A DNA stretch of 63,503 nt from Bacteroidales bacterium (GTDB taxonomy: Bacteria; Bacteroidota; Bacteroidia; Bacteroidales; UBA12170). The notes beneath the pieces were generated by a model. That model searched no databases. It was not told the origin of the DNA and worked only from the letters and a program-made list of their open reading frames with translations. The DNA lies in the NCBI GenBank assembly GCA_016929955.1, contig JAFGHU010000052.1:1-63503 (forward strand), given 5' to 3'. Shown piece by piece: positions 1-63,503 of the stretch. The number at the start of each line of letters is the position of its first letter. Positions within the stretch are counted from its first letter, which is position 1. Both the position numbers and the translations under genes were made by a program.

Positions 1-1594
1 CCGATTTAAAACTATAATCGTTCAGGTTATTATCTTCGTGTACAGGACGAGAAATTGCACCTTGACTTCCCGATCGGCCAACAAAAGTTCCGCTGGTAGA
101 CCGATCGCGAACACTAAAATAATTTGAGTAGCTGATTAAAGTATTCATATAGAACCGAGGCGAAAATCGTCGCGACCATTTGAAAGATGTTCCTGTATTT
201 CCCCAGTTGGTAAGGTCTTTGGTTTCGATATCAAGACTTACACCACTAAATCTGGATTTCGATTGCGGTATTATCGAATTATCTAAATTGTCTTCTCCAT
301 TATAAATACTCAGAGAAAGAACATCTTTATCGCTGGGACGAAAGGTGAAACGCGCATTTAGGTCGTAAAAATAAGACGAAGTTTCTTGTGTTGGAGAAGC
401 ACCTCCACGACCAAATGAAGTCGTTTCATTTTCACTAACAAATTGATCAAATATTTTATCGTAAATCGGGCTTGCCCAACTTCTCCTGATTGCAATTAAT
501 CCTGACGCTTTATCGCCGATTGGCATTTCTGCAAAGGCATTCATCGACATTAAACTTAAATCGCCGGAAAGATTAAATTTCTTTTGATCGCCTTCTTTGC
601 CTGTTATCTCGGCTACACCTGAAAGTCGCCCGCCATATTTAGCATCAAATCCGCCCTTATAAAGTTGCACATCTTTAATGGCATTGCTATTGAATGCACT
701 AAAAAAACCAAACAAATGCTCCACATTATAAACGGTAAAACCATCGTATAAAACTAAAACCTGATCGGGTGTGCCTCCCCTAACATATAAACCCGATGAG
801 TTTTCGTTGGCGGCACTAATGCCGGGCATAAGTTGTAAAGAGCGCAAAATGTCTTTTTCGCCGAGATTTGGCAAAGTAACCAATTTTAACGGCGACATTT
901 TGATCATACCTACCTGATTACCACTAACTTGCAGTATATCCTGAAATTCTCCTGTAACAACAACTTCGTTTAAATCGAAAGTTGTAGGAACCAATTCCAC
1001 AATTAAGTTATCGATATTTGTTTCAGGTGTTAAATAAATCAGCCTTTCCTGATAACCAATATAACTAAACTTGAGCGTAACGGTATCGGATGGAATCTTC
1101 ATCAAACTAAAATAGCCATCAACATTACAAACTGTTCCCAGATTAGTTCCTTGAACAATCAAACTTACAAAGGGTAAGGACTCTTTGGCATTTTTATCGA
1201 CCACCTTTCCCTGAAGCGTAAAATCCTTTTTAACAGGAGGCCCCGAATAGCTATTTTTTGCAGATAAAAGTTCGGTTTCAGGATCAAACCAACGATCTAC
1301 AATAAGTATGGTATTTTCTTTATCACGATAAAACTTCATTTTGTTTTTGGCGCAAATCTGATTGAGAAACAGATCTAAAGGTTTATTGTAAAGCTGTTGA
1401 TTGTATTTTATTTTACTGAAAAGAAGCGTGTCGTAAGCAAAAGTAATGGTATGTTCTTCACTCAAATCTTTTAATACATCATGTAAATTGCAACATAACC
1501 AGCCATCCACTTTTATTTCGGACAGATTTTGGCTCATCGCATTAAAAAAAAGAAAATTACCCAGGAAGAGTAAACTGAATTTGATTTTAGTCAT
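1..1594 (-). CDS. TonB-dependent receptor with N-terminal STN-like and carboxypeptidase-regulatory-like domains (partial, runs off the window start)
   Basis: Manual reverse-strand translation from ATG at 1594: MTKIKFSLLFLGNFLFFNAMSQNLSEIKVDGWLCCNLHDVL..., then LQGKVVDKNAKESLPFVSLIVQGTNLGTVCNVDGYFSL (CarboxypepD_reg-like), then VVVTGEF...LPNLGEKDILRSLQLMPGISAANENSSGLYVRGGTPDQVLVLYDG (plug). Missing from the ORF track because it is truncated. Confidence 0.85.
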   Translation of the reverse strand, partial: MTKIKFSLLFLGNFLFFNAMSQNLSEIKVDGWLCCNLHDVLKDLSEEHTITFAYDTLLFSKIKYNQQLYNKPLDLFLNQICAKNKMKFYRDKENTILIVDRWFDPETELLSAKNSYSGPPVKKDFTLQGKVVDKNAKESLPFVSLIVQGTNLGTVCNVDGYFSLMKIPSDTVTLKFSYIGYQERLIYLTPETNIDNLIVELVPTTFDLNEVVVTGEFQDILQVSGNQVGMIKMSPLKLVTLPNLGEKDILRSLQLMPGISAANENSSGLYVRGGTPDQVLVLYDGFTVYNVEHLFGFFSAFNSNAIKDVQLYKGGFDAKYGGRLSGVAEITGKEGDQKKFNLSGDLSLMSMNAFAEMPIGDKASGLIAIRRSWASPIYDKIFDQFVSENETTSFGRGGASPTQETSSYFYDLNARFTFRPSDKDVLSLSIYNGEDNLDNSIIPQSKSRFSGVSLDIETKDLTNWGNTGTSFKWSRRFSPRFYMNTLISYSNYFSVRDRSTSGTFVGRSGSQGAISRPVHEDNNLNDYSFKS

Positions 1595-1835
1595 CGTTTT
1601 ATTTATAGATTAGATATTAATTTTCCACTTAAATACTTTTTAATAAAATCTGGTTGACTAATTAAATGGCTGTAGTTCAGTATACTAGTTTAAGCAAGGA
1701 TTCGAATAAATAGACAATCGCTGCGTAAGCTTGGCAAATTAGACCAATAGAACCTTTAAAGGTTTAATCCCAAATAAAAAAATATTCACTTTGCGGAATA
1801 TTTAACGCGGAATGATCAATATCCTTCAAAAAAAT

Positions 1836-1843
1836 TAATTTTG
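1836..1843 (+). promoter_or_regulatory. candidate Bacteroidota -7 box TAATTTTG upstream of the LTA-synthase-like gene
   Basis: Matches TAnnTTTG; no clear -33 element seen. Confidence 0.3.
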
Positions 1844-1861
1844 TAAAAATTCACCTAAATA

Positions 1862-3748
1862 ATGCAAAACAAGACTTTCAAAGGAAATCCTTACGCCGTA
1901 CTTCTCTATCGCTTAGGTGTTATTCTTATTATCCTTAGTTTATCCAGAATTTGTCTTTATTTTTTTAATACCGGTTATTTTAATGAGCTTACGCCCAAAG
2001 AATTATTTACGATTTATATTTTAGGATTTCGATTTGATATAGCTGCATTAATGATGCTCAATGCGCCATTGATCTTATTTAGCACACAGCCTTTTCGATT
2101 TAAGCATAAAGCGAAACTAAACAGCATTGTGTTATATATAACATTGGTTTTTAATGGTATAGCTATACTATTTAATCTTATCGATATTACTTATTTTCGC
2201 TTTACACTTCGACGAAGTTCTTATGATCTCTTTCTGTTTTTAGATACCAACGTGGGTTTATTCGATATTTTCAAGGCTTTAATTTTAGATTATTGGTACC
2301 TGATTCTTATGGCTGCATTTTTTATCTATAGTATGGTTTATGCAACTTTAAAAATCAAAGAGAAGAACGATAATACCAAACAAAGCATTTTTCAATTGAT
2401 TTACAAAAGCCTGATTTTTTTATTTGCTATTGGGATAAGCATACTGGGGATTCGGGGAGGGACACAATTAAAACCGCTCAATTTAATTGATGCCGGTAAA
2501 ATGGTAAGCAGCAACGAAGTGCCTTTGGTTTTAAACACTCCTTTTAGCATATTGGTTACTATCGGAAAACAAAAACTGGAAACAAAAACCTGGTTTACAC
2601 AAGAAGAATCTGAGAAACGCTATAATACGATTCATCAATACCATAAAAAAGCTGAAAAGAGCACAAAAAAGAATGTAGTTGTATTAATATTGGAAAGCTT
2701 TTCGACGAATAAAATAGGCTATTTTAATTCCTCACAAGTGAGTTTAACACCATTTTTAGACAGTCTGCTTGCCAAATCGCTTACTTTTGATGGAATTTCG
2801 AATGGAAAAAAAAGCATTGAAGGCATTCCGGCAATTTTATCCAGTATACCAAGCCTAATGCGACAGCCTTTTTTAACTTCGCCTTATTCCACAAATCAAT
2901 TCAGTAGTTTAGCTGAGCTATTAAAAAAGGAAGGATACTACAGTGCCTTTTTTCATGGTGGAAAAAATGGAACGATGAACTTTGACAGTTATGCGGCAAA
3001 CGCGGGATTTGAATCTTATTTTGGTTTAAATGAATACCATAACCTTAGCGATTATGACGGAAGTTGGGGCATTTGGGATCATCAATTTTATCCTTTCTTT
3101 AAAGCGCAACTCGACCAGTTTAAAGAACCTTTCATCGCGGCCTTTTTCAGTTTATCATCGCACCATCCCTATTCCATCCCTCAAGACTATAAAACGCTTT
3201 TTTCAGCATCAGAAAATCCTCTTGATAATTGTATAAGCTATTCTGATTTTGCCTTATCCCAATTTTTCGAATCTGCACAAAAAGAAGACTGGTATACGCA
3301 TACACTTTTTGTTTTAAGCGCCGACCACACTGCCGAACTGCCCAATACAGCCGACTCAAGCAATCTGATACATTTCGAAATACCTATTGCATTTTTTGCT
3401 CCAAACGACAGCGTCTTATTAAAGAGCAGCCATCGTAAAACGATTCAGCAAATTGATATTATGCCAAGCGTTTTGGATTATCTGAACTACAACAAGCCCT
3501 TTTTTGCTTTTGGAAATTCTGTTTTCGACATGGCAGCACCCGATTTTGCGCTTTATTATTTAAACGAAGTTTATCACGGTATCACTTCTGATGCTATTAT
3601 TGAATTTGATGGGGAAACTTTTCGTTCTAAATCCAGAGCAAACAGCACACAAAATATGAACAATAAAAAGCTTCAGCTTGTCGAAGATCAAATGAAAGCA
3701 TTTATTCAGATTTATACCGATCGTATGAATACTAACAAAATAAAGTGA
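1862..3748 (+). CDS. LTA synthase-like / phosphoglycerol transferase family membrane sulfatase-fold protein
   Basis: N-terminal TM helices, then VVVLILESFSTNKIGYF, FHGGKNGTMNFDSYAANAGF and LFVLSADHT motifs of the alkaline-phosphatase superfamily. Confidence 0.85.
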   Translation: MQNKTFKGNPYAVLLYRLGVILIILSLSRICLYFFNTGYFNELTPKELFTIYILGFRFDIAALMMLNAPLILFSTQPFRFKHKAKLNSIVLYITLVFNGIAILFNLIDITYFRFTLRRSSYDLFLFLDTNVGLFDIFKALILDYWYLILMAAFFIYSMVYATLKIKEKNDNTKQSIFQLIYKSLIFLFAIGISILGIRGGTQLKPLNLIDAGKMVSSNEVPLVLNTPFSILVTIGKQKLETKTWFTQEESEKRYNTIHQYHKKAEKSTKKNVVVLILESFSTNKIGYFNSSQVSLTPFLDSLLAKSLTFDGISNGKKSIEGIPAILSSIPSLMRQPFLTSPYSTNQFSSLAELLKKEGYYSAFFHGGKNGTMNFDSYAANAGFESYFGLNEYHNLSDYDGSWGIWDHQFYPFFKAQLDQFKEPFIAAFFSLSSHHPYSIPQDYKTLFSASENPLDNCISYSDFALSQFFESAQKEDWYTHTLFVLSADHTAELPNTADSSNLIHFEIPIAFFAPNDSVLLKSSHRKTIQQIDIMPSVLDYLNYNKPFFAFGNSVFDMAAPDFALYYLNEVYHGITSDAIIEFDGETFRSKSRANSTQNMNNKKLQLVEDQMKAFIQIYTDRMNTNKIK

Positions 3749-3758
3749 GTAAGTAAGT

Positions 3759-4628
3759 ATGAAAAAAATTCGCGTCATTATCAATCCAATAAGCGGCTCA
3801 GGCAGACAAAAAAAAGCGGAATATAGCATTCGGAAACACCTGAACGCACAATTCTTCGAAAGTGAGATTTTGTATTCCGAATATGCCGGACATCTTTCTG
3901 TACTTGCGCAAGAGGCCGCCAACAAAAACTATGACGCTGTAGTTGTGGTTGGAGGTGACGGATCGGTAAATGAAGCCACACAAGCACTTACCGGAACAAA
4001 AACAGCACTTGGAATCATTCCAATAGGATCGGGAAATGGCCTGGCGCGGTTTTTAAAAATTCCGATGAATAGTACAAAAGCCGTGCACCGCATTAATCTT
4101 TTTGAACGAAAACAAATCGATACAGCCGATATCAATGCACATAAATTTGTTAATCTTGCCGGTGTTGGATTTGATGCTCATGTCGCCAAACAATTTGAGC
4201 TTTCTCATCAGCGGGGATTCCGAAATTATGCCAAAATAAGCCTGCGCGAATTTTTTAAATACCGCGAACAAGACTATACAATCAGCTTGGATGGTAAACT
4301 GATAAATACCAAAGCTTTTATGATTGTTTTTGCCAACTCCAATCAGTTCGGGAATAATTTTGTAATTGCTCCTCAGGCAAAAATCGACGATGCCATGCTC
4401 GATGTTTGCATCATCAAAAAACCAAAATTGTATCAAATCCCAATTGTTTTGCTTAAAATTATGCGTAAAAAAGTGCACACTTCACATTTAGTTATAATTC
4501 ACAAAGCCAGCGAAATTAGTATTGATTTGCACAAAACCACCATCGTAAATAAAGATGGTGAAGCCCTTGAGCAAGACAAACAATTACGGATCAAAGTAAA
4601 TCCTTTATCTTTGTCGGTGATTATTTAA
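3759..4628 (+). CDS. diacylglycerol kinase family lipid kinase (YegS/DgkB-like)
   Basis: RVIINPISGSGR, VVVGGDGSVNEA and LGIIPIGSGNGLAR motifs. Confidence 0.9.
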   Translation: MKKIRVIINPISGSGRQKKAEYSIRKHLNAQFFESEILYSEYAGHLSVLAQEAANKNYDAVVVVGGDGSVNEATQALTGTKTALGIIPIGSGNGLARFLKIPMNSTKAVHRINLFERKQIDTADINAHKFVNLAGVGFDAHVAKQFELSHQRGFRNYAKISLREFFKYREQDYTISLDGKLINTKAFMIVFANSNQFGNNFVIAPQAKIDDAMLDVCIIKKPKLYQIPIVLLKIMRKKVHTSHLVIIHKASEISIDLHKTTIVNKDGEALEQDKQLRIKVNPLSLSVII

Positions 4629-4639
4629 GTCCTAAACCT

Positions 4640-4987
4640 ATGTCGAAAAAGAAGAAAAATAAAGCGATAATTGGAGATATTATGTATTCTACCAATCCGG
4701 ATTTTGAATACGAATTTGAGCAGGAAACAGAAACTTTAGCTCCGGCCGATCAAGATTTGCGCATTTGGCTCGATCGCAAACATAGAGGCGGAAAACAAGC
4801 TACTTTGATAAAAGGGTTTATCGGTAGCGATGCCGATTTGAAAGATTTGGCCAAAATCTTAAAAACAAAATGCGGTGTTGGAGGTTCATCAAAAGATGGG
4901 GAAATAATTATTCAGGGCGATTTTAGAGATAAAGCACTCGATATTTTAAAAGGACTGGGATATAAGGCCAAAAAAGCCGGGGCATAA
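4640..4987 (+). CDS. SUI1/YciH family translation initiation factor-like protein
   Basis: RKHRGGKQATLIKGFIGSDADLKDLAKILKTKCGVGGSSKDGEIIIQGDFRDK is a SUI1 signature. Confidence 0.9.
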   Translation: MSKKKKNKAIIGDIMYSTNPDFEYEFEQETETLAPADQDLRIWLDRKHRGGKQATLIKGFIGSDADLKDLAKILKTKCGVGGSSKDGEIIIQGDFRDKALDILKGLGYKAKKAGA

Positions 4988-4988
4988 A

Positions 4989-5020
4989 AAAACCTGCTCG
5001 AAAAACATGGAACAGGTTTT
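4989..5020. terminator. probable intrinsic terminator between convergent genes
   Basis: aacctg...caggtt stem flanked by A-rich and T-rich tracts. Confidence 0.45.
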
Positions 5021-5042
5021 AAACTTTTTCTAAATCCTTTAT

Positions 5043-5264
5043 TTAGTATTCATCTTCGTTAAAGAAGAAATCTTCTTTTGTTGGGTAATCAGGCCATAAA
5101 TCTTCAATACGTTCATAAGCTTCGCCCTCATCTTCAATCTCTGCCAAGTTTTCTGCCACTTCTTGTGGTGCTCCAGAACGGATACAAAAATCAATTAATT
5201 CTTCTTTAGTAGCTGGCCAAGGGGCATCTTCCAACTTTGAGGCTAATTCTAAGGTCCAATACAT
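5043..5264 (-). CDS. DUF2795-like small acidic protein
   Basis: MYWTLELASKLEDAPWPATKEELIDFCIRSGAPQEVAENLAEIEDEGEAYERIEDLWPDYP; start placed at the internal Met of the track ORF (5043..5309). Confidence 0.7.
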   Translation of the reverse strand: MYWTLELASKLEDAPWPATKEELIDFCIRSGAPQEVAENLAEIEDEGEAYERIEDLWPDYPTKEDFFFNEDEY

Positions 5265-5541
5265 AGTTATAACAATTTTGTAATTTTTGCAAAAATAATT
5301 TTTTTTCACAAAAAAACAAGCCTGTTTTTAAAATCGATTAAAAAAACTATAAACAACTGTTAATAAGTGTTTTACAGGGGTGATCAATCTATTGAATATC
5401 AATTATATAAACACAAAGTGCTTATGAAATTGCCTAAATGGCAATACGAAGCACAAATTACGTATCAAAACACGAATTGTTTATCGAATATATGAACGCA
5501 AAAACTGAATAATTATGCAATCCGATTGATTACAAATGCAA

Positions 5542-5997
5542 TCAATTTTCTTTTAAGATAACGTCGTCGTATTCTATCTCAAAAGCCATTTTATGTTTGG
5601 CTTCCTCTTGAGCAAGACCCAAAAACAAATCTTTAAATCCGGCATCAGGGGTTGTAGAAGCTAATTTCATATACAATCTGTAGGCTGCTTTTTCACGTTT
5701 CATGGCCAAAATCAAGGCATCCTGATAAGTCATAGTATCGGTAACCGCTTGTCTGACCACATAATCGGCCACTTTCATATCCAGAATTTTTTGCTGTTCT
5801 AACTTTAAAACGCCTTCCTTTTTAACTCTGATAAGCTTTTCTTTATGTCCAATCTCTTCAAGAGCATAAAGTTTAAAGGTTTCGCGAATACTTTTATCTT
5901 TACTAGTTTCAGCTAACTCAAAATAGAAATCAGCTGCATTTTGCTCATTTTCAATGGCAAAATCTAAAATTTCATCTACAGTTTGAAAGGCTTTCAT
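5542..5997 (-). CDS. ferritin-like / rubrerythrin-type di-iron protein
   Basis: ENEQNAADFYFELAE, EEIGHKEKL and EEAKHKMAFE helices with E/ExxH ligands. Confidence 0.8.
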   Translation of the reverse strand: MKAFQTVDEILDFAIENEQNAADFYFELAETSKDKSIRETFKLYALEEIGHKEKLIRVKKEGVLKLEQQKILDMKVADYVVRQAVTDTMTYQDALILAMKREKAAYRLYMKLASTTPDAGFKDLFLGLAQEEAKHKMAFEIEYDDVILKEN

Positions 5998-6091
5998 TGG
6001 TTCTATATTTATGGGATAAATATAGGGATTTTCAATCGTTCAGGAGCCCCAATAAACGAAAAACCTTTTTAACTTTGCGGAAAAACGAATC

Positions 6092-7105
6092 ATGTCTAAA
6101 ATTCGCCTGGCGATAAATGGTTTTGGCCGCATCGGTCGAGCTACTTTTCGAAACCTCCTTACAAATACCAGTATAGAAGTTATTGCAATCAACGATTTAA
6201 CCGATACGGCTACTTTAGCACATTTGCTAAAATACGATACTGTTCATCGCCTATTAAAAGCAGAAATCAGTTACGACGAACATCATTTAATAGTGAATGC
6301 ACATAAAACCTTGGTTTTAAAAGAAAAAGACCCTGAAAAATTGCCATGGAAAGATTTAAAGATTGATATTGTAATTGAATCGACCGGATTATTTGCCACC
6401 AAAGCAGGCGCCGAAAAGCATTTAAGTGCAGGTGCGCGGAAAGTTATTTTATCTGCGCCGGCCAAAGGTGAAAATAGCGAAGAAATTCCATTTGTTGTTT
6501 TAGGTGTAAACAACGACATTATTGCCAAGGCAGACCGCATTATTTCAAATGCCAGCTGTACCACAAACAATGTTGCGCCTTTAATAAAACTATTGGACGA
6601 TAAGTGGGGCATAGAAAAAGGATTTATTACTACGGTACACAGTTATACAAAAGATCAGAATATTTTGGATGGTCCGCATGCGGATCTTCGTCGTGGGCGA
6701 ACAGCAGCAGAAAACATTGTACCTACAACAACAGGCGCAGCCAAAGCGGTAACACGCATATTTCCGCATTTAGCAAAAAATATTGGAGGCGCTGGCATTC
6801 GTGTTCCTGTGCCTGATGGCTCTTTGACCGATTTAACCTGCACCCTACGAAAACCAGCTTGTGTTTCAGAAATAAATGCCGCGTTTAAAGCTGCTGCCCA
6901 AAACGAATTCAAAGGAATTTTAGAATATACCGAAGATCCTATCGTTTCGAGAGACGTAATCGGCAACACCCATTCAGCTGTTTTTGATGCCAAATTAACG
7001 GCTGTTTTAGGCGATAAAAACAAATTGGTAAAAGTTATTGCCTGGTACGATAATGAAATAGGCTATTCTACGCGCTTGGTTGAACTCGTTGAACTTTTTG
7101 CTTAA
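6092..7105 (+). CDS. gapA: type I glyceraldehyde-3-phosphate dehydrogenase
   Basis: INGFGRIGR, SNASCTTNNVAPL and AWYDNEIGYSTR motifs. Confidence 0.95.
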   Translation: MSKIRLAINGFGRIGRATFRNLLTNTSIEVIAINDLTDTATLAHLLKYDTVHRLLKAEISYDEHHLIVNAHKTLVLKEKDPEKLPWKDLKIDIVIESTGLFATKAGAEKHLSAGARKVILSAPAKGENSEEIPFVVLGVNNDIIAKADRIISNASCTTNNVAPLIKLLDDKWGIEKGFITTVHSYTKDQNILDGPHADLRRGRTAAENIVPTTTGAAKAVTRIFPHLAKNIGGAGIRVPVPDGSLTDLTCTLRKPACVSEINAAFKAAAQNEFKGILEYTEDPIVSRDVIGNTHSAVFDAKLTAVLGDKNKLVKVIAWYDNEIGYSTRLVELVELFA

Positions 7106-7280
7106 TCATAAAACAGTCCCCTTATTCAAGCATAGTCTTTAATTTATTGTTTGGTGCATTTTGGTGCTTTGTCCAAAAAACTCCTTCTGAAGCGTTTTAA
7201 CGGCTTATTTTTTGCCCCCAAATCACACCAAAATTAACAGTGCAAAAAATTATCCGGCGGATTTCAAAGATTCAAATAAA

Positions 7281-7313
7281 AAAAACCCACACCAAATTGA
7301 TTTGATGTGGGCT
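7281..7313 (-). terminator. intrinsic terminator of fumC
   Basis: cccacaccaaa-ttga-tttgatgtggg hairpin followed on the minus strand by a T-run (aaaaaaa on plus). Confidence 0.7.
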
Positions 7314-7335
7314 TTAATCTTAAACCGCGTATTTA

Positions 7336-8730
7336 CTAACGATGTCCTAACATTTTTCTTGGGTCTACAATTTTCGTAAACTCTTCGTCTGTTAAATAGC
7401 CCAATTCCAAAGTAGCCTCGCGAAGTGTGGTTCCTTCTTTATGCGCTTTCTTAGCGATTTTAGCCGCTGCTTCATAACCGATATGTGTATTTAAAGCGGT
7501 AACCAACATCAGTGAATTATCTAGATTTTCTTTTATAACCGTTTCGTTGGCTTCAATTCCAACAGCGGCATTGTCGTTGAACGAAACACAAGCATCGCCC
7601 AATAAACGAGCGGCTTGCAATAAATTGTAAATCATTACGGGTTTAAATACGTTTAACTGAAAATGGCCTTGCATACCTCCGGCGGTGATGGCGGCGTCAT
7701 TTCCAATAACTTGCGCACAAACCATAGTCAAGGCTTCGTTTTGTGTAGGATTTACTTTGCCGGGCATAATTGAAGAACCGGGCTCATTTTCGGGTAGGCG
7801 AATTTCGCCAATAGAACAACGAGGTCCAGAAGCCAAAACACGAATATTATTGCCGATATGCATCAAGCTTACAGCTAAAGTTTTTAAAGCTCCCGATGTT
7901 TCAACAATAGCATCGTGTGCAGAAAGAGCTTCAAATTTATTTTTTGCCGTAACAAAAGGATATCCCGTTAATTCAGCAATAGTTTGAGCCACTTTACCAT
8001 CATAGCCTTTTGGTGTATTTAATCCTGTTCCCACAGCTGTACCTCCAAGAGCCAGCTCAGCCAAATGAGGAAGCGTATTTTTTAAGGCGATTAAACCATG
8101 ATCGAGTTGCGAAACATATCCGCCAATTTCATCACCTAAAGTCAATGGCGTAGCATCCATCAGGTGTGTACGACCTGTTTTTACAATATCTTTAAATGCT
8201 TCTGCTTTTGCGGCAAGTGTATTACGTAAAAGCTCAACGCCAGGAATCGTAACTTCGACTATCATTTTATACGCAGCAATATGCATAGCTGTTGGAAAAG
8301 TATCATTCGACGATTGCGATTTATTCACATCATCATTGGGATGGATCATCGGTTTACCTTCGCCTAATTTGTTTCCGGCCAAAACATGGGTTCTGTTCGA
8401 AATTACTTCGTTCACATTCATATTCGATTGAGTTCCGGAACCGGTTTGCCAAATAACCAATGGAAATTGATCGAATAATTTACCTTCGATAATTTCGTCG
8501 GCTGCCTGAGCAATCAGGTTTTTCTTTTCGTCAGACAAAACGCCTAATGCATTGTTCGCTAGCGCAGCAGCTTTTTTCAAATATCCAAATGCTTGAACAA
8601 TTTCTCTTGGCATCGATCCTTCTTCACCAATCTTAAAATTCATTTTAGAGCGCTGTGTTTGAGCTCCCCAATATTTATCGGCAGGAACTTCAACATTGCC
8701 CATAGTGTCTTTTTCTATTCTGTATTCCAT
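7336..8730 (-). CDS. fumC: class II fumarate hydratase
   Basis: [15 protein letters not shown] signature; full length, 464 aa. Confidence 0.96.
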
Positions 8731-8789
8731 TGTTTTATGTTTATAGGTTGTTTTAATTATCTATTTTGATTTGTAAAATTCGATGCATA

Positions 8790-9137
8790 TTATTTAAACA
8801 ATGCATCTACATTTTCGGCCGGATCACCAAGAACGGCCTTATTATCTTTGATAATGATCGGTCGCTGAATAAGTTTTGGATGCTCAAGCAAAATGTTTAT
8901 CCACTCCTCATCGCTCAAGGTTTTTCCCTTGTAATTTGTTTTATAAATGGTTTCCTGTTTTCTGATAATCTCCTCGGGTTTCTTTCCTAATTTCTTTAAT
9001 GCTTCGTTTAAACTTGCTTTGGTAAAAGGATCGTCTTTTAAATAAAGCTTTATATTAAAATCTTTGGTAAAGGATTCCAAGGCCTGAAGACCGGCTCTTG
9101 ATTTTTTACATCTGGGGTTGTGGTAAATTGTAATCAT
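8790..9137 (-). CDS. ArsC/Spx-family arsenate reductase-like protein
   Basis: MITIYHNPRCKKSRAGLQAL and RPIIIKDNKAVLGDP motifs. Confidence 0.9.
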   Translation of the reverse strand: MITIYHNPRCKKSRAGLQALESFTKDFNIKLYLKDDPFTKASLNEALKKLGKKPEEIIRKQETIYKTNYKGKTLSDEEWINILLEHPKLIQRPIIIKDNKAVLGDPAENVDALFK

Positions 9138-9258
9138 TGAATTGGGTTTCTTTGATTCTAAGACATCAAAATTAGAAAAATATCAGCTTAAAAAGGCTTA
9201 AAAAAGATAAAATAGATTGGTTTTAGATTAGGAATATGTCAGTTTTTGGTTTTTCTCT

Positions 9259-10056
9259 ATGTTTGCAAAAAGTTTGGTAATGACGCTTATCGATTTCATC
9301 ATTTTAGTAAGTGCCGGTGTGGCTGTTGGTTTTATTAATACTTTAGCCGGTGGAGGCTCTACCATATCGCTTTCTATATTGATGCTTTTAGGATTATCGC
9401 CAACCATGGCTAACGGAACAAATCGCATCGGAATTGCCATTCAAAACATTGTTGGCGTTAGCAGTTTTAAACAACAAGGAGTATTAGAAACAAAAAAAGG
9501 ATTTCTTTTAGCTATTCCGGCAACCATTGGATCTATACTTGGATCATTTATTGCAGTTGATTTAAACGAATCTATTTTCGAAAAAGCCATGGGTGTTATC
9601 CTTTTGATTATGTTAGGATTTACACTTTTTAATCCTGACAAGTTAATCAAGGAACAAACAGCACTTGTAAATAAAAAACTCAACTGGAAACAATATGTTT
9701 TGTTTTTCTTTATCGGTATATATGGTGGATTTATACATATCGGTATCGGTTATTTTTTGTTGGCTTCTTTAATTATTGGTGCCGGTTATGAGTTAGTTAA
9801 AGCAAATGCCGTTAAAGTACTTATTGTTTTAGTGTATACTCCCTTTTCTTTAGCCGTATTTATTTGGAACGACATGATAGACTATAAAATGGGATTTACA
9901 TTGGCTATCGGAACGGCTTTGGGCGCCTTTATCGCCAGTAGATTGGCCGTAAAACGTGGCGCAGGTTTTGTGCGTTGGGTAATTGTGGTGATTATTCTAT
10001 TAACTGCTGCTCATTTATTCGAACTTGTTGATTTTAAAGCAATTCTACAGAAATAG
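9259..10056 (+). CDS. TSUP family (TauE/SafE) membrane transporter
   Basis: AGVAVGFINTLAGGGSTISLSIL and GIYGGFIHIGIGYFLL repeats. Confidence 0.88.
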   Translation: MFAKSLVMTLIDFIILVSAGVAVGFINTLAGGGSTISLSILMLLGLSPTMANGTNRIGIAIQNIVGVSSFKQQGVLETKKGFLLAIPATIGSILGSFIAVDLNESIFEKAMGVILLIMLGFTLFNPDKLIKEQTALVNKKLNWKQYVLFFFIGIYGGFIHIGIGYFLLASLIIGAGYELVKANAVKVLIVLVYTPFSLAVFIWNDMIDYKMGFTLAIGTALGAFIASRLAVKRGAGFVRWVIVVIILLTAAHLFELVDFKAILQK

Positions 10057-10312
10057 GATTCGCTTCTTTAAACCCATTTTGTTCAGGATTTCTACTTAAG
10101 TATTATTTTGAATCAATTTAAATTACTGATACAGAATAATGTTAAAAAAATTTTTTGATATATTAGCAAACCGATACGTTACAAATATCATAAAAACTTG
10201 AACACGTTAGCGTAGCGCATATAAACTAGACTAAATTAAAATCATTACTACCGATCATTAAAACAAGAATACACATTTACTTTATATCTATTAATCACAA
10301 AATTCCTACTTT

Positions 10313-12292
10313 ATGATTCACAAATTAGTATTTAGAACTGCTTTAATTGCATTTATTTGTTTTTCTTTAAATGCAGTTGCACAACCTAAAATGAAACTCG
10401 GTAAAGTTTCAAAGGAAGAACTCCAAATGACTGTTTACGAAAAAGACAGTACTGCCGAGGCCTTTATTCTTGGCGAAAAATATTATCTAAACACAAAATA
10501 TTCTGCAGCTACAAATAGCTTCGACCTGCAGTTGGAAGTTCACAGGCGCATTAAAATTTTACATAATGATGCCATTGACGAATGGGGAAATATTAGTTTT
10601 AATCTTTATGAAAATAAGGGAAAAAGAGAAAAGCTCGTTGCTTTTAAAGGCTATACCTTAAACTTGGTCAATGGCAAAATAGAAGAGGAAAAGTTGGCGC
10701 TAAAAGATGCTTTTGATGAGCGTTCCTCAGAAAATTATAACACTCGAAAATTTACTTTTAAGAATGTTCAGGTGGGCAGTATAATTGATTATTCCTATAC
10801 CATATATTCCGATTTTTATACGCGTATACCTGATTTGGTATTTCAAAAAAGCATTCCGGTAATGTGGAGCGAAATGACTTTTGAGTATCCCGAATATTTT
10901 AAATACAAGTATTTTATGACCGGATCTGAACGCGTTTACCACTCAGAAAAAGAAACCTTGATTGAATATTCCGGTGGATATGAAATTCCTAAAATATCCA
11001 ATACCTGGGTATTAAAAGACATCCCCTCTTTAAAACAATTATCATTTATGCGACCGGTAAGCAATTACAGAACTAAGATCAATTATGAGCTTTACGGCGT
11101 TGATTTTCCTGGTCGTATTTATGAAAACTATTCATCCAGTTGGGAAGAAATAAATCGGGATTTGATGAACAGCGATAACTTCGGAAAATTATTGGATCGC
11201 TTAAGTCCCACTCAAAAAATTGCTGAAGAACTAGGCGTATCTGAAGCCTCAAATATGGAAAAAATTCTGGCAGCAGTTGATTATGTACAAAGCAATTATA
11301 TTTGGAATGATAAGATGCGCGTCTACCCCTCTGACGAGTGGCGAAAAAACATAAAAGAAAAAAAAGGAAGCACGGCCGACCTTAATTTTACTCTAATTGG
11401 TATTCTTAAAAACCTTGGAATTAATGCACATCCGGTAATTTTAAGTACACGTGCCAACGGTATTATTTTTGAAAGTTTTCCGGCAAGCGAAGATTTCAAC
11501 TATATAATTACTGCAATTGAACAAGACGGAAAATTTATTTTAGTAGATCCTACTTCGGAGTTTACAGGCCTAAACATTCTTCCGGAACGCTGTTTAAATG
11601 GTAAAGGAATGTTAATCAGCGAATCAGGATATAAATGGATTCCAATTGAAACCGGAGTTCCGTATAGCATTGATGAATTTGTTCAATTTTCTATTGATGA
11701 TGAATTAAAAGTAAAGGCAAACTATCAAGCAAAATATTCCGACTATGCCGCTTATTTTCTAAGAAATTCAATAAATAAAAAAGGGGGTGAGGAAAAGTAC
11801 ATTAAAGAATCTATTGAGGGAAATAAAGAATTAAATATTTCAGATTTCCACTTACAAAATTTAAAAAATTTGGCGAATCCTGTAATAAAAAGATATACCG
11901 CTTCTCCTGAAGACTATTTACAGGAAATGGGCGATATTATACTCTTTAAGCCAATTCTTTTTCCCAATTTTACAGAGAACCCGTTTAAAAAAGATAAACG
12001 CGATTTTCCGGTCGACTTTACCTTCGCAAGAAACTATTCGCAAACTGTAATTATTAATCTGCCGGAAGGATATGCATTCGAAGAAATTCCTAAAAACATC
12101 AGATTAGCCGCTCACGATCGATCCTTAATGTTGAATGTCGTATATAATATTGAAGGAAATAAACTGAGTATGATTATGAAATACAACATTAACAAGAGTT
12201 TTTTTAAAACGGACCGCTATAACGAAATAAAAAGCTTTTTCGATAATGTTGTTGCAAAGGAAAACGAACAAATTATCATTCGTAAAATATAA
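10313..12292 (+). CDS. secreted DUF3857/transglutaminase-like protein, probably catalytically inactive
   Basis: Signal peptide; DUF3857-like N-terminus; transglutaminase-like region reads KKGSTADLNFTLIGIL and DFNYIITAI, so the usual Cys and His are absent. Confidence 0.8.
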   Translation: MIHKLVFRTALIAFICFSLNAVAQPKMKLGKVSKEELQMTVYEKDSTAEAFILGEKYYLNTKYSAATNSFDLQLEVHRRIKILHNDAIDEWGNISFNLYENKGKREKLVAFKGYTLNLVNGKIEEEKLALKDAFDERSSENYNTRKFTFKNVQVGSIIDYSYTIYSDFYTRIPDLVFQKSIPVMWSEMTFEYPEYFKYKYFMTGSERVYHSEKETLIEYSGGYEIPKISNTWVLKDIPSLKQLSFMRPVSNYRTKINYELYGVDFPGRIYENYSSSWEEINRDLMNSDNFGKLLDRLSPTQKIAEELGVSEASNMEKILAAVDYVQSNYIWNDKMRVYPSDEWRKNIKEKKGSTADLNFTLIGILKNLGINAHPVILSTRANGIIFESFPASEDFNYIITAIEQDGKFILVDPTSEFTGLNILPERCLNGKGMLISESGYKWIPIETGVPYSIDEFVQFSIDDELKVKANYQAKYSDYAAYFLRNSINKKGGEEKYIKESIEGNKELNISDFHLQNLKNLANPVIKRYTASPEDYLQEMGDIILFKPILFPNFTENPFKKDKRDFPVDFTFARNYSQTVIINLPEGYAFEEIPKNIRLAAHDRSLMLNVVYNIEGNKLSMIMKYNINKSFFKTDRYNEIKSFFDNVVAKENEQIIIRKI

Positions 12293-12298
12293 AAAGTC

Positions 12299-14197
12299 AT
12301 GAAAAAGTTTATTGTCTTACTTTTTATTAGTTTTTCATCCATCGCTTATGCCCAAAAAGAGTTGGATGAAAAATGGCTTGAAATTCCTGAAACTTTAAAA
12401 GAACATGCCTATGCAATTGTTCGCGAATATAAAGTGGAATATATTCTCAATTCAACCAATAGTTTAGAAGAAAATGTGTCGATGATCCTAAGCATTCTCG
12501 ATAATGAAGGCAAAGATTTTGCTACTCAAGTTTGGCATTACGATATTTTTTCAAAATACAGTTCCGGCGAAATTCAAATTTTTGATAAAAACGGAATACG
12601 ATTGGAAAAGAAAAGCTTACGCGATATGAATGACTACGGCACTTCGGGAATGTCGAATTTCTTTGATGATTCACGACTGAAAGTGTATGAACCCCTAATA
12701 AAAGAAACCCCTTATACGCTTATCATTAACTTTTCTAAAAAACACAATGGATTCTTTCAATTGCCAACCTGGATTCCACAGCAAAATTCAAACATAGCTG
12801 TTGAAAACGCTTCTTTAACCATACTCAATAAAGGAAATATCGACTTTAAAACAAAACTGATCAACCTCCATAAAGGGAATTATGAATATACAGAAGAAGG
12901 CCAGAAAAAGGAATGGGAAATTCATAATATTAAGGCCTTCAAGCCGGAGTCTTATGTGCGGTCATCACAGTTGCCCGCCATTGTATTTCCATTGACCCAA
13001 TTTCAGGTTCAAGGCTTTGCGGGAAATACCAATACTTGGGAAGGATTTGGAAAATGGAGCGCTGATTTAATAAACGATCGCGATATATTACCGGAAGAAA
13101 CGGTAGCGAAAATTCTTGAAATGGTCAAAGGCCTCGATAATCCGAAAGAAAAAGCGAAAGTAATTTACAGCTGGATGCAAGAAAACACCCGTTATATCAG
13201 CATCCAATATGGAATTGGAGGATGGCAACCCTATACTGCTCAAGAGGTAGATAATCTAAAATACGGTGATTGTAAAGCGCTTGCCAATTATACAAAAGCC
13301 CTTTTCAAAGTAGCTGATATTGATGCCTATTATTCATTAATTAGAGCGGGAAGAGGCGAAAAATACATGGATAAAAATTTTCCTTCCAACCAATTTAACC
13401 ATGTTATTCTTTGCGTCCCTTTTTCAGGTGATACCACTTGGGCAGAGTGTACAGCCGACAATATTGCCTTTGGATATTTAGGTGATTTTACAGATGATAG
13501 ATATGCTTTAGTCATTGATAAGGATAAAAGCAAATTACAAAAAACTACGGCTTACCCAAAAGAACAAAACCTTCAAGTTCGCAAAGCAGATATCAATATT
13601 CATTCCGACGGCTCTTTACACGCAACTATTACGACCGAATTTTCAGGTATCCAATCCAATTACCGACGGGCACAAATTAATGAAGATGAGAAAGACCGGA
13701 AAAACTACTTATACAATTCTTTATCAATTTCTGGTTTTACAATTAAAGACCTGAGCTATGAGTATAAAAAAGAGGTATTGCCCGAAATTATTGAAAATCT
13801 TGAAATAGATGCCGTAAAATATGCCAGTGTTACAAGCAACCGAATATTTTTACCGCTAAATCTTTTAAATAAGTCTGTTTATAAACCGGAGAAAGATACT
13901 TCAAGAAAAAATACGATTTTTATTAGCTTGGCCTATATTGATAGCGACTCGCTAATTTATCAAATTCCGGAGGGCTATGAAATCGAACGCTTACCCAAGG
14001 ATCAAACAATAGAAAGCCGGTACGGAAACTACAGTAGCAGAGTAATAAAAAACGGCAATGAGATTATATACTTGCGAAATCAAGAGCAAAATTCAGGGGA
14101 GTTTCCTGCAGAAAATTGGTCGGAATTCAGAAAGTATAAACTCGATATTGTAAAAGCCGATAAAGCAGTGGCAATATTAAGAAAGACTAGCAAGTAA
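12299..14197 (+). CDS. secreted DUF3857/transglutaminase-domain protein
   Basis: Signal peptide; YGDCKALANYTKAL and FNHVILCV give Cys and His of the transglutaminase core. Confidence 0.85.
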   Translation: MKKFIVLLFISFSSIAYAQKELDEKWLEIPETLKEHAYAIVREYKVEYILNSTNSLEENVSMILSILDNEGKDFATQVWHYDIFSKYSSGEIQIFDKNGIRLEKKSLRDMNDYGTSGMSNFFDDSRLKVYEPLIKETPYTLIINFSKKHNGFFQLPTWIPQQNSNIAVENASLTILNKGNIDFKTKLINLHKGNYEYTEEGQKKEWEIHNIKAFKPESYVRSSQLPAIVFPLTQFQVQGFAGNTNTWEGFGKWSADLINDRDILPEETVAKILEMVKGLDNPKEKAKVIYSWMQENTRYISIQYGIGGWQPYTAQEVDNLKYGDCKALANYTKALFKVADIDAYYSLIRAGRGEKYMDKNFPSNQFNHVILCVPFSGDTTWAECTADNIAFGYLGDFTDDRYALVIDKDKSKLQKTTAYPKEQNLQVRKADINIHSDGSLHATITTEFSGIQSNYRRAQINEDEKDRKNYLYNSLSISGFTIKDLSYEYKKEVLPEIIENLEIDAVKYASVTSNRIFLPLNLLNKSVYKPEKDTSRKNTIFISLAYIDSDSLIYQIPEGYEIERLPKDQTIESRYGNYSSRVIKNGNEIIYLRNQEQNSGEFPAENWSEFRKYKLDIVKADKAVAILRKTSK

Positions 14198-14355
14198 TCT
14201 TTTTATGCGATTATCGTATAGGACTCACTAAACCCATAAATTAGGCGATATCAACCATAGCTAGATATGTTCGCCTTTTGATCAAATCAATAGCTTTAAT
14301 CGAGCAGAAGGTATTGATGCATTTGCTGTAAATTTGAGTGACAGGGGAAACTATT

Positions 14356-14538
14356 TTACTGCGCAAAAAACTTAAAAGCCTCGTAAACAAAAAAGGCTGG
14401 CCAAACCATGGCTTTTAAAAAACCAAGAACACCCATCCAAAAACCACTGGCATGAGAAATAAAATAAACGGCTGCTCCAATAAATCCTACACCATAAAAT
14501 GCTCCACCGGATGCATTTCCCTGAACTTCTTTTTTCAT
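14356..14538 (-). CDS. small hydrophobic protein of unknown function
   Basis: 60 aa, Gly/aromatic-rich hydrophobic segments; isolated ORF in an intergenic region. Confidence 0.45.
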   Translation of the reverse strand: MKKEVQGNASGGAFYGVGFIGAAVYFISHASGFWMGVLGFLKAMVWPAFFVYEAFKFFAQ

Positions 14539-14622
14539 AATATAAAGTGCTTTAATAGTTTAACACTCAAACTTACACATTTATTTTGCACCTTTAAAAT
14601 TATGATCAATAAAAAAAGGTAT

Positions 14623-15348
14623 TTACATTCGTCTAATTGCTGTTGTTTTTCCGGGTACAACTTTTCTAGTTATTGCATAAGATACAATATTGATGTTTAA
14701 CAGAATTTCCCTTTCGTATTTGACAGCTAGTTTTGCATCATTTGCCGCCTCAGATAAATTGTTCAGCTTTTGCTGTATTTCCGAACGGATTTTATAATAC
14801 TCCGCATAATAAGGATTTGATTGAATCGCCTTATTTATCAGGATCAAGGCTTTATCGTTTTGCTCTTTTTTAAGCTTTCTCAATGCCTTTTCCTTAAACA
14901 TTAAGGAGACTTCCTTCGAAACTGCAGGAGGACTAGGACGTGCCTGCTTGATATCGCTCCTAACTGTAGAAACGGATTGCCCCTTTTGAATATCATAATT
15001 AACAATGACTTTGTAAACAAATGTGCTTGGTTCATTGTTTATTAAAGTTGGACTCCACTTGCCTTCTGTTGTTTTTAGAATGGCTAAAGGCTCTTTTGCT
15101 AAATCGATATGCGGAAACTCATCAACAACAATCGACTCAATTTCTCCTTGTTTACCAATTTCGAGTGAGAGAATTGTCCTTCCTTTAATGTTTTGTTCAA
15201 TTAATGCTCTCGGATAGGTTAATTTACGGGCAAAGTATTCGTCAATATTTCCTTCGAAGCTTGCTTTAACAAAACTAGTATCCTGTTGTGCATTTACACT
15301 ATTCATAATAATCAGAATAAGCACAAGTAAAAGGTGGTGTTTTTTCAT
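14623..15348 (-). CDS. TonB C-terminal-like domain plus TPR-like protein
   Basis: Signal peptide; YPRALIEQNIKGRTILSLEIGKQGEIESIVV (TonB_C-like); TPR-like ALILINKAIQSNPYYAEYYKIRSEIQ. Confidence 0.7.
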   Translation of the reverse strand: MKKHHLLLVLILIIMNSVNAQQDTSFVKASFEGNIDEYFARKLTYPRALIEQNIKGRTILSLEIGKQGEIESIVVDEFPHIDLAKEPLAILKTTEGKWSPTLINNEPSTFVYKVIVNYDIQKGQSVSTVRSDIKQARPSPPAVSKEVSLMFKEKALRKLKKEQNDKALILINKAIQSNPYYAEYYKIRSEIQQKLNNLSEAANDAKLAVKYEREILLNINIVSYAITRKVVPGKTTAIRRM

Positions 15349-15431
15349 GCGTAATTTTAATTTGATGCGTTTATACTTTTATTAAATATAAAAATACAAA
15401 AAAATAAAACACCAGAACGTGGAATTAAGGC

Positions 15432-15968
15432 TTAATCTCTTTCTTTAAAAAGATCTTCATTTTCAATTTTTTGTCCTTCGTATTGTTGAATATCGTCGCT
15501 CATATATTTGAGCTCAATACCTACTTCTTTAAACATGGCTTCCGATTCTTGTCCGGAGTGGTATTTACGCTCGCACACCACCCTTTCGATACCGCAGTTA
15601 ATGATCAGCATAGCACAGGTTCGGCAAGGCGTCATACGGCAATACAAAGTTCCACCTTCGAGTGCAATACCTCTTCGGGCTGCTTGCGTTATTGCATTTT
15701 GCTCGGCATGCACCGTACGAACACAATGCTGCGTTACATGGCCATCTTCGTGAATTACTTTTTTAAATAAATGACCCACATCATCACAATGGGCCATTCC
15801 TCTAGGCGAACCCACATAACCGGTAACTAAAATCTGGCGATCTTTGGTAATTACGCAACCGCTTCGGCCTCTGTCGCAAGTTGCTCTTTCGGCAACCGTA
15901 TCGGCTAATTTTATAAAATATTCGTCCCAGGAAGGACGTTTGTGTTCGGGATTCGTTTTATTGCTCAT
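15432..15968 (-). CDS. dCMP deaminase family protein
   Basis: HCVRTVHAEQNAITQAARRG and CRMTPCRTCAMLIINCGIERVVC zinc deaminase motifs. Confidence 0.93.
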   Translation of the reverse strand: MSNKTNPEHKRPSWDEYFIKLADTVAERATCDRGRSGCVITKDRQILVTGYVGSPRGMAHCDDVGHLFKKVIHEDGHVTQHCVRTVHAEQNAITQAARRGIALEGGTLYCRMTPCRTCAMLIINCGIERVVCERKYHSGQESEAMFKEVGIELKYMSDDIQQYEGQKIENEDLFKERD

Positions 15969-16525
15969 ACTTCACTTATTTTAGTCATTACCTCTTCCAC
16001 TTGCTGATGAAGACGATCAAAATCGCCGTTATTATCAAAAGTAAAATCAGCCATAGCAATGCATTTCTTCAGGTTTTGCTTATTCGGATCGGTCGAATTC
16101 ATTTCACGGGCTTCGTTTGCTAAAAAAGTTTCGAAAGAAATTTTATCGGTTTCCGAAGCGCGTTGTACAATACGTTTGTAGCGAATTTCAGGCTTGGCAT
16201 CCACGGCAAAAAGATAAAACTTGCCTTTAGCGCGCAAAGCCTCTATTTCACCCGGTGTTCGAATGCTTTCGATAATCGCATTTTTGCCGTTGATTAAGGC
16301 TTCTTCATACAGTTCGTCGGTTATAAAAGAAGGCGAATTTTCAGCTCTTAACCGATTAGCTACCAAGGTCATGCTATCGCGATTATTGGGTAAACCCAAT
16401 TTTTCAATCTCACGAATTAAATAGGCACGTACCGAATAATGGCTTAGTTTTTTTTGGTTGATCAAATAATCAACTATAGTTCCTTTTCCTGCACCCAAAG
16501 TGCCGGTTATTCCAATGATGATCAT
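15965..16525 (-). CDS. P-loop nucleotide kinase-like protein (dNMP kinase/dephospho-CoA kinase-like)
   Basis: GITGTLGAGKGTIVDYL P-loop; 4-nt overlap with the dCMP deaminase gene. Confidence 0.75.
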   Translation of the reverse strand: MIIIGITGTLGAGKGTIVDYLINQKKLSHYSVRAYLIREIEKLGLPNNRDSMTLVANRLRAENSPSFITDELYEEALINGKNAIIESIRTPGEIEALRAKGKFYLFAVDAKPEIRYKRIVQRASETDKISFETFLANEAREMNSTDPNKQNLKKCIAMADFTFDNNGDFDRLHQQVEEVMTKISEV

Positions 16526-17118
16526 AAAAGGCTTTCTGTTTTAATCTCTTTTAACCATTTGGTCATTTCGATGGGTTTGTATGAAGCAAGCAAGTCGCAA
16601 AGTTCTTTTGGATCATCGTGCGAAAAAACATTTTTACGATGTTCGCCTCTAACAAAGCCTTCGCTAACGCCTAAATCGATAAAACGAATGAGCTGATCGA
16701 AATAGCCTTTTACATTGTATAAACCCAAAGGTTTGGAAATTATTTGCAATTGATCGAGCACTAAAACTTCAGCCAATTCATCGAGGGTACCAAAGCCTCC
16801 GGGCATAGCCACAAAAGCATCCGAAATATCAATCAATAAATTTTTTCGTGTAGCCATACTCTCCACAATATGCAATTTTGTTAATCCGTTATGCGCTACT
16901 TCTTTATCAACCAAATATTGTGGCATTACGCCGATGACTTCACTTCCGGCCTCGAGCATGCGATCGGCAATAATTTTCATCAAACCCACATTGGCGCCAC
17001 CATAAACCAGCAAATGTCCTTTTTCAATTAAATAATCGGCAAGTGCTAGTGCTTTCCGTTTATAAATTTCGTCGTAGCCCATACTTGAGCCACAAAAAAC
17101 ACAAATTTTCTTCATCAC
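16522..17118 (-). CDS. LOG-family TIGR00730 Rossmann-fold protein
   Basis: CVFCGSSMG, VYGGANVGLM and AMPGGFGTLDELAEVL (PGGxGTxxE motif). Confidence 0.93.
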   Translation of the reverse strand: MMKKICVFCGSSMGYDEIYKRKALALADYLIEKGHLLVYGGANVGLMKIIADRMLEAGSEVIGVMPQYLVDKEVAHNGLTKLHIVESMATRKNLLIDISDAFVAMPGGFGTLDELAEVLVLDQLQIISKPLGLYNVKGYFDQLIRFIDLGVSEGFVRGEHRKNVFSHDDPKELCDLLASYKPIEMTKWLKEIKTESLL

Positions 17119-17148
17119 ACAAAGGTAAAAGAATTGGAGAAATACAAT

Positions 17149-17706
17149 CTAAGAATCAGCACGAAGTTGTTCTTGAATGGATTCCATCAAAACAAAAAGC
17201 GATTTAAGTTGTTCTATATCTTTAATTAAAGGCTTTATTTGAAGTTCCAAAATATTCGCTTTCAATTCGATACGTATATCACGATAAGGTGCTTGATTGA
17301 CTAATTGGCTTTGCAATTTTCGATTAAAAACGCGGTGTATTCTTCGCTTATTCGAAGCAAAAAGGCGAAATAAATGATCGAATTCGTGGTATTCTACCGG
17401 AATCAGTTCCAGGCCTTTAGGCGCTCGTTTATTAAAAATATTCTTTCGTTTGATTAAAAAACGAAAATCTTCGACAGCATCGCAATTGGATTCAAAACGG
17501 GTAGTGATTATTGGAGTTCTACCTGCCATTTTCGTAAAACTGTCTAGTTTTATTTCATAGCCTTCTTCTTTTTTTACGACTTCGAGCGGCTTGAAAAATC
17601 CTTTATCAACAAATTCTGCCTTTAGATCATAGGCCAATTCATTCCAAACTTTCCGTTGACTTTTAAACATCGCACTAAATCGTCTTGAAAATTCGCCCAT
17701 AAGCAC
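17149..17706 (-). CDS. conserved hypothetical protein
   Basis: 185-aa ORF between LOG and hutU genes on the same strand; no recognised motif. Confidence 0.6.
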   Translation of the reverse strand: MLMGEFSRRFSAMFKSQRKVWNELAYDLKAEFVDKGFFKPLEVVKKEEGYEIKLDSFTKMAGRTPIITTRFESNCDAVEDFRFLIKRKNIFNKRAPKGLELIPVEYHEFDHLFRLFASNKRRIHRVFNRKLQSQLVNQAPYRDIRIELKANILELQIKPLIKDIEQLKSLFVLMESIQEQLRADS

Positions 17707-17723
17707 CGTGTTTTTTTAATAAT

Positions 17724-19736
17724 TTAAAACAATTTGTCCAGCATTTTCTCGTCGGCAAAATTAGGTAGCGTTACCTTCAAATTCGGATTACTTTCCATAG
17801 CCCGCCTTGCCGCAAAAACAGCGCCATCGTTTCTTGCCCAACTTCGGCGACTAATGCCGTTGTTTACATCCCAATAAAGCATCGATTTTAATCTGCGATC
17901 AGCATCCGGACTGCCATCGAGTAGCATTCCAAAACCGCCGTTAATCACTTCGCCCCATCCTACTCCACCACCGTTGTGGATGCTTACCCAAGTTGCTCCG
18001 CGGAAAGAATCGCCAATCACATTTTGAATGGCCATATCGGCAGTAAAAGAAGATCCGTCGTAAATATTCGACGTTTCGCGATAGGGCGAATCTGTACCTG
18101 AAACATCGTGATGATCGCGGCCTAAAACAATCGGAGCAGAAATTTTTCCTTCGGCAATGGCTTTATTAAAAGCTTCTGCAATTTTGATGCGGCCTTCGGC
18201 ATCGGCATATAGAATTCGCGCTTGCGAGCCAACCACCAATTTATTTTCTTGTGCGCCTTCTATCCATTGAATATTATCCGCCATTTGGCTTTGTATTTCT
18301 TTGGGCGAGTTTTTCATAATCTCGCTTAAAATTTTAGCCGCAATTTTATCTGTTTTTTCTAAATCTTTGGGATCGTTAGACGTACAAACCCAACGGAAAG
18401 GGCCAAAACCATAATCGAAAAATAAAGGACCCATAATATCTTGCACATAAGAGGGATATTTAAAGCGAATTCCATCTTTAGCCATAATATCGGCTCCTGC
18501 ACGTGAGGCTTCCAATAAAAAAGCATTCCCATAATCGAAAAAATAAGTGCCTTTTGCTGTATGTTTGTTGATAGCCGCAGCTTGTCGGCGCAATGATTCT
18601 CTAACTTTCTCCTTAAATTTTTCGGGATGATGTGCCATCATTTCTTGCGATTCTTCTAAAGAATGGCCCACAGGATAATAACCGCCAGCCCAAGGATTAT
18701 GCAAAGAAGTTTGATCAGAACCCAAATCGACATAAATATTTTCTGCATCAAACTTTTCCCAAACATCTACAATATTGCCTTGGTAGGCAATGGAAACGAC
18801 TTCTTTCTCGGCTTTTGCCTTTTTTACGCGTTGAACCAATTCATTTAAATCCTCAAACACCTCATCAACCCATCCTTGCGAATAACGCGTATGTGTTACT
18901 TTAGGATTGACTTCGGCTGTAACCGAAATCACTTTAGCGATATTGCCCGCTTTGGGTTGCGCGCCCGACATACCACCCAATCCGGAAGTTAAAAACAATT
19001 TTCCGGCAAAAGGATCTTCATTGGCTTTGGCCACTTTTCTGGCGGCATTCATCACCGTAATGGTTGTTCCATGTACAATTCCTTGCGGTCCGATATACAT
19101 ATAAGAGCCCGCAGTCATTTGTCCGTATTGCGAAACACCCAAAGCATTGAATTTTTCCCAATCGTCTTGTTTTGAGTAGTTTGGAATTACCATTCCATTA
19201 GTAACAACCACTCGGGGAGCGTCTTTATGCGAAGGGAAAAGACCCATCGGATGCCCGGAATACATAACCAAGGTTTGTTCGTCGGTCATTGTGGCCAAGT
19301 ACTGCATCGTTAATAAATATTGGGCCCAATTTTGAAAAACGGCTCCATTTCCACCATACGTTATCAATTCGTGAGGATGCTGAGCAACAGCATAGTCCAG
19401 GTTGTTTTGAATCATCAGCATTATGGCTGCTGCTTGTTTTGATTGATGCGGAAAATCGTTGATATGGCGTGCATGCATCTTATAATCGGGGCGAAAACGA
19501 TACATATAAATACGCCCGTATTTTTTTAGTTCATCGGCAAATTCAGGTGCAAGAACTGCATGGTGCTTGGGATGAAAATAACGTAAAGCATTTTTTAAGG
19601 CCAATTTTTTTTCCTCAACAGATAAAATATCTTTCCGAATTGGGGCATGATTTATATCGCGATCGTAATCCTTTTTAGCTGGGAGCTCTTCAGGAATTCC
19701 TTGAAGTATTAATTTTTTAAACTTTTCAGTTTCCAT
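17724..19736 (-). CDS. hutU: urocanate hydratase
   Basis: YSGHPMGLFPSH, YMYIGPQGIVHGTTITVMNAAR, GRDHHDVSGTDSPYRETSNIYDGSSFTADM and NGGGVGWGEVINGGFGM. Confidence 0.95.
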   Translation of the reverse strand: METEKFKKLILQGIPEELPAKKDYDRDINHAPIRKDILSVEEKKLALKNALRYFHPKHHAVLAPEFADELKKYGRIYMYRFRPDYKMHARHINDFPHQSKQAAAIMLMIQNNLDYAVAQHPHELITYGGNGAVFQNWAQYLLTMQYLATMTDEQTLVMYSGHPMGLFPSHKDAPRVVVTNGMVIPNYSKQDDWEKFNALGVSQYGQMTAGSYMYIGPQGIVHGTTITVMNAARKVAKANEDPFAGKLFLTSGLGGMSGAQPKAGNIAKVISVTAEVNPKVTHTRYSQGWVDEVFEDLNELVQRVKKAKAEKEVVSIAYQGNIVDVWEKFDAENIYVDLGSDQTSLHNPWAGGYYPVGHSLEESQEMMAHHPEKFKEKVRESLRRQAAAINKHTAKGTYFFDYGNAFLLEASRAGADIMAKDGIRFKYPSYVQDIMGPLFFDYGFGPFRWVCTSNDPKDLEKTDKIAAKILSEIMKNSPKEIQSQMADNIQWIEGAQENKLVVGSQARILYADAEGRIKIAEAFNKAIAEGKISAPIVLGRDHHDVSGTDSPYRETSNIYDGSSFTADMAIQNVIGDSFRGATWVSIHNGGGVGWGEVINGGFGMLLDGSPDADRRLKSMLYWDVNNGISRRSWARNDGAVFAARRAMESNPNLKVTLPNFADEKMLDKLF

Positions 19737-19831
19737 TTTTTATTTGTTAAGATGTTTGTGCAAATTTACAAAATCAATATTTCTTAAGCCTGCTCATTTA
19801 AAATTAAATAAAACCCTATTAATAAATTCCT

Positions 19832-19839
19832 TATATTTG
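19832..19839 (+). promoter_or_regulatory. candidate -7 box TATATTTG upstream of the H-NOX operon
   Basis: TAnnTTTG match 18 nt before the ATG; no clear -33 element. Confidence 0.35.
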
Positions 19840-19857
19840 AGATATATATAGCCGCTT

Positions 19858-20400
19858 ATGAAAGGAATGGTTTTTACGGAATTTATCGAATTCGTTGAAA
19901 AGGAATTTGGATTTGAAATGAGTGATCAGATTATTACGCAGTCCGATTTAAAGTCTGGAGGTGTTTATACAGCTGTAGGAACTTATGATTTTCAGGAAAT
20001 GCTTAATCTGCTTATCACCTTAAATAAAAAAACAAATATCCCGCTAAATGATTTATTGCAGACATTTGGCAAACATTTATTTTTTCGTTTTGTACAGATG
20101 TATCCGCATTTTATCGATCGCACAAAATCATTATTTCATTTTCTTTCAGGCATTGACCATTATATTCATGTGGAAGTATTAAAGCTTTATCCCGATGCTG
20201 AACTACCCACAATGACTATTGAAGAAAGAACCGATGACCACATTGTTATTGACTATAAATCTGAGCGTAAACTGGCTTATTTTGCCCTGGGATTATTTCA
20301 ATCGGCTACGGCCTATTTTAATGAGCCCTGCGCTATCAATTTTAAAAATATAAAAACTGACGGTTCAGAAGTGAAATTTTTCATAACCAAGTCAAAATGA
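19858..20400 (+). CDS. H-NOX (heme NO/O2-binding) domain protein
   Basis: [18 protein letters not shown] (proximal His region) and YKSER (Y-x-S-x-R heme-propionate motif). Confidence 0.93.
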
Positions 20401-21761
20401 CAAATGATTCAAAATATGATGCTGTTTTAAGAACACTTGACCGAGAGCGCCAAGCAAGAAGATCGGCCGAAAAAATTATTGAGGAAAAGAGTTTGGAAAT
20501 TTACCTGGTTAATCAGGAATTATTAGAACTGAATCAGGATCTTGAGCGTAGAATTGCCGAAAGAACACAAGCTATTGAGGCAAGCAAAGCAGAGCTTGAA
20601 ATTGCAAAAAAAATAGCGGAAGATGCCACTTCGGCCAAGTCTTCTTTCTTATCCAATATGAGTCACGAAATTAGAACGCCACTAAATGGGATCATCAGTA
20701 TTTCTGAACTTTTGTTAGACGAAAAACTACCCGAAAAAGCAATGGGCATGCTGGGCTCCATAAAATATTCAGCAGATAATTTACTAAAAATAATCAATGA
20801 AATTCTCGATTTTTCAAAAATTGAAGCCGGAAAAATTTCTTTCGAAGCTATCGATTTTGATCTTCATCGTCTTTTAAAAGAGTTGATAAAAAATTTAGAG
20901 TTTTCCGCAAAAGCAAAAGGCATAGATTTAATTGCCGATTTTGACAAAGACCTTCCCGCGCGAATAAATGGCGACCCTGTAAAACTGAGTCAAATACTCA
21001 CAAATCTAATTGGAAACGCCATAAAATTCACATTAAACGGCTATGTAAAACTAATTGTAAAAAAGAGTGATACAGACTTGGAAAACGGGAAAATGGGGCT
21101 CTATATTTGCGTTAAAGATTCGGGAATCGGAATTCCAAAAGAAAAGCTCGAAAGCATTTTCCAAAGTTTTGTACAGAGCGATTCATCAACAACACGTCAT
21201 TTTGGAGGAACCGGATTAGGACTTACCATTAGCAAAAATTTTGTTGAGCTTCAAGGCGGAACAATCAAAGTCGAAAGCGAGTTAAACAAAGGTTCGCGGT
21301 TTATTATTCACTATCCTTATTCCTCGTGTAAAAAAGAGCAAGACAGTAGCGAAAGCAAGCCATACGAATTTATTCCATTACCCATCAAGGTTTTACTTGT
21401 TGAAGACAATAAACTAAATCAATTTGTGGCTTCGCAGTTTTTGCATAAATGGAAATCGACTGTGGATATTGCCAATAATGGGAAAGAAGCCGTTTATCTT
21501 TTATCCAAAAATAAGTACGACGTTATTTTAATGGACGTTCAAATGCCTGAAATGAATGGGCTGGAAGCATCCAGGTTGATTAGAGATAAAAACTCCAACG
21601 TTTTACAACACAATATTCCCATTATAGCATTAACGGCTAACGCATTCGAAAAATCAAGAAAAGAAATTGCCGATGCCGGAATGAACGAATTTATTTCAAA
21701 GCCTTTGCGGCCTGAACTTATGCATGGCATATTAAAAACTTTAACCTTAGACCGAAAATAA
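20397..21761 (+). CDS. hybrid histidine kinase (coiled coil-HisKA-HATPase-REC), H-NOX associated
   Basis: [33 protein letters not shown]; receiver [10 protein letters not shown]...[13 protein letters not shown]. No N-terminal PAS, GAF or TM domain seen. Confidence 0.93.
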
Positions 21762-21762
21762 A

Positions 21763-22236
21763 ATGACATCAATAAACTTTAAAACAAAGGATATCGTTCA
21801 AATATTAAGCCTATTCAGTCAGGAGGTTGAAGAAATGTTTTTTGTTGTTGATAAAAAAATGAAAGTGCATTACTACAACAAAGCATTTAGCGAATATTTT
21901 AAACTGAATTCGGAAGAGATTCTCAATGCCTATTTCGGAACAGCATTGGCTTGTAATAATATTGTAAAAGATGGACGTTCGTGTACGAAAACAACCTATT
22001 GCCAATTTTGCGAAATCAACTTAAACCTAAATCGCATTCTAAACAAAAAGATTCCACGCGCAGATTTCGATCTTGTTCGAGAGTTTAATATACTGAACGA
22101 ACCTTTGATAAAACATTTACAATTTAAAATTCTTCCGCTTCAAATTCAGGAGAATAGCTATGCATTATGTGTTTTAAAAGACCTTAGGGAAAACGATCAT
22201 TTGCGTCTTTATCAAAATCCGAGCGATTCTATTTAA
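21763..22236 (+). CDS. stand-alone PAS-like protein with a four-cysteine motif
   Basis: MFFVVDKKMKVHYYNKAFSEYFKLNSEEILNAYFG (PAS-like), then ACNNIVKDGRSCTKTTYCQFCEI (C64-x9-C74-x5-C80-x2-C83). Confidence 0.75.
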   Translation: MTSINFKTKDIVQILSLFSQEVEEMFFVVDKKMKVHYYNKAFSEYFKLNSEEILNAYFGTALACNNIVKDGRSCTKTTYCQFCEINLNLNRILNKKIPRADFDLVREFNILNEPLIKHLQFKILPLQIQENSYALCVLKDLRENDHLRLYQNPSDSI

Positions 22237-22247
22237 AAAATACTATG

Positions 22248-22255
22248 TAAATTTG
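22248..22255 (+). promoter_or_regulatory. candidate -7 box TAAATTTG upstream of crcB
   Basis: TAnnTTTG match 20 nt before the crcB ATG. Confidence 0.4.
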
Positions 22256-22274
22256 CAGTAGCTCAATCTATCTT

Positions 22275-22658
22275 ATGAAATTTCTATATCTTGCTTTTGG
22301 TGGAAGTATTGGAGCCATTCTTCGTTATTTATTATCGGCCCTCCCCCATAAAATCTATTGGGGTGTATTCCCCGTGGGGACACTGTTTGTAAATCTACTT
22401 GGCTCTTTTTTAATTGGCTTTGGTTTTATTTTGTTTGGAAAAGACAATATGCCTGAAAATCTAAAAATTTTTCTTTTTATTGGCATTTTAGGCAGCTTTA
22501 CCACCTTTTCAACCTTTATGTTTGAAAGTGTAAATTTATTTAAAGCGGGAGATATTAAATTCGCCTTATTCAATATTGCAGCTGCAAATATAATGGGTCT
22601 GTTTTTTGTATATTTGGGATACGTTATTGGCCAATATATTGTTAATCAAATCCACTAA
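22275..22658 (+). CDS. crcB: CrcB/Fluc fluoride efflux channel
   Basis: GGSIGAILRYLLS, FVNLLGSFLIGF and GILGSFTTFSTFMFE motifs. Confidence 0.95.
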   Translation: MKFLYLAFGGSIGAILRYLLSALPHKIYWGVFPVGTLFVNLLGSFLIGFGFILFGKDNMPENLKIFLFIGILGSFTTFSTFMFESVNLFKAGDIKFALFNIAAANIMGLFFVYLGYVIGQYIVNQIH

Positions 22659-22660
22659 TT

Positions 22661-22984
22661 ATGGAAGGTTTTGTAAAAAAAACAGAATTGCGGGTTATTT
22701 TCAACGAGAATGATTCCTACCATGGAAATAGTTTATGTCGTTTAATTGTAGAAGAAGCTCATAAGCTAGGGATTTCAGGAGCAACGGTTATTCAAACAAA
22801 AGGAGGCTACGGAAGTCGGCAGCTGGTGCATACTACTGATGTTTTAAGACTATCGGCCGAACTGCCCATCGTTATCTCTTTAGTAGATGATATCGAAAAA
22901 TTAAATCCTTTAATCGCTTACGTAAAAGAGCGCGCTAAAGGCGGATTAATTAGTTTGCAAGAGATCTGGGTGAACAGAAAATGA
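22661..22984 (+). CDS. DUF190 family protein
   Basis: LCRLIVEEAHKLGISGATVIQTKGGYGSR and LPIVISLVDDIEKLNPLI; adjacent to crcB. Confidence 0.9.
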   Translation: MEGFVKKTELRVIFNENDSYHGNSLCRLIVEEAHKLGISGATVIQTKGGYGSRQLVHTTDVLRLSAELPIVISLVDDIEKLNPLIAYVKERAKGGLISLQEIWVNRK

Positions 22985-22985
22985 A

Positions 22986-23555
22986 ATGATTGAACTTGAG
23001 CCACATTACAATTGGCGCGAATATTATACCGCCGAAACCGACGAGCGATCGCCTTTTTACGGGCGAGAGTATAGCGAAATCATGCTCAATAATCATATAT
23101 ACAACACCTATATTCATCCTCAATGGGACGAATTTGGTTCGCTAACCCTGTATATGAAAATACTCTTTACCGATTACCAAAAAGGATTTACTATTTGGGA
23201 GTTTATTGGCGAATGGAATGATACTTTGTATAACGATATCATGTATTTGTACCGAAACGTGGTGGAAGAAATGGTGGAGCAAGGCATTCAAAAATTTATT
23301 TTGATTGGTGAAAACGTCTTGAATTTTCATGCTGACGACGATAGTTATTATCAAGAATGGTTTGATAATTTAGATGATGGCTGGATAGTGGGCTTAAATT
23401 TTTTGGAACATAATTTACACGAAATGAGAGCTTCGCGTCTTGATTATTATATTTCTTTTGGTGGAGATTTTGATTATATCGATTGGCGCACCTATAATCC
23501 ACAAAAGCTTTTTGAAAAAATTGACAATCAAATGCGCTATCGTTTGGGAGAATAA
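22986..23555 (+). CDS. conserved hypothetical acidic/aromatic protein
   Basis: 189-aa ORF starting 1 nt after the DUF190 stop; no known motif recognised. Confidence 0.7.
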   Translation: MIELEPHYNWREYYTAETDERSPFYGREYSEIMLNNHIYNTYIHPQWDEFGSLTLYMKILFTDYQKGFTIWEFIGEWNDTLYNDIMYLYRNVVEEMVEQGIQKFILIGENVLNFHADDDSYYQEWFDNLDDGWIVGLNFLEHNLHEMRASRLDYYISFGGDFDYIDWRTYNPQKLFEKIDNQMRYRLGE

Positions 23556-23571
23556 ATTTTGGTATTTTTGG

Positions 23572-23610
23572 TATAGTGATACGATGACTGCGAGTCATCG
23601 TATCACTATA
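23572..23610. repeat. perfect 18-bp inverted repeat with 3-nt loop
   Basis: tatagtgatacgatgact-gcg-agtcatcgtatcactata. Confidence 0.95.
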
Positions 23611-23652
23611 GCGCAAAAGTAAAATCAAATATTTTGCAAGCAAAATAACATT

Positions 23653-23928
23653 TTGTTGATGAAGAAAACAGTTTCTATTCTTGTTTCAGGTCGCGTTCAA
23701 GGCGTTGGATTTCGTTATTATACACGAAAAAAAGCAGAAGAATGCAAGGTAACAGGTTTTGTACAAAATAAAAGCGACGGCTCCGTTTATATTGAAGCTT
23801 CCGGAGAAGAAATTGATATTGATACATTTATTGATTGGTGCAAACAAGGGCCTGCTTGGGCGAAAGTTTCTAAGGCAGAAATTAGCAATTTACCAAATCA
23901 CGAGTGGAAAGCGTTTGAGATAAGATAG
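23653..23928 (+). CDS. acylphosphatase
   Basis: VSGRVQGVGFRYYTRKKAEE and GFVQNKSDGSVYIEASGE. Confidence 0.95.
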   Translation: MLMKKTVSILVSGRVQGVGFRYYTRKKAEECKVTGFVQNKSDGSVYIEASGEEIDIDTFIDWCKQGPAWAKVSKAEISNLPNHEWKAFEIR

Positions 23929-24036
23929 ATCATTTTCTGTTATATCATTCTTTTGAATAACCCTTTCTTTCGATACTCTATTGGAACTTTGCAATCAATA
24001 TTTAATCGTGTAAGACAATGAAATGCGCCAAGAACG

Positions 24037-24729
24037 CTAAGTTTTGAAGTCTACTAGTTTAATCGCTTGTGTAATTTCTCTTTTTCCCGGAGGGCCTGGT
24101 AACGCATTCAAAGAAAATCCGGCAGCCTTTAAAGCGCGTTTTACTTTCCCTTTTGCAGAATACGTCATCAAAATCCCTTGGGGTTTCATCGCCTGATAGA
24201 TTTTTCGGAAAATTTCTTCTGTCCAAAGTTCAGGTTGTAAATCGGGATTAAAAGCATCAAAATAAACCAAATCGAAAGCCTCTTTTGGAAATTTAAAATC
24301 CTCCAGTTTAATTTTCCTTTTTTCAAAACTAAAATTTGGATTTATCTCTATTCGCTGATGCCAATTACTTAAATGCAAAGCATTAAATTGTCGCTCTAAC
24401 TCAATGGATAATTCCAATCTTTCTGAAAAGTTCAACATTTCAATCAATTCCAGTTCGATTGGATAAGCTTCAATTGAAAAATAATTGAGTTGAATATCGT
24501 TTTTAATGGCAAACAATCCGCTTAACAAAGCATTTAAACCTGTTCCAAAGCCCATTTCAAAAATAGAAATCTCCTTTCGTTCCTGTGCTTTTTTAAGCAA
24601 TCCGTTTTTTATGAAAATATGCTCTGATTCTTGAATAGCTCCATGCGTGGAATGAAAATTTTCATCTTTTCCAATCAGCTCCAAGGTTGTACTTCCGTCT
24701 TCGGTAATTCGAATTTTACGTTTATTCAT
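24037..24729 (-). CDS. mnmD: MnmD-like tRNA (5-methylaminomethyl-2-thiouridine)-methyltransferase
   Basis: FEMGFGTGLNALLS, FDLVYFDAFNPDLQPELWTEEIF and LMTYSAKGKVKRALKAAGF; start reset to MNKRKIRITEDGS. Confidence 0.88.
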   Translation of the reverse strand: MNKRKIRITEDGSTTLELIGKDENFHSTHGAIQESEHIFIKNGLLKKAQERKEISIFEMGFGTGLNALLSGLFAIKNDIQLNYFSIEAYPIELELIEMLNFSERLELSIELERQFNALHLSNWHQRIEINPNFSFEKRKIKLEDFKFPKEAFDLVYFDAFNPDLQPELWTEEIFRKIYQAMKPQGILMTYSAKGKVKRALKAAGFSLNALPGPPGKREITQAIKLVDFKT

Positions 24730-24783
24730 CGAGGCAAAAGTACAAGAAGTTTTTTTTGTATCTTTATAAAAATTAAATGCCTT

Positions 24784-25512
24784 ATGTTGACGCAATTACA
24801 CCAAAACAAAATTTTGTTTTTGGATATTGAAACAACAGCTCAATATCCTCAATATGAAGAAATACCCGAGCGCTTGCGCCTACTATGGGATAAAAAGGCT
24901 GCGCTATTAACAAAAGACGAAACCGTAGATGCCAAACAGCTCTACGAACGTGCCGGTATTTATGCTGAATTTGGAAAAATCGTATGCATTTCTGTTGGTT
25001 ATTATGAAAAGAAACTTCAGAAATTCCGAATCAAATCCTTTTTTGGTCATACCGAAAAAACCTTGTTACTTGCCTTTGCTCATTTATTAAATAAGCATTT
25101 CAACTCATCCGACGATTTAATGTGTGCGCACAATGGCAAAGAATTCGACTTTCCATATATCGCTCGTCGCTTGTTAATTAATCAAATAAAATTACCCAAA
25201 ATGTTAGATATCGCAGGCAAAAAACCTTGGGAAATACAGCATCTGGATACCATGGAGTTATGGAAATTCGGCGATTACAAGCATTATACTTCACTCGATT
25301 TGTTAACGGCTATTTTTGATATTCCATCGCCTAAATCTGATATTGACGGAAGCCAGGTTAATAAAGTGTATTGGGAAAATGGTGATATAAAGCGAATAGC
25401 GGAATATTGCCAAAATGATGTGCTTGCCTTGGCACAGCTTTTCAATGCATATCAAGGCTATCCTTTATATCCGGATTCTGATATAGAATATGCTACGCTG
25501 GAAGAACTCTAA
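24784..25512 (+). CDS. predicted 3'-5' exonuclease (PolB-exonuclease-related)
   Basis: ILFLDIETTA, MCAHNGKEFDFPYIARRL and RIAEYCQNDVLALAQLF ExoI/II/III motifs; start moved to the internal Met to fit the divergent mnmD start. Confidence 0.85.
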   Translation: MLTQLHQNKILFLDIETTAQYPQYEEIPERLRLLWDKKAALLTKDETVDAKQLYERAGIYAEFGKIVCISVGYYEKKLQKFRIKSFFGHTEKTLLLAFAHLLNKHFNSSDDLMCAHNGKEFDFPYIARRLLINQIKLPKMLDIAGKKPWEIQHLDTMELWKFGDYKHYTSLDLLTAIFDIPSPKSDIDGSQVNKVYWENGDIKRIAEYCQNDVLALAQLFNAYQGYPLYPDSDIEYATLEEL

Positions 25513-25518
25513 AAAAGA

Positions 25519-25540
25519 AGCCTCACTTTTCAGCGAGGCT
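25519..25540. terminator. hairpin between convergent exonuclease and hydA genes
   Basis: agcctc-acttttcagc-gaggct with adjacent A/T tracts. Confidence 0.55.
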
Positions 25541-25552
25541 CTTTCACTTTGC

Positions 25553-27337
25553 CTAATAATGATTTCTTTTCTTATAGGTTGTGTGTAATAGACTATGCGA
25601 TACGTGACTAAGTGGTTCCTTTAAAAATTCCTCATAGATTTGAATGATTTCAGGATTTTCGTGTGATTTCCGAATTGGCATATTCATATCTTCTTCATAA
25701 ATAGCAGCAATTCTTTTCTTACGAATTTCTTCGTTTGTGGGAATGGGTTGTCCACCGCCACCAATACAGCCACCCGGACAAGCCATTACTTCGATAAAAT
25801 GATAGGGCGATTGACCGGCAGCAACCTGATCCATAATTTTACGGGCGTTGATTAAGCCATGTGCAACGGCCACTTTTAATTCCACGCCTTCTAAAAAGCT
25901 CCAGGCTGGCAAGCATCCTTCAATAACTATTGAAGCCTCTTTAATTCCTTCCAATCCCCGAACCGGCATAACGTTTAGATTCTCAAAAGGAATTTCTTTT
26001 CCTGTAACCACTTCATATGCTGTACGTAATGCAGCCTCCATAACTCCTCCGGTAGCGCCAAAAATTACACCGGCACCGGTTGATTTCCCCATTATACTAT
26101 CGTAAACACCATCTTCTAATTCAGCAAAATTTAAACCCGCCTGTTTAATCATCAAACCAAGTTCACGTGTTGTTAATCCGGCATCGATATCTCTAAAACC
26201 GCTATCGTGCATTTCGGGCCTATTGGCTTCAAATTTCTTGGCTGCACAAGGCATAATGGCAACACTTACGATATCCTTTGGATCGATTCCTTTTTTCTGT
26301 GCATAATAGGTTTTCGATAAGGCTCCAAACATTTGTTGAGGCGATTTACACGTTGATAAATGGCCCAAATGATCGGGGAAAATATGTTCGATAAATTTTA
26401 CCCATCCCGGAGAGCAAGAGGTTATCATTGGAAGTTTGATACTATTATCCTTGTCAACCAAGACTTTTTTCAATCGTTGCAACAATTCATTGCCTTCTTC
26501 AACGATGGTTAAATCGGCAGAAAAATCGGTATCCAAAACAGAATCAACACCCAGTCTTTTCATAGCCGTAACCATCTTACCTGTAACTCTGGTTCCAACA
26601 GGATAACCAAGCATTTCACCTATCGCTACACGAACAGAAGGAGCAGTATTCATAACCACATGCTTTTGCTCATTACCAATAGCTTCCCAAACACGATCAA
26701 AATAGCGTCTTTCGGTTAAAGCTCCGGTTGGACAGCGGTTAACGCATTGACCGCAATTGGTACAAATAGCCTCATTTAAAGGAAGTTCCATAAAAGTAGA
26801 TATTTTCATATCTTTTCCTTTACCACTCACCGTAAGTGCATTTACATGTTGTAATTCTGCACAAGTTCTAACACAACGCTGACAACGGACGCATTTGCTA
26901 TCGTCTTTTTCTATCGACCAGGAAGATCGATCGATTTCTATATCCGGTTTTAAGACACTTAAGTATCTATTATTATCGATATTATATTCCGCCGAAAGCG
27001 TTTGCAGCTCACAATTCATACTACGGTAACAGGTGGTGCACTGCGTATTGTGTTCTGAAACCAAAAGTGCCACAATATCTTTTCTAGCATTGCGTACTTT
27101 AGGCGTATTTGTTTTAATCACCATGCCTTCTTCTGCAGGTACTGCGCAAGATGCGGACAAGGTATTTCTTCCTTCTACTTCAACAACACAAACGCGACAA
27201 TTTCCGGCAACACACAAATCTTCGTGATGACAAAGTGTTGGAATATGTACATTCACTTTTTTTGCAGCATCTAAAATGGTTTTCCCCTTTTCAATGGCTA
27301 CTTTTTTATTATCTATGGTTAAATTTATTACTGACAT
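25553..27337 (-). CDS. hydA: [FeFe] hydrogenase catalytic subunit (group A, NAD-linked HydA/HndD-like)
   Basis: H-cluster motifs TSCSPGWVK, IMPCAAKKFEA and MACPGGCIGGGGQP; N-terminal 2Fe-2S (CHHEDLCVAGNCRVC) and 2x[4Fe-4S] (CVRCQRCVRTC, CTNCGQCVNRC). Confidence 0.95.
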   Translation of the reverse strand: MSVINLTIDNKKVAIEKGKTILDAAKKVNVHIPTLCHHEDLCVAGNCRVCVVEVEGRNTLSASCAVPAEEGMVIKTNTPKVRNARKDIVALLVSEHNTQCTTCYRSMNCELQTLSAEYNIDNNRYLSVLKPDIEIDRSSWSIEKDDSKCVRCQRCVRTCAELQHVNALTVSGKGKDMKISTFMELPLNEAICTNCGQCVNRCPTGALTERRYFDRVWEAIGNEQKHVVMNTAPSVRVAIGEMLGYPVGTRVTGKMVTAMKRLGVDSVLDTDFSADLTIVEEGNELLQRLKKVLVDKDNSIKLPMITSCSPGWVKFIEHIFPDHLGHLSTCKSPQQMFGALSKTYYAQKKGIDPKDIVSVAIMPCAAKKFEANRPEMHDSGFRDIDAGLTTRELGLMIKQAGLNFAELEDGVYDSIMGKSTGAGVIFGATGGVMEAALRTAYEVVTGKEIPFENLNVMPVRGLEGIKEASIVIEGCLPAWSFLEGVELKVAVAHGLINARKIMDQVAAGQSPYHFIEVMACPGGCIGGGGQPIPTNEEIRKKRIAAIYEEDMNMPIRKSHENPEIIQIYEEFLKEPLSHVSHSLLHTTYKKRNHY

Positions 27338-27356
27338 AGCTTTCCTTTCTTTAGTT

Positions 27357-28523
27357 TTAGTAAATCATTTCTTCACGAAAATTCTTCACTATGGAAGAGA
27401 ACGAATTATGAACGGATTGACCTAAACCACATTTCGAGGCTACTTTCATTGTTTCCGTTAACTTTAAAAGCTGATTCAGGTAAGAAATAGGTTTTTCGCC
27501 AAATTTAACAGCTTCAATACCTTTTAAGAGTTGCTGTGTTCCCACTCGACAAGGCGTACACTGTCCGCACGATTCTTCGGCAAAAAATTCTAAATAATCT
27601 TTGAGTACATTATACATCGAGCGCGAAGAATTAAATATCATCATCGATCCACCCGTTGGTACTCCTTCGAATCCTATAATTTTACTGCTAAACTGCTTTC
27701 TGGGAACACAATGTCCGGAGGCACCGCCGATTTGCACTGCTTTCGTATCGCCATTGCCAAATTCTTTTACAAATTCATCAACACCAATTCCGAGTTCCAG
27801 CTCATAAATGCCTGCTTTAGTTGTATCACCCGAAACAGAAAAAACCTTAGAACCCCGAGAATCGTTAGTTCCTAATTTTTTAAAAGGTTCAACACCAATT
27901 CGAATAATCATTGTGCAATAAACCAAAGTTTCTACATTATTAATTATTGTAGGTTTTCCATTGTATCCACTCTTTGTGGGATAAGGAGGTTTGTTTCGGG
28001 GTTCTCCACGCCTACCTTCCATCGATTCGAAAAGCGCGCTTTCTTCGCCGCAAATATAGGCTCCACTTCCAGAGAACATCTTTATATTGAAATCCAAACC
28101 TAATTTTTGAATATTCTTGTTGAACTTATCAATAAGTGGATTTAAATCTTTCAAAAGGAAATTATATTCATTACGCAAATAAATAAAACCCTCTTTAGCC
28201 CCAATGGCATAAGCACATATAGCCATGCCAACTAAAACTTTACTTGGAACAACATCGAGAATTTCGCGGTCTTTAAAAGTCCCCGGCTCTCCCTCATCCG
28301 CATTACAAATCACGTATTTAATATCGCTTTTCTCCTCTTTGGCTAATTTCCATTTTAAACCTGTTGGAAAACCGGCGCCACCTCTACCTTTGAGTCCGGA
28401 ATTAATAATTTGCTCAATTATTTCATCGGGCTTCATAGCCAGCGCTTTTTTAACTACTTCGAGTGGATCGCAATTTGCGCAATCGAAAATGATATCTACT
28501 TTTTTTAACTGTTTTTGATTCAT
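27357..28523 (-). CDS. hydB: NuoF-like NADH/FMN subunit of the hydrogenase (HydB), short form
   Basis: GLKGRGGAGFPTGLKWK, CNADEGEPGTFKDRE, YICGEESALFESMEGRRGEPR and ESCGQCTPCRVGT; 388 aa. Confidence 0.92.
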   Translation of the reverse strand: MNQKQLKKVDIIFDCANCDPLEVVKKALAMKPDEIIEQIINSGLKGRGGAGFPTGLKWKLAKEEKSDIKYVICNADEGEPGTFKDREILDVVPSKVLVGMAICAYAIGAKEGFIYLRNEYNFLLKDLNPLIDKFNKNIQKLGLDFNIKMFSGSGAYICGEESALFESMEGRRGEPRNKPPYPTKSGYNGKPTIINNVETLVYCTMIIRIGVEPFKKLGTNDSRGSKVFSVSGDTTKAGIYELELGIGVDEFVKEFGNGDTKAVQIGGASGHCVPRKQFSSKIIGFEGVPTGGSMMIFNSSRSMYNVLKDYLEFFAEESCGQCTPCRVGTQQLLKGIEAVKFGEKPISYLNQLLKLTETMKVASKCGLGQSVHNSFSSIVKNFREEMIY

Positions 28524-28526
28524 AGC

Positions 28527-29006
28527 CTAGTAATTTATAAGGTGTTTAGGATCAATTTCTCGAATAATTTCAACCGCCCGTTCAGGTGTAATTTGCGGAT
28601 AAACAGTATCATTAATAATCATAACCGGACCTTTATGACACCAACCTAAACAATTACTTTCGATTAAAGTGAAATTTTTATCGCGAGTGGTTTCTCCAGA
28701 TTTAATTTTGAGCAACTTTTCGATCGTTTGCACTATTTCTTGTTTGCCGGCCATTTTGCAGCTTATTGTTTTACAAACCCGAATAATATTTTTGCCCATG
28801 GGTTTCGTAAATAAATACGTGTAAAAAGTAGCCGTTCCATATACTTCTGCCGATGAAATGTCTAAGGCTTTGGCTATTTCTACCATCGCGTATTCAGAAA
28901 GGTAGTTTTCTTTAGCCACTACACCCTGCAAAATAGGCAATAAGCTATTGCGGGAATTCCCATGCTTTTTAACAAGTTCATCAACCAAATTTGTTGTTTC
29001 CACCAT
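28527..29006 (-). CDS. hydC: NuoE-like 2Fe-2S subunit of the hydrogenase (HydC)
   Basis: EVYGTATFYTYLF, CKTISCKMAG and ESNCLGWCHKGPVMIIND. Confidence 0.92.
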   Translation of the reverse strand: MVETTNLVDELVKKHGNSRNSLLPILQGVVAKENYLSEYAMVEIAKALDISSAEVYGTATFYTYLFTKPMGKNIIRVCKTISCKMAGKQEIVQTIEKLLKIKSGETTRDKNFTLIESNCLGWCHKGPVMIINDTVYPQITPERAVEIIREIDPKHLINY

Positions 29007-29019
29007 GACAATAATTTTA

Positions 29020-29037
29020 TTGTTATTTATTTCACAA
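29020..29037. promoter_or_regulatory. Rex-like operator candidate 1 (hydC-proximal)
   Basis: TTGTTATTTATTTCACAA: TTGTTA-N6-TCACAA, 14 to 31 nt upstream of the hydC ATG. Confidence 0.6.
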
Positions 29038-29042
29038 AGATA
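29035..29042 (-). promoter_or_regulatory. candidate -7 box of the hydCBA promoter
   Basis: Minus strand TATCTTTG (TAnnTTTG), between the two Rex-like boxes and overlapping the proximal one by 3 nt. Confidence 0.5.
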
Positions 29043-29050
29043 TTGTTTTA

Positions 29051-29068
29051 TTGTTATATAATTAACAA
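29051..29068. promoter_or_regulatory. Rex-like operator candidate 2 (distal)
   Basis: TTGTTATATAATTAACAA: perfect TTGTTA-N6-TAACAA inverted repeat, starting 31 bp from candidate 1. Confidence 0.62.
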
Positions 29069-29272
29069 TACTACTTTAGGAAACTAAAATTTAAATCTAT
29101 TCTAAATAAGATTACCTTGTATTTATCTGTTTTTCTGTATTTTACAAAATCTATATTTTCTTATTTAGAAATATAAAGACCATATAAATAGCGATTTCGC
29201 AGCAATTATATGCTTGCTATTAATTTTTGAATATACTTGAAAATAAATGGTTTGAATTGTAAAATATCTTTG

Positions 29273-29280
29273 TAATTTTG
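29273..29280 (+). promoter_or_regulatory. candidate -7 box TAATTTTG of the rplM-rpsI transcript
   Basis: TAnnTTTG match with TTTG at 29251-29254 about 18 nt upstream. Confidence 0.5.
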
Positions 29281-29511
29281 CGCCCGCTAGTACAACAGCA
29301 CCCCTGATTAATTTTAAAGTTAAATTAATTAGTAACAAGAACCTGAGTAATAGGCAAAACAAGCCAATTGAAAGGACAAGAGGACAAGGTAAATGATATG
29401 GTTAAGTTTATCTCGAATTAAGTCGCTGAAAATTTGGTTATTCTTGCTTTTGTTTCTATTTTTGCAGCCCATTTTAGGGATGGTTAGGTTCAACAAGTAA
29501 AATAATTGTAA

Positions 29512-29967
29512 ATGAATACATTAAGTTACAAAACAAAGAGCGCAAATAAGCAAACTGTAGAAAAAGAATGGTTGCTTATTGATGCTGAAAATGAGATTTT
29601 AGGCCGATTGGCTTCTAAGGTTGCGAATATTTTACGCGGCAAAAACAAAGCGTTTTTCACTCCTCACGTTGATTGTGGTGATTATGTAGTGATTATCAAT
29701 GCCGATAAAATTCGTTTGACCGGAAACAAATGGGAACAAAAAACCTATATTCACCACACAGGATATCCTGGTGGACAACGCAGCAAAACTGCCAACGAAG
29801 TTATGGCCAGCAAGCCCTATGCTATGGTAGAAAAAGCGGTAAAAGGTATGCTTCCTAAAAACAGATTAGGCGCTCAGCTATTCCGCAATTTGCATGTATA
29901 TGCAGGAAACGAGCATCCACATGCCGGTCAAAATCCTAAAGCTATTAACTTAAATACAATCAAGTAA
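29512..29967 (+). CDS. rplM: 50S ribosomal protein L13
   Basis: WLLIDAENEILGRLASKVANILRGK and KTYIHHTGYPGG. Confidence 0.97.
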   Translation: MNTLSYKTKSANKQTVEKEWLLIDAENEILGRLASKVANILRGKNKAFFTPHVDCGDYVVIINADKIRLTGNKWEQKTYIHHTGYPGGQRSKTANEVMASKPYAMVEKAVKGMLPKNRLGAQLFRNLHVYAGNEHPHAGQNPKAINLNTIK

Positions 29968-29969
29968 TT

Positions 29970-30356
29970 ATGGAAATCATCAATTCCTTAGGCAGAAGAA
30001 AAAAAGCCATAGCTCGTGTTTATCTAAAAGAGGGTACTGGCCAAATCACTGTTAATAAAAAAGATTTCAAAACGTATTTCCCAACGGGAATTTTGCAATT
30101 TGTTGCACAACAAGCTTTTGAATTATCTGATACTGTTGGAAAATACGATGTTGTTGCCAATTTAGATGGTGGCGGAATCAATGGACAAGCAGAAGCGCTA
30201 CGTTTAGGTATTGCTCGTGCTTTAGTAAAAATTAATCCGGAAAACAAAACAGCTTTAAAGGTAAAAGGTTTAATGACACGTGACCCACGTATGGTTGAAC
30301 GTAAAAAACCTGGTCAACCAAAAGCACGTAAGAAATTCCAGTTCAGCAAGCGTTAA
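29970..30356 (+). CDS. rpsI: 30S ribosomal protein S9
   Basis: GRRKKAIARVYLKEGTG ... MVERKKPGQPKARKKFQFSKR. Confidence 0.97.
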   Translation: MEIINSLGRRKKAIARVYLKEGTGQITVNKKDFKTYFPTGILQFVAQQAFELSDTVGKYDVVANLDGGGINGQAEALRLGIARALVKINPENKTALKVKGLMTRDPRMVERKKPGQPKARKKFQFSKR

Positions 30357-30459
30357 ACTATTTATAAATAATTGTTTAGTATCTAAATTAGTAAGACTTC
30401 TGCGAAGGCAGAGCTACTTATTAATTGCGTTATTAAAGAATGTAAACAAAAATTAAAAA

Positions 30460-31317
30460 ATGGCAAAATTAGAATTTGATCAATTATTAGATGCCGGTGT
30501 GCATTTTGGTCACTTAAAAAGAAAATGGAATCCCAATATGGCTCCTTACATTTTTATGGAGCGTAACGGTATTCATATTATCGATCTTTACAAAACTCAG
30601 GCAAAACTTGAAGAAGCTGCTAATGCAATAAAACAAATTGCAAAATCAGGCAAGAAAATATTGTTTGTTGCAACAAAAAAACAAGCAAAAGAAATCGTTG
30701 CTGAAAAAATATCAGCAGTAAATATGCCTTATGTAACTGAGCGTTGGCCCGGCGGTATGTTAACCAACTTTGCAACTATACGCAAAGCGGTTAAGAAAAT
30801 GGCTTCTATCGATAAAATGGAAACTACACCACAATACCAAAACCTTTCTAAACGTGAGCGTTTACAAATTTCGCGCGAACGTGCAAAACTAGAAAAAAAC
30901 TTAGGTAGTATTTCTGATTTAAATCGCCTTCCCTCTGCCCTTTTTGTTGTAGATATTATCAAAGAAAAAATTGCTATTGCTGAGGCTCGCAAATTAAATA
31001 TACCAACTTTTGCTATCGTAGATACAAATAGCGATCCTACTTTAGTTGACTTCCCAATTCCTGCCAATGATGATGCTTCTAAATCAATTGCACTAATCGT
31101 AGATGTAATGACAAAAGCCATTGAAGAAGGAATGATGGAAAGAAAACTGACTCGCGACAAAGAAGAGGAAGATACAAAAGAAGAAATGGAAGCTCAAAAA
31201 GCTCGTGCTTTAGCTGAAGATGATGATGACGATATAGAAACTGTAAAACGTCCTCGCAAACGCATCTCTAAGGTTAAAAGTGATGAAGATAAAGCTGAAA
31301 AATTTAAGAAGAAATAA
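30460..31317 (+). CDS. rpsB: 30S ribosomal protein S2 with charged C-terminal extension
   Basis: LLDAGVHFGHLKRKWNPNM and VTERWPGGMLTNF. Confidence 0.97.
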   Translation: MAKLEFDQLLDAGVHFGHLKRKWNPNMAPYIFMERNGIHIIDLYKTQAKLEEAANAIKQIAKSGKKILFVATKKQAKEIVAEKISAVNMPYVTERWPGGMLTNFATIRKAVKKMASIDKMETTPQYQNLSKRERLQISRERAKLEKNLGSISDLNRLPSALFVVDIIKEKIAIAEARKLNIPTFAIVDTNSDPTLVDFPIPANDDASKSIALIVDVMTKAIEEGMMERKLTRDKEEEDTKEEMEAQKARALAEDDDDDIETVKRPRKRISKVKSDEDKAEKFKKK

Positions 31318-31331
31318 AAACTGATAGAAAG

Positions 31332-32162
31332 ATGGCAAATATTACTGCTGCTGAAGTAAATAAATTAAGAAAACAAACAGGTGCCGGCATGATGGATTGC
31401 AAAAAAGCACTTGTTGAAAGTGATGGCGATTTTGATAAAGCAATTGATTTATTGCGCAAAAAAGGTCAAAAAGTAGCCGCTAACCGTTCGGACCGCGATG
31501 CTGCAGAAGGTGTAGTTTTAGCTAAAGTAAACGATGAACGCACATTTGGAGCCGCTATTATGATTAATTGCGAAACTGATTTCGTTGCTAAAAACGATGA
31601 CTTTGTTGCCTATGCACAAAGCGTTTTGGATTTAGCAATTGCCAATGGCGCAAAAACCAGCGAAGAAGTTTTAGCATTAAACTTAAACGGCGTTTCAGTT
31701 AAAGATAGTTTGGTTGATCAAATTGGGAAAATCGGTGAAAAAATCGAACTTGGAGGCTATGCTGTTTTAGAAGACGCATCCATGGCTGCATATATTCATC
31801 CGGGAAACCGAATTGCTACATTAGTATCTTTAAATAAAGTGGTTGATGGTATCGAAGAAATCGGAAAAGATATGGCTATGCAAGTTGCAGCTATGAATCC
31901 TATAGCTGTTGATCAATCGCTTGTAGATCAAGCTACTATAGATCACGAATTGGAACTTTTCCGTGATGTTACTCGTCAAGAAGGAAAACCTGAAGCTATG
32001 GTTGAAAAAATTGCCTTGGGTAAATTGAACAAATTCTTTAAAGAAAGCACCTTGTTGAACCAAGATTTCATTAAAGATTCTAAACAAAGCGTGCAGAATC
32101 ACTTGAAAGGTTTCGATAAAGAATTAACCGTTACTAATTTCAAACGTTTTGCTTTGGCATAA
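31332..32162 (+). CDS. tsf: elongation factor Ts
   Basis: VNKLRKQTGAGMMDCKKAL. Confidence 0.97.
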   Translation: MANITAAEVNKLRKQTGAGMMDCKKALVESDGDFDKAIDLLRKKGQKVAANRSDRDAAEGVVLAKVNDERTFGAAIMINCETDFVAKNDDFVAYAQSVLDLAIANGAKTSEEVLALNLNGVSVKDSLVDQIGKIGEKIELGGYAVLEDASMAAYIHPGNRIATLVSLNKVVDGIEEIGKDMAMQVAAMNPIAVDQSLVDQATIDHELELFRDVTRQEGKPEAMVEKIALGKLNKFFKESTLLNQDFIKDSKQSVQNHLKGFDKELTVTNFKRFALA

Positions 32163-32186
32163 CACGAACACTAGGTATACTTATAA

Positions 32187-32224
32187 GAAAGCCATTTGTC
32201 AATTTTGACGGATGGCTTTTTTTT
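32187..32224 (+). terminator. intrinsic terminator after tsf
   Basis: aagccatttgtcaa-tt-ttgacggatggctttttttt. Confidence 0.8.
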
Positions 32225-33941
32225 AGAGTTGAATTTCGATATGCTTTTGGATAACCTCAATCAGTTTAGCAGGAGAAAAGGGTTTGCTAATGTATTCGTT
32301 CATTCCAACGACAAAACATTTTTCAATATCCTCCTTAATCGTATTTGCTGAGAGTGCGATAATCAAAGAAGACTGAGCTTCTTGCTGCTTTTCATAAGCC
32401 CTTATTTTTATGGTTGCATCAAAACCATTCATCACCGGCATTTGAAGATCCATCAAAACGATTTTAAATTTCTCTTGTTGAAAACGTTCTACAGCTTCCA
32501 ATCCGTTTTCTGCTATCTGAACCGGGAAACCTAATTTTTTTAAAGCAAAGAATGCTATTTTCTGATTGATTTTATTGTCTTCAACCAATAAAACCGGAAC
32601 CTGCGAAGGCAATTGGATTTCAGGTTTTTCGATGATCTTTGAAGCCACTTCCAACTCCACACTAAACCAAAATGTACTTCCTTTATATTCAGCACTTTCG
32701 AAACCTATAGCGCCCCCTAAGTAAGAGATGGTTTTTTGTGCCATCGCCAATCCAATGCCCGTACCTTGATACCCTTTTGTGCTCGATGAATCACCCTGAG
32801 TAAAAGTGCTAAACAATTCTGATTGAAGCTCTTTTTTTATGCCCGAACCGGTATCTTTAACCGTAAATTTCAGTACCCGATTTTTTCCTTTAAGCTGTTC
32901 CGACTGAACAAACAGATGGACAAAACCCTTATTTGTAAATTTAATAGCATTACCAACAAGAATAGATAATAACAGCTTTAGTTTTTCCACGTCTCCAATA
33001 AACAGTTCAGGCAAACCTTGAGCAATAAAGATCTGTATATCAATCATTTTTGCTTTAGCTTGATCTAGAAATTTGGTATTTATCTGTTGAACCAACTCGC
33101 GGATATTAAAAATCTCATTGCGTAGCAGCCATTCTCCTTTATCTATAGACTCAAACAATAACATGGAATCAACCATTTCTAACAAAGCAGTTCCCGAATT
33201 ATTGATATTCTCCACCAAATCAATGGCCTGATTATCTTTAAGTAAAGGTTTTAACAAAGCGCCACTACCCAAAATACCATGCAAAGGAGTGCGAATTTCG
33301 TGACTCAAATTTGCGAGGAAGACTTGCTTGCTTTTTACCCCAAGTAGCGCTTTTTCTTTTGCGCTTTCCAGCTCTTGTCTAAACTGCAACCTTTCGCTTA
33401 AATCAAAACAACAAACCATAACGCCTTCTACTTTGCCTTCTGTATCTTTCATAGGATACAAATAGGTATTTAAGAGCAGTTGTTCTTTTTCCTGACCTAA
33501 CAAAATTTCTTTTCCTTGAACCGCTTTCCCCCGATCTATAACTTCTTTTTCTGTTTGCTCCAAAAGCGTTAAATAATTCCCAAGCTCTAAGTTTGCATTA
33601 CTTAAACCCATAATATCCTCAACGGGCAGGTTAGCAAATGCAGCAAAAGACTGATTTGCATAGGTATATTCAAGCTTGTTGTTTTTGAAGTAGATTATAG
33701 CAGGCGACATTGCTAAAAAATCCTGAACTTGTTTTAGTGCAATCTTTAAAGTAGAAAACTGCTGATCACTATCAAGTTTATTTTTTAACCTTTTAATCTC
33801 TTTCTCTTTCAGGTTTAATTCGGCTTGCAACTGCTTAATTTTTGAGGCCGTTTCCTTTTCAATAGCAGAGCGCTTTCTCATTTCCTGAATAGACGAAGTT
33901 GATTCTATATAATCTTCTATATTTTTATTAAGCTCTGGCAT
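32223..33941 (-). CDS. hybrid histidine kinase (coiled coil-PAS-HisKA-HATPase-REC)
   Basis: PAS-like [66 protein letters not shown]...IVLMDLQMPVMNG. Start reset to MPELNKNIEDY. Confidence 0.92.
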   Translation of the reverse strand: MPELNKNIEDYIESTSSIQEMRKRSAIEKETASKIKQLQAELNLKEKEIKRLKNKLDSDQQFSTLKIALKQVQDFLAMSPAIIYFKNNKLEYTYANQSFAAFANLPVEDIMGLSNANLELGNYLTLLEQTEKEVIDRGKAVQGKEILLGQEKEQLLLNTYLYPMKDTEGKVEGVMVCCFDLSERLQFRQELESAKEKALLGVKSKQVFLANLSHEIRTPLHGILGSGALLKPLLKDNQAIDLVENINNSGTALLEMVDSMLLFESIDKGEWLLRNEIFNIRELVQQINTKFLDQAKAKMIDIQIFIAQGLPELFIGDVEKLKLLLSILVGNAIKFTNKGFVHLFVQSEQLKGKNRVLKFTVKDTGSGIKKELQSELFSTFTQGDSSSTKGYQGTGIGLAMAQKTISYLGGAIGFESAEYKGSTFWFSVELEVASKIIEKPEIQLPSQVPVLLVEDNKINQKIAFFALKKLGFPVQIAENGLEAVERFQQEKFKIVLMDLQMPVMNGFDATIKIRAYEKQQEAQSSLIIALSANTIKEDIEKCFVVGMNEYISKPFSPAKLIEVIQKHIEIQL

Positions 33942-34067
33942 AGTATATAAAACAAGCAAGCAGCAAGAATTAAGCCAAATAGAAGTAAGAATAGAAGAAG
34001 CTATATTTCAGATATTTGTAGATAAAGCAAAAAAAATATTTTCTCAAATAGGGATTTTTTCCAAAAA

Positions 34068-35954
34068 TTAAACCGCGTGAATAGCCTTAAGAATACCTTC
34101 GACATCAAACCCACATAATTTATGCAATTCTTCCGGCTTACCTTGCTCTATAAATTGATCAGGTATACCAAGTGATTGCATTTGTGCCTTATAATTATTT
34201 TTCGATTTCAGCTCTGCTACAGCGCTTGCTAATCCACCGATTAAACTACCATCTTCTACGGTGATTACCCGCTTAAATTTTGCGAAAATGCCATGCACCA
34301 AATCCTCGTCCAACGGTTTAAGAAAACGCATATCATACAAAGCAATATTTTTCCCGCTCTCCTTAATGGCTTCCAAAGCAAAATTGCCCACATGCCCTAA
34401 ACTTAGAATCGCTATTTCTTCCCCATCGCTAATCATACGGGCTTTGCCTAAGGGCAAAAGTTCCGGCTTATTTTTCCAGTCCTGCAAAACGCCTCTTCCA
34501 CGGGGATAACGGATGGCAAAAGGACCTTGACTATACTGTTCGGCCGTATACATCAGGTTGCGCAATTCATTTTCATTCATTGGAGCAGAAACCACCATAT
34601 TTGGGATGGCTCGTAAATAGGCAAAATCAAAAGCGCCATGATGTGTAGCACCATCTTCACCAACTAAACCGGCCCTATCGATGCAAAATACAACAGGTAA
34701 TTTTTGCAGAGCAACATCATGTATAATCTGATCGTAAGCTCTTTGCAGAAACGTGGAATAAATAACACAAAAAGGTTTCATTCCAGCGGCTGCCAAGCCC
34801 GCCGAAAAAGTGAGTGCATGCTGTTCAGCTATTCCCACATCAAAAGCGCGGTGCGGCATTGCTTTGATAAGCATATTTAAAGATGAGCCGGTAGGCATAG
34901 CGGGCGTAATGCCCACAATTTTCTCATTCTGCTCAGCCAATTCAACCAGGGTTTCTCCAAATACATCTTGATATTTTGGCACTAAATCTGTTTTGGTTTT
35001 GGGTAGTAGCTCGCCGGTTTTTTTATCAAAATTGCTGGGTGCATGATAGGTTACCGGATCGCGCTCCGCCGTATTTAACCCTTTCCCTTTTTTTGTTATA
35101 ATATGCAGTATTTTAGGTCCCGGAATCTCTTTTAAATCGTTTAAAATCCGAATTAAACGGATAATATTATGGCCATCTTCAGGGCCAAAATACCTGAAAT
35201 TCAGCGATTCAAACAGATTGCTTTTACTCAATATCGAAACCTTAATTGCAGTCTCAACCTTCTGGAAAAACTGCTGTGCTTTACTAACATATTTATTTTT
35301 AGAGCCCAAAAGCCTCCAGATACGAGCTTTTATTCGATTATACGTTCTCGATGTTGATATATCGATGAGGTATTTATGCAAAGCCCCTCCGCCTTCATCA
35401 ATCGAAATGCCATTATCATTTAAAATAACCAGCAAATTTGCATTAGAAACCCCTGCATTGTTCAATCCTTCAATAGCCATTCCTCCCGTCATAGCACCAT
35501 CGCCAATTACCGCAATATGATGCCTATCCGATTCGCCTTTAAGTTGAGCGGCCACAGCCATCCCTAATGCTGCAGAAATTGAAGTAGAAGCATGCCCCAC
35601 TCCAAAAGCATCGTATTCGCTCTCACTCATTTTAGGAAATCCGGAAATACCATTTAATTTACGGTTCGTTTTAAAGGCATCGCGCCTACCCGTTAAGATT
35701 TTATGTGGATAAGCCTGATGACCAACATCCCAAATAATTTTATCGTAAGGTGCCTGAAACACAAAATGCAAGGCAATACTCAATTCCACTACTCCCAAAC
35801 TAGAAGCCAAATGCCCGGGATTACTAGATATTACATCAATTATATGTTCACGCAATTCGCCGGCAAGCTGATCCAAATCACCTAAATCGACCTTTTTAAG
35901 GTCTGTTGGACTGTTTATAGTCGACAGTATATTTTTTTTATTTTTCAATTGCAA
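34068..35954 (-). CDS. dxs: 1-deoxy-D-xylulose-5-phosphate synthase
   Basis: DVGHQAYPHKILTGR, AVIGDGAMTGGMAIEGLNNAG and DRAGLVGEDGATHHGAFD. Confidence 0.95.
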   Translation of the reverse strand: MQLKNKKNILSTINSPTDLKKVDLGDLDQLAGELREHIIDVISSNPGHLASSLGVVELSIALHFVFQAPYDKIIWDVGHQAYPHKILTGRRDAFKTNRKLNGISGFPKMSESEYDAFGVGHASTSISAALGMAVAAQLKGESDRHHIAVIGDGAMTGGMAIEGLNNAGVSNANLLVILNDNGISIDEGGGALHKYLIDISTSRTYNRIKARIWRLLGSKNKYVSKAQQFFQKVETAIKVSILSKSNLFESLNFRYFGPEDGHNIIRLIRILNDLKEIPGPKILHIITKKGKGLNTAERDPVTYHAPSNFDKKTGELLPKTKTDLVPKYQDVFGETLVELAEQNEKIVGITPAMPTGSSLNMLIKAMPHRAFDVGIAEQHALTFSAGLAAAGMKPFCVIYSTFLQRAYDQIIHDVALQKLPVVFCIDRAGLVGEDGATHHGAFDFAYLRAIPNMVVSAPMNENELRNLMYTAEQYSQGPFAIRYPRGRGVLQDWKNKPELLPLGKARMISDGEEIAILSLGHVGNFALEAIKESGKNIALYDMRFLKPLDEDLVHGIFAKFKRVITVEDGSLIGGLASAVAELKSKNNYKAQMQSLGIPDQFIEQGKPEELHKLCGFDVEGILKAIHAV

Positions 35955-36102
35955 ATCGATAAGTCACAAAATTACTGAAGATTTTTGGTTTAATTCGTTT
36001 TCCAACGCATTTCAGTGTGTATAAAATAGATTCGACTTGCCAAAACTGATTTTAAGCGTGTGAAACGCGATAAATACGTATTTTTGCAAAAAAAACAATC
36101 CA

Positions 36103-37263
36103 TTGAAAAAAGGCATCGCTATACTTGGGTCGACAGGTTCTATTGGGACACAGGCATTGCAGGTTATTCAGGCTTCACCTGAGCTCTTTTCAGTTGAACT
36201 TATCAGTGGAAATAACAATGCCCAACTTTTAATTGCACAAGCTAAACAGTTTTTACCGAAGTATATTGTTGTAACTGAAGAAAACGCATTTCAAAAAGTT
36301 AGTCGCGCACTATCAAATACTAAATTCCATATTGTATTTGGAGAAGAAAACCTGCTAAAGCTACTTGAAGCTTCGGAAATAGATACTGTTTTAAATGCTT
36401 TGGTAGGATTTTCGGGATTAATGCCTCTTATTCGCTCCATTCAACTTGAAAAACATATTTTACTTGCCAATAAAGAAAGCATAGCCATTGCAGGAGCCTA
36501 TATTATGCCCTTGGCTAAAAAAAAGAACTGCACAATAATTCCCATCGATTCCGAGCATTCAGCAATTTTTCAATGCTTAGTTGGAGAAAGAAAAGCATCC
36601 ATCGACAAGATTATTCTTACGGCGAGTGGAGGTCCATTTTTAAATTATTCAACCGAAGAATACCAAGCTATTAATCCGGAAGAAGCTTTAAATCATCCCG
36701 TATGGGACATGGGCAAAAAAGTAAGTGTTGATTCTGCAAGCCTTATGAACAAAGGACTAGAGATGATAGAAGCCCGCTGGCTTTTCGATTTAGAGCCCAA
36801 TCAGATTGAGGTTATCATTCATCCTCAATCGGTTATTCACAGTCTTGTTCAATTTAAAGATGGCAACTTAAAAGCACAGCTCAGTCGACCCAATATGCTA
36901 TTGCCTATTCAGTATGCTTTGCATTATCCGAATAGAGCAAACCAGTCTTTTTCCAATTTTTCATTCACCGATTTTCCTTCGCTCACTTTTCAGCACGCAG
37001 ATCGCAAAAAATTTCGTAATCTTGCACTTGCATTTATCGCCATGGAAAAAGGAGGTAACTTGCCGGCCATTTTAAATGCAGCAAACGAAGTTGCTGTTCA
37101 AGCTTTTTTGAATAAAAAGTGGCCGTTTTACAGAATTCCCGAATTGGTTGAAGAAATAATGAGTTCTCAAACTTTTGTTTCAGAACCCGATTTGCAAACT
37201 TATTTTGAAACGACAAAAAAAAGCATCGCAGCTAGCGAAGCCTACATTAGAAAGCACACATAA
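36103..37263 (+). CDS. dxr: 1-deoxy-D-xylulose-5-phosphate reductoisomerase (TTG start)
   Basis: ILGSTGSIGTQAL, NKESIAIAG, DSEHSAIFQC and SVDSASLMNKGLE. Confidence 0.95.
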   Translation: MKKGIAILGSTGSIGTQALQVIQASPELFSVELISGNNNAQLLIAQAKQFLPKYIVVTEENAFQKVSRALSNTKFHIVFGEENLLKLLEASEIDTVLNALVGFSGLMPLIRSIQLEKHILLANKESIAIAGAYIMPLAKKKNCTIIPIDSEHSAIFQCLVGERKASIDKIILTASGGPFLNYSTEEYQAINPEEALNHPVWDMGKKVSVDSASLMNKGLEMIEARWLFDLEPNQIEVIIHPQSVIHSLVQFKDGNLKAQLSRPNMLLPIQYALHYPNRANQSFSNFSFTDFPSLTFQHADRKKFRNLALAFIAMEKGGNLPAILNAANEVAVQAFLNKKWPFYRIPELVEEIMSSQTFVSEPDLQTYFETTKKSIAASEAYIRKHT

Positions 37264-37266
37264 AAA

Positions 37267-38604
37267 ATGGATATTTTAATAAAAGTATTACAATTATTAC
37301 TAAGTCTTTCGATCTTAGTAATTGTTCATGAATTTGGTCATTTTGCTGCAGCAAAAATTTTCAAAACCAAAGTAGAAAAATTTTATTTGTTTTTCAATCC
37401 CTGGTTCTCCCTTTTCAAATTTAAAAAAGGAGATACCGAATACGGTATTGGCTGGCTGCCTTTAGGTGGTTATGTTAAAATTGCCGGCATGATCGACGAA
37501 TCGATGGATAAAGAACAAATGAGTCAAGAACCTCAGCCTTGGGAGTTTAGATCAAAGCCGGCTTGGCAACGACTCATTATTATGCTTGGTGGTGTAATTA
37601 TGAATGTGGTATTGGCTATTTTGATATACATCGTAATGATGGCCTCATTTGGTGAAAAATATTTACCCACTTCTGCTGTAAAATATGGCATACAAGTAGA
37701 TTCCTTAGGCATGGAAATGGGCTTGCAAAACGGCGACAAGATTTTAAGCATTGATGAAAATGAAGTCGAAAATTTCCTGAAAATACCGGCCTATATTATT
37801 ATGGAGCAAGCCAAAACGGTACAAGTAGATCGTAACGGTCAGTTGCTCGATTTAGAAATTCCAAATGGATTTTTAGCCAAACTCATTAAATCAGAAAACC
37901 CCGGTTTTATATTGCCCCGTATGCCTGTTCATATCGGAGGTTTTGCAAAAAACTCAAAAGCGCTTGAAGCAGGCTTAAAATTAAACGACTGGATAATAGG
38001 TGTTAACGGTCAAAGAATTGCTTTTTTCGATCGCTATTCTTATTTTGCCGATACAGTAAAAGCTCATGTTTCCAATTCGGTAGAAATTCGTGTAAACCGC
38101 GATGGACAAGAACTTACTTATCAAGTTCCGGTAAACGATGAAGGAATGATAGGCATTAATGTAATTGCCGATCCCGAACAAGATTTTGAATGGAACAGTC
38201 AGAAATACAGTATTTTAGCTGCTATTCCTATGGGTTTTAAAAAAGCGAACGACGGAATTACAAATTACTTAAAACAACTCAAACTGCTATTTGCTCCTGA
38301 TGTTCAGGCTTATAAATCGGTAGGCGGATTTATGCGTATAGGAAGTATTTTTCCTGCAACCTGGGATTGGGTTCGATTTTGGGAACTAACCGCATTTTTA
38401 TCCATTATGCTTGCCGTTTTAAATATTCTCCCCATCCCCGCATTGGATGGCGGTCATGTTTTATTTTTGATCTATGAATTGATTGCACGACGGGCACCGA
38501 GTGATAAGTTTTTGGAGTATGCACAAATGGTAGGTATGTTTCTTTTATTCGCCTTGTTGATTTTAGCCAATGGCAACGACATCTATCATTATTTTATTAA
38601 ATAA
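37267..38604 (+). CDS. rseP: RIP metalloprotease RseP
   Basis: VHEFGHFAAAKIF (HExxH), PDZ-like region and NILPIPALDGGHV. Confidence 0.94.
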   Translation: MDILIKVLQLLLSLSILVIVHEFGHFAAAKIFKTKVEKFYLFFNPWFSLFKFKKGDTEYGIGWLPLGGYVKIAGMIDESMDKEQMSQEPQPWEFRSKPAWQRLIIMLGGVIMNVVLAILIYIVMMASFGEKYLPTSAVKYGIQVDSLGMEMGLQNGDKILSIDENEVENFLKIPAYIIMEQAKTVQVDRNGQLLDLEIPNGFLAKLIKSENPGFILPRMPVHIGGFAKNSKALEAGLKLNDWIIGVNGQRIAFFDRYSYFADTVKAHVSNSVEIRVNRDGQELTYQVPVNDEGMIGINVIADPEQDFEWNSQKYSILAAIPMGFKKANDGITNYLKQLKLLFAPDVQAYKSVGGFMRIGSIFPATWDWVRFWELTAFLSIMLAVLNILPIPALDGGHVLFLIYELIARRAPSDKFLEYAQMVGMFLLFALLILANGNDIYHYFIK

Positions 38605-38623
38605 TTTGCTTGAATAAATAAAT

Positions 38624-39409
38624 TTGGAAACGACAAGCACAAAAAAAGTCTATTTTTTTTCAGATGCTCATCTGGGTATTCCTGATCATGCTTCTAGTTT
38701 ACAGCGCGAACGCTTAATGGTTGAGTTTCTCGAGCATATCCGTAAAGATGCTTTAGCCATTTATTTGATGGGTGATTTATTCGATTTTTGGTTCGAATAT
38801 AAAGCCGCTATTCCTAAAGGATACGCGCGCTTATTGGGCAAACTTGCCGAAATTACTGACTCCGGAATACCTATTTTCTTTTTTAGAGGCAACCACGATA
38901 TTTGGGCTTTTGACTATTTACAAAAGGAGTTAAATATTCAGATTGAACGCAAGCCTATGATCAAAGAAATATTAGGAAAGCGCTTTTATCTGGCGCATGG
39001 CGATGGACTGGGAAAAGGCGATTATGGATATAAATTTCTGAAAAGTATTTTTGAATGCAAAATCAATCAATTTCTTTTCAGATGGATTCATCCTGATATT
39101 GGAATACGTGCAGGTCTGTTTTTTAGTCGACGAAACCGTTATGCCAATGAAATTTACGATCAAAAAACCAATTATATCAACCGTAAAGTCTCCTTATCAG
39201 AAACCCGACTTCCAAAATATGCCAAAGAAATTTTAGCAAGCGGCGAAAAAATTGATTATTTTGTGATGGGTCATTATCACCGAAAAGAAATCCTAAATTT
39301 GGATAATAATGCCAAATTTATTTTCCTTGGCGACTGGATAAGTTTGTTTTCGTATGGCGTTTTTGACGGAACAACTTTTAAGTTAGAAACCTTTAAATCA
39401 GCCAACTAA
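38624..39409 (+). CDS. UDP-2,3-diacylglucosamine diphosphatase-like metallophosphoesterase (LpxH-like)
   Basis: FFSDAHLG, YLMGDLFDFWFEY, RGNHDIW, LAHGDGLGKGD and VMGHYHR. Confidence 0.88.
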   Translation: METTSTKKVYFFSDAHLGIPDHASSLQRERLMVEFLEHIRKDALAIYLMGDLFDFWFEYKAAIPKGYARLLGKLAEITDSGIPIFFFRGNHDIWAFDYLQKELNIQIERKPMIKEILGKRFYLAHGDGLGKGDYGYKFLKSIFECKINQFLFRWIHPDIGIRAGLFFSRRNRYANEIYDQKTNYINRKVSLSETRLPKYAKEILASGEKIDYFVMGHYHRKEILNLDNNAKFIFLGDWISLFSYGVFDGTTFKLETFKSAN

Positions 39410-39702
39410 ATATGCTGTTTTATCAATTGGATCAACTGGTCGGCCTGTAAAACGCCAGCTTGCCGAAACAATTGATTACCTTTTTTATACACAGCTAAGG
39501 TTGGCACATTTCTAACTTGCAATTTTTGCGCTATCGCCGGATTTTTATCTACGTCAATTTTCAAAATCCGCACTTGATCGCCTAAAGCATCTTTAACCTT
39601 CTTTAAAATAGGCGGCATCATTTTACAAGGTCCACACCATTCTGCCGAAAAATCAATTAACACAGGAATATCAGATTTGATGATTTCAAAAAAATTAGCC
39701 AT
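39406..39702 (-). CDS. thioredoxin
   Basis: VLIDFSAEWCGPCKMMPPILK and VRNVPTLAVYKKG. Confidence 0.95.
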   Translation of the reverse strand: MANFFEIIKSDIPVLIDFSAEWCGPCKMMPPILKKVKDALGDQVRILKIDVDKNPAIAQKLQVRNVPTLAVYKKGNQLFRQAGVLQADQLIQLIKQHI

Positions 39703-39708
39703 AAATCA

Positions 39709-40416
39709 TTAACTTTTATTTATAAATGCAATACTTTGACAAGCCACCAATGCAGCAGTTTCGGTGCGCAAGCGACTGCCCGATATAGAGACTAAATGCA
39801 CTCCTGCGGCTTTGGCTTCTTCAATTTCTTTTTTACTAAACCCACCTTCAGGACCAATAAAAATAACAAGGTCTTCGTGCTCGGATACTACCTTTTCTAT
39901 GCGATCTTCTTTGCTAGCCAAACACCAAGCAAGTAACTTTTTCGTGTTTTTATGCTCTTTTAAAACAGTACTAAACTTTTTAGGCTCATTGAGTTTTGGA
40001 TGATAGGCTTTTAACGACTGTTTTACTGCAGCAGTAATTACTTTGTTCAAACGTTCTGTTTTAACACTATTACGCTCCGAATGTTCGCAGATTATTGGTG
40101 TAATTTCATCGATGCCAATTTCTGTTGCCTTTTCAAGAAACCATTCAAATCGTGTGGTATTTTTTGTGGGCGCTACTGCAATATGCAATTTATATTTTGG
40201 CTGATTGTAATTTTCAATTTTTTTAAGAAGCTGTAATTTACAATGTTTCGGATGATTATCGATAATCTTTGCATAAATCAAGTTGCCTTTTCCATCAGTC
40301 AGACAAACTTCATCGTCTAAATTTAAACGCAAAACGCGAACCGCATGCTTCGACTCTTCTTCGTTCAACTGATAAAAGTCGTCGTGTTCAATATCAGGAG
40401 TATAAAATAAATGCAT
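39709..40416 (-). CDS. rsmE: 16S rRNA (uracil1498-N3)-methyltransferase
   Basis: IFIGPEGGFSKKEIEEA and GSRLRTETAAL. Confidence 0.94.
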   Translation of the reverse strand: MHLFYTPDIEHDDFYQLNEEESKHAVRVLRLNLDDEVCLTDGKGNLIYAKIIDNHPKHCKLQLLKKIENYNQPKYKLHIAVAPTKNTTRFEWFLEKATEIGIDEITPIICEHSERNSVKTERLNKVITAAVKQSLKAYHPKLNEPKKFSTVLKEHKNTKKLLAWCLASKEDRIEKVVSEHEDLVIFIGPEGGFSKKEIEEAKAAGVHLVSISGSRLRTETAALVACQSIAFINKS

Positions 40417-40418
40417 GG

Positions 40419-40895
40419 CTATTCGTCGGGTGAATTTGGAATTTTTTCTTCACTATTTAAGCTGTCCATTACCTTTTGCTCGAAGGCTTGCTGAAGAGAG
40501 TCATCGCGTATGCTGTCGAGTTTCATATCCAAACGGATTTCCAAATCTTTAGCTTTTATTTTATTCAAAATGATAATTGCTTGATCATAGATCGAAGTTA
40601 TTGCTTCTTCATTTTGCGAATAATACACTAAATTCTCCAAAAAATCATCTTTCGAAATTTTATATTTTTCAAACAGCAAAGGATAATAGACGTAATCCGA
40701 ATCGTTATCGCCCCTTTTATTGTAAGGAATTTGATTCAGATAAGCCTCTATTAATTGTACTTCGCTTATGATTTCGGCCATTTTTTCTTCCGACAAAAGA
40801 ATTTTGGGCTTATCCGGAAGATCCTCTTTTTTTCCTTTACAAGCAAAAAAGAACAGCGCCAGGCTTAAAACAGAAACCAAAAGACGAATTTTCAT
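40419..40895 (-). CDS. DUF4296-like lipoprotein
   Basis: Lipobox-like LALFFFACKGK; ILLSEEKMAEIISEVQLIEAYL. Confidence 0.75.
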   Translation of the reverse strand: MKIRLLVSVLSLALFFFACKGKKEDLPDKPKILLSEEKMAEIISEVQLIEAYLNQIPYNKRGDNDSDYVYYPLLFEKYKISKDDFLENLVYYSQNEEAITSIYDQAIIILNKIKAKDLEIRLDMKLDSIRDDSLQQAFEQKVMDSLNSEEKIPNSPDE

Positions 40896-40949
40896 TTTCT
40901 TAGCATTTTAGTTGCAAAGGTAATTTTTTCCGCTTAAGAAATGCAAAGG

Positions 40950-43145
40950 CTAATTTCCGACGTCTGATAAAAACTTGATACGCATCAAGCGAATCTCTTC
41001 TTCAGAAAACTCATCTTCGCCCAATTCATCAAGGGCTTCCTGAAGAGAATCGGATTCGGCTTCAGAAAAATATTCTAAAATATCCTCTTGATGGTATTCG
41101 TCGATAGTTTCGTTGATATAATAAGTAAGGTCCAGTTTGGTTCCGGCTGAAACAATATGCTCAATCTCTGTTAAAAGCTCATCTACAGATAGCGATTTAG
41201 AATCGGCAATTACTTCCAAAGGTAATTTTTTGTCAATGCTTTTAATAATAAACACTTTCATCCCTGATTTGTTTACTACCGATTTTACAACCATATCCAT
41301 AGGGCGTATAATCTCATTTTCTTCAACGTAGTTTTTGATAAGCTTAACAAAAGGCTCGCCATATTTTGCTGCTTTTCCGGCTCCTACTCCTGAAATATTC
41401 TTTAATTCCTCCAAATTCGTAGGGTATTGAATCGTCATATCCTCTAACGAAGGATCTTGAAAAATTACGAAAGGAGGCAAATTTTCTTTTTTAGAAATAT
41501 CGCGACGCAAATCTTTTAACATATTGAATAGCATAGTGTCGAGCGCATCAGTCTTTGCTGATCCGGTACTATAATCATCTTCAATACTATCATAATCGTG
41601 ATCCTTTGTAAGCATCACGGAATAAGGTTCTTCTAAGAAAGCCAAACCTGCCGGTGTTACTTTTAAGAGGCCATAATTTTCGATGTCTTTATGCAATAAT
41701 CCACGGATAAGCATTTGACGAAATACAGCATGCCAATGCTTTACATCGTAATCCATACCTTGACCAAAAACTTCCAGTTTATCGTGTTTCGCATTTTTAA
41801 TATCTGCATTCTGGTCGCCAACTAAAACATTAACCAAGTATTCGCGCTTAAACAATTGTTTAACTGCCAATACAGACTCCAGTGCCAGTAATATTTGTTC
41901 TTTACCTTCAAATTGTTCTTTAGGATTTAAGCAATTATCGCAGGCTCCACAGTTTTCTTGGGTATATTCTTCGCCAAAATAATGCAAAAGCTGACGATGC
42001 CGGCAAACCGAAGATTCTGCATAAGATATGGTCTCTTGCAAAAGTTGTTTAGCAATTTCCTGTTCGGCAACAGGTTTGTTTTTATTAAACTTTTCGAGTT
42101 TCTCGATATCTTGATAACTATAAAAAGTGATGCAGTTTCCTTCGCCATCGTCACGACCGGCCCGTCCGGTTTCCTGATAATAGCCTTCTATACTTTTAGG
42201 AATATCGTGATGAATAACATACCGAATATCAGGTTTGTCGATGCCCATTCCAAAAGCAATCGTAGCCACAATTACTTCTGCATCTTCCATCAGAAACATA
42301 TCCTGATTTTTTTTGCGTGTAGCCGCATCAAGACCTGCATGATAAGGCAAGGCTTTGATACCGTTTACCTGGAGATTTTCTGCAATTTCTTCTACCTTTT
42401 TCCGGCTGAGGCAATAAACAATACCCGACTTTCCGGGCTGTGTTTTAATATAACGAATGATGTCTTTATTAACATCTTTGGTTTTTGGTCTTACTTCATA
42501 ATACAAATTGGGTCTGTCGAATGATGACTTATAGACTGTTGCATCTTCGATACCCAGATTTTTCAAAATATCCTGTTGCACTTTGGGTGTAGCCGTTGCC
42601 GTAAGGGCAATTACAGGCACTTTATGTCCGATCGAATCAATTATTGGGCGTAAGCGTCGGTACTCCGGTCTAAAATCGTGGCCCCATTCCGAAATACAAT
42701 GGGCTTCGTCAATGGCGTAAAAAGAAATATCAATTTGCTTTAAGAATTCCGCATTTTCTTCTTTGGTTAAGGATTCGGGTGCAACATAGAGGAGTTTTGT
42801 TTTTCCGTTGATCAGATCAGATTTTACAACGGCAAGCTCTGTTTTCGACAGCGAAGAGTTCATCACATGCGCTATCCCTTCATCGGCACCAAAATTCCGT
42901 ATGGCATCTACCTGGTTTTTCATTAAAGCGATCAATGGAGAAACGATAATGGCTGTACCGGAATTGCTCAATGCGGGCAATTGATAGCACATCGATTTAC
43001 CGCCTCCTGTAGGCATAATTACAAAAACATTTTCTCCATCTAGTAAGCTGTCTATAATAGCCTCTTGATTTCCTTTAAATGTATCGAAACCAAAAATTTT
43101 TTTTAATAACTCCGTAAGTGAATATTTATCCCTAACTAATGACAT
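40950..43145 (-). CDS. recQ: ATP-dependent DNA helicase RecQ
   Basis: MPTGGGKSMCYQLPAL, DEAHCISEWGHDFRPEY, QETGRAGRDD, zinc-binding Cys region and HRDC-like domain. Confidence 0.95.
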   Translation of the reverse strand: MSLVRDKYSLTELLKKIFGFDTFKGNQEAIIDSLLDGENVFVIMPTGGGKSMCYQLPALSNSGTAIIVSPLIALMKNQVDAIRNFGADEGIAHVMNSSLSKTELAVVKSDLINGKTKLLYVAPESLTKEENAEFLKQIDISFYAIDEAHCISEWGHDFRPEYRRLRPIIDSIGHKVPVIALTATATPKVQQDILKNLGIEDATVYKSSFDRPNLYYEVRPKTKDVNKDIIRYIKTQPGKSGIVYCLSRKKVEEIAENLQVNGIKALPYHAGLDAATRKKNQDMFLMEDAEVIVATIAFGMGIDKPDIRYVIHHDIPKSIEGYYQETGRAGRDDGEGNCITFYSYQDIEKLEKFNKNKPVAEQEIAKQLLQETISYAESSVCRHRQLLHYFGEEYTQENCGACDNCLNPKEQFEGKEQILLALESVLAVKQLFKREYLVNVLVGDQNADIKNAKHDKLEVFGQGMDYDVKHWHAVFRQMLIRGLLHKDIENYGLLKVTPAGLAFLEEPYSVMLTKDHDYDSIEDDYSTGSAKTDALDTMLFNMLKDLRRDISKKENLPPFVIFQDPSLEDMTIQYPTNLEELKNISGVGAGKAAKYGEPFVKLIKNYVEENEIIRPMDMVVKSVVNKSGMKVFIIKSIDKKLPLEVIADSKSLSVDELLTEIEHIVSAGTKLDLTYYINETIDEYHQEDILEYFSEAESDSLQEALDELGEDEFSEEEIRLMRIKFLSDVGN

Positions 43146-43423
43146 TATTCTTTTTTTTACTCAACAAAACACAACCCCCCAAAGGTTAAAATGCGTTTTA
43201 TTAATGGTTGATTTTTGTTCTTTCAACAAATTGTTCAAAACAAATATAATAAAAATACATTGCAATTACAATAAAGAAATTTATCTTGTATTGCTTCGTA
43301 ATTCCCTCAAAATGCGCGCGAAGATACAAATTTTTTTCTTTTTTTACAATTTAAAAAAACGTTAAAATACAAGCCGTTCAAATCAGCACTTTTTTGTTTA
43401 ACTAATGATCATTCGCCAATTTT

Positions 43424-44449
43424 ATGAAAAGAAAAAGCCTGGCTTCTAAAAAGAATTTATCTTTGTCTATCAAAAAGATTATTTTGAATAAAAACATCAA
43501 TATAAAACAAACCGCTATACGCACAATTGAAGAGGAAGTTTTGGCCATTACAAGGCTGTCTTCCTTTATCGACGAGCAGTTTGAGCAAGCAGTGGAATGT
43601 ATAGCCAAGTCAAATGGGCGACTAATTATAACAGGAATTGGCAAAAGCGCCAATATTGCAAATAAAATTGTATCTACCTTAAATTCGACCGGAACAGCCG
43701 CCGTTTTTATGCATGCTGCAGACGCAATTCATGGCGATTTAGGAATTATTCGGAAAAATGATATTGTACTTTGCATCTCAAAAAGTGGAGAATCGCCTGA
43801 AATAAAAGTTTTGATTCCGCTCATCAAAGGGTTTGGAAATACGCTAATCGGACTTGTAGGAAATACAGATTCTTACCTGGCCAAGCAATCGGATTATGTC
43901 TTAAATGCAAGTGTTGAGAAGGAAGCTTGCCCGAATAATCTGGCGCCAACTTCAAGTACTACGGCGCAATTGGTAATAGGAGATGCGCTGGCCGTATGTT
44001 TGTTAGAGCTTAATGGATTTAGCACCAGCGACTTTGCCAAACTCCATCCCGGAGGCACTTTAGGAAAACAATTGTACTTGCAAGCCAAAGATATTATTGT
44101 GCAAAACGAAAAACCACAGGTACAAATAAATGCATCCATTCAAACCGTTATAATCGAAATGACCTCGAAACGACTGGGAGCTACAGCTGTGCTTTCGGGA
44201 GAAAAATTGGTTGGTATTATCACCGATGGAGATTTGCGTAGAATGCTAAACAATAACCTGCAAATAAACCAACTCACTGCCGAACAAATTATGACAAAAA
44301 ACCCAAAAAAAATTAGTGAAGACACCCTTTTGGTTGATGCTTTAAATATGATGCGAAGCAATAATATCACCCAATTACCTGTTTGTGACGACACGAATTA
44401 TTTAGGTGTTTTGCATTTGCATGATATTTTAAAAGAAGGAATCTTATAA
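43424..44449 (+). CDS. kdsD: KpsF/GutQ family arabinose-5-phosphate isomerase
   Basis: SIS domain (GIGKSANIANKIVSTLNSTGT, SKSGESPEIK) plus two CBS domains. Confidence 0.93.
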   Translation: MKRKSLASKKNLSLSIKKIILNKNINIKQTAIRTIEEEVLAITRLSSFIDEQFEQAVECIAKSNGRLIITGIGKSANIANKIVSTLNSTGTAAVFMHAADAIHGDLGIIRKNDIVLCISKSGESPEIKVLIPLIKGFGNTLIGLVGNTDSYLAKQSDYVLNASVEKEACPNNLAPTSSTTAQLVIGDALAVCLLELNGFSTSDFAKLHPGGTLGKQLYLQAKDIIVQNEKPQVQINASIQTVIIEMTSKRLGATAVLSGEKLVGIITDGDLRRMLNNNLQINQLTAEQIMTKNPKKISEDTLLVDALNMMRSNNITQLPVCDDTNYLGVLHLHDILKEGIL

Positions 44450-45187
44450 TTGGAATCGAAAATGCTATTAAGAACAGAGAATATAATAAAAAAATACGGC
44501 AAAAGAACAGTTGTAAAAAACGTTAGCATCAGTGTTAAACAAGGTGAGATCGTTGGTTTGCTCGGACCAAATGGTGCCGGAAAAACGACTTCTTTTTATA
44601 TGATTGTGGGCTTAATTAAACCCAACGAAGGCCACGTTTATTTAAACGATATGGAAATTACCAATGAGCCTATGTACAAAAGGGCTCAGCTAGGTATTGG
44701 CTATCTGGCTCAAGAAGCTTCTGTGTTTAGAAGTATGTCGGTAGAAGATAATATTGCCTCCGTTTTAGAGTTTACCAAATTAAACAAGAAAGAGCAGCAC
44801 GAAAAACTAAACTCTCTTCTCGATGAGTTTGGTTTACAGCACATCAGAAAGAGCAAAGGCATTCAATTGTCGGGCGGCGAACGAAGGAGAACAGAAATTG
44901 CACGCGCTTTAGCTATGGATCCTAATTTTATTTTGCTTGATGAACCTTTTGCCGGTGTCGATCCAATTGCAGTTGAAGATATTCAGGCGATTGTTTCTAA
45001 ACTTCGCGAAAAAAATATTGGGATTTTAATTACCGATCACAATGTACATGAAACATTAAAGATAACAGATCGCGCTTATTTATTGTTCGAAGGTTCAGTA
45101 TTAAAAACAGGAACTGCTGAAGAGCTTGCTGCCGATCCGCATGTACGCAAAGTTTATTTAGGGGCTAATTTTGAATTAAGAAAATAA
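44450..45187 (+). CDS. lptB: LPS export ABC transporter ATP-binding protein
   Basis: [34 protein letters not shown] and [17 protein letters not shown] start or ATG at 44462. Confidence 0.94.
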
Positions 45188-45204
45188 GGCAAACCCTGTC
45201 GCTG

Positions 45205-46500
45205 CTAAACCTTTACTTTTTCTTTTCTGTACGACCAAACCATAAGCATTATCGCTATCAGCAATAAAAAAATAGCCATTCCAAAAGTCAACGTAAATCC
45301 AAAAAGTTCATAAAACAAAACGCCAATTAATGGGGCAAATAATGCTCTTACTCCGGTAAGCGATAAATGCACAGCTTGTAAATCGCCGGCTTCTTCATCT
45401 TTACCAAAATAAGAAGATCCAATATACCAAACCAAGGACATGGTAGCCGCAAATATACTATGGAATAAAATATAGAAAAGCAGCATAAAATAGAGCTTAA
45501 TATTCAATATTTCCACATAAAACGGAAAATATTCCGTTAATGCCAGGAAAAACAAAAACAGCATCATAGCGCCAAAAGTGAGGGCAGCAAACTTGCGCGG
45601 ATCTATTTTTCCTAACAATCGTCCAAAAAAAGGCAATAATAGAATAGCAATAATATTGTAGCTGTTTTTATAGAAGGCAATGCTCGAATAATTTAAGCCC
45701 AATGCCCTATCAAAATAAATGGTAATAACTGCAACTGTCGACATAAATGCAAATCCATAAAGCATAAATCCTATCTCAAAATGCAAATAGGGCTTATTCG
45801 ATTTCATCAATAACCACATATCTTTCCAGGAACTCTGAACCGATTGTAAAAAGGTTTTTTTCAGCTCTGCCTTCTCAACAGGCTGATAATCAATTTTCGA
45901 CAACAAAAAAACGGAAACAATTCCGATAACCGCGATAAAAGGAAAAACCGAAGTATAGGCATATTGATTCCAATCGAGCAACAAACCATAGGCAAAGGTT
46001 ACAACAAGCATTACAATCTTATTTATAGAAGTTGCCGAACTGTATAGTTTGCTGAAGTTTTCGTTTCGATAAGCACTTTTCAAAAACAAATTGATATTGG
46101 GTAACACAATGGGTGCGGCCAGGAAATACATAAAAAAGATAGCCAAAAACAGCAAATGATAGTGGCTGTCGCCCCGAAGTGCCAACTCATTTTTCGGAAA
46201 AAAGAATAAAAGCAATAGCGGCAGGCGCGTTACAAGCGCTGTTATTCGTAAAAGCTTTTTTTTGCTTTTAATCCGTCGTAAAAACTCATTAATAAAAATA
46301 AGACCGGTGTATACTACCACACTAAACTGAAACAAAATGCCCAGTTCAAAATTACTTCCTTTTAAACTCTTGATAAAAACAAATTCATTTAAAGCAAGTA
46401 CGCCAAGAACAATACCCTCCAGAATACTGTAGAGCATATGCAAGCGGAATGCACTTTTTTCTCTGGGATTTAAATGGTTTGTCTTTAATAGCTCCATCAT
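45205..46500 (-). CDS. MFS-like transporter
   Basis: About 12 hydrophobic segments, 431 aa. Confidence 0.8.
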   Translation of the reverse strand: MMELLKTNHLNPREKSAFRLHMLYSILEGIVLGVLALNEFVFIKSLKGSNFELGILFQFSVVVYTGLIFINEFLRRIKSKKKLLRITALVTRLPLLLLFFFPKNELALRGDSHYHLLFLAIFFMYFLAAPIVLPNINLFLKSAYRNENFSKLYSSATSINKIVMLVVTFAYGLLLDWNQYAYTSVFPFIAVIGIVSVFLLSKIDYQPVEKAELKKTFLQSVQSSWKDMWLLMKSNKPYLHFEIGFMLYGFAFMSTVAVITIYFDRALGLNYSSIAFYKNSYNIIAILLLPFFGRLLGKIDPRKFAALTFGAMMLFLFFLALTEYFPFYVEILNIKLYFMLLFYILFHSIFAATMSLVWYIGSSYFGKDEEAGDLQAVHLSLTGVRALFAPLIGVLFYELFGFTLTFGMAIFLLLIAIMLMVWSYRKEKVKV

Positions 46501-46660
46501 TCATTTTTGCGCGTGCAAATATACTTTAGTTTTCTCGATCTATTATCCAAATAATCAGCTCTATTTGTTGTTTATAAAATCTATTAATCATGACTAATCG
46601 CATTTTATAAAAATGGTTTAACTTTGCCAAATTCCTTATAAAGACTTAAACCTGAATTTT

Positions 46661-47626
46661 ATGTCGAACGCTAAGAATTTTGCACTGATTGGAGCAGCCG
46701 GTTATATAGCACCCCGCCATATGGCCGCTATTCAAGAAACCAATAATCATTTGGTTGCTGCTTTAGATAAATTTGACAGTGTAGGCATTATCGATCGCTT
46801 TTTTCCTGAAGCCAGCTTTTTTACGGAACCCGAACGATTCGATCGGCATTTAGATAAGTTACGCCGACTCAATCAAGGACAAGAAGTAGATTATGTAAGT
46901 ATTTGCACGCCAAATTATTTGCACGATTCGCATATTCGTTTGGCCTTAAGAAATAATGCGCATGCTATTTGCGAGAAACCCATTGTTTTGAATCCATGGA
47001 ATGTTGATGCGCTTCAAATCATCGAGCAAGAATCGCAAAAAAACATTTATACCATTTTGCAATTGCGCTTGCACCCTTCGGTAATCGCATTAAAAAAGAA
47101 TATCGAAAAAGGGCCAAAAGATAAAATATACGATATCGATTTAAGTTATATCACAGCACGCGGCAAATGGTATGATATCAGTTGGAAAGGCGATCTTTCC
47201 AAATCAGGAGGAATTACAACAAATATTGGGATTCATCTTTTTGATATGCTTTCTTTTGTTTTTGGAAAAGTAAAAAAGAGCGATGTACATCTCTTGCAAA
47301 ACAATAAAGCTGCTGGATATCTCGAATTAGAACAGGCACGCGTACGTTGGTTTTTGAGCATCGATGGCAATGATATTCCAAAAACACGCAAAGAGCAAGG
47401 CCAAAACACCTATCGTTCCATACTTATGGAAGGCGAAGAGTTTGAATTTAGCGGTGGCTTTTCCGACTTACATACCCTTAGTTATCAGGATATTCTTAAA
47501 GGAAATGGATTTCGAATTGAAGAAGCCCGACAAAGTATCGAAATGGTTCATGCCATTCGAAATGCAAAAACGATTGGCTTAAAAGGTGATTTTCATCCAC
47601 TTCTAAAAACAATTTCTTACTTCTAA
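46661..47626 (+). CDS. Gfo/Idh/MocA oxidoreductase, WlbA/WbpB-like (UDP-sugar 3-dehydrogenase)
   Basis: ALIGAAGYIAPRHMAAI, VSICTPNYLH, CEKPIVLNPWN and SGGITTNIGIHLFDML. Confidence 0.88.
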   Translation: MSNAKNFALIGAAGYIAPRHMAAIQETNNHLVAALDKFDSVGIIDRFFPEASFFTEPERFDRHLDKLRRLNQGQEVDYVSICTPNYLHDSHIRLALRNNAHAICEKPIVLNPWNVDALQIIEQESQKNIYTILQLRLHPSVIALKKNIEKGPKDKIYDIDLSYITARGKWYDISWKGDLSKSGGITTNIGIHLFDMLSFVFGKVKKSDVHLLQNNKAAGYLELEQARVRWFLSIDGNDIPKTRKEQGQNTYRSILMEGEEFEFSGGFSDLHTLSYQDILKGNGFRIEEARQSIEMVHAIRNAKTIGLKGDFHPLLKTISYF

Positions 47627-47641
47627 AAACGCAATAATAAA

Positions 47642-48157
47642 TTGGGATATACGATAACATACAATTGGTACGCGGTTTATGTGCGATCGAGAGCCGAAAA
47701 AGCGGTTTACGACAGCTTTATTGATCAAGGTTTTGAAGCTTTTTTACCTTTAGAACGCAAACTGAGGAAATGGAGCGATCGGAAAAAATGGGTGGATGTA
47801 CCCTATATCAATTCCTATGTATTTGTTAAATCGAGCGAAAAAGAATATTTCGATGTGCTCAATACCTTCCACGTAGTTCGCTACGTTACTTTCGAAGGCA
47901 AAGCCGCCATAATTCCGGAATGGCAGATTGACGCGATGCGAAAAATTGTAAACTCGAAAGAAACTTTCCATTTTAGTAGTCATCACTTCCAAAAAGGCGA
48001 AAAAATTGTAATTGATTCAGGTGCATTGGTCGGTTATAAAGGTGAAGTGATTCACGATAGCGACGGAAAGAAAAAAGTGCTGATTCGAATTGAGCAAATT
48101 GGTTATTCTCTGGTTGTGGAAATGGACATTTTGGAGGTGAAAAAGGTGAAATCTTAA
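47642..48157 (+). CDS. specialised NusG paralog (UpxY/RfaH-like transcription antiterminator)
   Basis: WYAVYVRSRAEKAVYDSFIDQGFEAFLPLERKLRKWSDRKKWVDVPYINSYVFVK. Confidence 0.88.
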   Translation: MGYTITYNWYAVYVRSRAEKAVYDSFIDQGFEAFLPLERKLRKWSDRKKWVDVPYINSYVFVKSSEKEYFDVLNTFHVVRYVTFEGKAAIIPEWQIDAMRKIVNSKETFHFSSHHFQKGEKIVIDSGALVGYKGEVIHDSDGKKKVLIRIEQIGYSLVVEMDILEVKKVKS

Positions 48158-48190
48158 ACCAAAAATCCACTACTTTTGCAGAAAAAAAAG

Positions 48191-48571
48191 ATGAAACTTC
48201 AAATTGGCTTAAAGGCCGAATTCGAAATTATTGTTAGTCCAAAAGATACCGCTTCTCAATATGGTTCCGGTAACCTCGAAGTTTTTGCAACGCCCGCTAT
48301 GATTGCCTTGATGGAAAAAACAGCCATGATGTGTATTTCGGCGTATTTAGAAAAAGGTCAAAACAGCGTAGGAACCCAAGTCAATGTAAAACACATGAAA
48401 GCAACTCCACTGGGCGAGGCTGTGCTCTGTATTGCAGAACTTATCGAAATTGATCGCTCAAAACTGACTTTTAATGTAGAAGCTTTCGACAACGAAGGAA
48501 TGATAGGACAAGGCATTCACAAGCGTTTTCTAATCAACGAAGAAGAATTTATGGCGAAATTATACCGCTAA
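48191..48571 (+). CDS. hot-dog thioesterase family protein (FlK-like)
   Basis: LEVFATPAMIALMEKTAMMC and NSVGTQVNVKHMKATPLGEAV. Confidence 0.88.
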   Translation: MKLQIGLKAEFEIIVSPKDTASQYGSGNLEVFATPAMIALMEKTAMMCISAYLEKGQNSVGTQVNVKHMKATPLGEAVLCIAELIEIDRSKLTFNVEAFDNEGMIGQGIHKRFLINEEEFMAKLYR

Positions 48572-48586
48572 AACTAAAAAATACGA

Positions 48587-49843
48587 ATGATTGATTTTAC
48601 AAAATTCACGCTGAGCAACGGCTTAACTTTACTTGTTCATAAAGACGAATCAACACCAATTGTGGCGGTTAATGTATTGTATAAAGTAGGCTCAAGAAAT
48701 GAATCGCCCGACAAAACAGGATTTGCACATTTATTCGAACATTTAATGTTTGGAGGCTCTGAAAATATTCCAAGTTTTGATCAACCGCTCGAGAAAGCAG
48801 GTGGCGAAAACAATGCATTTACCAATAACGATATTACAAACTATTATATCACCCTTCCGAAAGAAAATATCGAAACGGCTTTTTGGTTAGAATCGGACCG
48901 GATGTTAAATCTAGGGTTTTCGATGAAAAGCCTTGATGTACAACGCCAGGTTGTTATCGAAGAATTTAAACAATCCTATTTAAATCAGCCTTACGGCGAT
49001 GTGTGGTTATTATTAAAGCCTCTTGCGTATAAACATCATCCTTATCAATGGAATACGATTGGAAAAGAAATTAAACATATCGAAGAAGCAAAAATGGCCG
49101 ATGTAAAAGCCTTTTACAAAAAATATTACAATCCAACGAATGCCATATTGGTTGTTGCCGGAAATATTGAAGCGGATGAAATATTAGCCTTGACAGAAAA
49201 ATGGTTTGGTGGAATTCCGGCCGGAGAGCCAATTCACGATCACTTTATTCAAGAACCCGAACAAACAGAAGCCCGATTTAAAGAGGTTTTTCGCGATGTT
49301 CCCATCGATTCGCTCTATAAAGTGTATCCTATGGCTGCTCGTGGCACAAAGGATTATTATTTGGCCGACCTGCTTTCGGATATTTTATCCAACGGAAATT
49401 CGTCGAGGCTGTACCGAAAACTCATCAAAGAGGAAGGTGTTTTTTCAGAATTGGATGCCTATATCAGCGGCGATTTTGATCCGGGCCTCTTTGTTTTTAG
49501 CGGAAAACCTTCTGAGGGCTATACTTTAGAAGAGGCAGACAAAAGATTGGAACAGGAACTCGATTTGATTAAAAATGAATTAATTTCAGATTTTGAACTG
49601 CAAAAAGTAAAAAACAAATTGGAAGCAACGCACATTTTTAGCGAAACCAATGTGCTAAATAATGCCATTAATTTGGCAATCGCCGAAAGTCTGGGTGATG
49701 CGAATACCATAAACACCGAAAAAGAAATTTATGCTAAAATCAGTGCCAAAGAAATAGGCCAAATAGCGCAAACTATTTTCCGAACCGAAAAATCATCCAC
49801 TTTATATTACAGATCAAAGCAAAAAAAAGATGCCGCTAAATAG
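48587..49843 (+). CDS. M16 family zinc peptidase (catalytic subunit)
   Basis: HLFEHLMFGG (HxxEH). Confidence 0.94.
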   Translation: MIDFTKFTLSNGLTLLVHKDESTPIVAVNVLYKVGSRNESPDKTGFAHLFEHLMFGGSENIPSFDQPLEKAGGENNAFTNNDITNYYITLPKENIETAFWLESDRMLNLGFSMKSLDVQRQVVIEEFKQSYLNQPYGDVWLLLKPLAYKHHPYQWNTIGKEIKHIEEAKMADVKAFYKKYYNPTNAILVVAGNIEADEILALTEKWFGGIPAGEPIHDHFIQEPEQTEARFKEVFRDVPIDSLYKVYPMAARGTKDYYLADLLSDILSNGNSSRLYRKLIKEEGVFSELDAYISGDFDPGLFVFSGKPSEGYTLEEADKRLEQELDLIKNELISDFELQKVKNKLEATHIFSETNVLNNAINLAIAESLGDANTINTEKEIYAKISAKEIGQIAQTIFRTEKSSTLYYRSKQKKDAAK

Positions 49844-51113
49844 AACCTCAGCTCCAGAAATACAGAAAATAACAGAAATTGCTTTACCCAAAATTGAGCA
49901 GTCGCATTTGACTAACGAAATACCTATATATTCTATAAATGTTGGCAATCAGGATGTTGTAAAGATTCAATTGGTTTTTAAAGCGGGCATTTGGTTTCAA
50001 TCACAAGCACTGGAAGCCTATTTTACCAGTCAGATGCTGGACGAAGGAAGCAAAAACTATTCGGCCGCAGAAATTGCATTAAAACTCGACGATTATGGCG
50101 CTTTTGTACATAAAAAAACAAATCGCGATAACGCTTGTATCGATATCTTTACTTTAAGTAAACACTTAGAATCTGTTCTAACAGTGGTTGCCGATATGCT
50201 TAAGAATCCAATATTTGAAGAGGCTGAATTAAATCGTCTGCGAGATCAAGAAAAACATGAGTTTATTGTTCGCAATCAAAAAGTTAAACACATTGCACAA
50301 AAACAATTTGCTCCCTTACTTTTTGGGAAGAAACATCCTTATGGATCGTCAGCAACAGTAAACCATTATGATGCTATTTCAACAGATTTATTAAAACAAT
50401 TTCATCAAAAGCATTACAACACAAAAAGTTGTCGGATTTTTATTTCAGGAAAAGTAAATAAAACGACTCTACAGATTGTTGATCAGTATTTTGGACAAGA
50501 AAACTGGGGTTCTGATAAAGTCGTCGAGATTTTTCCGACAACAGTAAACTCAAATCCTGAATTGAAACATTATATTCCAAAAGAAAAAGTGCTACAATCG
50601 GCCATCCGAATGGGTAACAGAAGCATCAAAAGAAATCACCCGGATTATTTTGCGCTTAGTGTTGTAACTACTTTATTTGGTGGTTATTTCGGCTCACGTT
50701 TAATGAGTAACATTCGCGAAGACAAGGGCTATACTTACGGGATTTATGCAGGAATTTATCCTCAATTGCACGACAGCTCCTTTATGATTAGCAGCGAAGT
50801 TGGTGCAGATGTGGCTCAAAAGGCAGTCGGCGAAATTCGATTTGAGCTCAAACGATTAAGAACAGAAAGGGTTAAGGAAGAAGAATTAAGCCTGGTTAAA
50901 AATTATATGTCAGGAACTTTTCTTCGTGCTTTAAACGGCCCCTTTGCCTTAGGGGAAGTCATAAAATCGCTCATCGAAAACGATTTACCCGAAGATTATT
51001 ATCAACACTATTTAAATAAAATACATCAAGTAAGCAGCGAAGATGTCAGAAACATTGCCAATCAATACCTGCACGAAGATCAAATGTACGAATTGATTGT
51101 TGGAAAGAAGTAA
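49830..51113 (+). CDS. M16 family protein lacking HxxEH (partner subunit)
   Basis: M16 fold (AYFTSQMLDEGSKNYSA, LFGGYFGSRLMSNIREDKGYTYG); 14-nt overlap with the upstream gene. Confidence 0.92.
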   Translation: MPLNRTSAPEIQKITEIALPKIEQSHLTNEIPIYSINVGNQDVVKIQLVFKAGIWFQSQALEAYFTSQMLDEGSKNYSAAEIALKLDDYGAFVHKKTNRDNACIDIFTLSKHLESVLTVVADMLKNPIFEEAELNRLRDQEKHEFIVRNQKVKHIAQKQFAPLLFGKKHPYGSSATVNHYDAISTDLLKQFHQKHYNTKSCRIFISGKVNKTTLQIVDQYFGQENWGSDKVVEIFPTTVNSNPELKHYIPKEKVLQSAIRMGNRSIKRNHPDYFALSVVTTLFGGYFGSRLMSNIREDKGYTYGIYAGIYPQLHDSSFMISSEVGADVAQKAVGEIRFELKRLRTERVKEEELSLVKNYMSGTFLRALNGPFALGEVIKSLIENDLPEDYYQHYLNKIHQVSSEDVRNIANQYLHEDQMYELIVGKK

Positions 51114-51236
51114 ATCTTAATCCCAGAATTCTTTGGTATTGATTGCTTTATCGGAGGGGAATCCCTATTTTTGTCGGCAGTTTTTTTACGAACAAAATCA
51201 TTAAATACACCAGAAAAAATACTAAAATTATCGATT

Positions 51237-52517
51237 ATGTTAAGAGATAAAAAAATATTTGACCTTATTGCAAAAGAAAAAGAGCGCCAAATGAACGGTT
51301 TGGAATTGATTGCATCAGAAAACTTTGTTAGTGAAGAAGTTATGCAAGCAATGGGCTCTGTTTTAACCAACAAATATGCCGAAGGATATCCCGGAAAAAG
51401 ATATTATGGAGGTTGCGAAATAGTAGATCAAACGGAGCAAATAGCCATCGATCGCGCCAAAGAATTATTTGCATGCGAGTATGCCAATGTGCAACCCCAC
51501 TCAGGAGCTCAGGCAAATATGGCCGTTATGTTAGCCTGCCTTAAGCCGGGCGATACTTTTATGGGTCTTGATCTTTCGCATGGCGGACACCTTTCGCACG
51601 GAAGCGCAGTTAATTCATCAGGAATTCTTTACAACGCCATTTCTTACGAAGTAAAAGAAGAAACCGGCGAAGTGGATTACGAAATGATGGAAGCACGTGC
51701 TTTGGAAAACAAGCCAAAATTAATTATTGCTGGTGCTTCTGCCTATTCTCGCGATTGGGATTATGAGCGTATGCGCGAGATTGCCGATAAAATTGGTGCT
51801 ATTTTAATGGCAGATATTTCTCATCCTTCCGGATTAATTGCCAAAGGGCTCTTAAACGATCCTATTCCGTATTGCCATATTGTTACTACAACTACACATA
51901 AAACCTTACGTGGCCCACGAGGTGGTTTGATTTTGATGGGCGAAGATTTTGAAAATCCTTGGGGATTAAAAACACCAAAAGGAGAAATCAAAATGATGTC
52001 GGCACTATTAAATTCTGCTGTATTCCCCGGTATTCAAGGCGGTCCGTTAGAGCATGTTATTGCAGCTAAAGCCGTTGCTTTTGGCGAAGCTTTAAGCGAT
52101 AATTATATGAGCTATATCCTTCAGGTTCAGAAAAATGCTGAAGCTATGGCTGAAGCTTTTATTGAAAAAGGCTATCACGTAATTTCGGATGGAACCGACA
52201 ATCATTTAATGCTGATTGATTTGCGTTCTAAATTCCCTGAAATCACAGGAAAAGTAGTAGAAAATACTTTGGTAAAAGCAGATATTACGGTCAATAAAAA
52301 CATGGTTCCTTTCGATAGCCGTTCGCCATTCCAAACTTCCGGATTGCGCGTTGGAACACCCGCAATCACTACACGAGGCTTAAAAGAAGAGCATATGCCT
52401 CTTATCGTGGATTTAATCGACGAGGTGATTTCGAATGTTGAAAGCGAAGAAGTGATTGAAAGCGTTAAAAAACGCGTGAATACCTTAATGAAAGATTTCC
52501 CTTTATTTAAGTGGTAA
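51237..52517 (+). CDS. glyA: serine hydroxymethyltransferase
   Basis: [24 protein letters not shown] and [14 protein letters not shown]; start reset to [10 protein letters not shown]. Confidence 0.97.
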
Positions 52518-52527
52518 GCTTTATAGG

Positions 52528-52600
52528 AGTATGGGTTTGACTCAAAGTCAAGCCCTTACTTATTTAAAGTGAGGGTTTGGCATAAAGTCAAGCCCTCACT
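52528..52600. repeat. two tandem homologous hairpins downstream of glyA
   Basis: gggtttgact-caa-agtcaagccc (52533-52555) and gtgagggtttggca-taa-agtcaagccctcac (52569-52599). Confidence 0.85.
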
Positions 52601-52670
52601 CATTTTAGGAAAGAAATAATTCGGAAAGATTCCCTACTTTTAGCCCCGTTAAATTAAAAACCAAACCAAT

Positions 52671-54038
52671 ATGTCAAAAAACCTATTTTCCCTTTTTTTA
52701 TTGAGCATTCTACTCCCAATCAGTCTTAAAGCGCAAGATGATACTAAAGCAATTATTAAAAATCTATACGATAATGCTTTAACAAATAAACAAGCTTACA
52801 ATCAACTTGGATTGCTTTGCGAAAAAGCGCCGGGGCGATTAATCGGTACACCCAACTCGTTTATTGCTGTTGATTTAATGAAAAAATACCTTGAAGATTT
52901 AGGTGCTGACACGGTGTTTTTACAAGCCTTCTCCTCTCCTGCCTGGATTTGTCATTCTGCATCGGCAACATTACTTATGGACGGTAAAAAAATCCCATTA
53001 AAAATCGATGCATTAGGACCATCCGGTTCAACTTCAAAGAAAGGAGTAAGCGCTGAAATTATTGAAGTAATGAGTCTGGATGAAGTTAAAGCACTGGGGC
53101 GAGAAAAAATTGAAGGCAAGATTGTTTTCTATAATCGGCCAATGAATCCAAGCTATTTCAACACTTTTCGAGCCTATTCAGAGGCGGTAGATCAACGCGT
53201 TTGGGGACCGGATATTGCCAGAGAAATGGGAGCTGTTGCCTCAATAACCCGTTCGGTAAATAGTAACCTCGATGATTATCCCCATACAGGCAGTTGCCAT
53301 TTTAAAGATGAAAAAATCCCGGCTATTGCAGTTTCAACAAATGATGCCGAACGATTAAGTCAAGCATTAAAAACAAACCCGCATTTAAAAGTAAATATTA
53401 AAGTAGATGCGGAGGATATCGTAACCCATACCTTCAATATTATCGCCGATTTAAAAGGCCATGAAAAACCAAATGAATACCTTGTGGTTGGCGGGCATTT
53501 GGATGCATGGCACAATACACAAGGCGCTCATGATGATGGTGTTGGATGTTTACAATCGACTGAAGTTTTGCGTTTGTTTAAAGAAACAGGACTAAAAAAC
53601 AAAAGAAGCTTGCGAATTATTTTATATATGGATGAGGAATTGTATCAGTCGGGCGGAAAAGCCTACGCCAACTATTCCAAAGAGCATCATATCCACAATT
53701 ATTTTGCTTTAGAATCGGATGCCGGAGGATTTACTCCACGAGGATTTACCACAGATGCATCTGCATTGAACCTGGAGAAAATCAAAGCATTTCTCCCTTT
53801 ATTGGAGCCTTATGGAATTCAATTTATTAATGCCGGCGGCGGTGGTGTGGATATTGGTCCATTAAAAGAAACAGGAGTTACACTTTCGGGCTATCGATCC
53901 GATTGGCAACGTTATTTTGATATGCATCATAGTCCAAACGACAGTTTCGATAAAATTAATTTTAGAGAGATGCAATTGGGCAGTGCTGCAATGACCAGCT
54001 TAATTTATTTAATCGATCAAAACGATTTGGGGCAATAA
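52671..54038 (+). CDS. secreted M28 family peptidase
   Basis: Signal peptide; VVGGHLDAWHNTQGAHDDGVGC, YMDEELYQSGG and ALESDAGGF. Confidence 0.93.
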   Translation: MSKNLFSLFLLSILLPISLKAQDDTKAIIKNLYDNALTNKQAYNQLGLLCEKAPGRLIGTPNSFIAVDLMKKYLEDLGADTVFLQAFSSPAWICHSASATLLMDGKKIPLKIDALGPSGSTSKKGVSAEIIEVMSLDEVKALGREKIEGKIVFYNRPMNPSYFNTFRAYSEAVDQRVWGPDIAREMGAVASITRSVNSNLDDYPHTGSCHFKDEKIPAIAVSTNDAERLSQALKTNPHLKVNIKVDAEDIVTHTFNIIADLKGHEKPNEYLVVGGHLDAWHNTQGAHDDGVGCLQSTEVLRLFKETGLKNKRSLRIILYMDEELYQSGGKAYANYSKEHHIHNYFALESDAGGFTPRGFTTDASALNLEKIKAFLPLLEPYGIQFINAGGGGVDIGPLKETGVTLSGYRSDWQRYFDMHHSPNDSFDKINFREMQLGSAAMTSLIYLIDQNDLGQ

Positions 54039-54040
54039 AA

Positions 54041-54062
54041 AAAGCTGGAGAAATCCAGCTTT
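54041..54062. terminator. perfect hairpin after the M28 peptidase gene
   Basis: aaagctgga-gaaa-tccagcttt; weak T-tract. Confidence 0.6.
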
Positions 54063-54071
54063 AAATCTAAT

Positions 54072-54119
54072 CATACGATGACTTTTGTTTTATTCATACG
54101 ATGACTTGATGTCATCGTA
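54072..54119. repeat. direct repeat catacgatgact x2, the second copy forming a hairpin
   Basis: catacgatgact at 54072 and 54095; tacgatgac-ttgat-gtcatcgta at 54097-54119. Confidence 0.85.
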
Positions 54120-54139
54120 GGACTACTAAAATGATAAAA

Positions 54140-55093
54140 TTATTCTTGTTCCCCAAGGAATCTTTCCGATTCGATGGCGGCCATACATCCTGAACCAGCA
54201 GCTGTAATCGCCTGACGGTATACCGTATCCTGAATATCACCCGCTGCAAAAACACCCGGAACACTTGTTTTTGTGCTTCCTGGAACAGTTTTTACATAAC
54301 CCGCTTCATCTAAGTCTAACTGTCCTTTAAACAAGCTACTATTGGGTTTATGCCCAATAGCGACAAAAAAGCCTGAAATATTAATCGTTTTTTCTTCTCC
54401 GGTTTTATTATTCAATAAAATTGCTCCGGTTACCGCTTTATTGAATCCTGTTTTTGTTCCAATAATCTCTTTGGTATTGTGATTCCACAAGATTTCAATT
54501 TTCGGATTATTCATCACACGATGTTGCATCGCTTTGGAAGCACGCAATTCATCACGACGAACAATCATATATACTTTATTTACCATATTGGCCAAATAAG
54601 AAGCTTCTTCGCAAGCGGTATCACCCCCTCCTACAACGGCCACATCTAATCCTTTGTAGAAAAATCCGTCGCAAGTTGCACAAGCAGAAACACCTCCACC
54701 GTTATATTCTTTCTCTGACTCAAGACCTAACCACATAGCTGAAGCACCCGTAGCAATAATTACAGTTTCGGCCACAATGGTTTTTCCATCATCTGCTTTA
54801 CAAGTAAACGGACGCTGAGAAAAATCGACTTCCGTAATTTCTCCCCAACGCACATCAGAGCCAAATCGCTTGGCTTGACGTTGCATATCTTCCATCATTT
54901 TAGGGCCTTCTGCACCATCAGGATATCCGGGGAAATTATCAACTTCTGTAGTTATGGTCAACTGTCCGCCAGGTTGCATCCCCTGATACATTACGGGATG
55001 TAAATCTGCTCTTGCTGCATAAATTGCTGCGGTATAACCGGCAGGACCTGAACCAATAATAAGGCTTTTTACATGTTCAACTGAATCACTCAT
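54140..55093 (-). CDS. trxB: thioredoxin-disulfide reductase
   Basis: IGSGPAGYTAAIYAARA, SACATCDGFFYKG and GVFAAGDIQD. Confidence 0.96.
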   Translation of the reverse strand: MSDSVEHVKSLIIGSGPAGYTAAIYAARADLHPVMYQGMQPGGQLTITTEVDNFPGYPDGAEGPKMMEDMQRQAKRFGSDVRWGEITEVDFSQRPFTCKADDGKTIVAETVIIATGASAMWLGLESEKEYNGGGVSACATCDGFFYKGLDVAVVGGGDTACEEASYLANMVNKVYMIVRRDELRASKAMQHRVMNNPKIEILWNHNTKEIIGTKTGFNKAVTGAILLNNKTGEEKTINISGFFVAIGHKPNSSLFKGQLDLDEAGYVKTVPGSTKTSVPGVFAAGDIQDTVYRQAITAAGSGCMAAIESERFLGEQE

Positions 55094-55327
55094 TTTATAT
55101 TGTTTTTTTAGATTTTTATCTTTGGCCTTGTGTTACTCAAAAATTATTCCAGACGAAATTATTGCAAAAATAGAGTTATTATCAGACTGAATCCAGACAA
55201 TTCTATAATAAAACTGACAAAATGGCGAAACCTTTAGATTTTAATACTGATTTATATAAGATTGAGAAAAAAATAATCGCAAAATTCCAAATAAAACACA
55301 ATTCAGATATGAGCATTTACTATCCGT

Positions 55328-56020
55328 TTATAAATTATAAAAACTGACTAAATCTGCAATTCCTATATCCTCCATTTTTGGTTTTAGAATATACTTGCTG
55401 CAAAGGTGGCATGTATATTCAGGATGAAGCGTATAAGCGGTAAATTGATAGCCCATATCTTCTGAAGAATAGCGCAGTCGAAAATCGGTATAATATTTTT
55501 TAAGCGCAAACGAATTCAGCGACATACTAATCCCCTTGCCTATGGCTTTCATATAGCTTTCTTTAAGCGTCCATAATTGATAGAAATAATCGATTTGTTT
55601 TTCTTCTTCTGTAAAAGCAAACAAATCGGCCAGTTCTTCTTTTGTAAAAAAGCGTTTGGCTACTTTTAGGCGATTACCCTTATTTCTCTCAATATCAATA
55701 CCAACCTGGCAATCAGAAAAAGCAGCAAGCACAAAATCACCGGAATGGGAAATATTAAAATGAGCTTTGGGATACGCTTTTAAAAAAGGTTTTTCGTGTT
55801 CGTTATAACCAAAATCAAGAGTGAAGGGATCAACTTTTAATTCAATAGCATAAAACCGGCGCACCATTAAATGTCCGATTAAACTCCGCTGTTGATCTGC
55901 TGCATATCGAAAACCTTCAATCTTCGACAGCAACTTTAGCGGCAAAAGCGGCTTAATATTTTGATAAAAAGCCTCAAATTCAGCTTTATCCACTAAATGA
56001 TATGAAAATACGCGAAGCAT
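55328..56020 (-). CDS. 4'-phosphopantetheinyl transferase superfamily protein
   Basis: FNISHSGDFVLAAFSDCQVGIDIERNKG and FYQLWTLKESYMKAIGKG. Confidence 0.93.
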   Translation of the reverse strand: MLRVFSYHLVDKAEFEAFYQNIKPLLPLKLLSKIEGFRYAADQQRSLIGHLMVRRFYAIELKVDPFTLDFGYNEHEKPFLKAYPKAHFNISHSGDFVLAAFSDCQVGIDIERNKGNRLKVAKRFFTKEELADLFAFTEEEKQIDYFYQLWTLKESYMKAIGKGISMSLNSFALKKYYTDFRLRYSSEDMGYQFTAYTLHPEYTCHLCSKYILKPKMEDIGIADLVSFYNL

Positions 56021-56136
56021 ATAGGATTAGCTTATTTATTTTTAATCGATGTGATGCTTGTGTAAAAGCTATAGCACAGAGATACACAAAGAAAACACAA
56101 AGTTGCTCAAAGATAAATTAATTTTCAATCTCCATT

Positions 56137-58551
56137 TTAGAAAATCTTGGGAAAACGTTGCGGATTAACTTCATTCATCATATTGTAAATGGTCTCAAAA
56201 ACATCTTCGGCATTTGGATTTGAAAAATAATCGCCATCTGTACTGTATGCAGCACGATGATCTTTGGCCGTTAAGGTTCTGGGTTCAGCATCCAAAGAAA
56301 AATAACCGCTCTGTTCTTCCAGCACTTTTTGCATCATAAATGCAGTAGCCCCTCCGGGAACATCTTCATCAAAAAAGAGTACTTTATTGGTTTTATTTAA
56401 AGAACGACCAATAATGCCCGAACGATCAAAAGGCAATAAAGTTTGAACATCAATCAACTCAACATCAATACCATAGGATGCTAATTGTTCAACGGCATCT
56501 TCTGCAATCCGAACACAAGAACCATAGGTTACCAAAGTAATGTCTCTGCCTTGTTTTAAAACTTCAGGCTTGCCCAAGGCCACTCTGTATTCACCTATAT
56601 TAGATGGCCGGCGCTCTTTTAAACGATAACCATTTAGGGGTTCGATAACCAAAGCAGGCTCGTCAGAGGCCAATAAAGTATTGTAAAAACCGGCAGCTTG
56701 CGTCATATTTCGAGGAACACAAACCTGCATTCCGCGTATCGAATTGATAACCATACTCAAAGGTGATCCGGAATGCCAGATTCCTTCTAAACGGTGACCG
56801 CGTGTACTGATAATAATGGGTGCTTTTTGACCTCCTTTTGTACGATAAAGCATAGTTGCAATATCATCGCTCATCACCTGTAAACCATAAAGTAAATAAT
56901 CGAAATACTGAATCTCAGCAATAGGTCGTAAGCCACGAATGGCCATGCCTAAACCCTGGCCAATAATCGTTGCTTCGCGAATTCCTGTATCAAAAATACG
57001 ATGTTCGCCATATTTTTCTTGAAGGCCTTCATAAGTTTGATTTACACCTCCAATTTTACCCACATCTTCGCCAAAAGCAACGACCAAGGGGTTGTTTTGA
57101 TAAATATAATCCCAATTATCGCGTAAAATTTCACGACCGGGAACCCATTTTGCATCATTATCGTATTGAGCAGGACTATCTTTTACTAAGGTTGCTGCAT
57201 CGCTTGTTTGACTATACAAAAACGAATTGTAACGTTCTGCATTTTCCGCCATTTGCTTTTCGAGCCACAGCCTAATATTTGCTTTAAGCGAATGCTCAGG
57301 ATCGCTACACTTATCGCATACCAGCCGCAAAATTTTTCGTGCAGAGGAGATAATGTCTTTGCGAAGAGGCTCTCCCAAAATCGCAAGGTCTTTTTTAATT
57401 TTATCGATATGAGGCGTTTTACTGCAGTGGCAAGTGGCAATATTTGCCACCTCCAAAAAAGCATCACGCTCCTTTTTAATTGGATTTAAATAGGATTTAT
57501 AGGCTGTTTTTTTCGCCTCTTTAGCCCGATTTTTCGCTTGATTTTCAAGCTCATCGAGTTCAGCGGCGCTAGCCAGCTCTTGATCTAAAATCCACATGCG
57601 CATACGAGATATCCCATCATACTCATTTTCCCACTGCAAACGCTCTTGTGATTTATAGCGTTCGTGCGAACCGGAAGTGGAATGCCCTTGAGGCTGAGTT
57701 ACTTCGGTAATATGAAATAATACAGGATTGTGTTCTTTTCGGCAATGGTCGATACCTTCTTTGTAAATTTCGACCAAATGCACATAATCCCAAGCTTTCG
57801 CTTTTAATATTTTAAAGCCTTTTCCCTTATCGTTATTTTCAAAACCACTTAGAACTTCCGAAATATTTTGTTTTGTGGTTTGGTATTTATTTGGAACCGA
57901 AATTCCCCACCCATCGTCCCAAACCGAAATGGCCAAAGGAACTTGCAAAACTCCTGCGGCATTAATTGTTTCCCAAAAATGACCTTCAGAAGTTGAAGAA
58001 TCGCCTATAGTACCAAAGGCAACCTCATTTCCTTTGTTTGAAAAGTGGGTATACTTATGCAAAGCCTTATTTTGCTTGAATAATTTGGAAGTCAGAGCTA
58101 AACCTAATAATCGCGGCATCTGGCCTGCTGTAGGCGAAATATCGGCACTGGAATTTTTCTGTTCCATCAGATTTTTCCAATTCCCGTTGACATCAAGACT
58201 CCGAGTGGCAAAGTGATTATTCATCAATCGACCGCCATTAGAAGGACTGTTTTCAAGATTGGTATCGCCATACAACTGGGCAAAAAACTCTTCGGCTTCC
58301 ATCATTCCTGCCGCCAACATAAAAGTCTGATCGCGGTAATAACCCGAGCGCCAATCGCCTTTTTTAAACACCTTGGCCATAGCGAGTTGCGGAATCTCTT
58401 TTCCATCTCCAAAAATGCCAAATTTGGCTTTTCCGGTGAGTACTTCGCGGCGACCCAATAAGCTTAATTGCCGACTAAGGTTGGCAATATAGTAATCGTT
58501 TAAAACTTCTGATTTATAATCGTTTGTCTGTGTTTTTGTCTTTTTCGTCAT
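56137..58551 (-). CDS. 2-oxoacid dehydrogenase E1, alpha and beta fused (branched-chain type)
   Basis: Alpha half: GTIGDSSTSEGHFWETINAAGVLQVPL. Beta half: VVAFGEDVGKIGGVNQTYEGL, IGQGLGMAIRGLRPIAEIQ. Confidence 0.93.
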   Translation of the reverse strand: MTKKTKTQTNDYKSEVLNDYYIANLSRQLSLLGRREVLTGKAKFGIFGDGKEIPQLAMAKVFKKGDWRSGYYRDQTFMLAAGMMEAEEFFAQLYGDTNLENSPSNGGRLMNNHFATRSLDVNGNWKNLMEQKNSSADISPTAGQMPRLLGLALTSKLFKQNKALHKYTHFSNKGNEVAFGTIGDSSTSEGHFWETINAAGVLQVPLAISVWDDGWGISVPNKYQTTKQNISEVLSGFENNDKGKGFKILKAKAWDYVHLVEIYKEGIDHCRKEHNPVLFHITEVTQPQGHSTSGSHERYKSQERLQWENEYDGISRMRMWILDQELASAAELDELENQAKNRAKEAKKTAYKSYLNPIKKERDAFLEVANIATCHCSKTPHIDKIKKDLAILGEPLRKDIISSARKILRLVCDKCSDPEHSLKANIRLWLEKQMAENAERYNSFLYSQTSDAATLVKDSPAQYDNDAKWVPGREILRDNWDYIYQNNPLVVAFGEDVGKIGGVNQTYEGLQEKYGEHRIFDTGIREATIIGQGLGMAIRGLRPIAEIQYFDYLLYGLQVMSDDIATMLYRTKGGQKAPIIISTRGHRLEGIWHSGSPLSMVINSIRGMQVCVPRNMTQAAGFYNTLLASDEPALVIEPLNGYRLKERRPSNIGEYRVALGKPEVLKQGRDITLVTYGSCVRIAEDAVEQLASYGIDVELIDVQTLLPFDRSGIIGRSLNKTNKVLFFDEDVPGGATAFMMQKVLEEQSGYFSLDAEPRTLTAKDHRAAYSTDGDYFSNPNAEDVFETIYNMMNEVNPQRFPKIF

Positions 58552-58628
58552 TTATACTCATTCTAAATAAGTGCTGCAAAAGTACAGAAAATAATCAATA
58601 TTAAATAGCGTGTGCTCGTTTCATTTAG

Positions 58629-59132
58629 CTATACTTCTGTAAAGCCATCCTTAATCTGCAACACTTTTACTTTGTCCAAATGCCAGTGTTCGACGACATC
58701 GTTAACAAAAGAATTCCGAACACAAAGGATCCACTTTTTATCTGGAATTTGAATTAATTCTCCAAAAATGGGGCCCCACAAATGCCCTTCAATGTCTAGC
58801 TTTCCGATTTCATCTAAAACAATCCAATCATTCTGATTCACTGCCTGTTTTAATATTGTTTTGCCTTTTTCTATCGTCGATGGATTAAAATAAAAACCTT
58901 TTAATTTGATCCAATTTTTCCAGCAATCCCGCTGAGCAAAAGGCATTTTTTTAAGGGTAGAAACATCGACTAACTCAAAAGCCGAGCGTGTGTTATTATC
59001 CCAAAAGCCAGGAGCAACAATACCTCCCACACTTTTACCGCTTTCTTTGAGTTGCTGCACCAATTCGATGCATCGTTTTGTTTTGCCTTCGCCTTGGGCG
59101 CCTGATAAAATATATACTTGAGTAGCGTTCAT
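58629..59132 (-). CDS. THEP1-like P-loop NTPase
   Basis: LSGAQGEGKTKR (Walker A) and WIVLDEIGKLD (THEP1-like Walker B). Confidence 0.7.
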   Translation of the reverse strand: MNATQVYILSGAQGEGKTKRCIELVQQLKESGKSVGGIVAPGFWDNNTRSAFELVDVSTLKKMPFAQRDCWKNWIKLKGFYFNPSTIEKGKTILKQAVNQNDWIVLDEIGKLDIEGHLWGPIFGELIQIPDKKWILCVRNSFVNDVVEHWHLDKVKVLQIKDGFTEV

Positions 59133-59824
59133 TAACGATAGCCTTTAATTAATTGTGATGCCAATTTGGGTAAACCAATGCCCGCCTTTTCTGCAAGTGT
59201 AATCATATTGGAGCGATAAGCTTGCTTTTCAGCATTCGGATCAATATAATAAACGGGCACCTTAGCAGCCACATAGTCGATCAAGCCTGCAGCCGGATAT
59301 ACAAGCAGTGAAGTACCGACAACAATCAACAAATCGGCTTGTCGAATACGGCTTGCTGCCTGAGGAAAAGTGTTAACCGATTCGCCAAACCAAACAATAT
59401 GAGGACGCAACTGAGATCCTTTTGGACAGGTATCTCCTTTTTTTAATTCCCAATGTTTGAGTTCCACCACCAAATTTTCATCTACGGTACTCCTCGCCTT
59501 TTTTAACTCGCCATGCAAATGTAAAACGTTAGATGAGCCGGCCCTTTCGTGCAAATCATCAACATTCTGTGTAATGATTTCCACATCAAAATATTTTTCA
59601 AGATCCACAAGGGCATGATGACCGGCATTAGGCTCCACTTCGAAAAGTTGTTTTCGTCGAATATTATAAAATTCGAGTACCAATTCCATATTATTACGCC
59701 AGGCAATCGGACTTGCTACCTCTTCTATCCGGTAATTACGCCATAAGCCATTGGCATCACGAAAAGTGGATATTCCACTTTCAGCACTTATTCCGGCACC
59801 ACTTAAAACAACTAGCTTTTTCAT
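59132..59824 (-). CDS. Sir2 family NAD-dependent protein deacylase
   Basis: SGAGISAESGISTFRDANGLW, ITQNVDDLHERAG, LHLHGEL and VVGTSLLVYPAAGL; YNIRR (YxxR). Confidence 0.93.
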   Translation of the reverse strand: MKKLVVLSGAGISAESGISTFRDANGLWRNYRIEEVASPIAWRNNMELVLEFYNIRRKQLFEVEPNAGHHALVDLEKYFDVEIITQNVDDLHERAGSSNVLHLHGELKKARSTVDENLVVELKHWELKKGDTCPKGSQLRPHIVWFGESVNTFPQAASRIRQADLLIVVGTSLLVYPAAGLIDYVAAKVPVYYIDPNAEKQAYRSNMITLAEKAGIGLPKLASQLIKGYR

Positions 59825-59981
59825 TCGATGAAATTTGATTAAATCAGGCCTATTCTATATTATATATTAGGACTATCGGTTTCATTTTTTTGATTTTCTG
59901 CCAAATATCCAATATTTGGTATTACACAACATAATTTATTGTTTTGAAATATGTCAAGTTGATATTTTATGATTTTTTCTT

Positions 59982-60803
59982 TTATTTTATTTTAGCGGTT
60001 TTCTTTTCCTGCAAAAAATTTTCTGGTGAAATAATGTCCTCGCCACTTTCTTCTTCTAATTCTTTTCTTGCGTTACCTGCGATTTTTCCACCAATTCGTG
60101 CTGCCTTTCTGTTTTGGATAAATCCTTTTGCATCTTTTGCTCTTGCAACTTTCGTTGTTGAGGCTTCACCAAGCATTGAAAAAATTAATTCAAGGTCAGT
60201 CATGTGGTCACGAAGATTTTGTCTTTTCAACCCTTTTACTTCTTTGTATTGTGAAGGAGTTAGTCCAAAAGTCGCTTTGGATATTTCTGCTGTTAAAATT
60301 GCATATTCTATTCTTTCTTTTACACCTCGCTTTTTCCATTCGTCAGTTAATTCATCTCGGATTGCGATACTTCGCATTCGTTTCTCAATCCATTCATCGG
60401 AATATCCTTTTGTCTTATAAATCTCTCTTGTCCTTTTTGACGCTAATTCAGGGTTTTCTATTTCTTCCAATCTTTCATAACCCACTTTTGCTAACCATCG
60501 TTTAAATGGTTCTGCTTTTGGTGATGGTATTGATTGAATTATTCGCAAAAGTATTTCTGTATCAGCGATTTCCGTTTCGCGCATTTTCCCGTCTTTTGCT
60601 TTCATTTTCAACTGTCGACAATTTGTCGACAGTTCAATTCCAATTTCCCTTTCTCTTTTTTTTAGCCTGTACCAGTAATCCCTTGGTTTAGCGCTTTCAG
60701 TTAAAATCTCAATAATATCAACGATTGCGAAATACCACTTTTCTTCTATTTTGTCCCAATAAGTCCGGACTTGCTGGCTTTGAAATAATTTTATGTTTGA
60801 CAT
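59982..60803 (-). CDS. Bro-N family / phage antirepressor-like protein
   Basis: WYFAIVDIIEILTESAKPRDYWYRLKKRE and PKAEPFKRWLAKVGYERLEEIENPELASKR. Confidence 0.88.
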   Translation of the reverse strand: MSNIKLFQSQQVRTYWDKIEEKWYFAIVDIIEILTESAKPRDYWYRLKKREREIGIELSTNCRQLKMKAKDGKMRETEIADTEILLRIIQSIPSPKAEPFKRWLAKVGYERLEEIENPELASKRTREIYKTKGYSDEWIEKRMRSIAIRDELTDEWKKRGVKERIEYAILTAEISKATFGLTPSQYKEVKGLKRQNLRDHMTDLELIFSMLGEASTTKVARAKDAKGFIQNRKAARIGGKIAGNARKELEEESGEDIISPENFLQEKKTAKIK

Positions 60804-60858
60804 TCTGATAGCTGTATAATGATATTAACAAAGATAAAGAAATGCTGATGAGTAAACT

Positions 60859-61146
60859 CTAATATTTTTTGTGGGAATTTTCTTTGTTATTAATTTTGGT
60901 GCGTTTTATTTCTCTTGCACCTTCTTTTTGAACTATTAAGAAATCCTTAATAGTTGCTTTTTCCTCCAGCTCTCCCTCTTCAAAAATGCTTTTTAAGTGT
61001 ATATTGGTATTTGGCACAGATGTTTGAAACAGCCCAATCATAAGCTTTTGCGTTAACTAAACGATTTCGCTCTGAAAACGAACATCTGTTTTTGTTTCTC
61101 CGCTTTCGGTTTGATAGATTATTATTTGTGAAGTATCCTCTTGCAT
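60859..61146 (-). pseudogene. RhuM-family N-terminal fragment, in-frame stop and truncated
   Basis: Manual translation from ATG 61146: MQEDTSQIIIYQTESGETKTDVRFQSEIV*LTQKLMIGLFQTSVPNTNIHLKSIFEEGELEEKATIKDFLIVQKEGAREIKRTK... TAG at 61057-61059, same frame as the 60859..61041 ORF. Confidence 0.82.
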
Positions 61147-61459
61147 ATTATTCTATCTCAATATTATCAATTTTTTTCATCAATCTGTCAGTTTCCGATA
61201 GGGAATAGCTTTTCATCAAAAGCAAAGATAAAAATTTACTAAAGTATTTCAAATCAAAAAAATACAGCCTAAATCTAATAAAACCAGCTAATTATTTGAG
61301 CAAATATTCAAATTATTATCTAAGGATATTTAAAGAAAAATTGTATTTTTAGCTTATCTTTATTTAGATTGAATATAAATTAGTTATTTTGCAGTAGAGT
61401 TTTTTATCCGAGTTACCATACTCAAGCAACAAATCTATTTTGTTAATAATAAAACACAT

Positions 61460-63217
61460 ATGGAAACAAATGAAGTTTTAAAGAAATTACCTCAACACTT
61501 AATGGATCTGATTATTGAGCAACCCTATAAAAAGTACACAGCTCAAGACCAGGCCATTTGGCGTTATGTAATGCGACAAAACTCCCATTATCTACCCAAA
61601 GTGGCTTATGGTTCTTACTTAAATGGATTAAAGCAAACCGGAATTAGTATTGATACGATTCCACATATGTATGGGATGAATAGAATACTTCGCGAAATTG
61701 GATGGGCTGCCGTTGCTGTGGATGGTTTTATACCGCCATCTGCTTTTATGGAATTTCAGGCCTATAATGTATTGGTAATCGCCGCTGATATCCGTCCGAT
61801 AGATCAGATTGGCTATTCTCCGGCTCCCGATATTATTCACGAAGCAGCTGGTCATGCTCCCATAATTGCAGATCCTGAATATGCTAAATACCTGAAAAAT
61901 ATTGGTTTTATTGGTTCAAAAGCTTTTTCGTCGGCCTTGGATCATAAACTCTTTGAGGCCATCCGATTACTGTCCATTTTAAAAGCCAATCCCTATTCTA
62001 CACAAGAAAGCATTGCCGATGCAGAAAAAGAAATTGAGGATTTGGAGCGAAAATTTGACGAATCTTCGGAAATGAATCGATTAAGAAACCTGCATTGGTG
62101 GACTGTAGAATATGGATTAATTGGCGATATTAATAAACCCGAAATATATGGCGCCGGTTTATTATCCTCCATCCACGAAAGTGTTAATTGCTTAAATCGA
62201 AACATTAAAAAACATCCCTATACGGTAAAAGCTGCTGATTTTAGCTTTGATATTACGCGTCAGCAGCCTCAACTTTTTGTCACCCCCGATTTTAAAACGC
62301 TCGACAATGTTCTGGATGAGTTTTCGCAATCATTGGCGTATAAAAGAGGAGGACTCTATGGCGTTAAACAAGCAATCCGGTCGGAAAATGTAGCCACACT
62401 GGTTTACAGTTCGGGCTTGCAAATTAGTGGTGTTTTTACTGAAGTTATAGCACATAAAAATACGCCTGCTTATATCAAATCAAGAGGGAAAACAAATTTA
62501 TGCGTGAATAACAAGGAAATCGACGGGCATTCTGTTGAAATGCATAAAGATGGATTTGGATCGCCCTGTGGTTTACTGAAAAATCAAAACAAATCCATCG
62601 AAGATTTTACGCCCGCGGAGCTGAAGAAACTGGGGATAATCGAAGGGAAAAGCGTTGAGTTAGAATTTGAATCTGGAGTGTCTGTTAGAGGTGTACTTCA
62701 AAAAATTGAAAAGAAGAATGGCAAAATAATCTTACTCACATTTTCTGATTGTTTAGTCGCCTTTCAGAACCAAATCCTATTTCAACCCGACTGGGGCATA
62801 TACGATATGGCTGTTGGCGATAAAATTATTTCTGCCTATTCGGGAGCAGCAGATGCCAAAGCGTATGGATTTCGATTTCCTAAATTTAAAGACAAAACCA
62901 TCCCAATTGAGCATGGCATAAAAGCGCAAAAACTTCATCAAATGTATGCCCTGGTTCGAAAAGTAAGAGAGCAACATCTGAACGAGAGCGATTTAAACAC
63001 TGTTTGGAAAGAAGTAGAAACAAACTATCCGAGCGAATGGCTTATTCAGATTGAATTGTTAGAAATTCTAAATCCAAACAACGATGTGTATGCCTCCATA
63101 GTAAAAAACTTAACAAAATTAAAAGCAAAAAAAGAGCTTAAGAAACTCATCGACGACGGACTTAAGCTTTTGCAAAATAACAAGGAGTTTATCGAAAACA
63201 AAAAAACTGTTCGGTAG
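61460..63217 (+). CDS. aromatic amino acid hydroxylase (phenylalanine 4-monooxygenase-like) with long C-terminal extension
   Basis: PDIIHEAAGHAPIIADPEYAKYL (iron-ligand region); PQLFVTPDFKTLDNVL; about 280 aa follow with no recognised domain. Confidence 0.88.
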   Translation: METNEVLKKLPQHLMDLIIEQPYKKYTAQDQAIWRYVMRQNSHYLPKVAYGSYLNGLKQTGISIDTIPHMYGMNRILREIGWAAVAVDGFIPPSAFMEFQAYNVLVIAADIRPIDQIGYSPAPDIIHEAAGHAPIIADPEYAKYLKNIGFIGSKAFSSALDHKLFEAIRLLSILKANPYSTQESIADAEKEIEDLERKFDESSEMNRLRNLHWWTVEYGLIGDINKPEIYGAGLLSSIHESVNCLNRNIKKHPYTVKAADFSFDITRQQPQLFVTPDFKTLDNVLDEFSQSLAYKRGGLYGVKQAIRSENVATLVYSSGLQISGVFTEVIAHKNTPAYIKSRGKTNLCVNNKEIDGHSVEMHKDGFGSPCGLLKNQNKSIEDFTPAELKKLGIIEGKSVELEFESGVSVRGVLQKIEKKNGKIILLTFSDCLVAFQNQILFQPDWGIYDMAVGDKIISAYSGAADAKAYGFRFPKFKDKTIPIEHGIKAQKLHQMYALVRKVREQHLNESDLNTVWKEVETNYPSEWLIQIELLEILNPNNDVYASIVKNLTKLKAKKELKKLIDDGLKLLQNNKEFIENKKTVR

Positions 63218-63252
63218 CTCATTAAAAATATCAGATAAAAAACAATAAGCTT

Positions 63253-63503
63253 ATGCCACATTATCGACAAATGGGAAAAATACCTCGAAAAAGACATATC
63301 CAATTCCGGAAGCCGAATGGCGAATTGTATGCTGAGGAGTTGGTTTCTACCGAAGGTTTTTCGGCTGATTACTCATTGGTTTATCACCATTATCCACCAA
63401 CACGCGTGCTTAAAATCGATAAATCTTTTTCTGTTGCCCCCGAAATAGCCATTAGTAAAAACCTGCAGCACAGAAGTTTTCTGGGATTTAACCTTAAGCC
63501 GGA
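63253..63503 (+). CDS. hmgA: homogentisate 1,2-dioxygenase, partial (runs off the window end)
   Basis: Manual translation: MPHYRQMGKIPRKRHIQFRKPNGELYAEELVSTEGFSADYSLVYHHYPPTRVLKI. Confidence 0.85.
   Translation, partial: MPHYRQMGKIPRKRHIQFRKPNGELYAEELVSTEGFSADYSLVYHHYPPTRVLKIDKSFSVAPEIAISKNLQHRSFLGFNLKP

Follow-up and report, generated by a model that had tools for sequence, protein, structure and literature searches.

Predicted Rex operators overlap the promoter of an NADH-linked [FeFe]-hydrogenase operon in a Bacteroidales bacterium

The stretch of Bacteroidales DNA analyzed here (the window, 63,503 nucleotides) carries the [FeFe]-hydrogenase operon hydCBA and raises the question of which regulator acts at its promoter. 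An initial annotation proposed that two palindromes upstream of hydC are operators of Rex, a known sensor of the cellular NADH level that acts as an NADH/NAD+-sensing repressor. It also described the hydrogenase as NADH-linked, and HydA indeed matches the NADH-dependent [FeFe] hydrogenase group A6 family (NF040763) with 868 bits, compared to a cut-off of 765. We find that the boxes are most probably operators of Rex, with repression that would be relieved by NADH; among the readings considered, this one accounts best for their sequence, position and distribution. The features discussed below are as follows.

25553..27337, minus strand: hydA, NADH-dependent [FeFe] hydrogenase, group A6
27357..28523, minus strand: hydB, NuoF-like FMN/NADH subunit
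28527..29006, minus strand: hydC, NuoE-like [2Fe-2S] subunit, first gene of the operon
29020..29037, minus strand: operator box 1 (putative), reads TTGTGAAATAAATAACAA; about -7 to +11 of the predicted start; conserved in congeners
29035..29042, minus strand: predicted -7 element TATCTTTG (TAnnTTTG); TA..TTTG invariant in the alignment, register enriched
29051..29068, minus strand: operator box 2 (putative), reads TTGTTAATTATATAACAA; about -38 to -21 of the predicted start
29089..29107, minus strand: upstream palindrome ATTTAGAATAGATTTAAAT; starts 65 nt 5' of the -7 element; candidate Rrf2-family site

The boxes and the predicted hydC promoter

Both boxes lie where they had been annotated (TTGTTATTTATTTCACAA at 29020-29037 and TTGTTATATAATTAACAA at 29051-29068), and the 12-mer said to be common to them, TTTTATTGTTAT, occurs at 29015-29026 and 29046-29057. 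No other site in the window matches TTGTKA-N6-TMACAA exactly; shuffled sequences have a mean of 0.06 matches per window, and two matches were reached in 1 of 100 shuffles. Because the motif is not enriched in the window when up to two mismatches are allowed (12 occurrences compared to 20 expected), the evidence rests on the exact boxes. Box 1 is separated from the hydC ATG by 13 nt.

The annotated minus-strand -7 box, TATCTTTG, is present at 29042-29035. In a map of Flavobacterium transcription starts, TAnnTTTG occupies -12 to -5 (PMC9723704), which places the predicted hydC start at about 29030. Box 1 would therefore span approximately -7 to +11, over the start-site region as proposed, and this register recurs in many promoters. 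The description of the boxes as flanking the promoter is better replaced by overlap, since the -7 box ends in the same TTG with which box 1 begins. Box 2 does fall near the proposed -33 region, at about -38 to -21 of the predicted start, but its assignment to a -33 element is weak because the TTG that begins it would be separated from the -7 element by a rather long spacer of 23 nt. Spacers between -33 and -7 elements usually measure about 19 nt.

The fusion of operator and promoter element is a recurrent arrangement. Across the genus, an offset of -5, at which a single TTG closes the -7 box and opens the operator, holds 34 of the 91 TAnnTTTG elements near 150 site-orientations; because the box itself supplies this TTG, the estimated chance level rises to about 4% of sites (approximately 6 of 150), which is still far under the observed count. 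Given that the operator typically shares its TTG with the -7 element, the start site would be masked by any repressor bound there. Box 1 is in the position of a repressor site relative to a start that is predicted rather than mapped. A scan for sigma-70-type promoters gave no excess over shuffles, as expected for Bacteroidota. An RNA-level explanation was rejected: the region has no Rfam match, and folding of the leader is not superior to that of shuffled sequences (z -0.42).

Conservation of the boxes and distribution of rex

Orthologous hydC promoters retain the boxes, both in an alignment of the genus and at Bacteroidales loci; the initial annotation had named a lack of such conservation as a refuting result. 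A pair 31-32 bp apart is found in nine of the ten genus genomes with an intact hydC promoter (the window's genome counted), with an upstream copy that is exact in some genomes and deviates by 1-2 mismatches elsewhere; the remaining genome, G009, has its second box 56 bp upstream. When nine promoters are aligned, both boxes, the TA..TTTG element and the upstream palindrome all contain invariant positions. Among 79 Bacteroidales hydC loci, which include at least three congeners, 57 have, within 150 bp, a box that deviates at no more than one position (0.85 in shuffles), and 37 have an exact box in that range (0 in shuffles). Two boxes occur at 18 of the 79 loci, 32 or 41-49 bp apart. The annotated spacing of 31 bp between box starts is correct, and its description as three helical turns applies in the genus (31-32 bp) but not to most other Bacteroidales pairs (41-49 bp). 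Strict helical phasing or looping is therefore not general, and the covering of promoter elements fits all box pairs better than phased looping does. One clade (L148, L155, L166, L172, L176 and related loci) has hydC without a Rex-type box and with an AT-rich inverted repeat, AATAATT...AATTATT, instead; the wing of Rex in this clade reads SGSQSKGY.

A rex gene, the presence of which the annotation had made a test of its proposal, occurs once in the genome, on contig C43 (NF003995, 203 bits compared to a cut-off of 126); the genome is a metagenome-assembled genome (MAG) of 2.85 Mb that is 82.5% complete. Its product has the DNA-binding and NAD-binding domains (NCBIfam, Pfam) and is similar to solved Rex structures. 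When compared to the DNA contacts of Thermotoga maritima Rex, namely Gln46, Arg48, Lys49 and the wing residues Arg60-Gly61 (PMC8836258), it keeps Gln46 and Arg48, has Arg in place of Lys49, and has Leu-Arg in place of the wing pair; the retained Gln and Arg speak for the Rex interpretation and the altered wing against it. We found rex in 10 of 11 genus genomes, the eleventh being 75% complete, and in 46 of 50 hydC-bearing Bacteroidales genomes. The four genomes lacking it, two boxed and two unboxed, are too few to decide the matter. That rex was not found in the boxed genomes G030 and G053, which are MAGs of unknown completeness, counts against the Rex interpretation. Each of the 10 rex promoters found in the genus has a box, with 1-2 mismatches, that is fused to TAnnTTTG in the -5 register, compared to a shuffle expectation of 0.017 of ten, and we predict that rex is autoregulated via this degenerate box. 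An ATGTGA-N6-TCACAT palindrome lies 172-197 bp upstream of a divergent rex paralogue that is 32-34% identical (L207, L216, L226).

A genome-wide search with the exact pattern, rather than a weight matrix, returned nine sites compared to three for the reversed control pattern. Five are at [FeFe]-hydrogenase genes (two at hydC, two on the contig of a second hydrogenase operon and one at hydG). The remaining four comprise one before mutA, the gene for the methylmalonyl-CoA mutase small subunit, two at crp/fnr-family genes and one on C43 with other neighbours. In the genus at large, the box is found again at hydC, hydG, hydE, mutA and a methylmalonyl-CoA decarboxylase alpha-type gene; further sites include those at genes for an octaheme cytochrome, sulfide:quinone reductase and OsmC, and the gene for a 131-amino-acid protein without a family match has two boxes. 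In boxed, rex-bearing genomes, with G060 left out, the motif occurs 225 times compared to 86 for the control, and four genomes without rex have no excess (16 compared to 13). In the class-wide sample of Bacteroidia with Rex, the motif is not clearly in excess, which counts against the Rex interpretation; this comparison is weak, as Rex scores above the cut-off in just 7 of 192 genomes. G060 itself, the genome of locus L194, has 59 exact boxes compared to 1 for the control, which may reflect either a repeat element or a regulon of very large size. The second hydrogenase operon, of group A6 (L011, G000:C218, 4237-14660), has two exact Rex-type boxes and encodes NuoE-like and NuoF-like proteins, a group A6 HydA, a histidine kinase with an [FeFe]-hydrogenase domain and response regulators.

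Rex and alternative binders

Palindromes rich in A and T could arise by chance within an AT-rich promoter. The boxes do lie in a highly AT-rich neighbourhood, and the pattern in its relaxed form shows no excess in the window; however, exact matches are not expected from shuffles, and the conservation seen in the order-wide comparison refutes a chance origin, which we regard as extremely improbable. The main rival explanation is that the boxes bind a regulator of the Crp/Fnr family and not Rex. CRP-type sites, TGTGA-N6-TCACA, have the same spacing as the boxes, and the genome encodes eight proteins with the cNMP-binding domain (PF00027). Moreover, exact boxes adjoin crp/fnr-family genes on contigs C89 and C126, a real difficulty for Rex, and boxes of congeners lie between crp/fnr and sulfide:quinone reductase genes. 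Yet the intergenic regions beside these crp/fnr genes also hold separate FNR-like palindromes (TTGATATATATCAA, TGATAATTATCA), and the boxes at hydC, hydG, hydE and rex cover the -7 element and start, where a repressor rather than an upstream activator would bind; those at hydC overlap the -7 element and start and the region around -30, not the position of an activator. In addition, the rex promoter is boxed in all ten rex-bearing genomes, and the target set agrees with a Rex regulon tested by electrophoretic mobility shift assay (EMSA). Binding of a Crp/Fnr-family regulator in place of Rex is thus unlikely.

Alternatively, one family of boxes may serve two regulators, with Rex at the boxes fused to the -7 element, including those of hydC, and another protein, perhaps of Crp/Fnr type, near -50. 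Boxes do occur in two positions, either fused to the -7 element (hydC, hydG, hydE, sulfide:quinone reductase and OsmC genes) or approximately 26-30 nt before the -7 box (mutA and mmdA-like genes), and the boxes near -50, at mutA and the decarboxylase gene, might belong to another regulator or another mode of control. The sequences of the two groups are not clearly different by eye, however, and there is no direct evidence for a second binder. We consider such a division possible but doubtful, and were it correct, the interpretation of hydC would stay intact. In the promoters of multihaem cytochrome genes at L006, L102 and L104, an FNR-like TTGATATATATCAA palindrome lies beside a TTGTTA-type box, and at L006 a crp/fnr-family gene is nearby.

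Under the preferred Rex interpretation, Rex dimers would occupy both boxes when NADH is low, covering the -7 element and start site at box 1 and the -33 and spacer region at box 2, and would thereby keep hydCBA off. As NADH builds up, Rex would be released and the NADH-linked [FeFe]-hydrogenase made, allowing electrons to be disposed of as H2. The same design, with the operator on the -7 element, would also serve hydG, hydE and rex in the genus. We infer both the binding of Rex and its response to NADH from the observed sites, their geometry and conservation, the rex gene and the shared targets.

Similar arrangements have been described in other bacteria. In Caldicellulosiruptor bescii, EMSA showed binding of Rex in front of FeFe-hydrogenase genes, hydG and rex (PMC6391272). 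The predicted Rex sites identified here are at the same types of genes, but in a different phylum, with TTGTTA halves common where the C. bescii consensus is TTGTGAANNNNTTCACAA, and with an operator that overlaps the Bacteroidota TAnnTTTG element. TTGTTA-N6-TAACAA is a known form of Rex site, and Thermoanaerobacter and Thermoanaerobacterium share this palindrome form (ATTGTTANNNNNNTAACAAT), with sites predicted at hydG and an iron-hydrogenase operon; the hydrogenase promoter has one site there, compared to tandem boxes here (PMC5886521). A predicted Rex site also precedes an electron-bifurcating [FeFe]-hydrogenase cluster in Caldithrix abyssi, where rex is inside the operon (PMC5317091), whereas here it is on another contig. 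Redox control of the hydCBA promoter is thus very probable, being well supported and not unprecedented. In the literature searched, we found no report of Rex control of a hydrogenase in Bacteroidota. Our analysis contributes a concrete, conserved operator design, in which the operator is fused to a TAnnTTTG -7 element, and a predicted target set.

A second palindrome upstream of hydC

The upstream site, with its candidate regulator, is the more novel part of this promoter compared to the pair of Rex operators. When 8-mers were counted without bias in 76 regions upstream of hydC, both the Rex-type box and ATTTAGAA/TTCTAAAT emerged, the latter found 36 times compared to 3.8 expected. The palindrome, ATTTAGA-N5-TCTAAAT, mostly starts 64/65 or 74/75 nt 5' of the hydC -7 box, positions that are one helical turn apart, and in mutA promoters it starts 63-65 nt 5' of the -7 box. 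At both genes it is in phase with the -7 box. The pattern WTTTAGAATNNNNNTAWAT exceeds its control across the genus as a whole. A second copy in the window (minus strand, 58568-58550) overlaps the start of a fused dehydrogenase E1 gene (56137-58551), and the palindrome also precedes other genes of 2-oxoacid and proline catabolism, as judged from their translations only.

NsrR is a protein of the Rrf2 family. ATTTAGA-N5-TCTAAAT has a 7-N5-7 dyad equal to that reported for the NsrR site (PMC1274295), and perhaps it is an Rrf2-family site. Most copies of a gene of the genus for a 132-amino-acid Rrf2-family protein, not found in the window's genome (an incomplete MAG), carry one or both halves of the palindrome, which suggests that this gene may be autoregulated through it. 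We tentatively propose, without yet holding it to be probable, that hydrogenase promoters in Bacteroidales read two sensors. NADH would act via Rex operators in the -7 element, and the palindrome would be the activating site of a self-regulated Rrf2-family protein, which would also read it at genes of 2-oxoacid and amino-acid catabolism. The two inputs would evolve separately: a Bacteroidales clade without a Rex-type box at hydC, which would have lost that box, retains ATTTAGA-N5-TCTAAAT at 65 nt.
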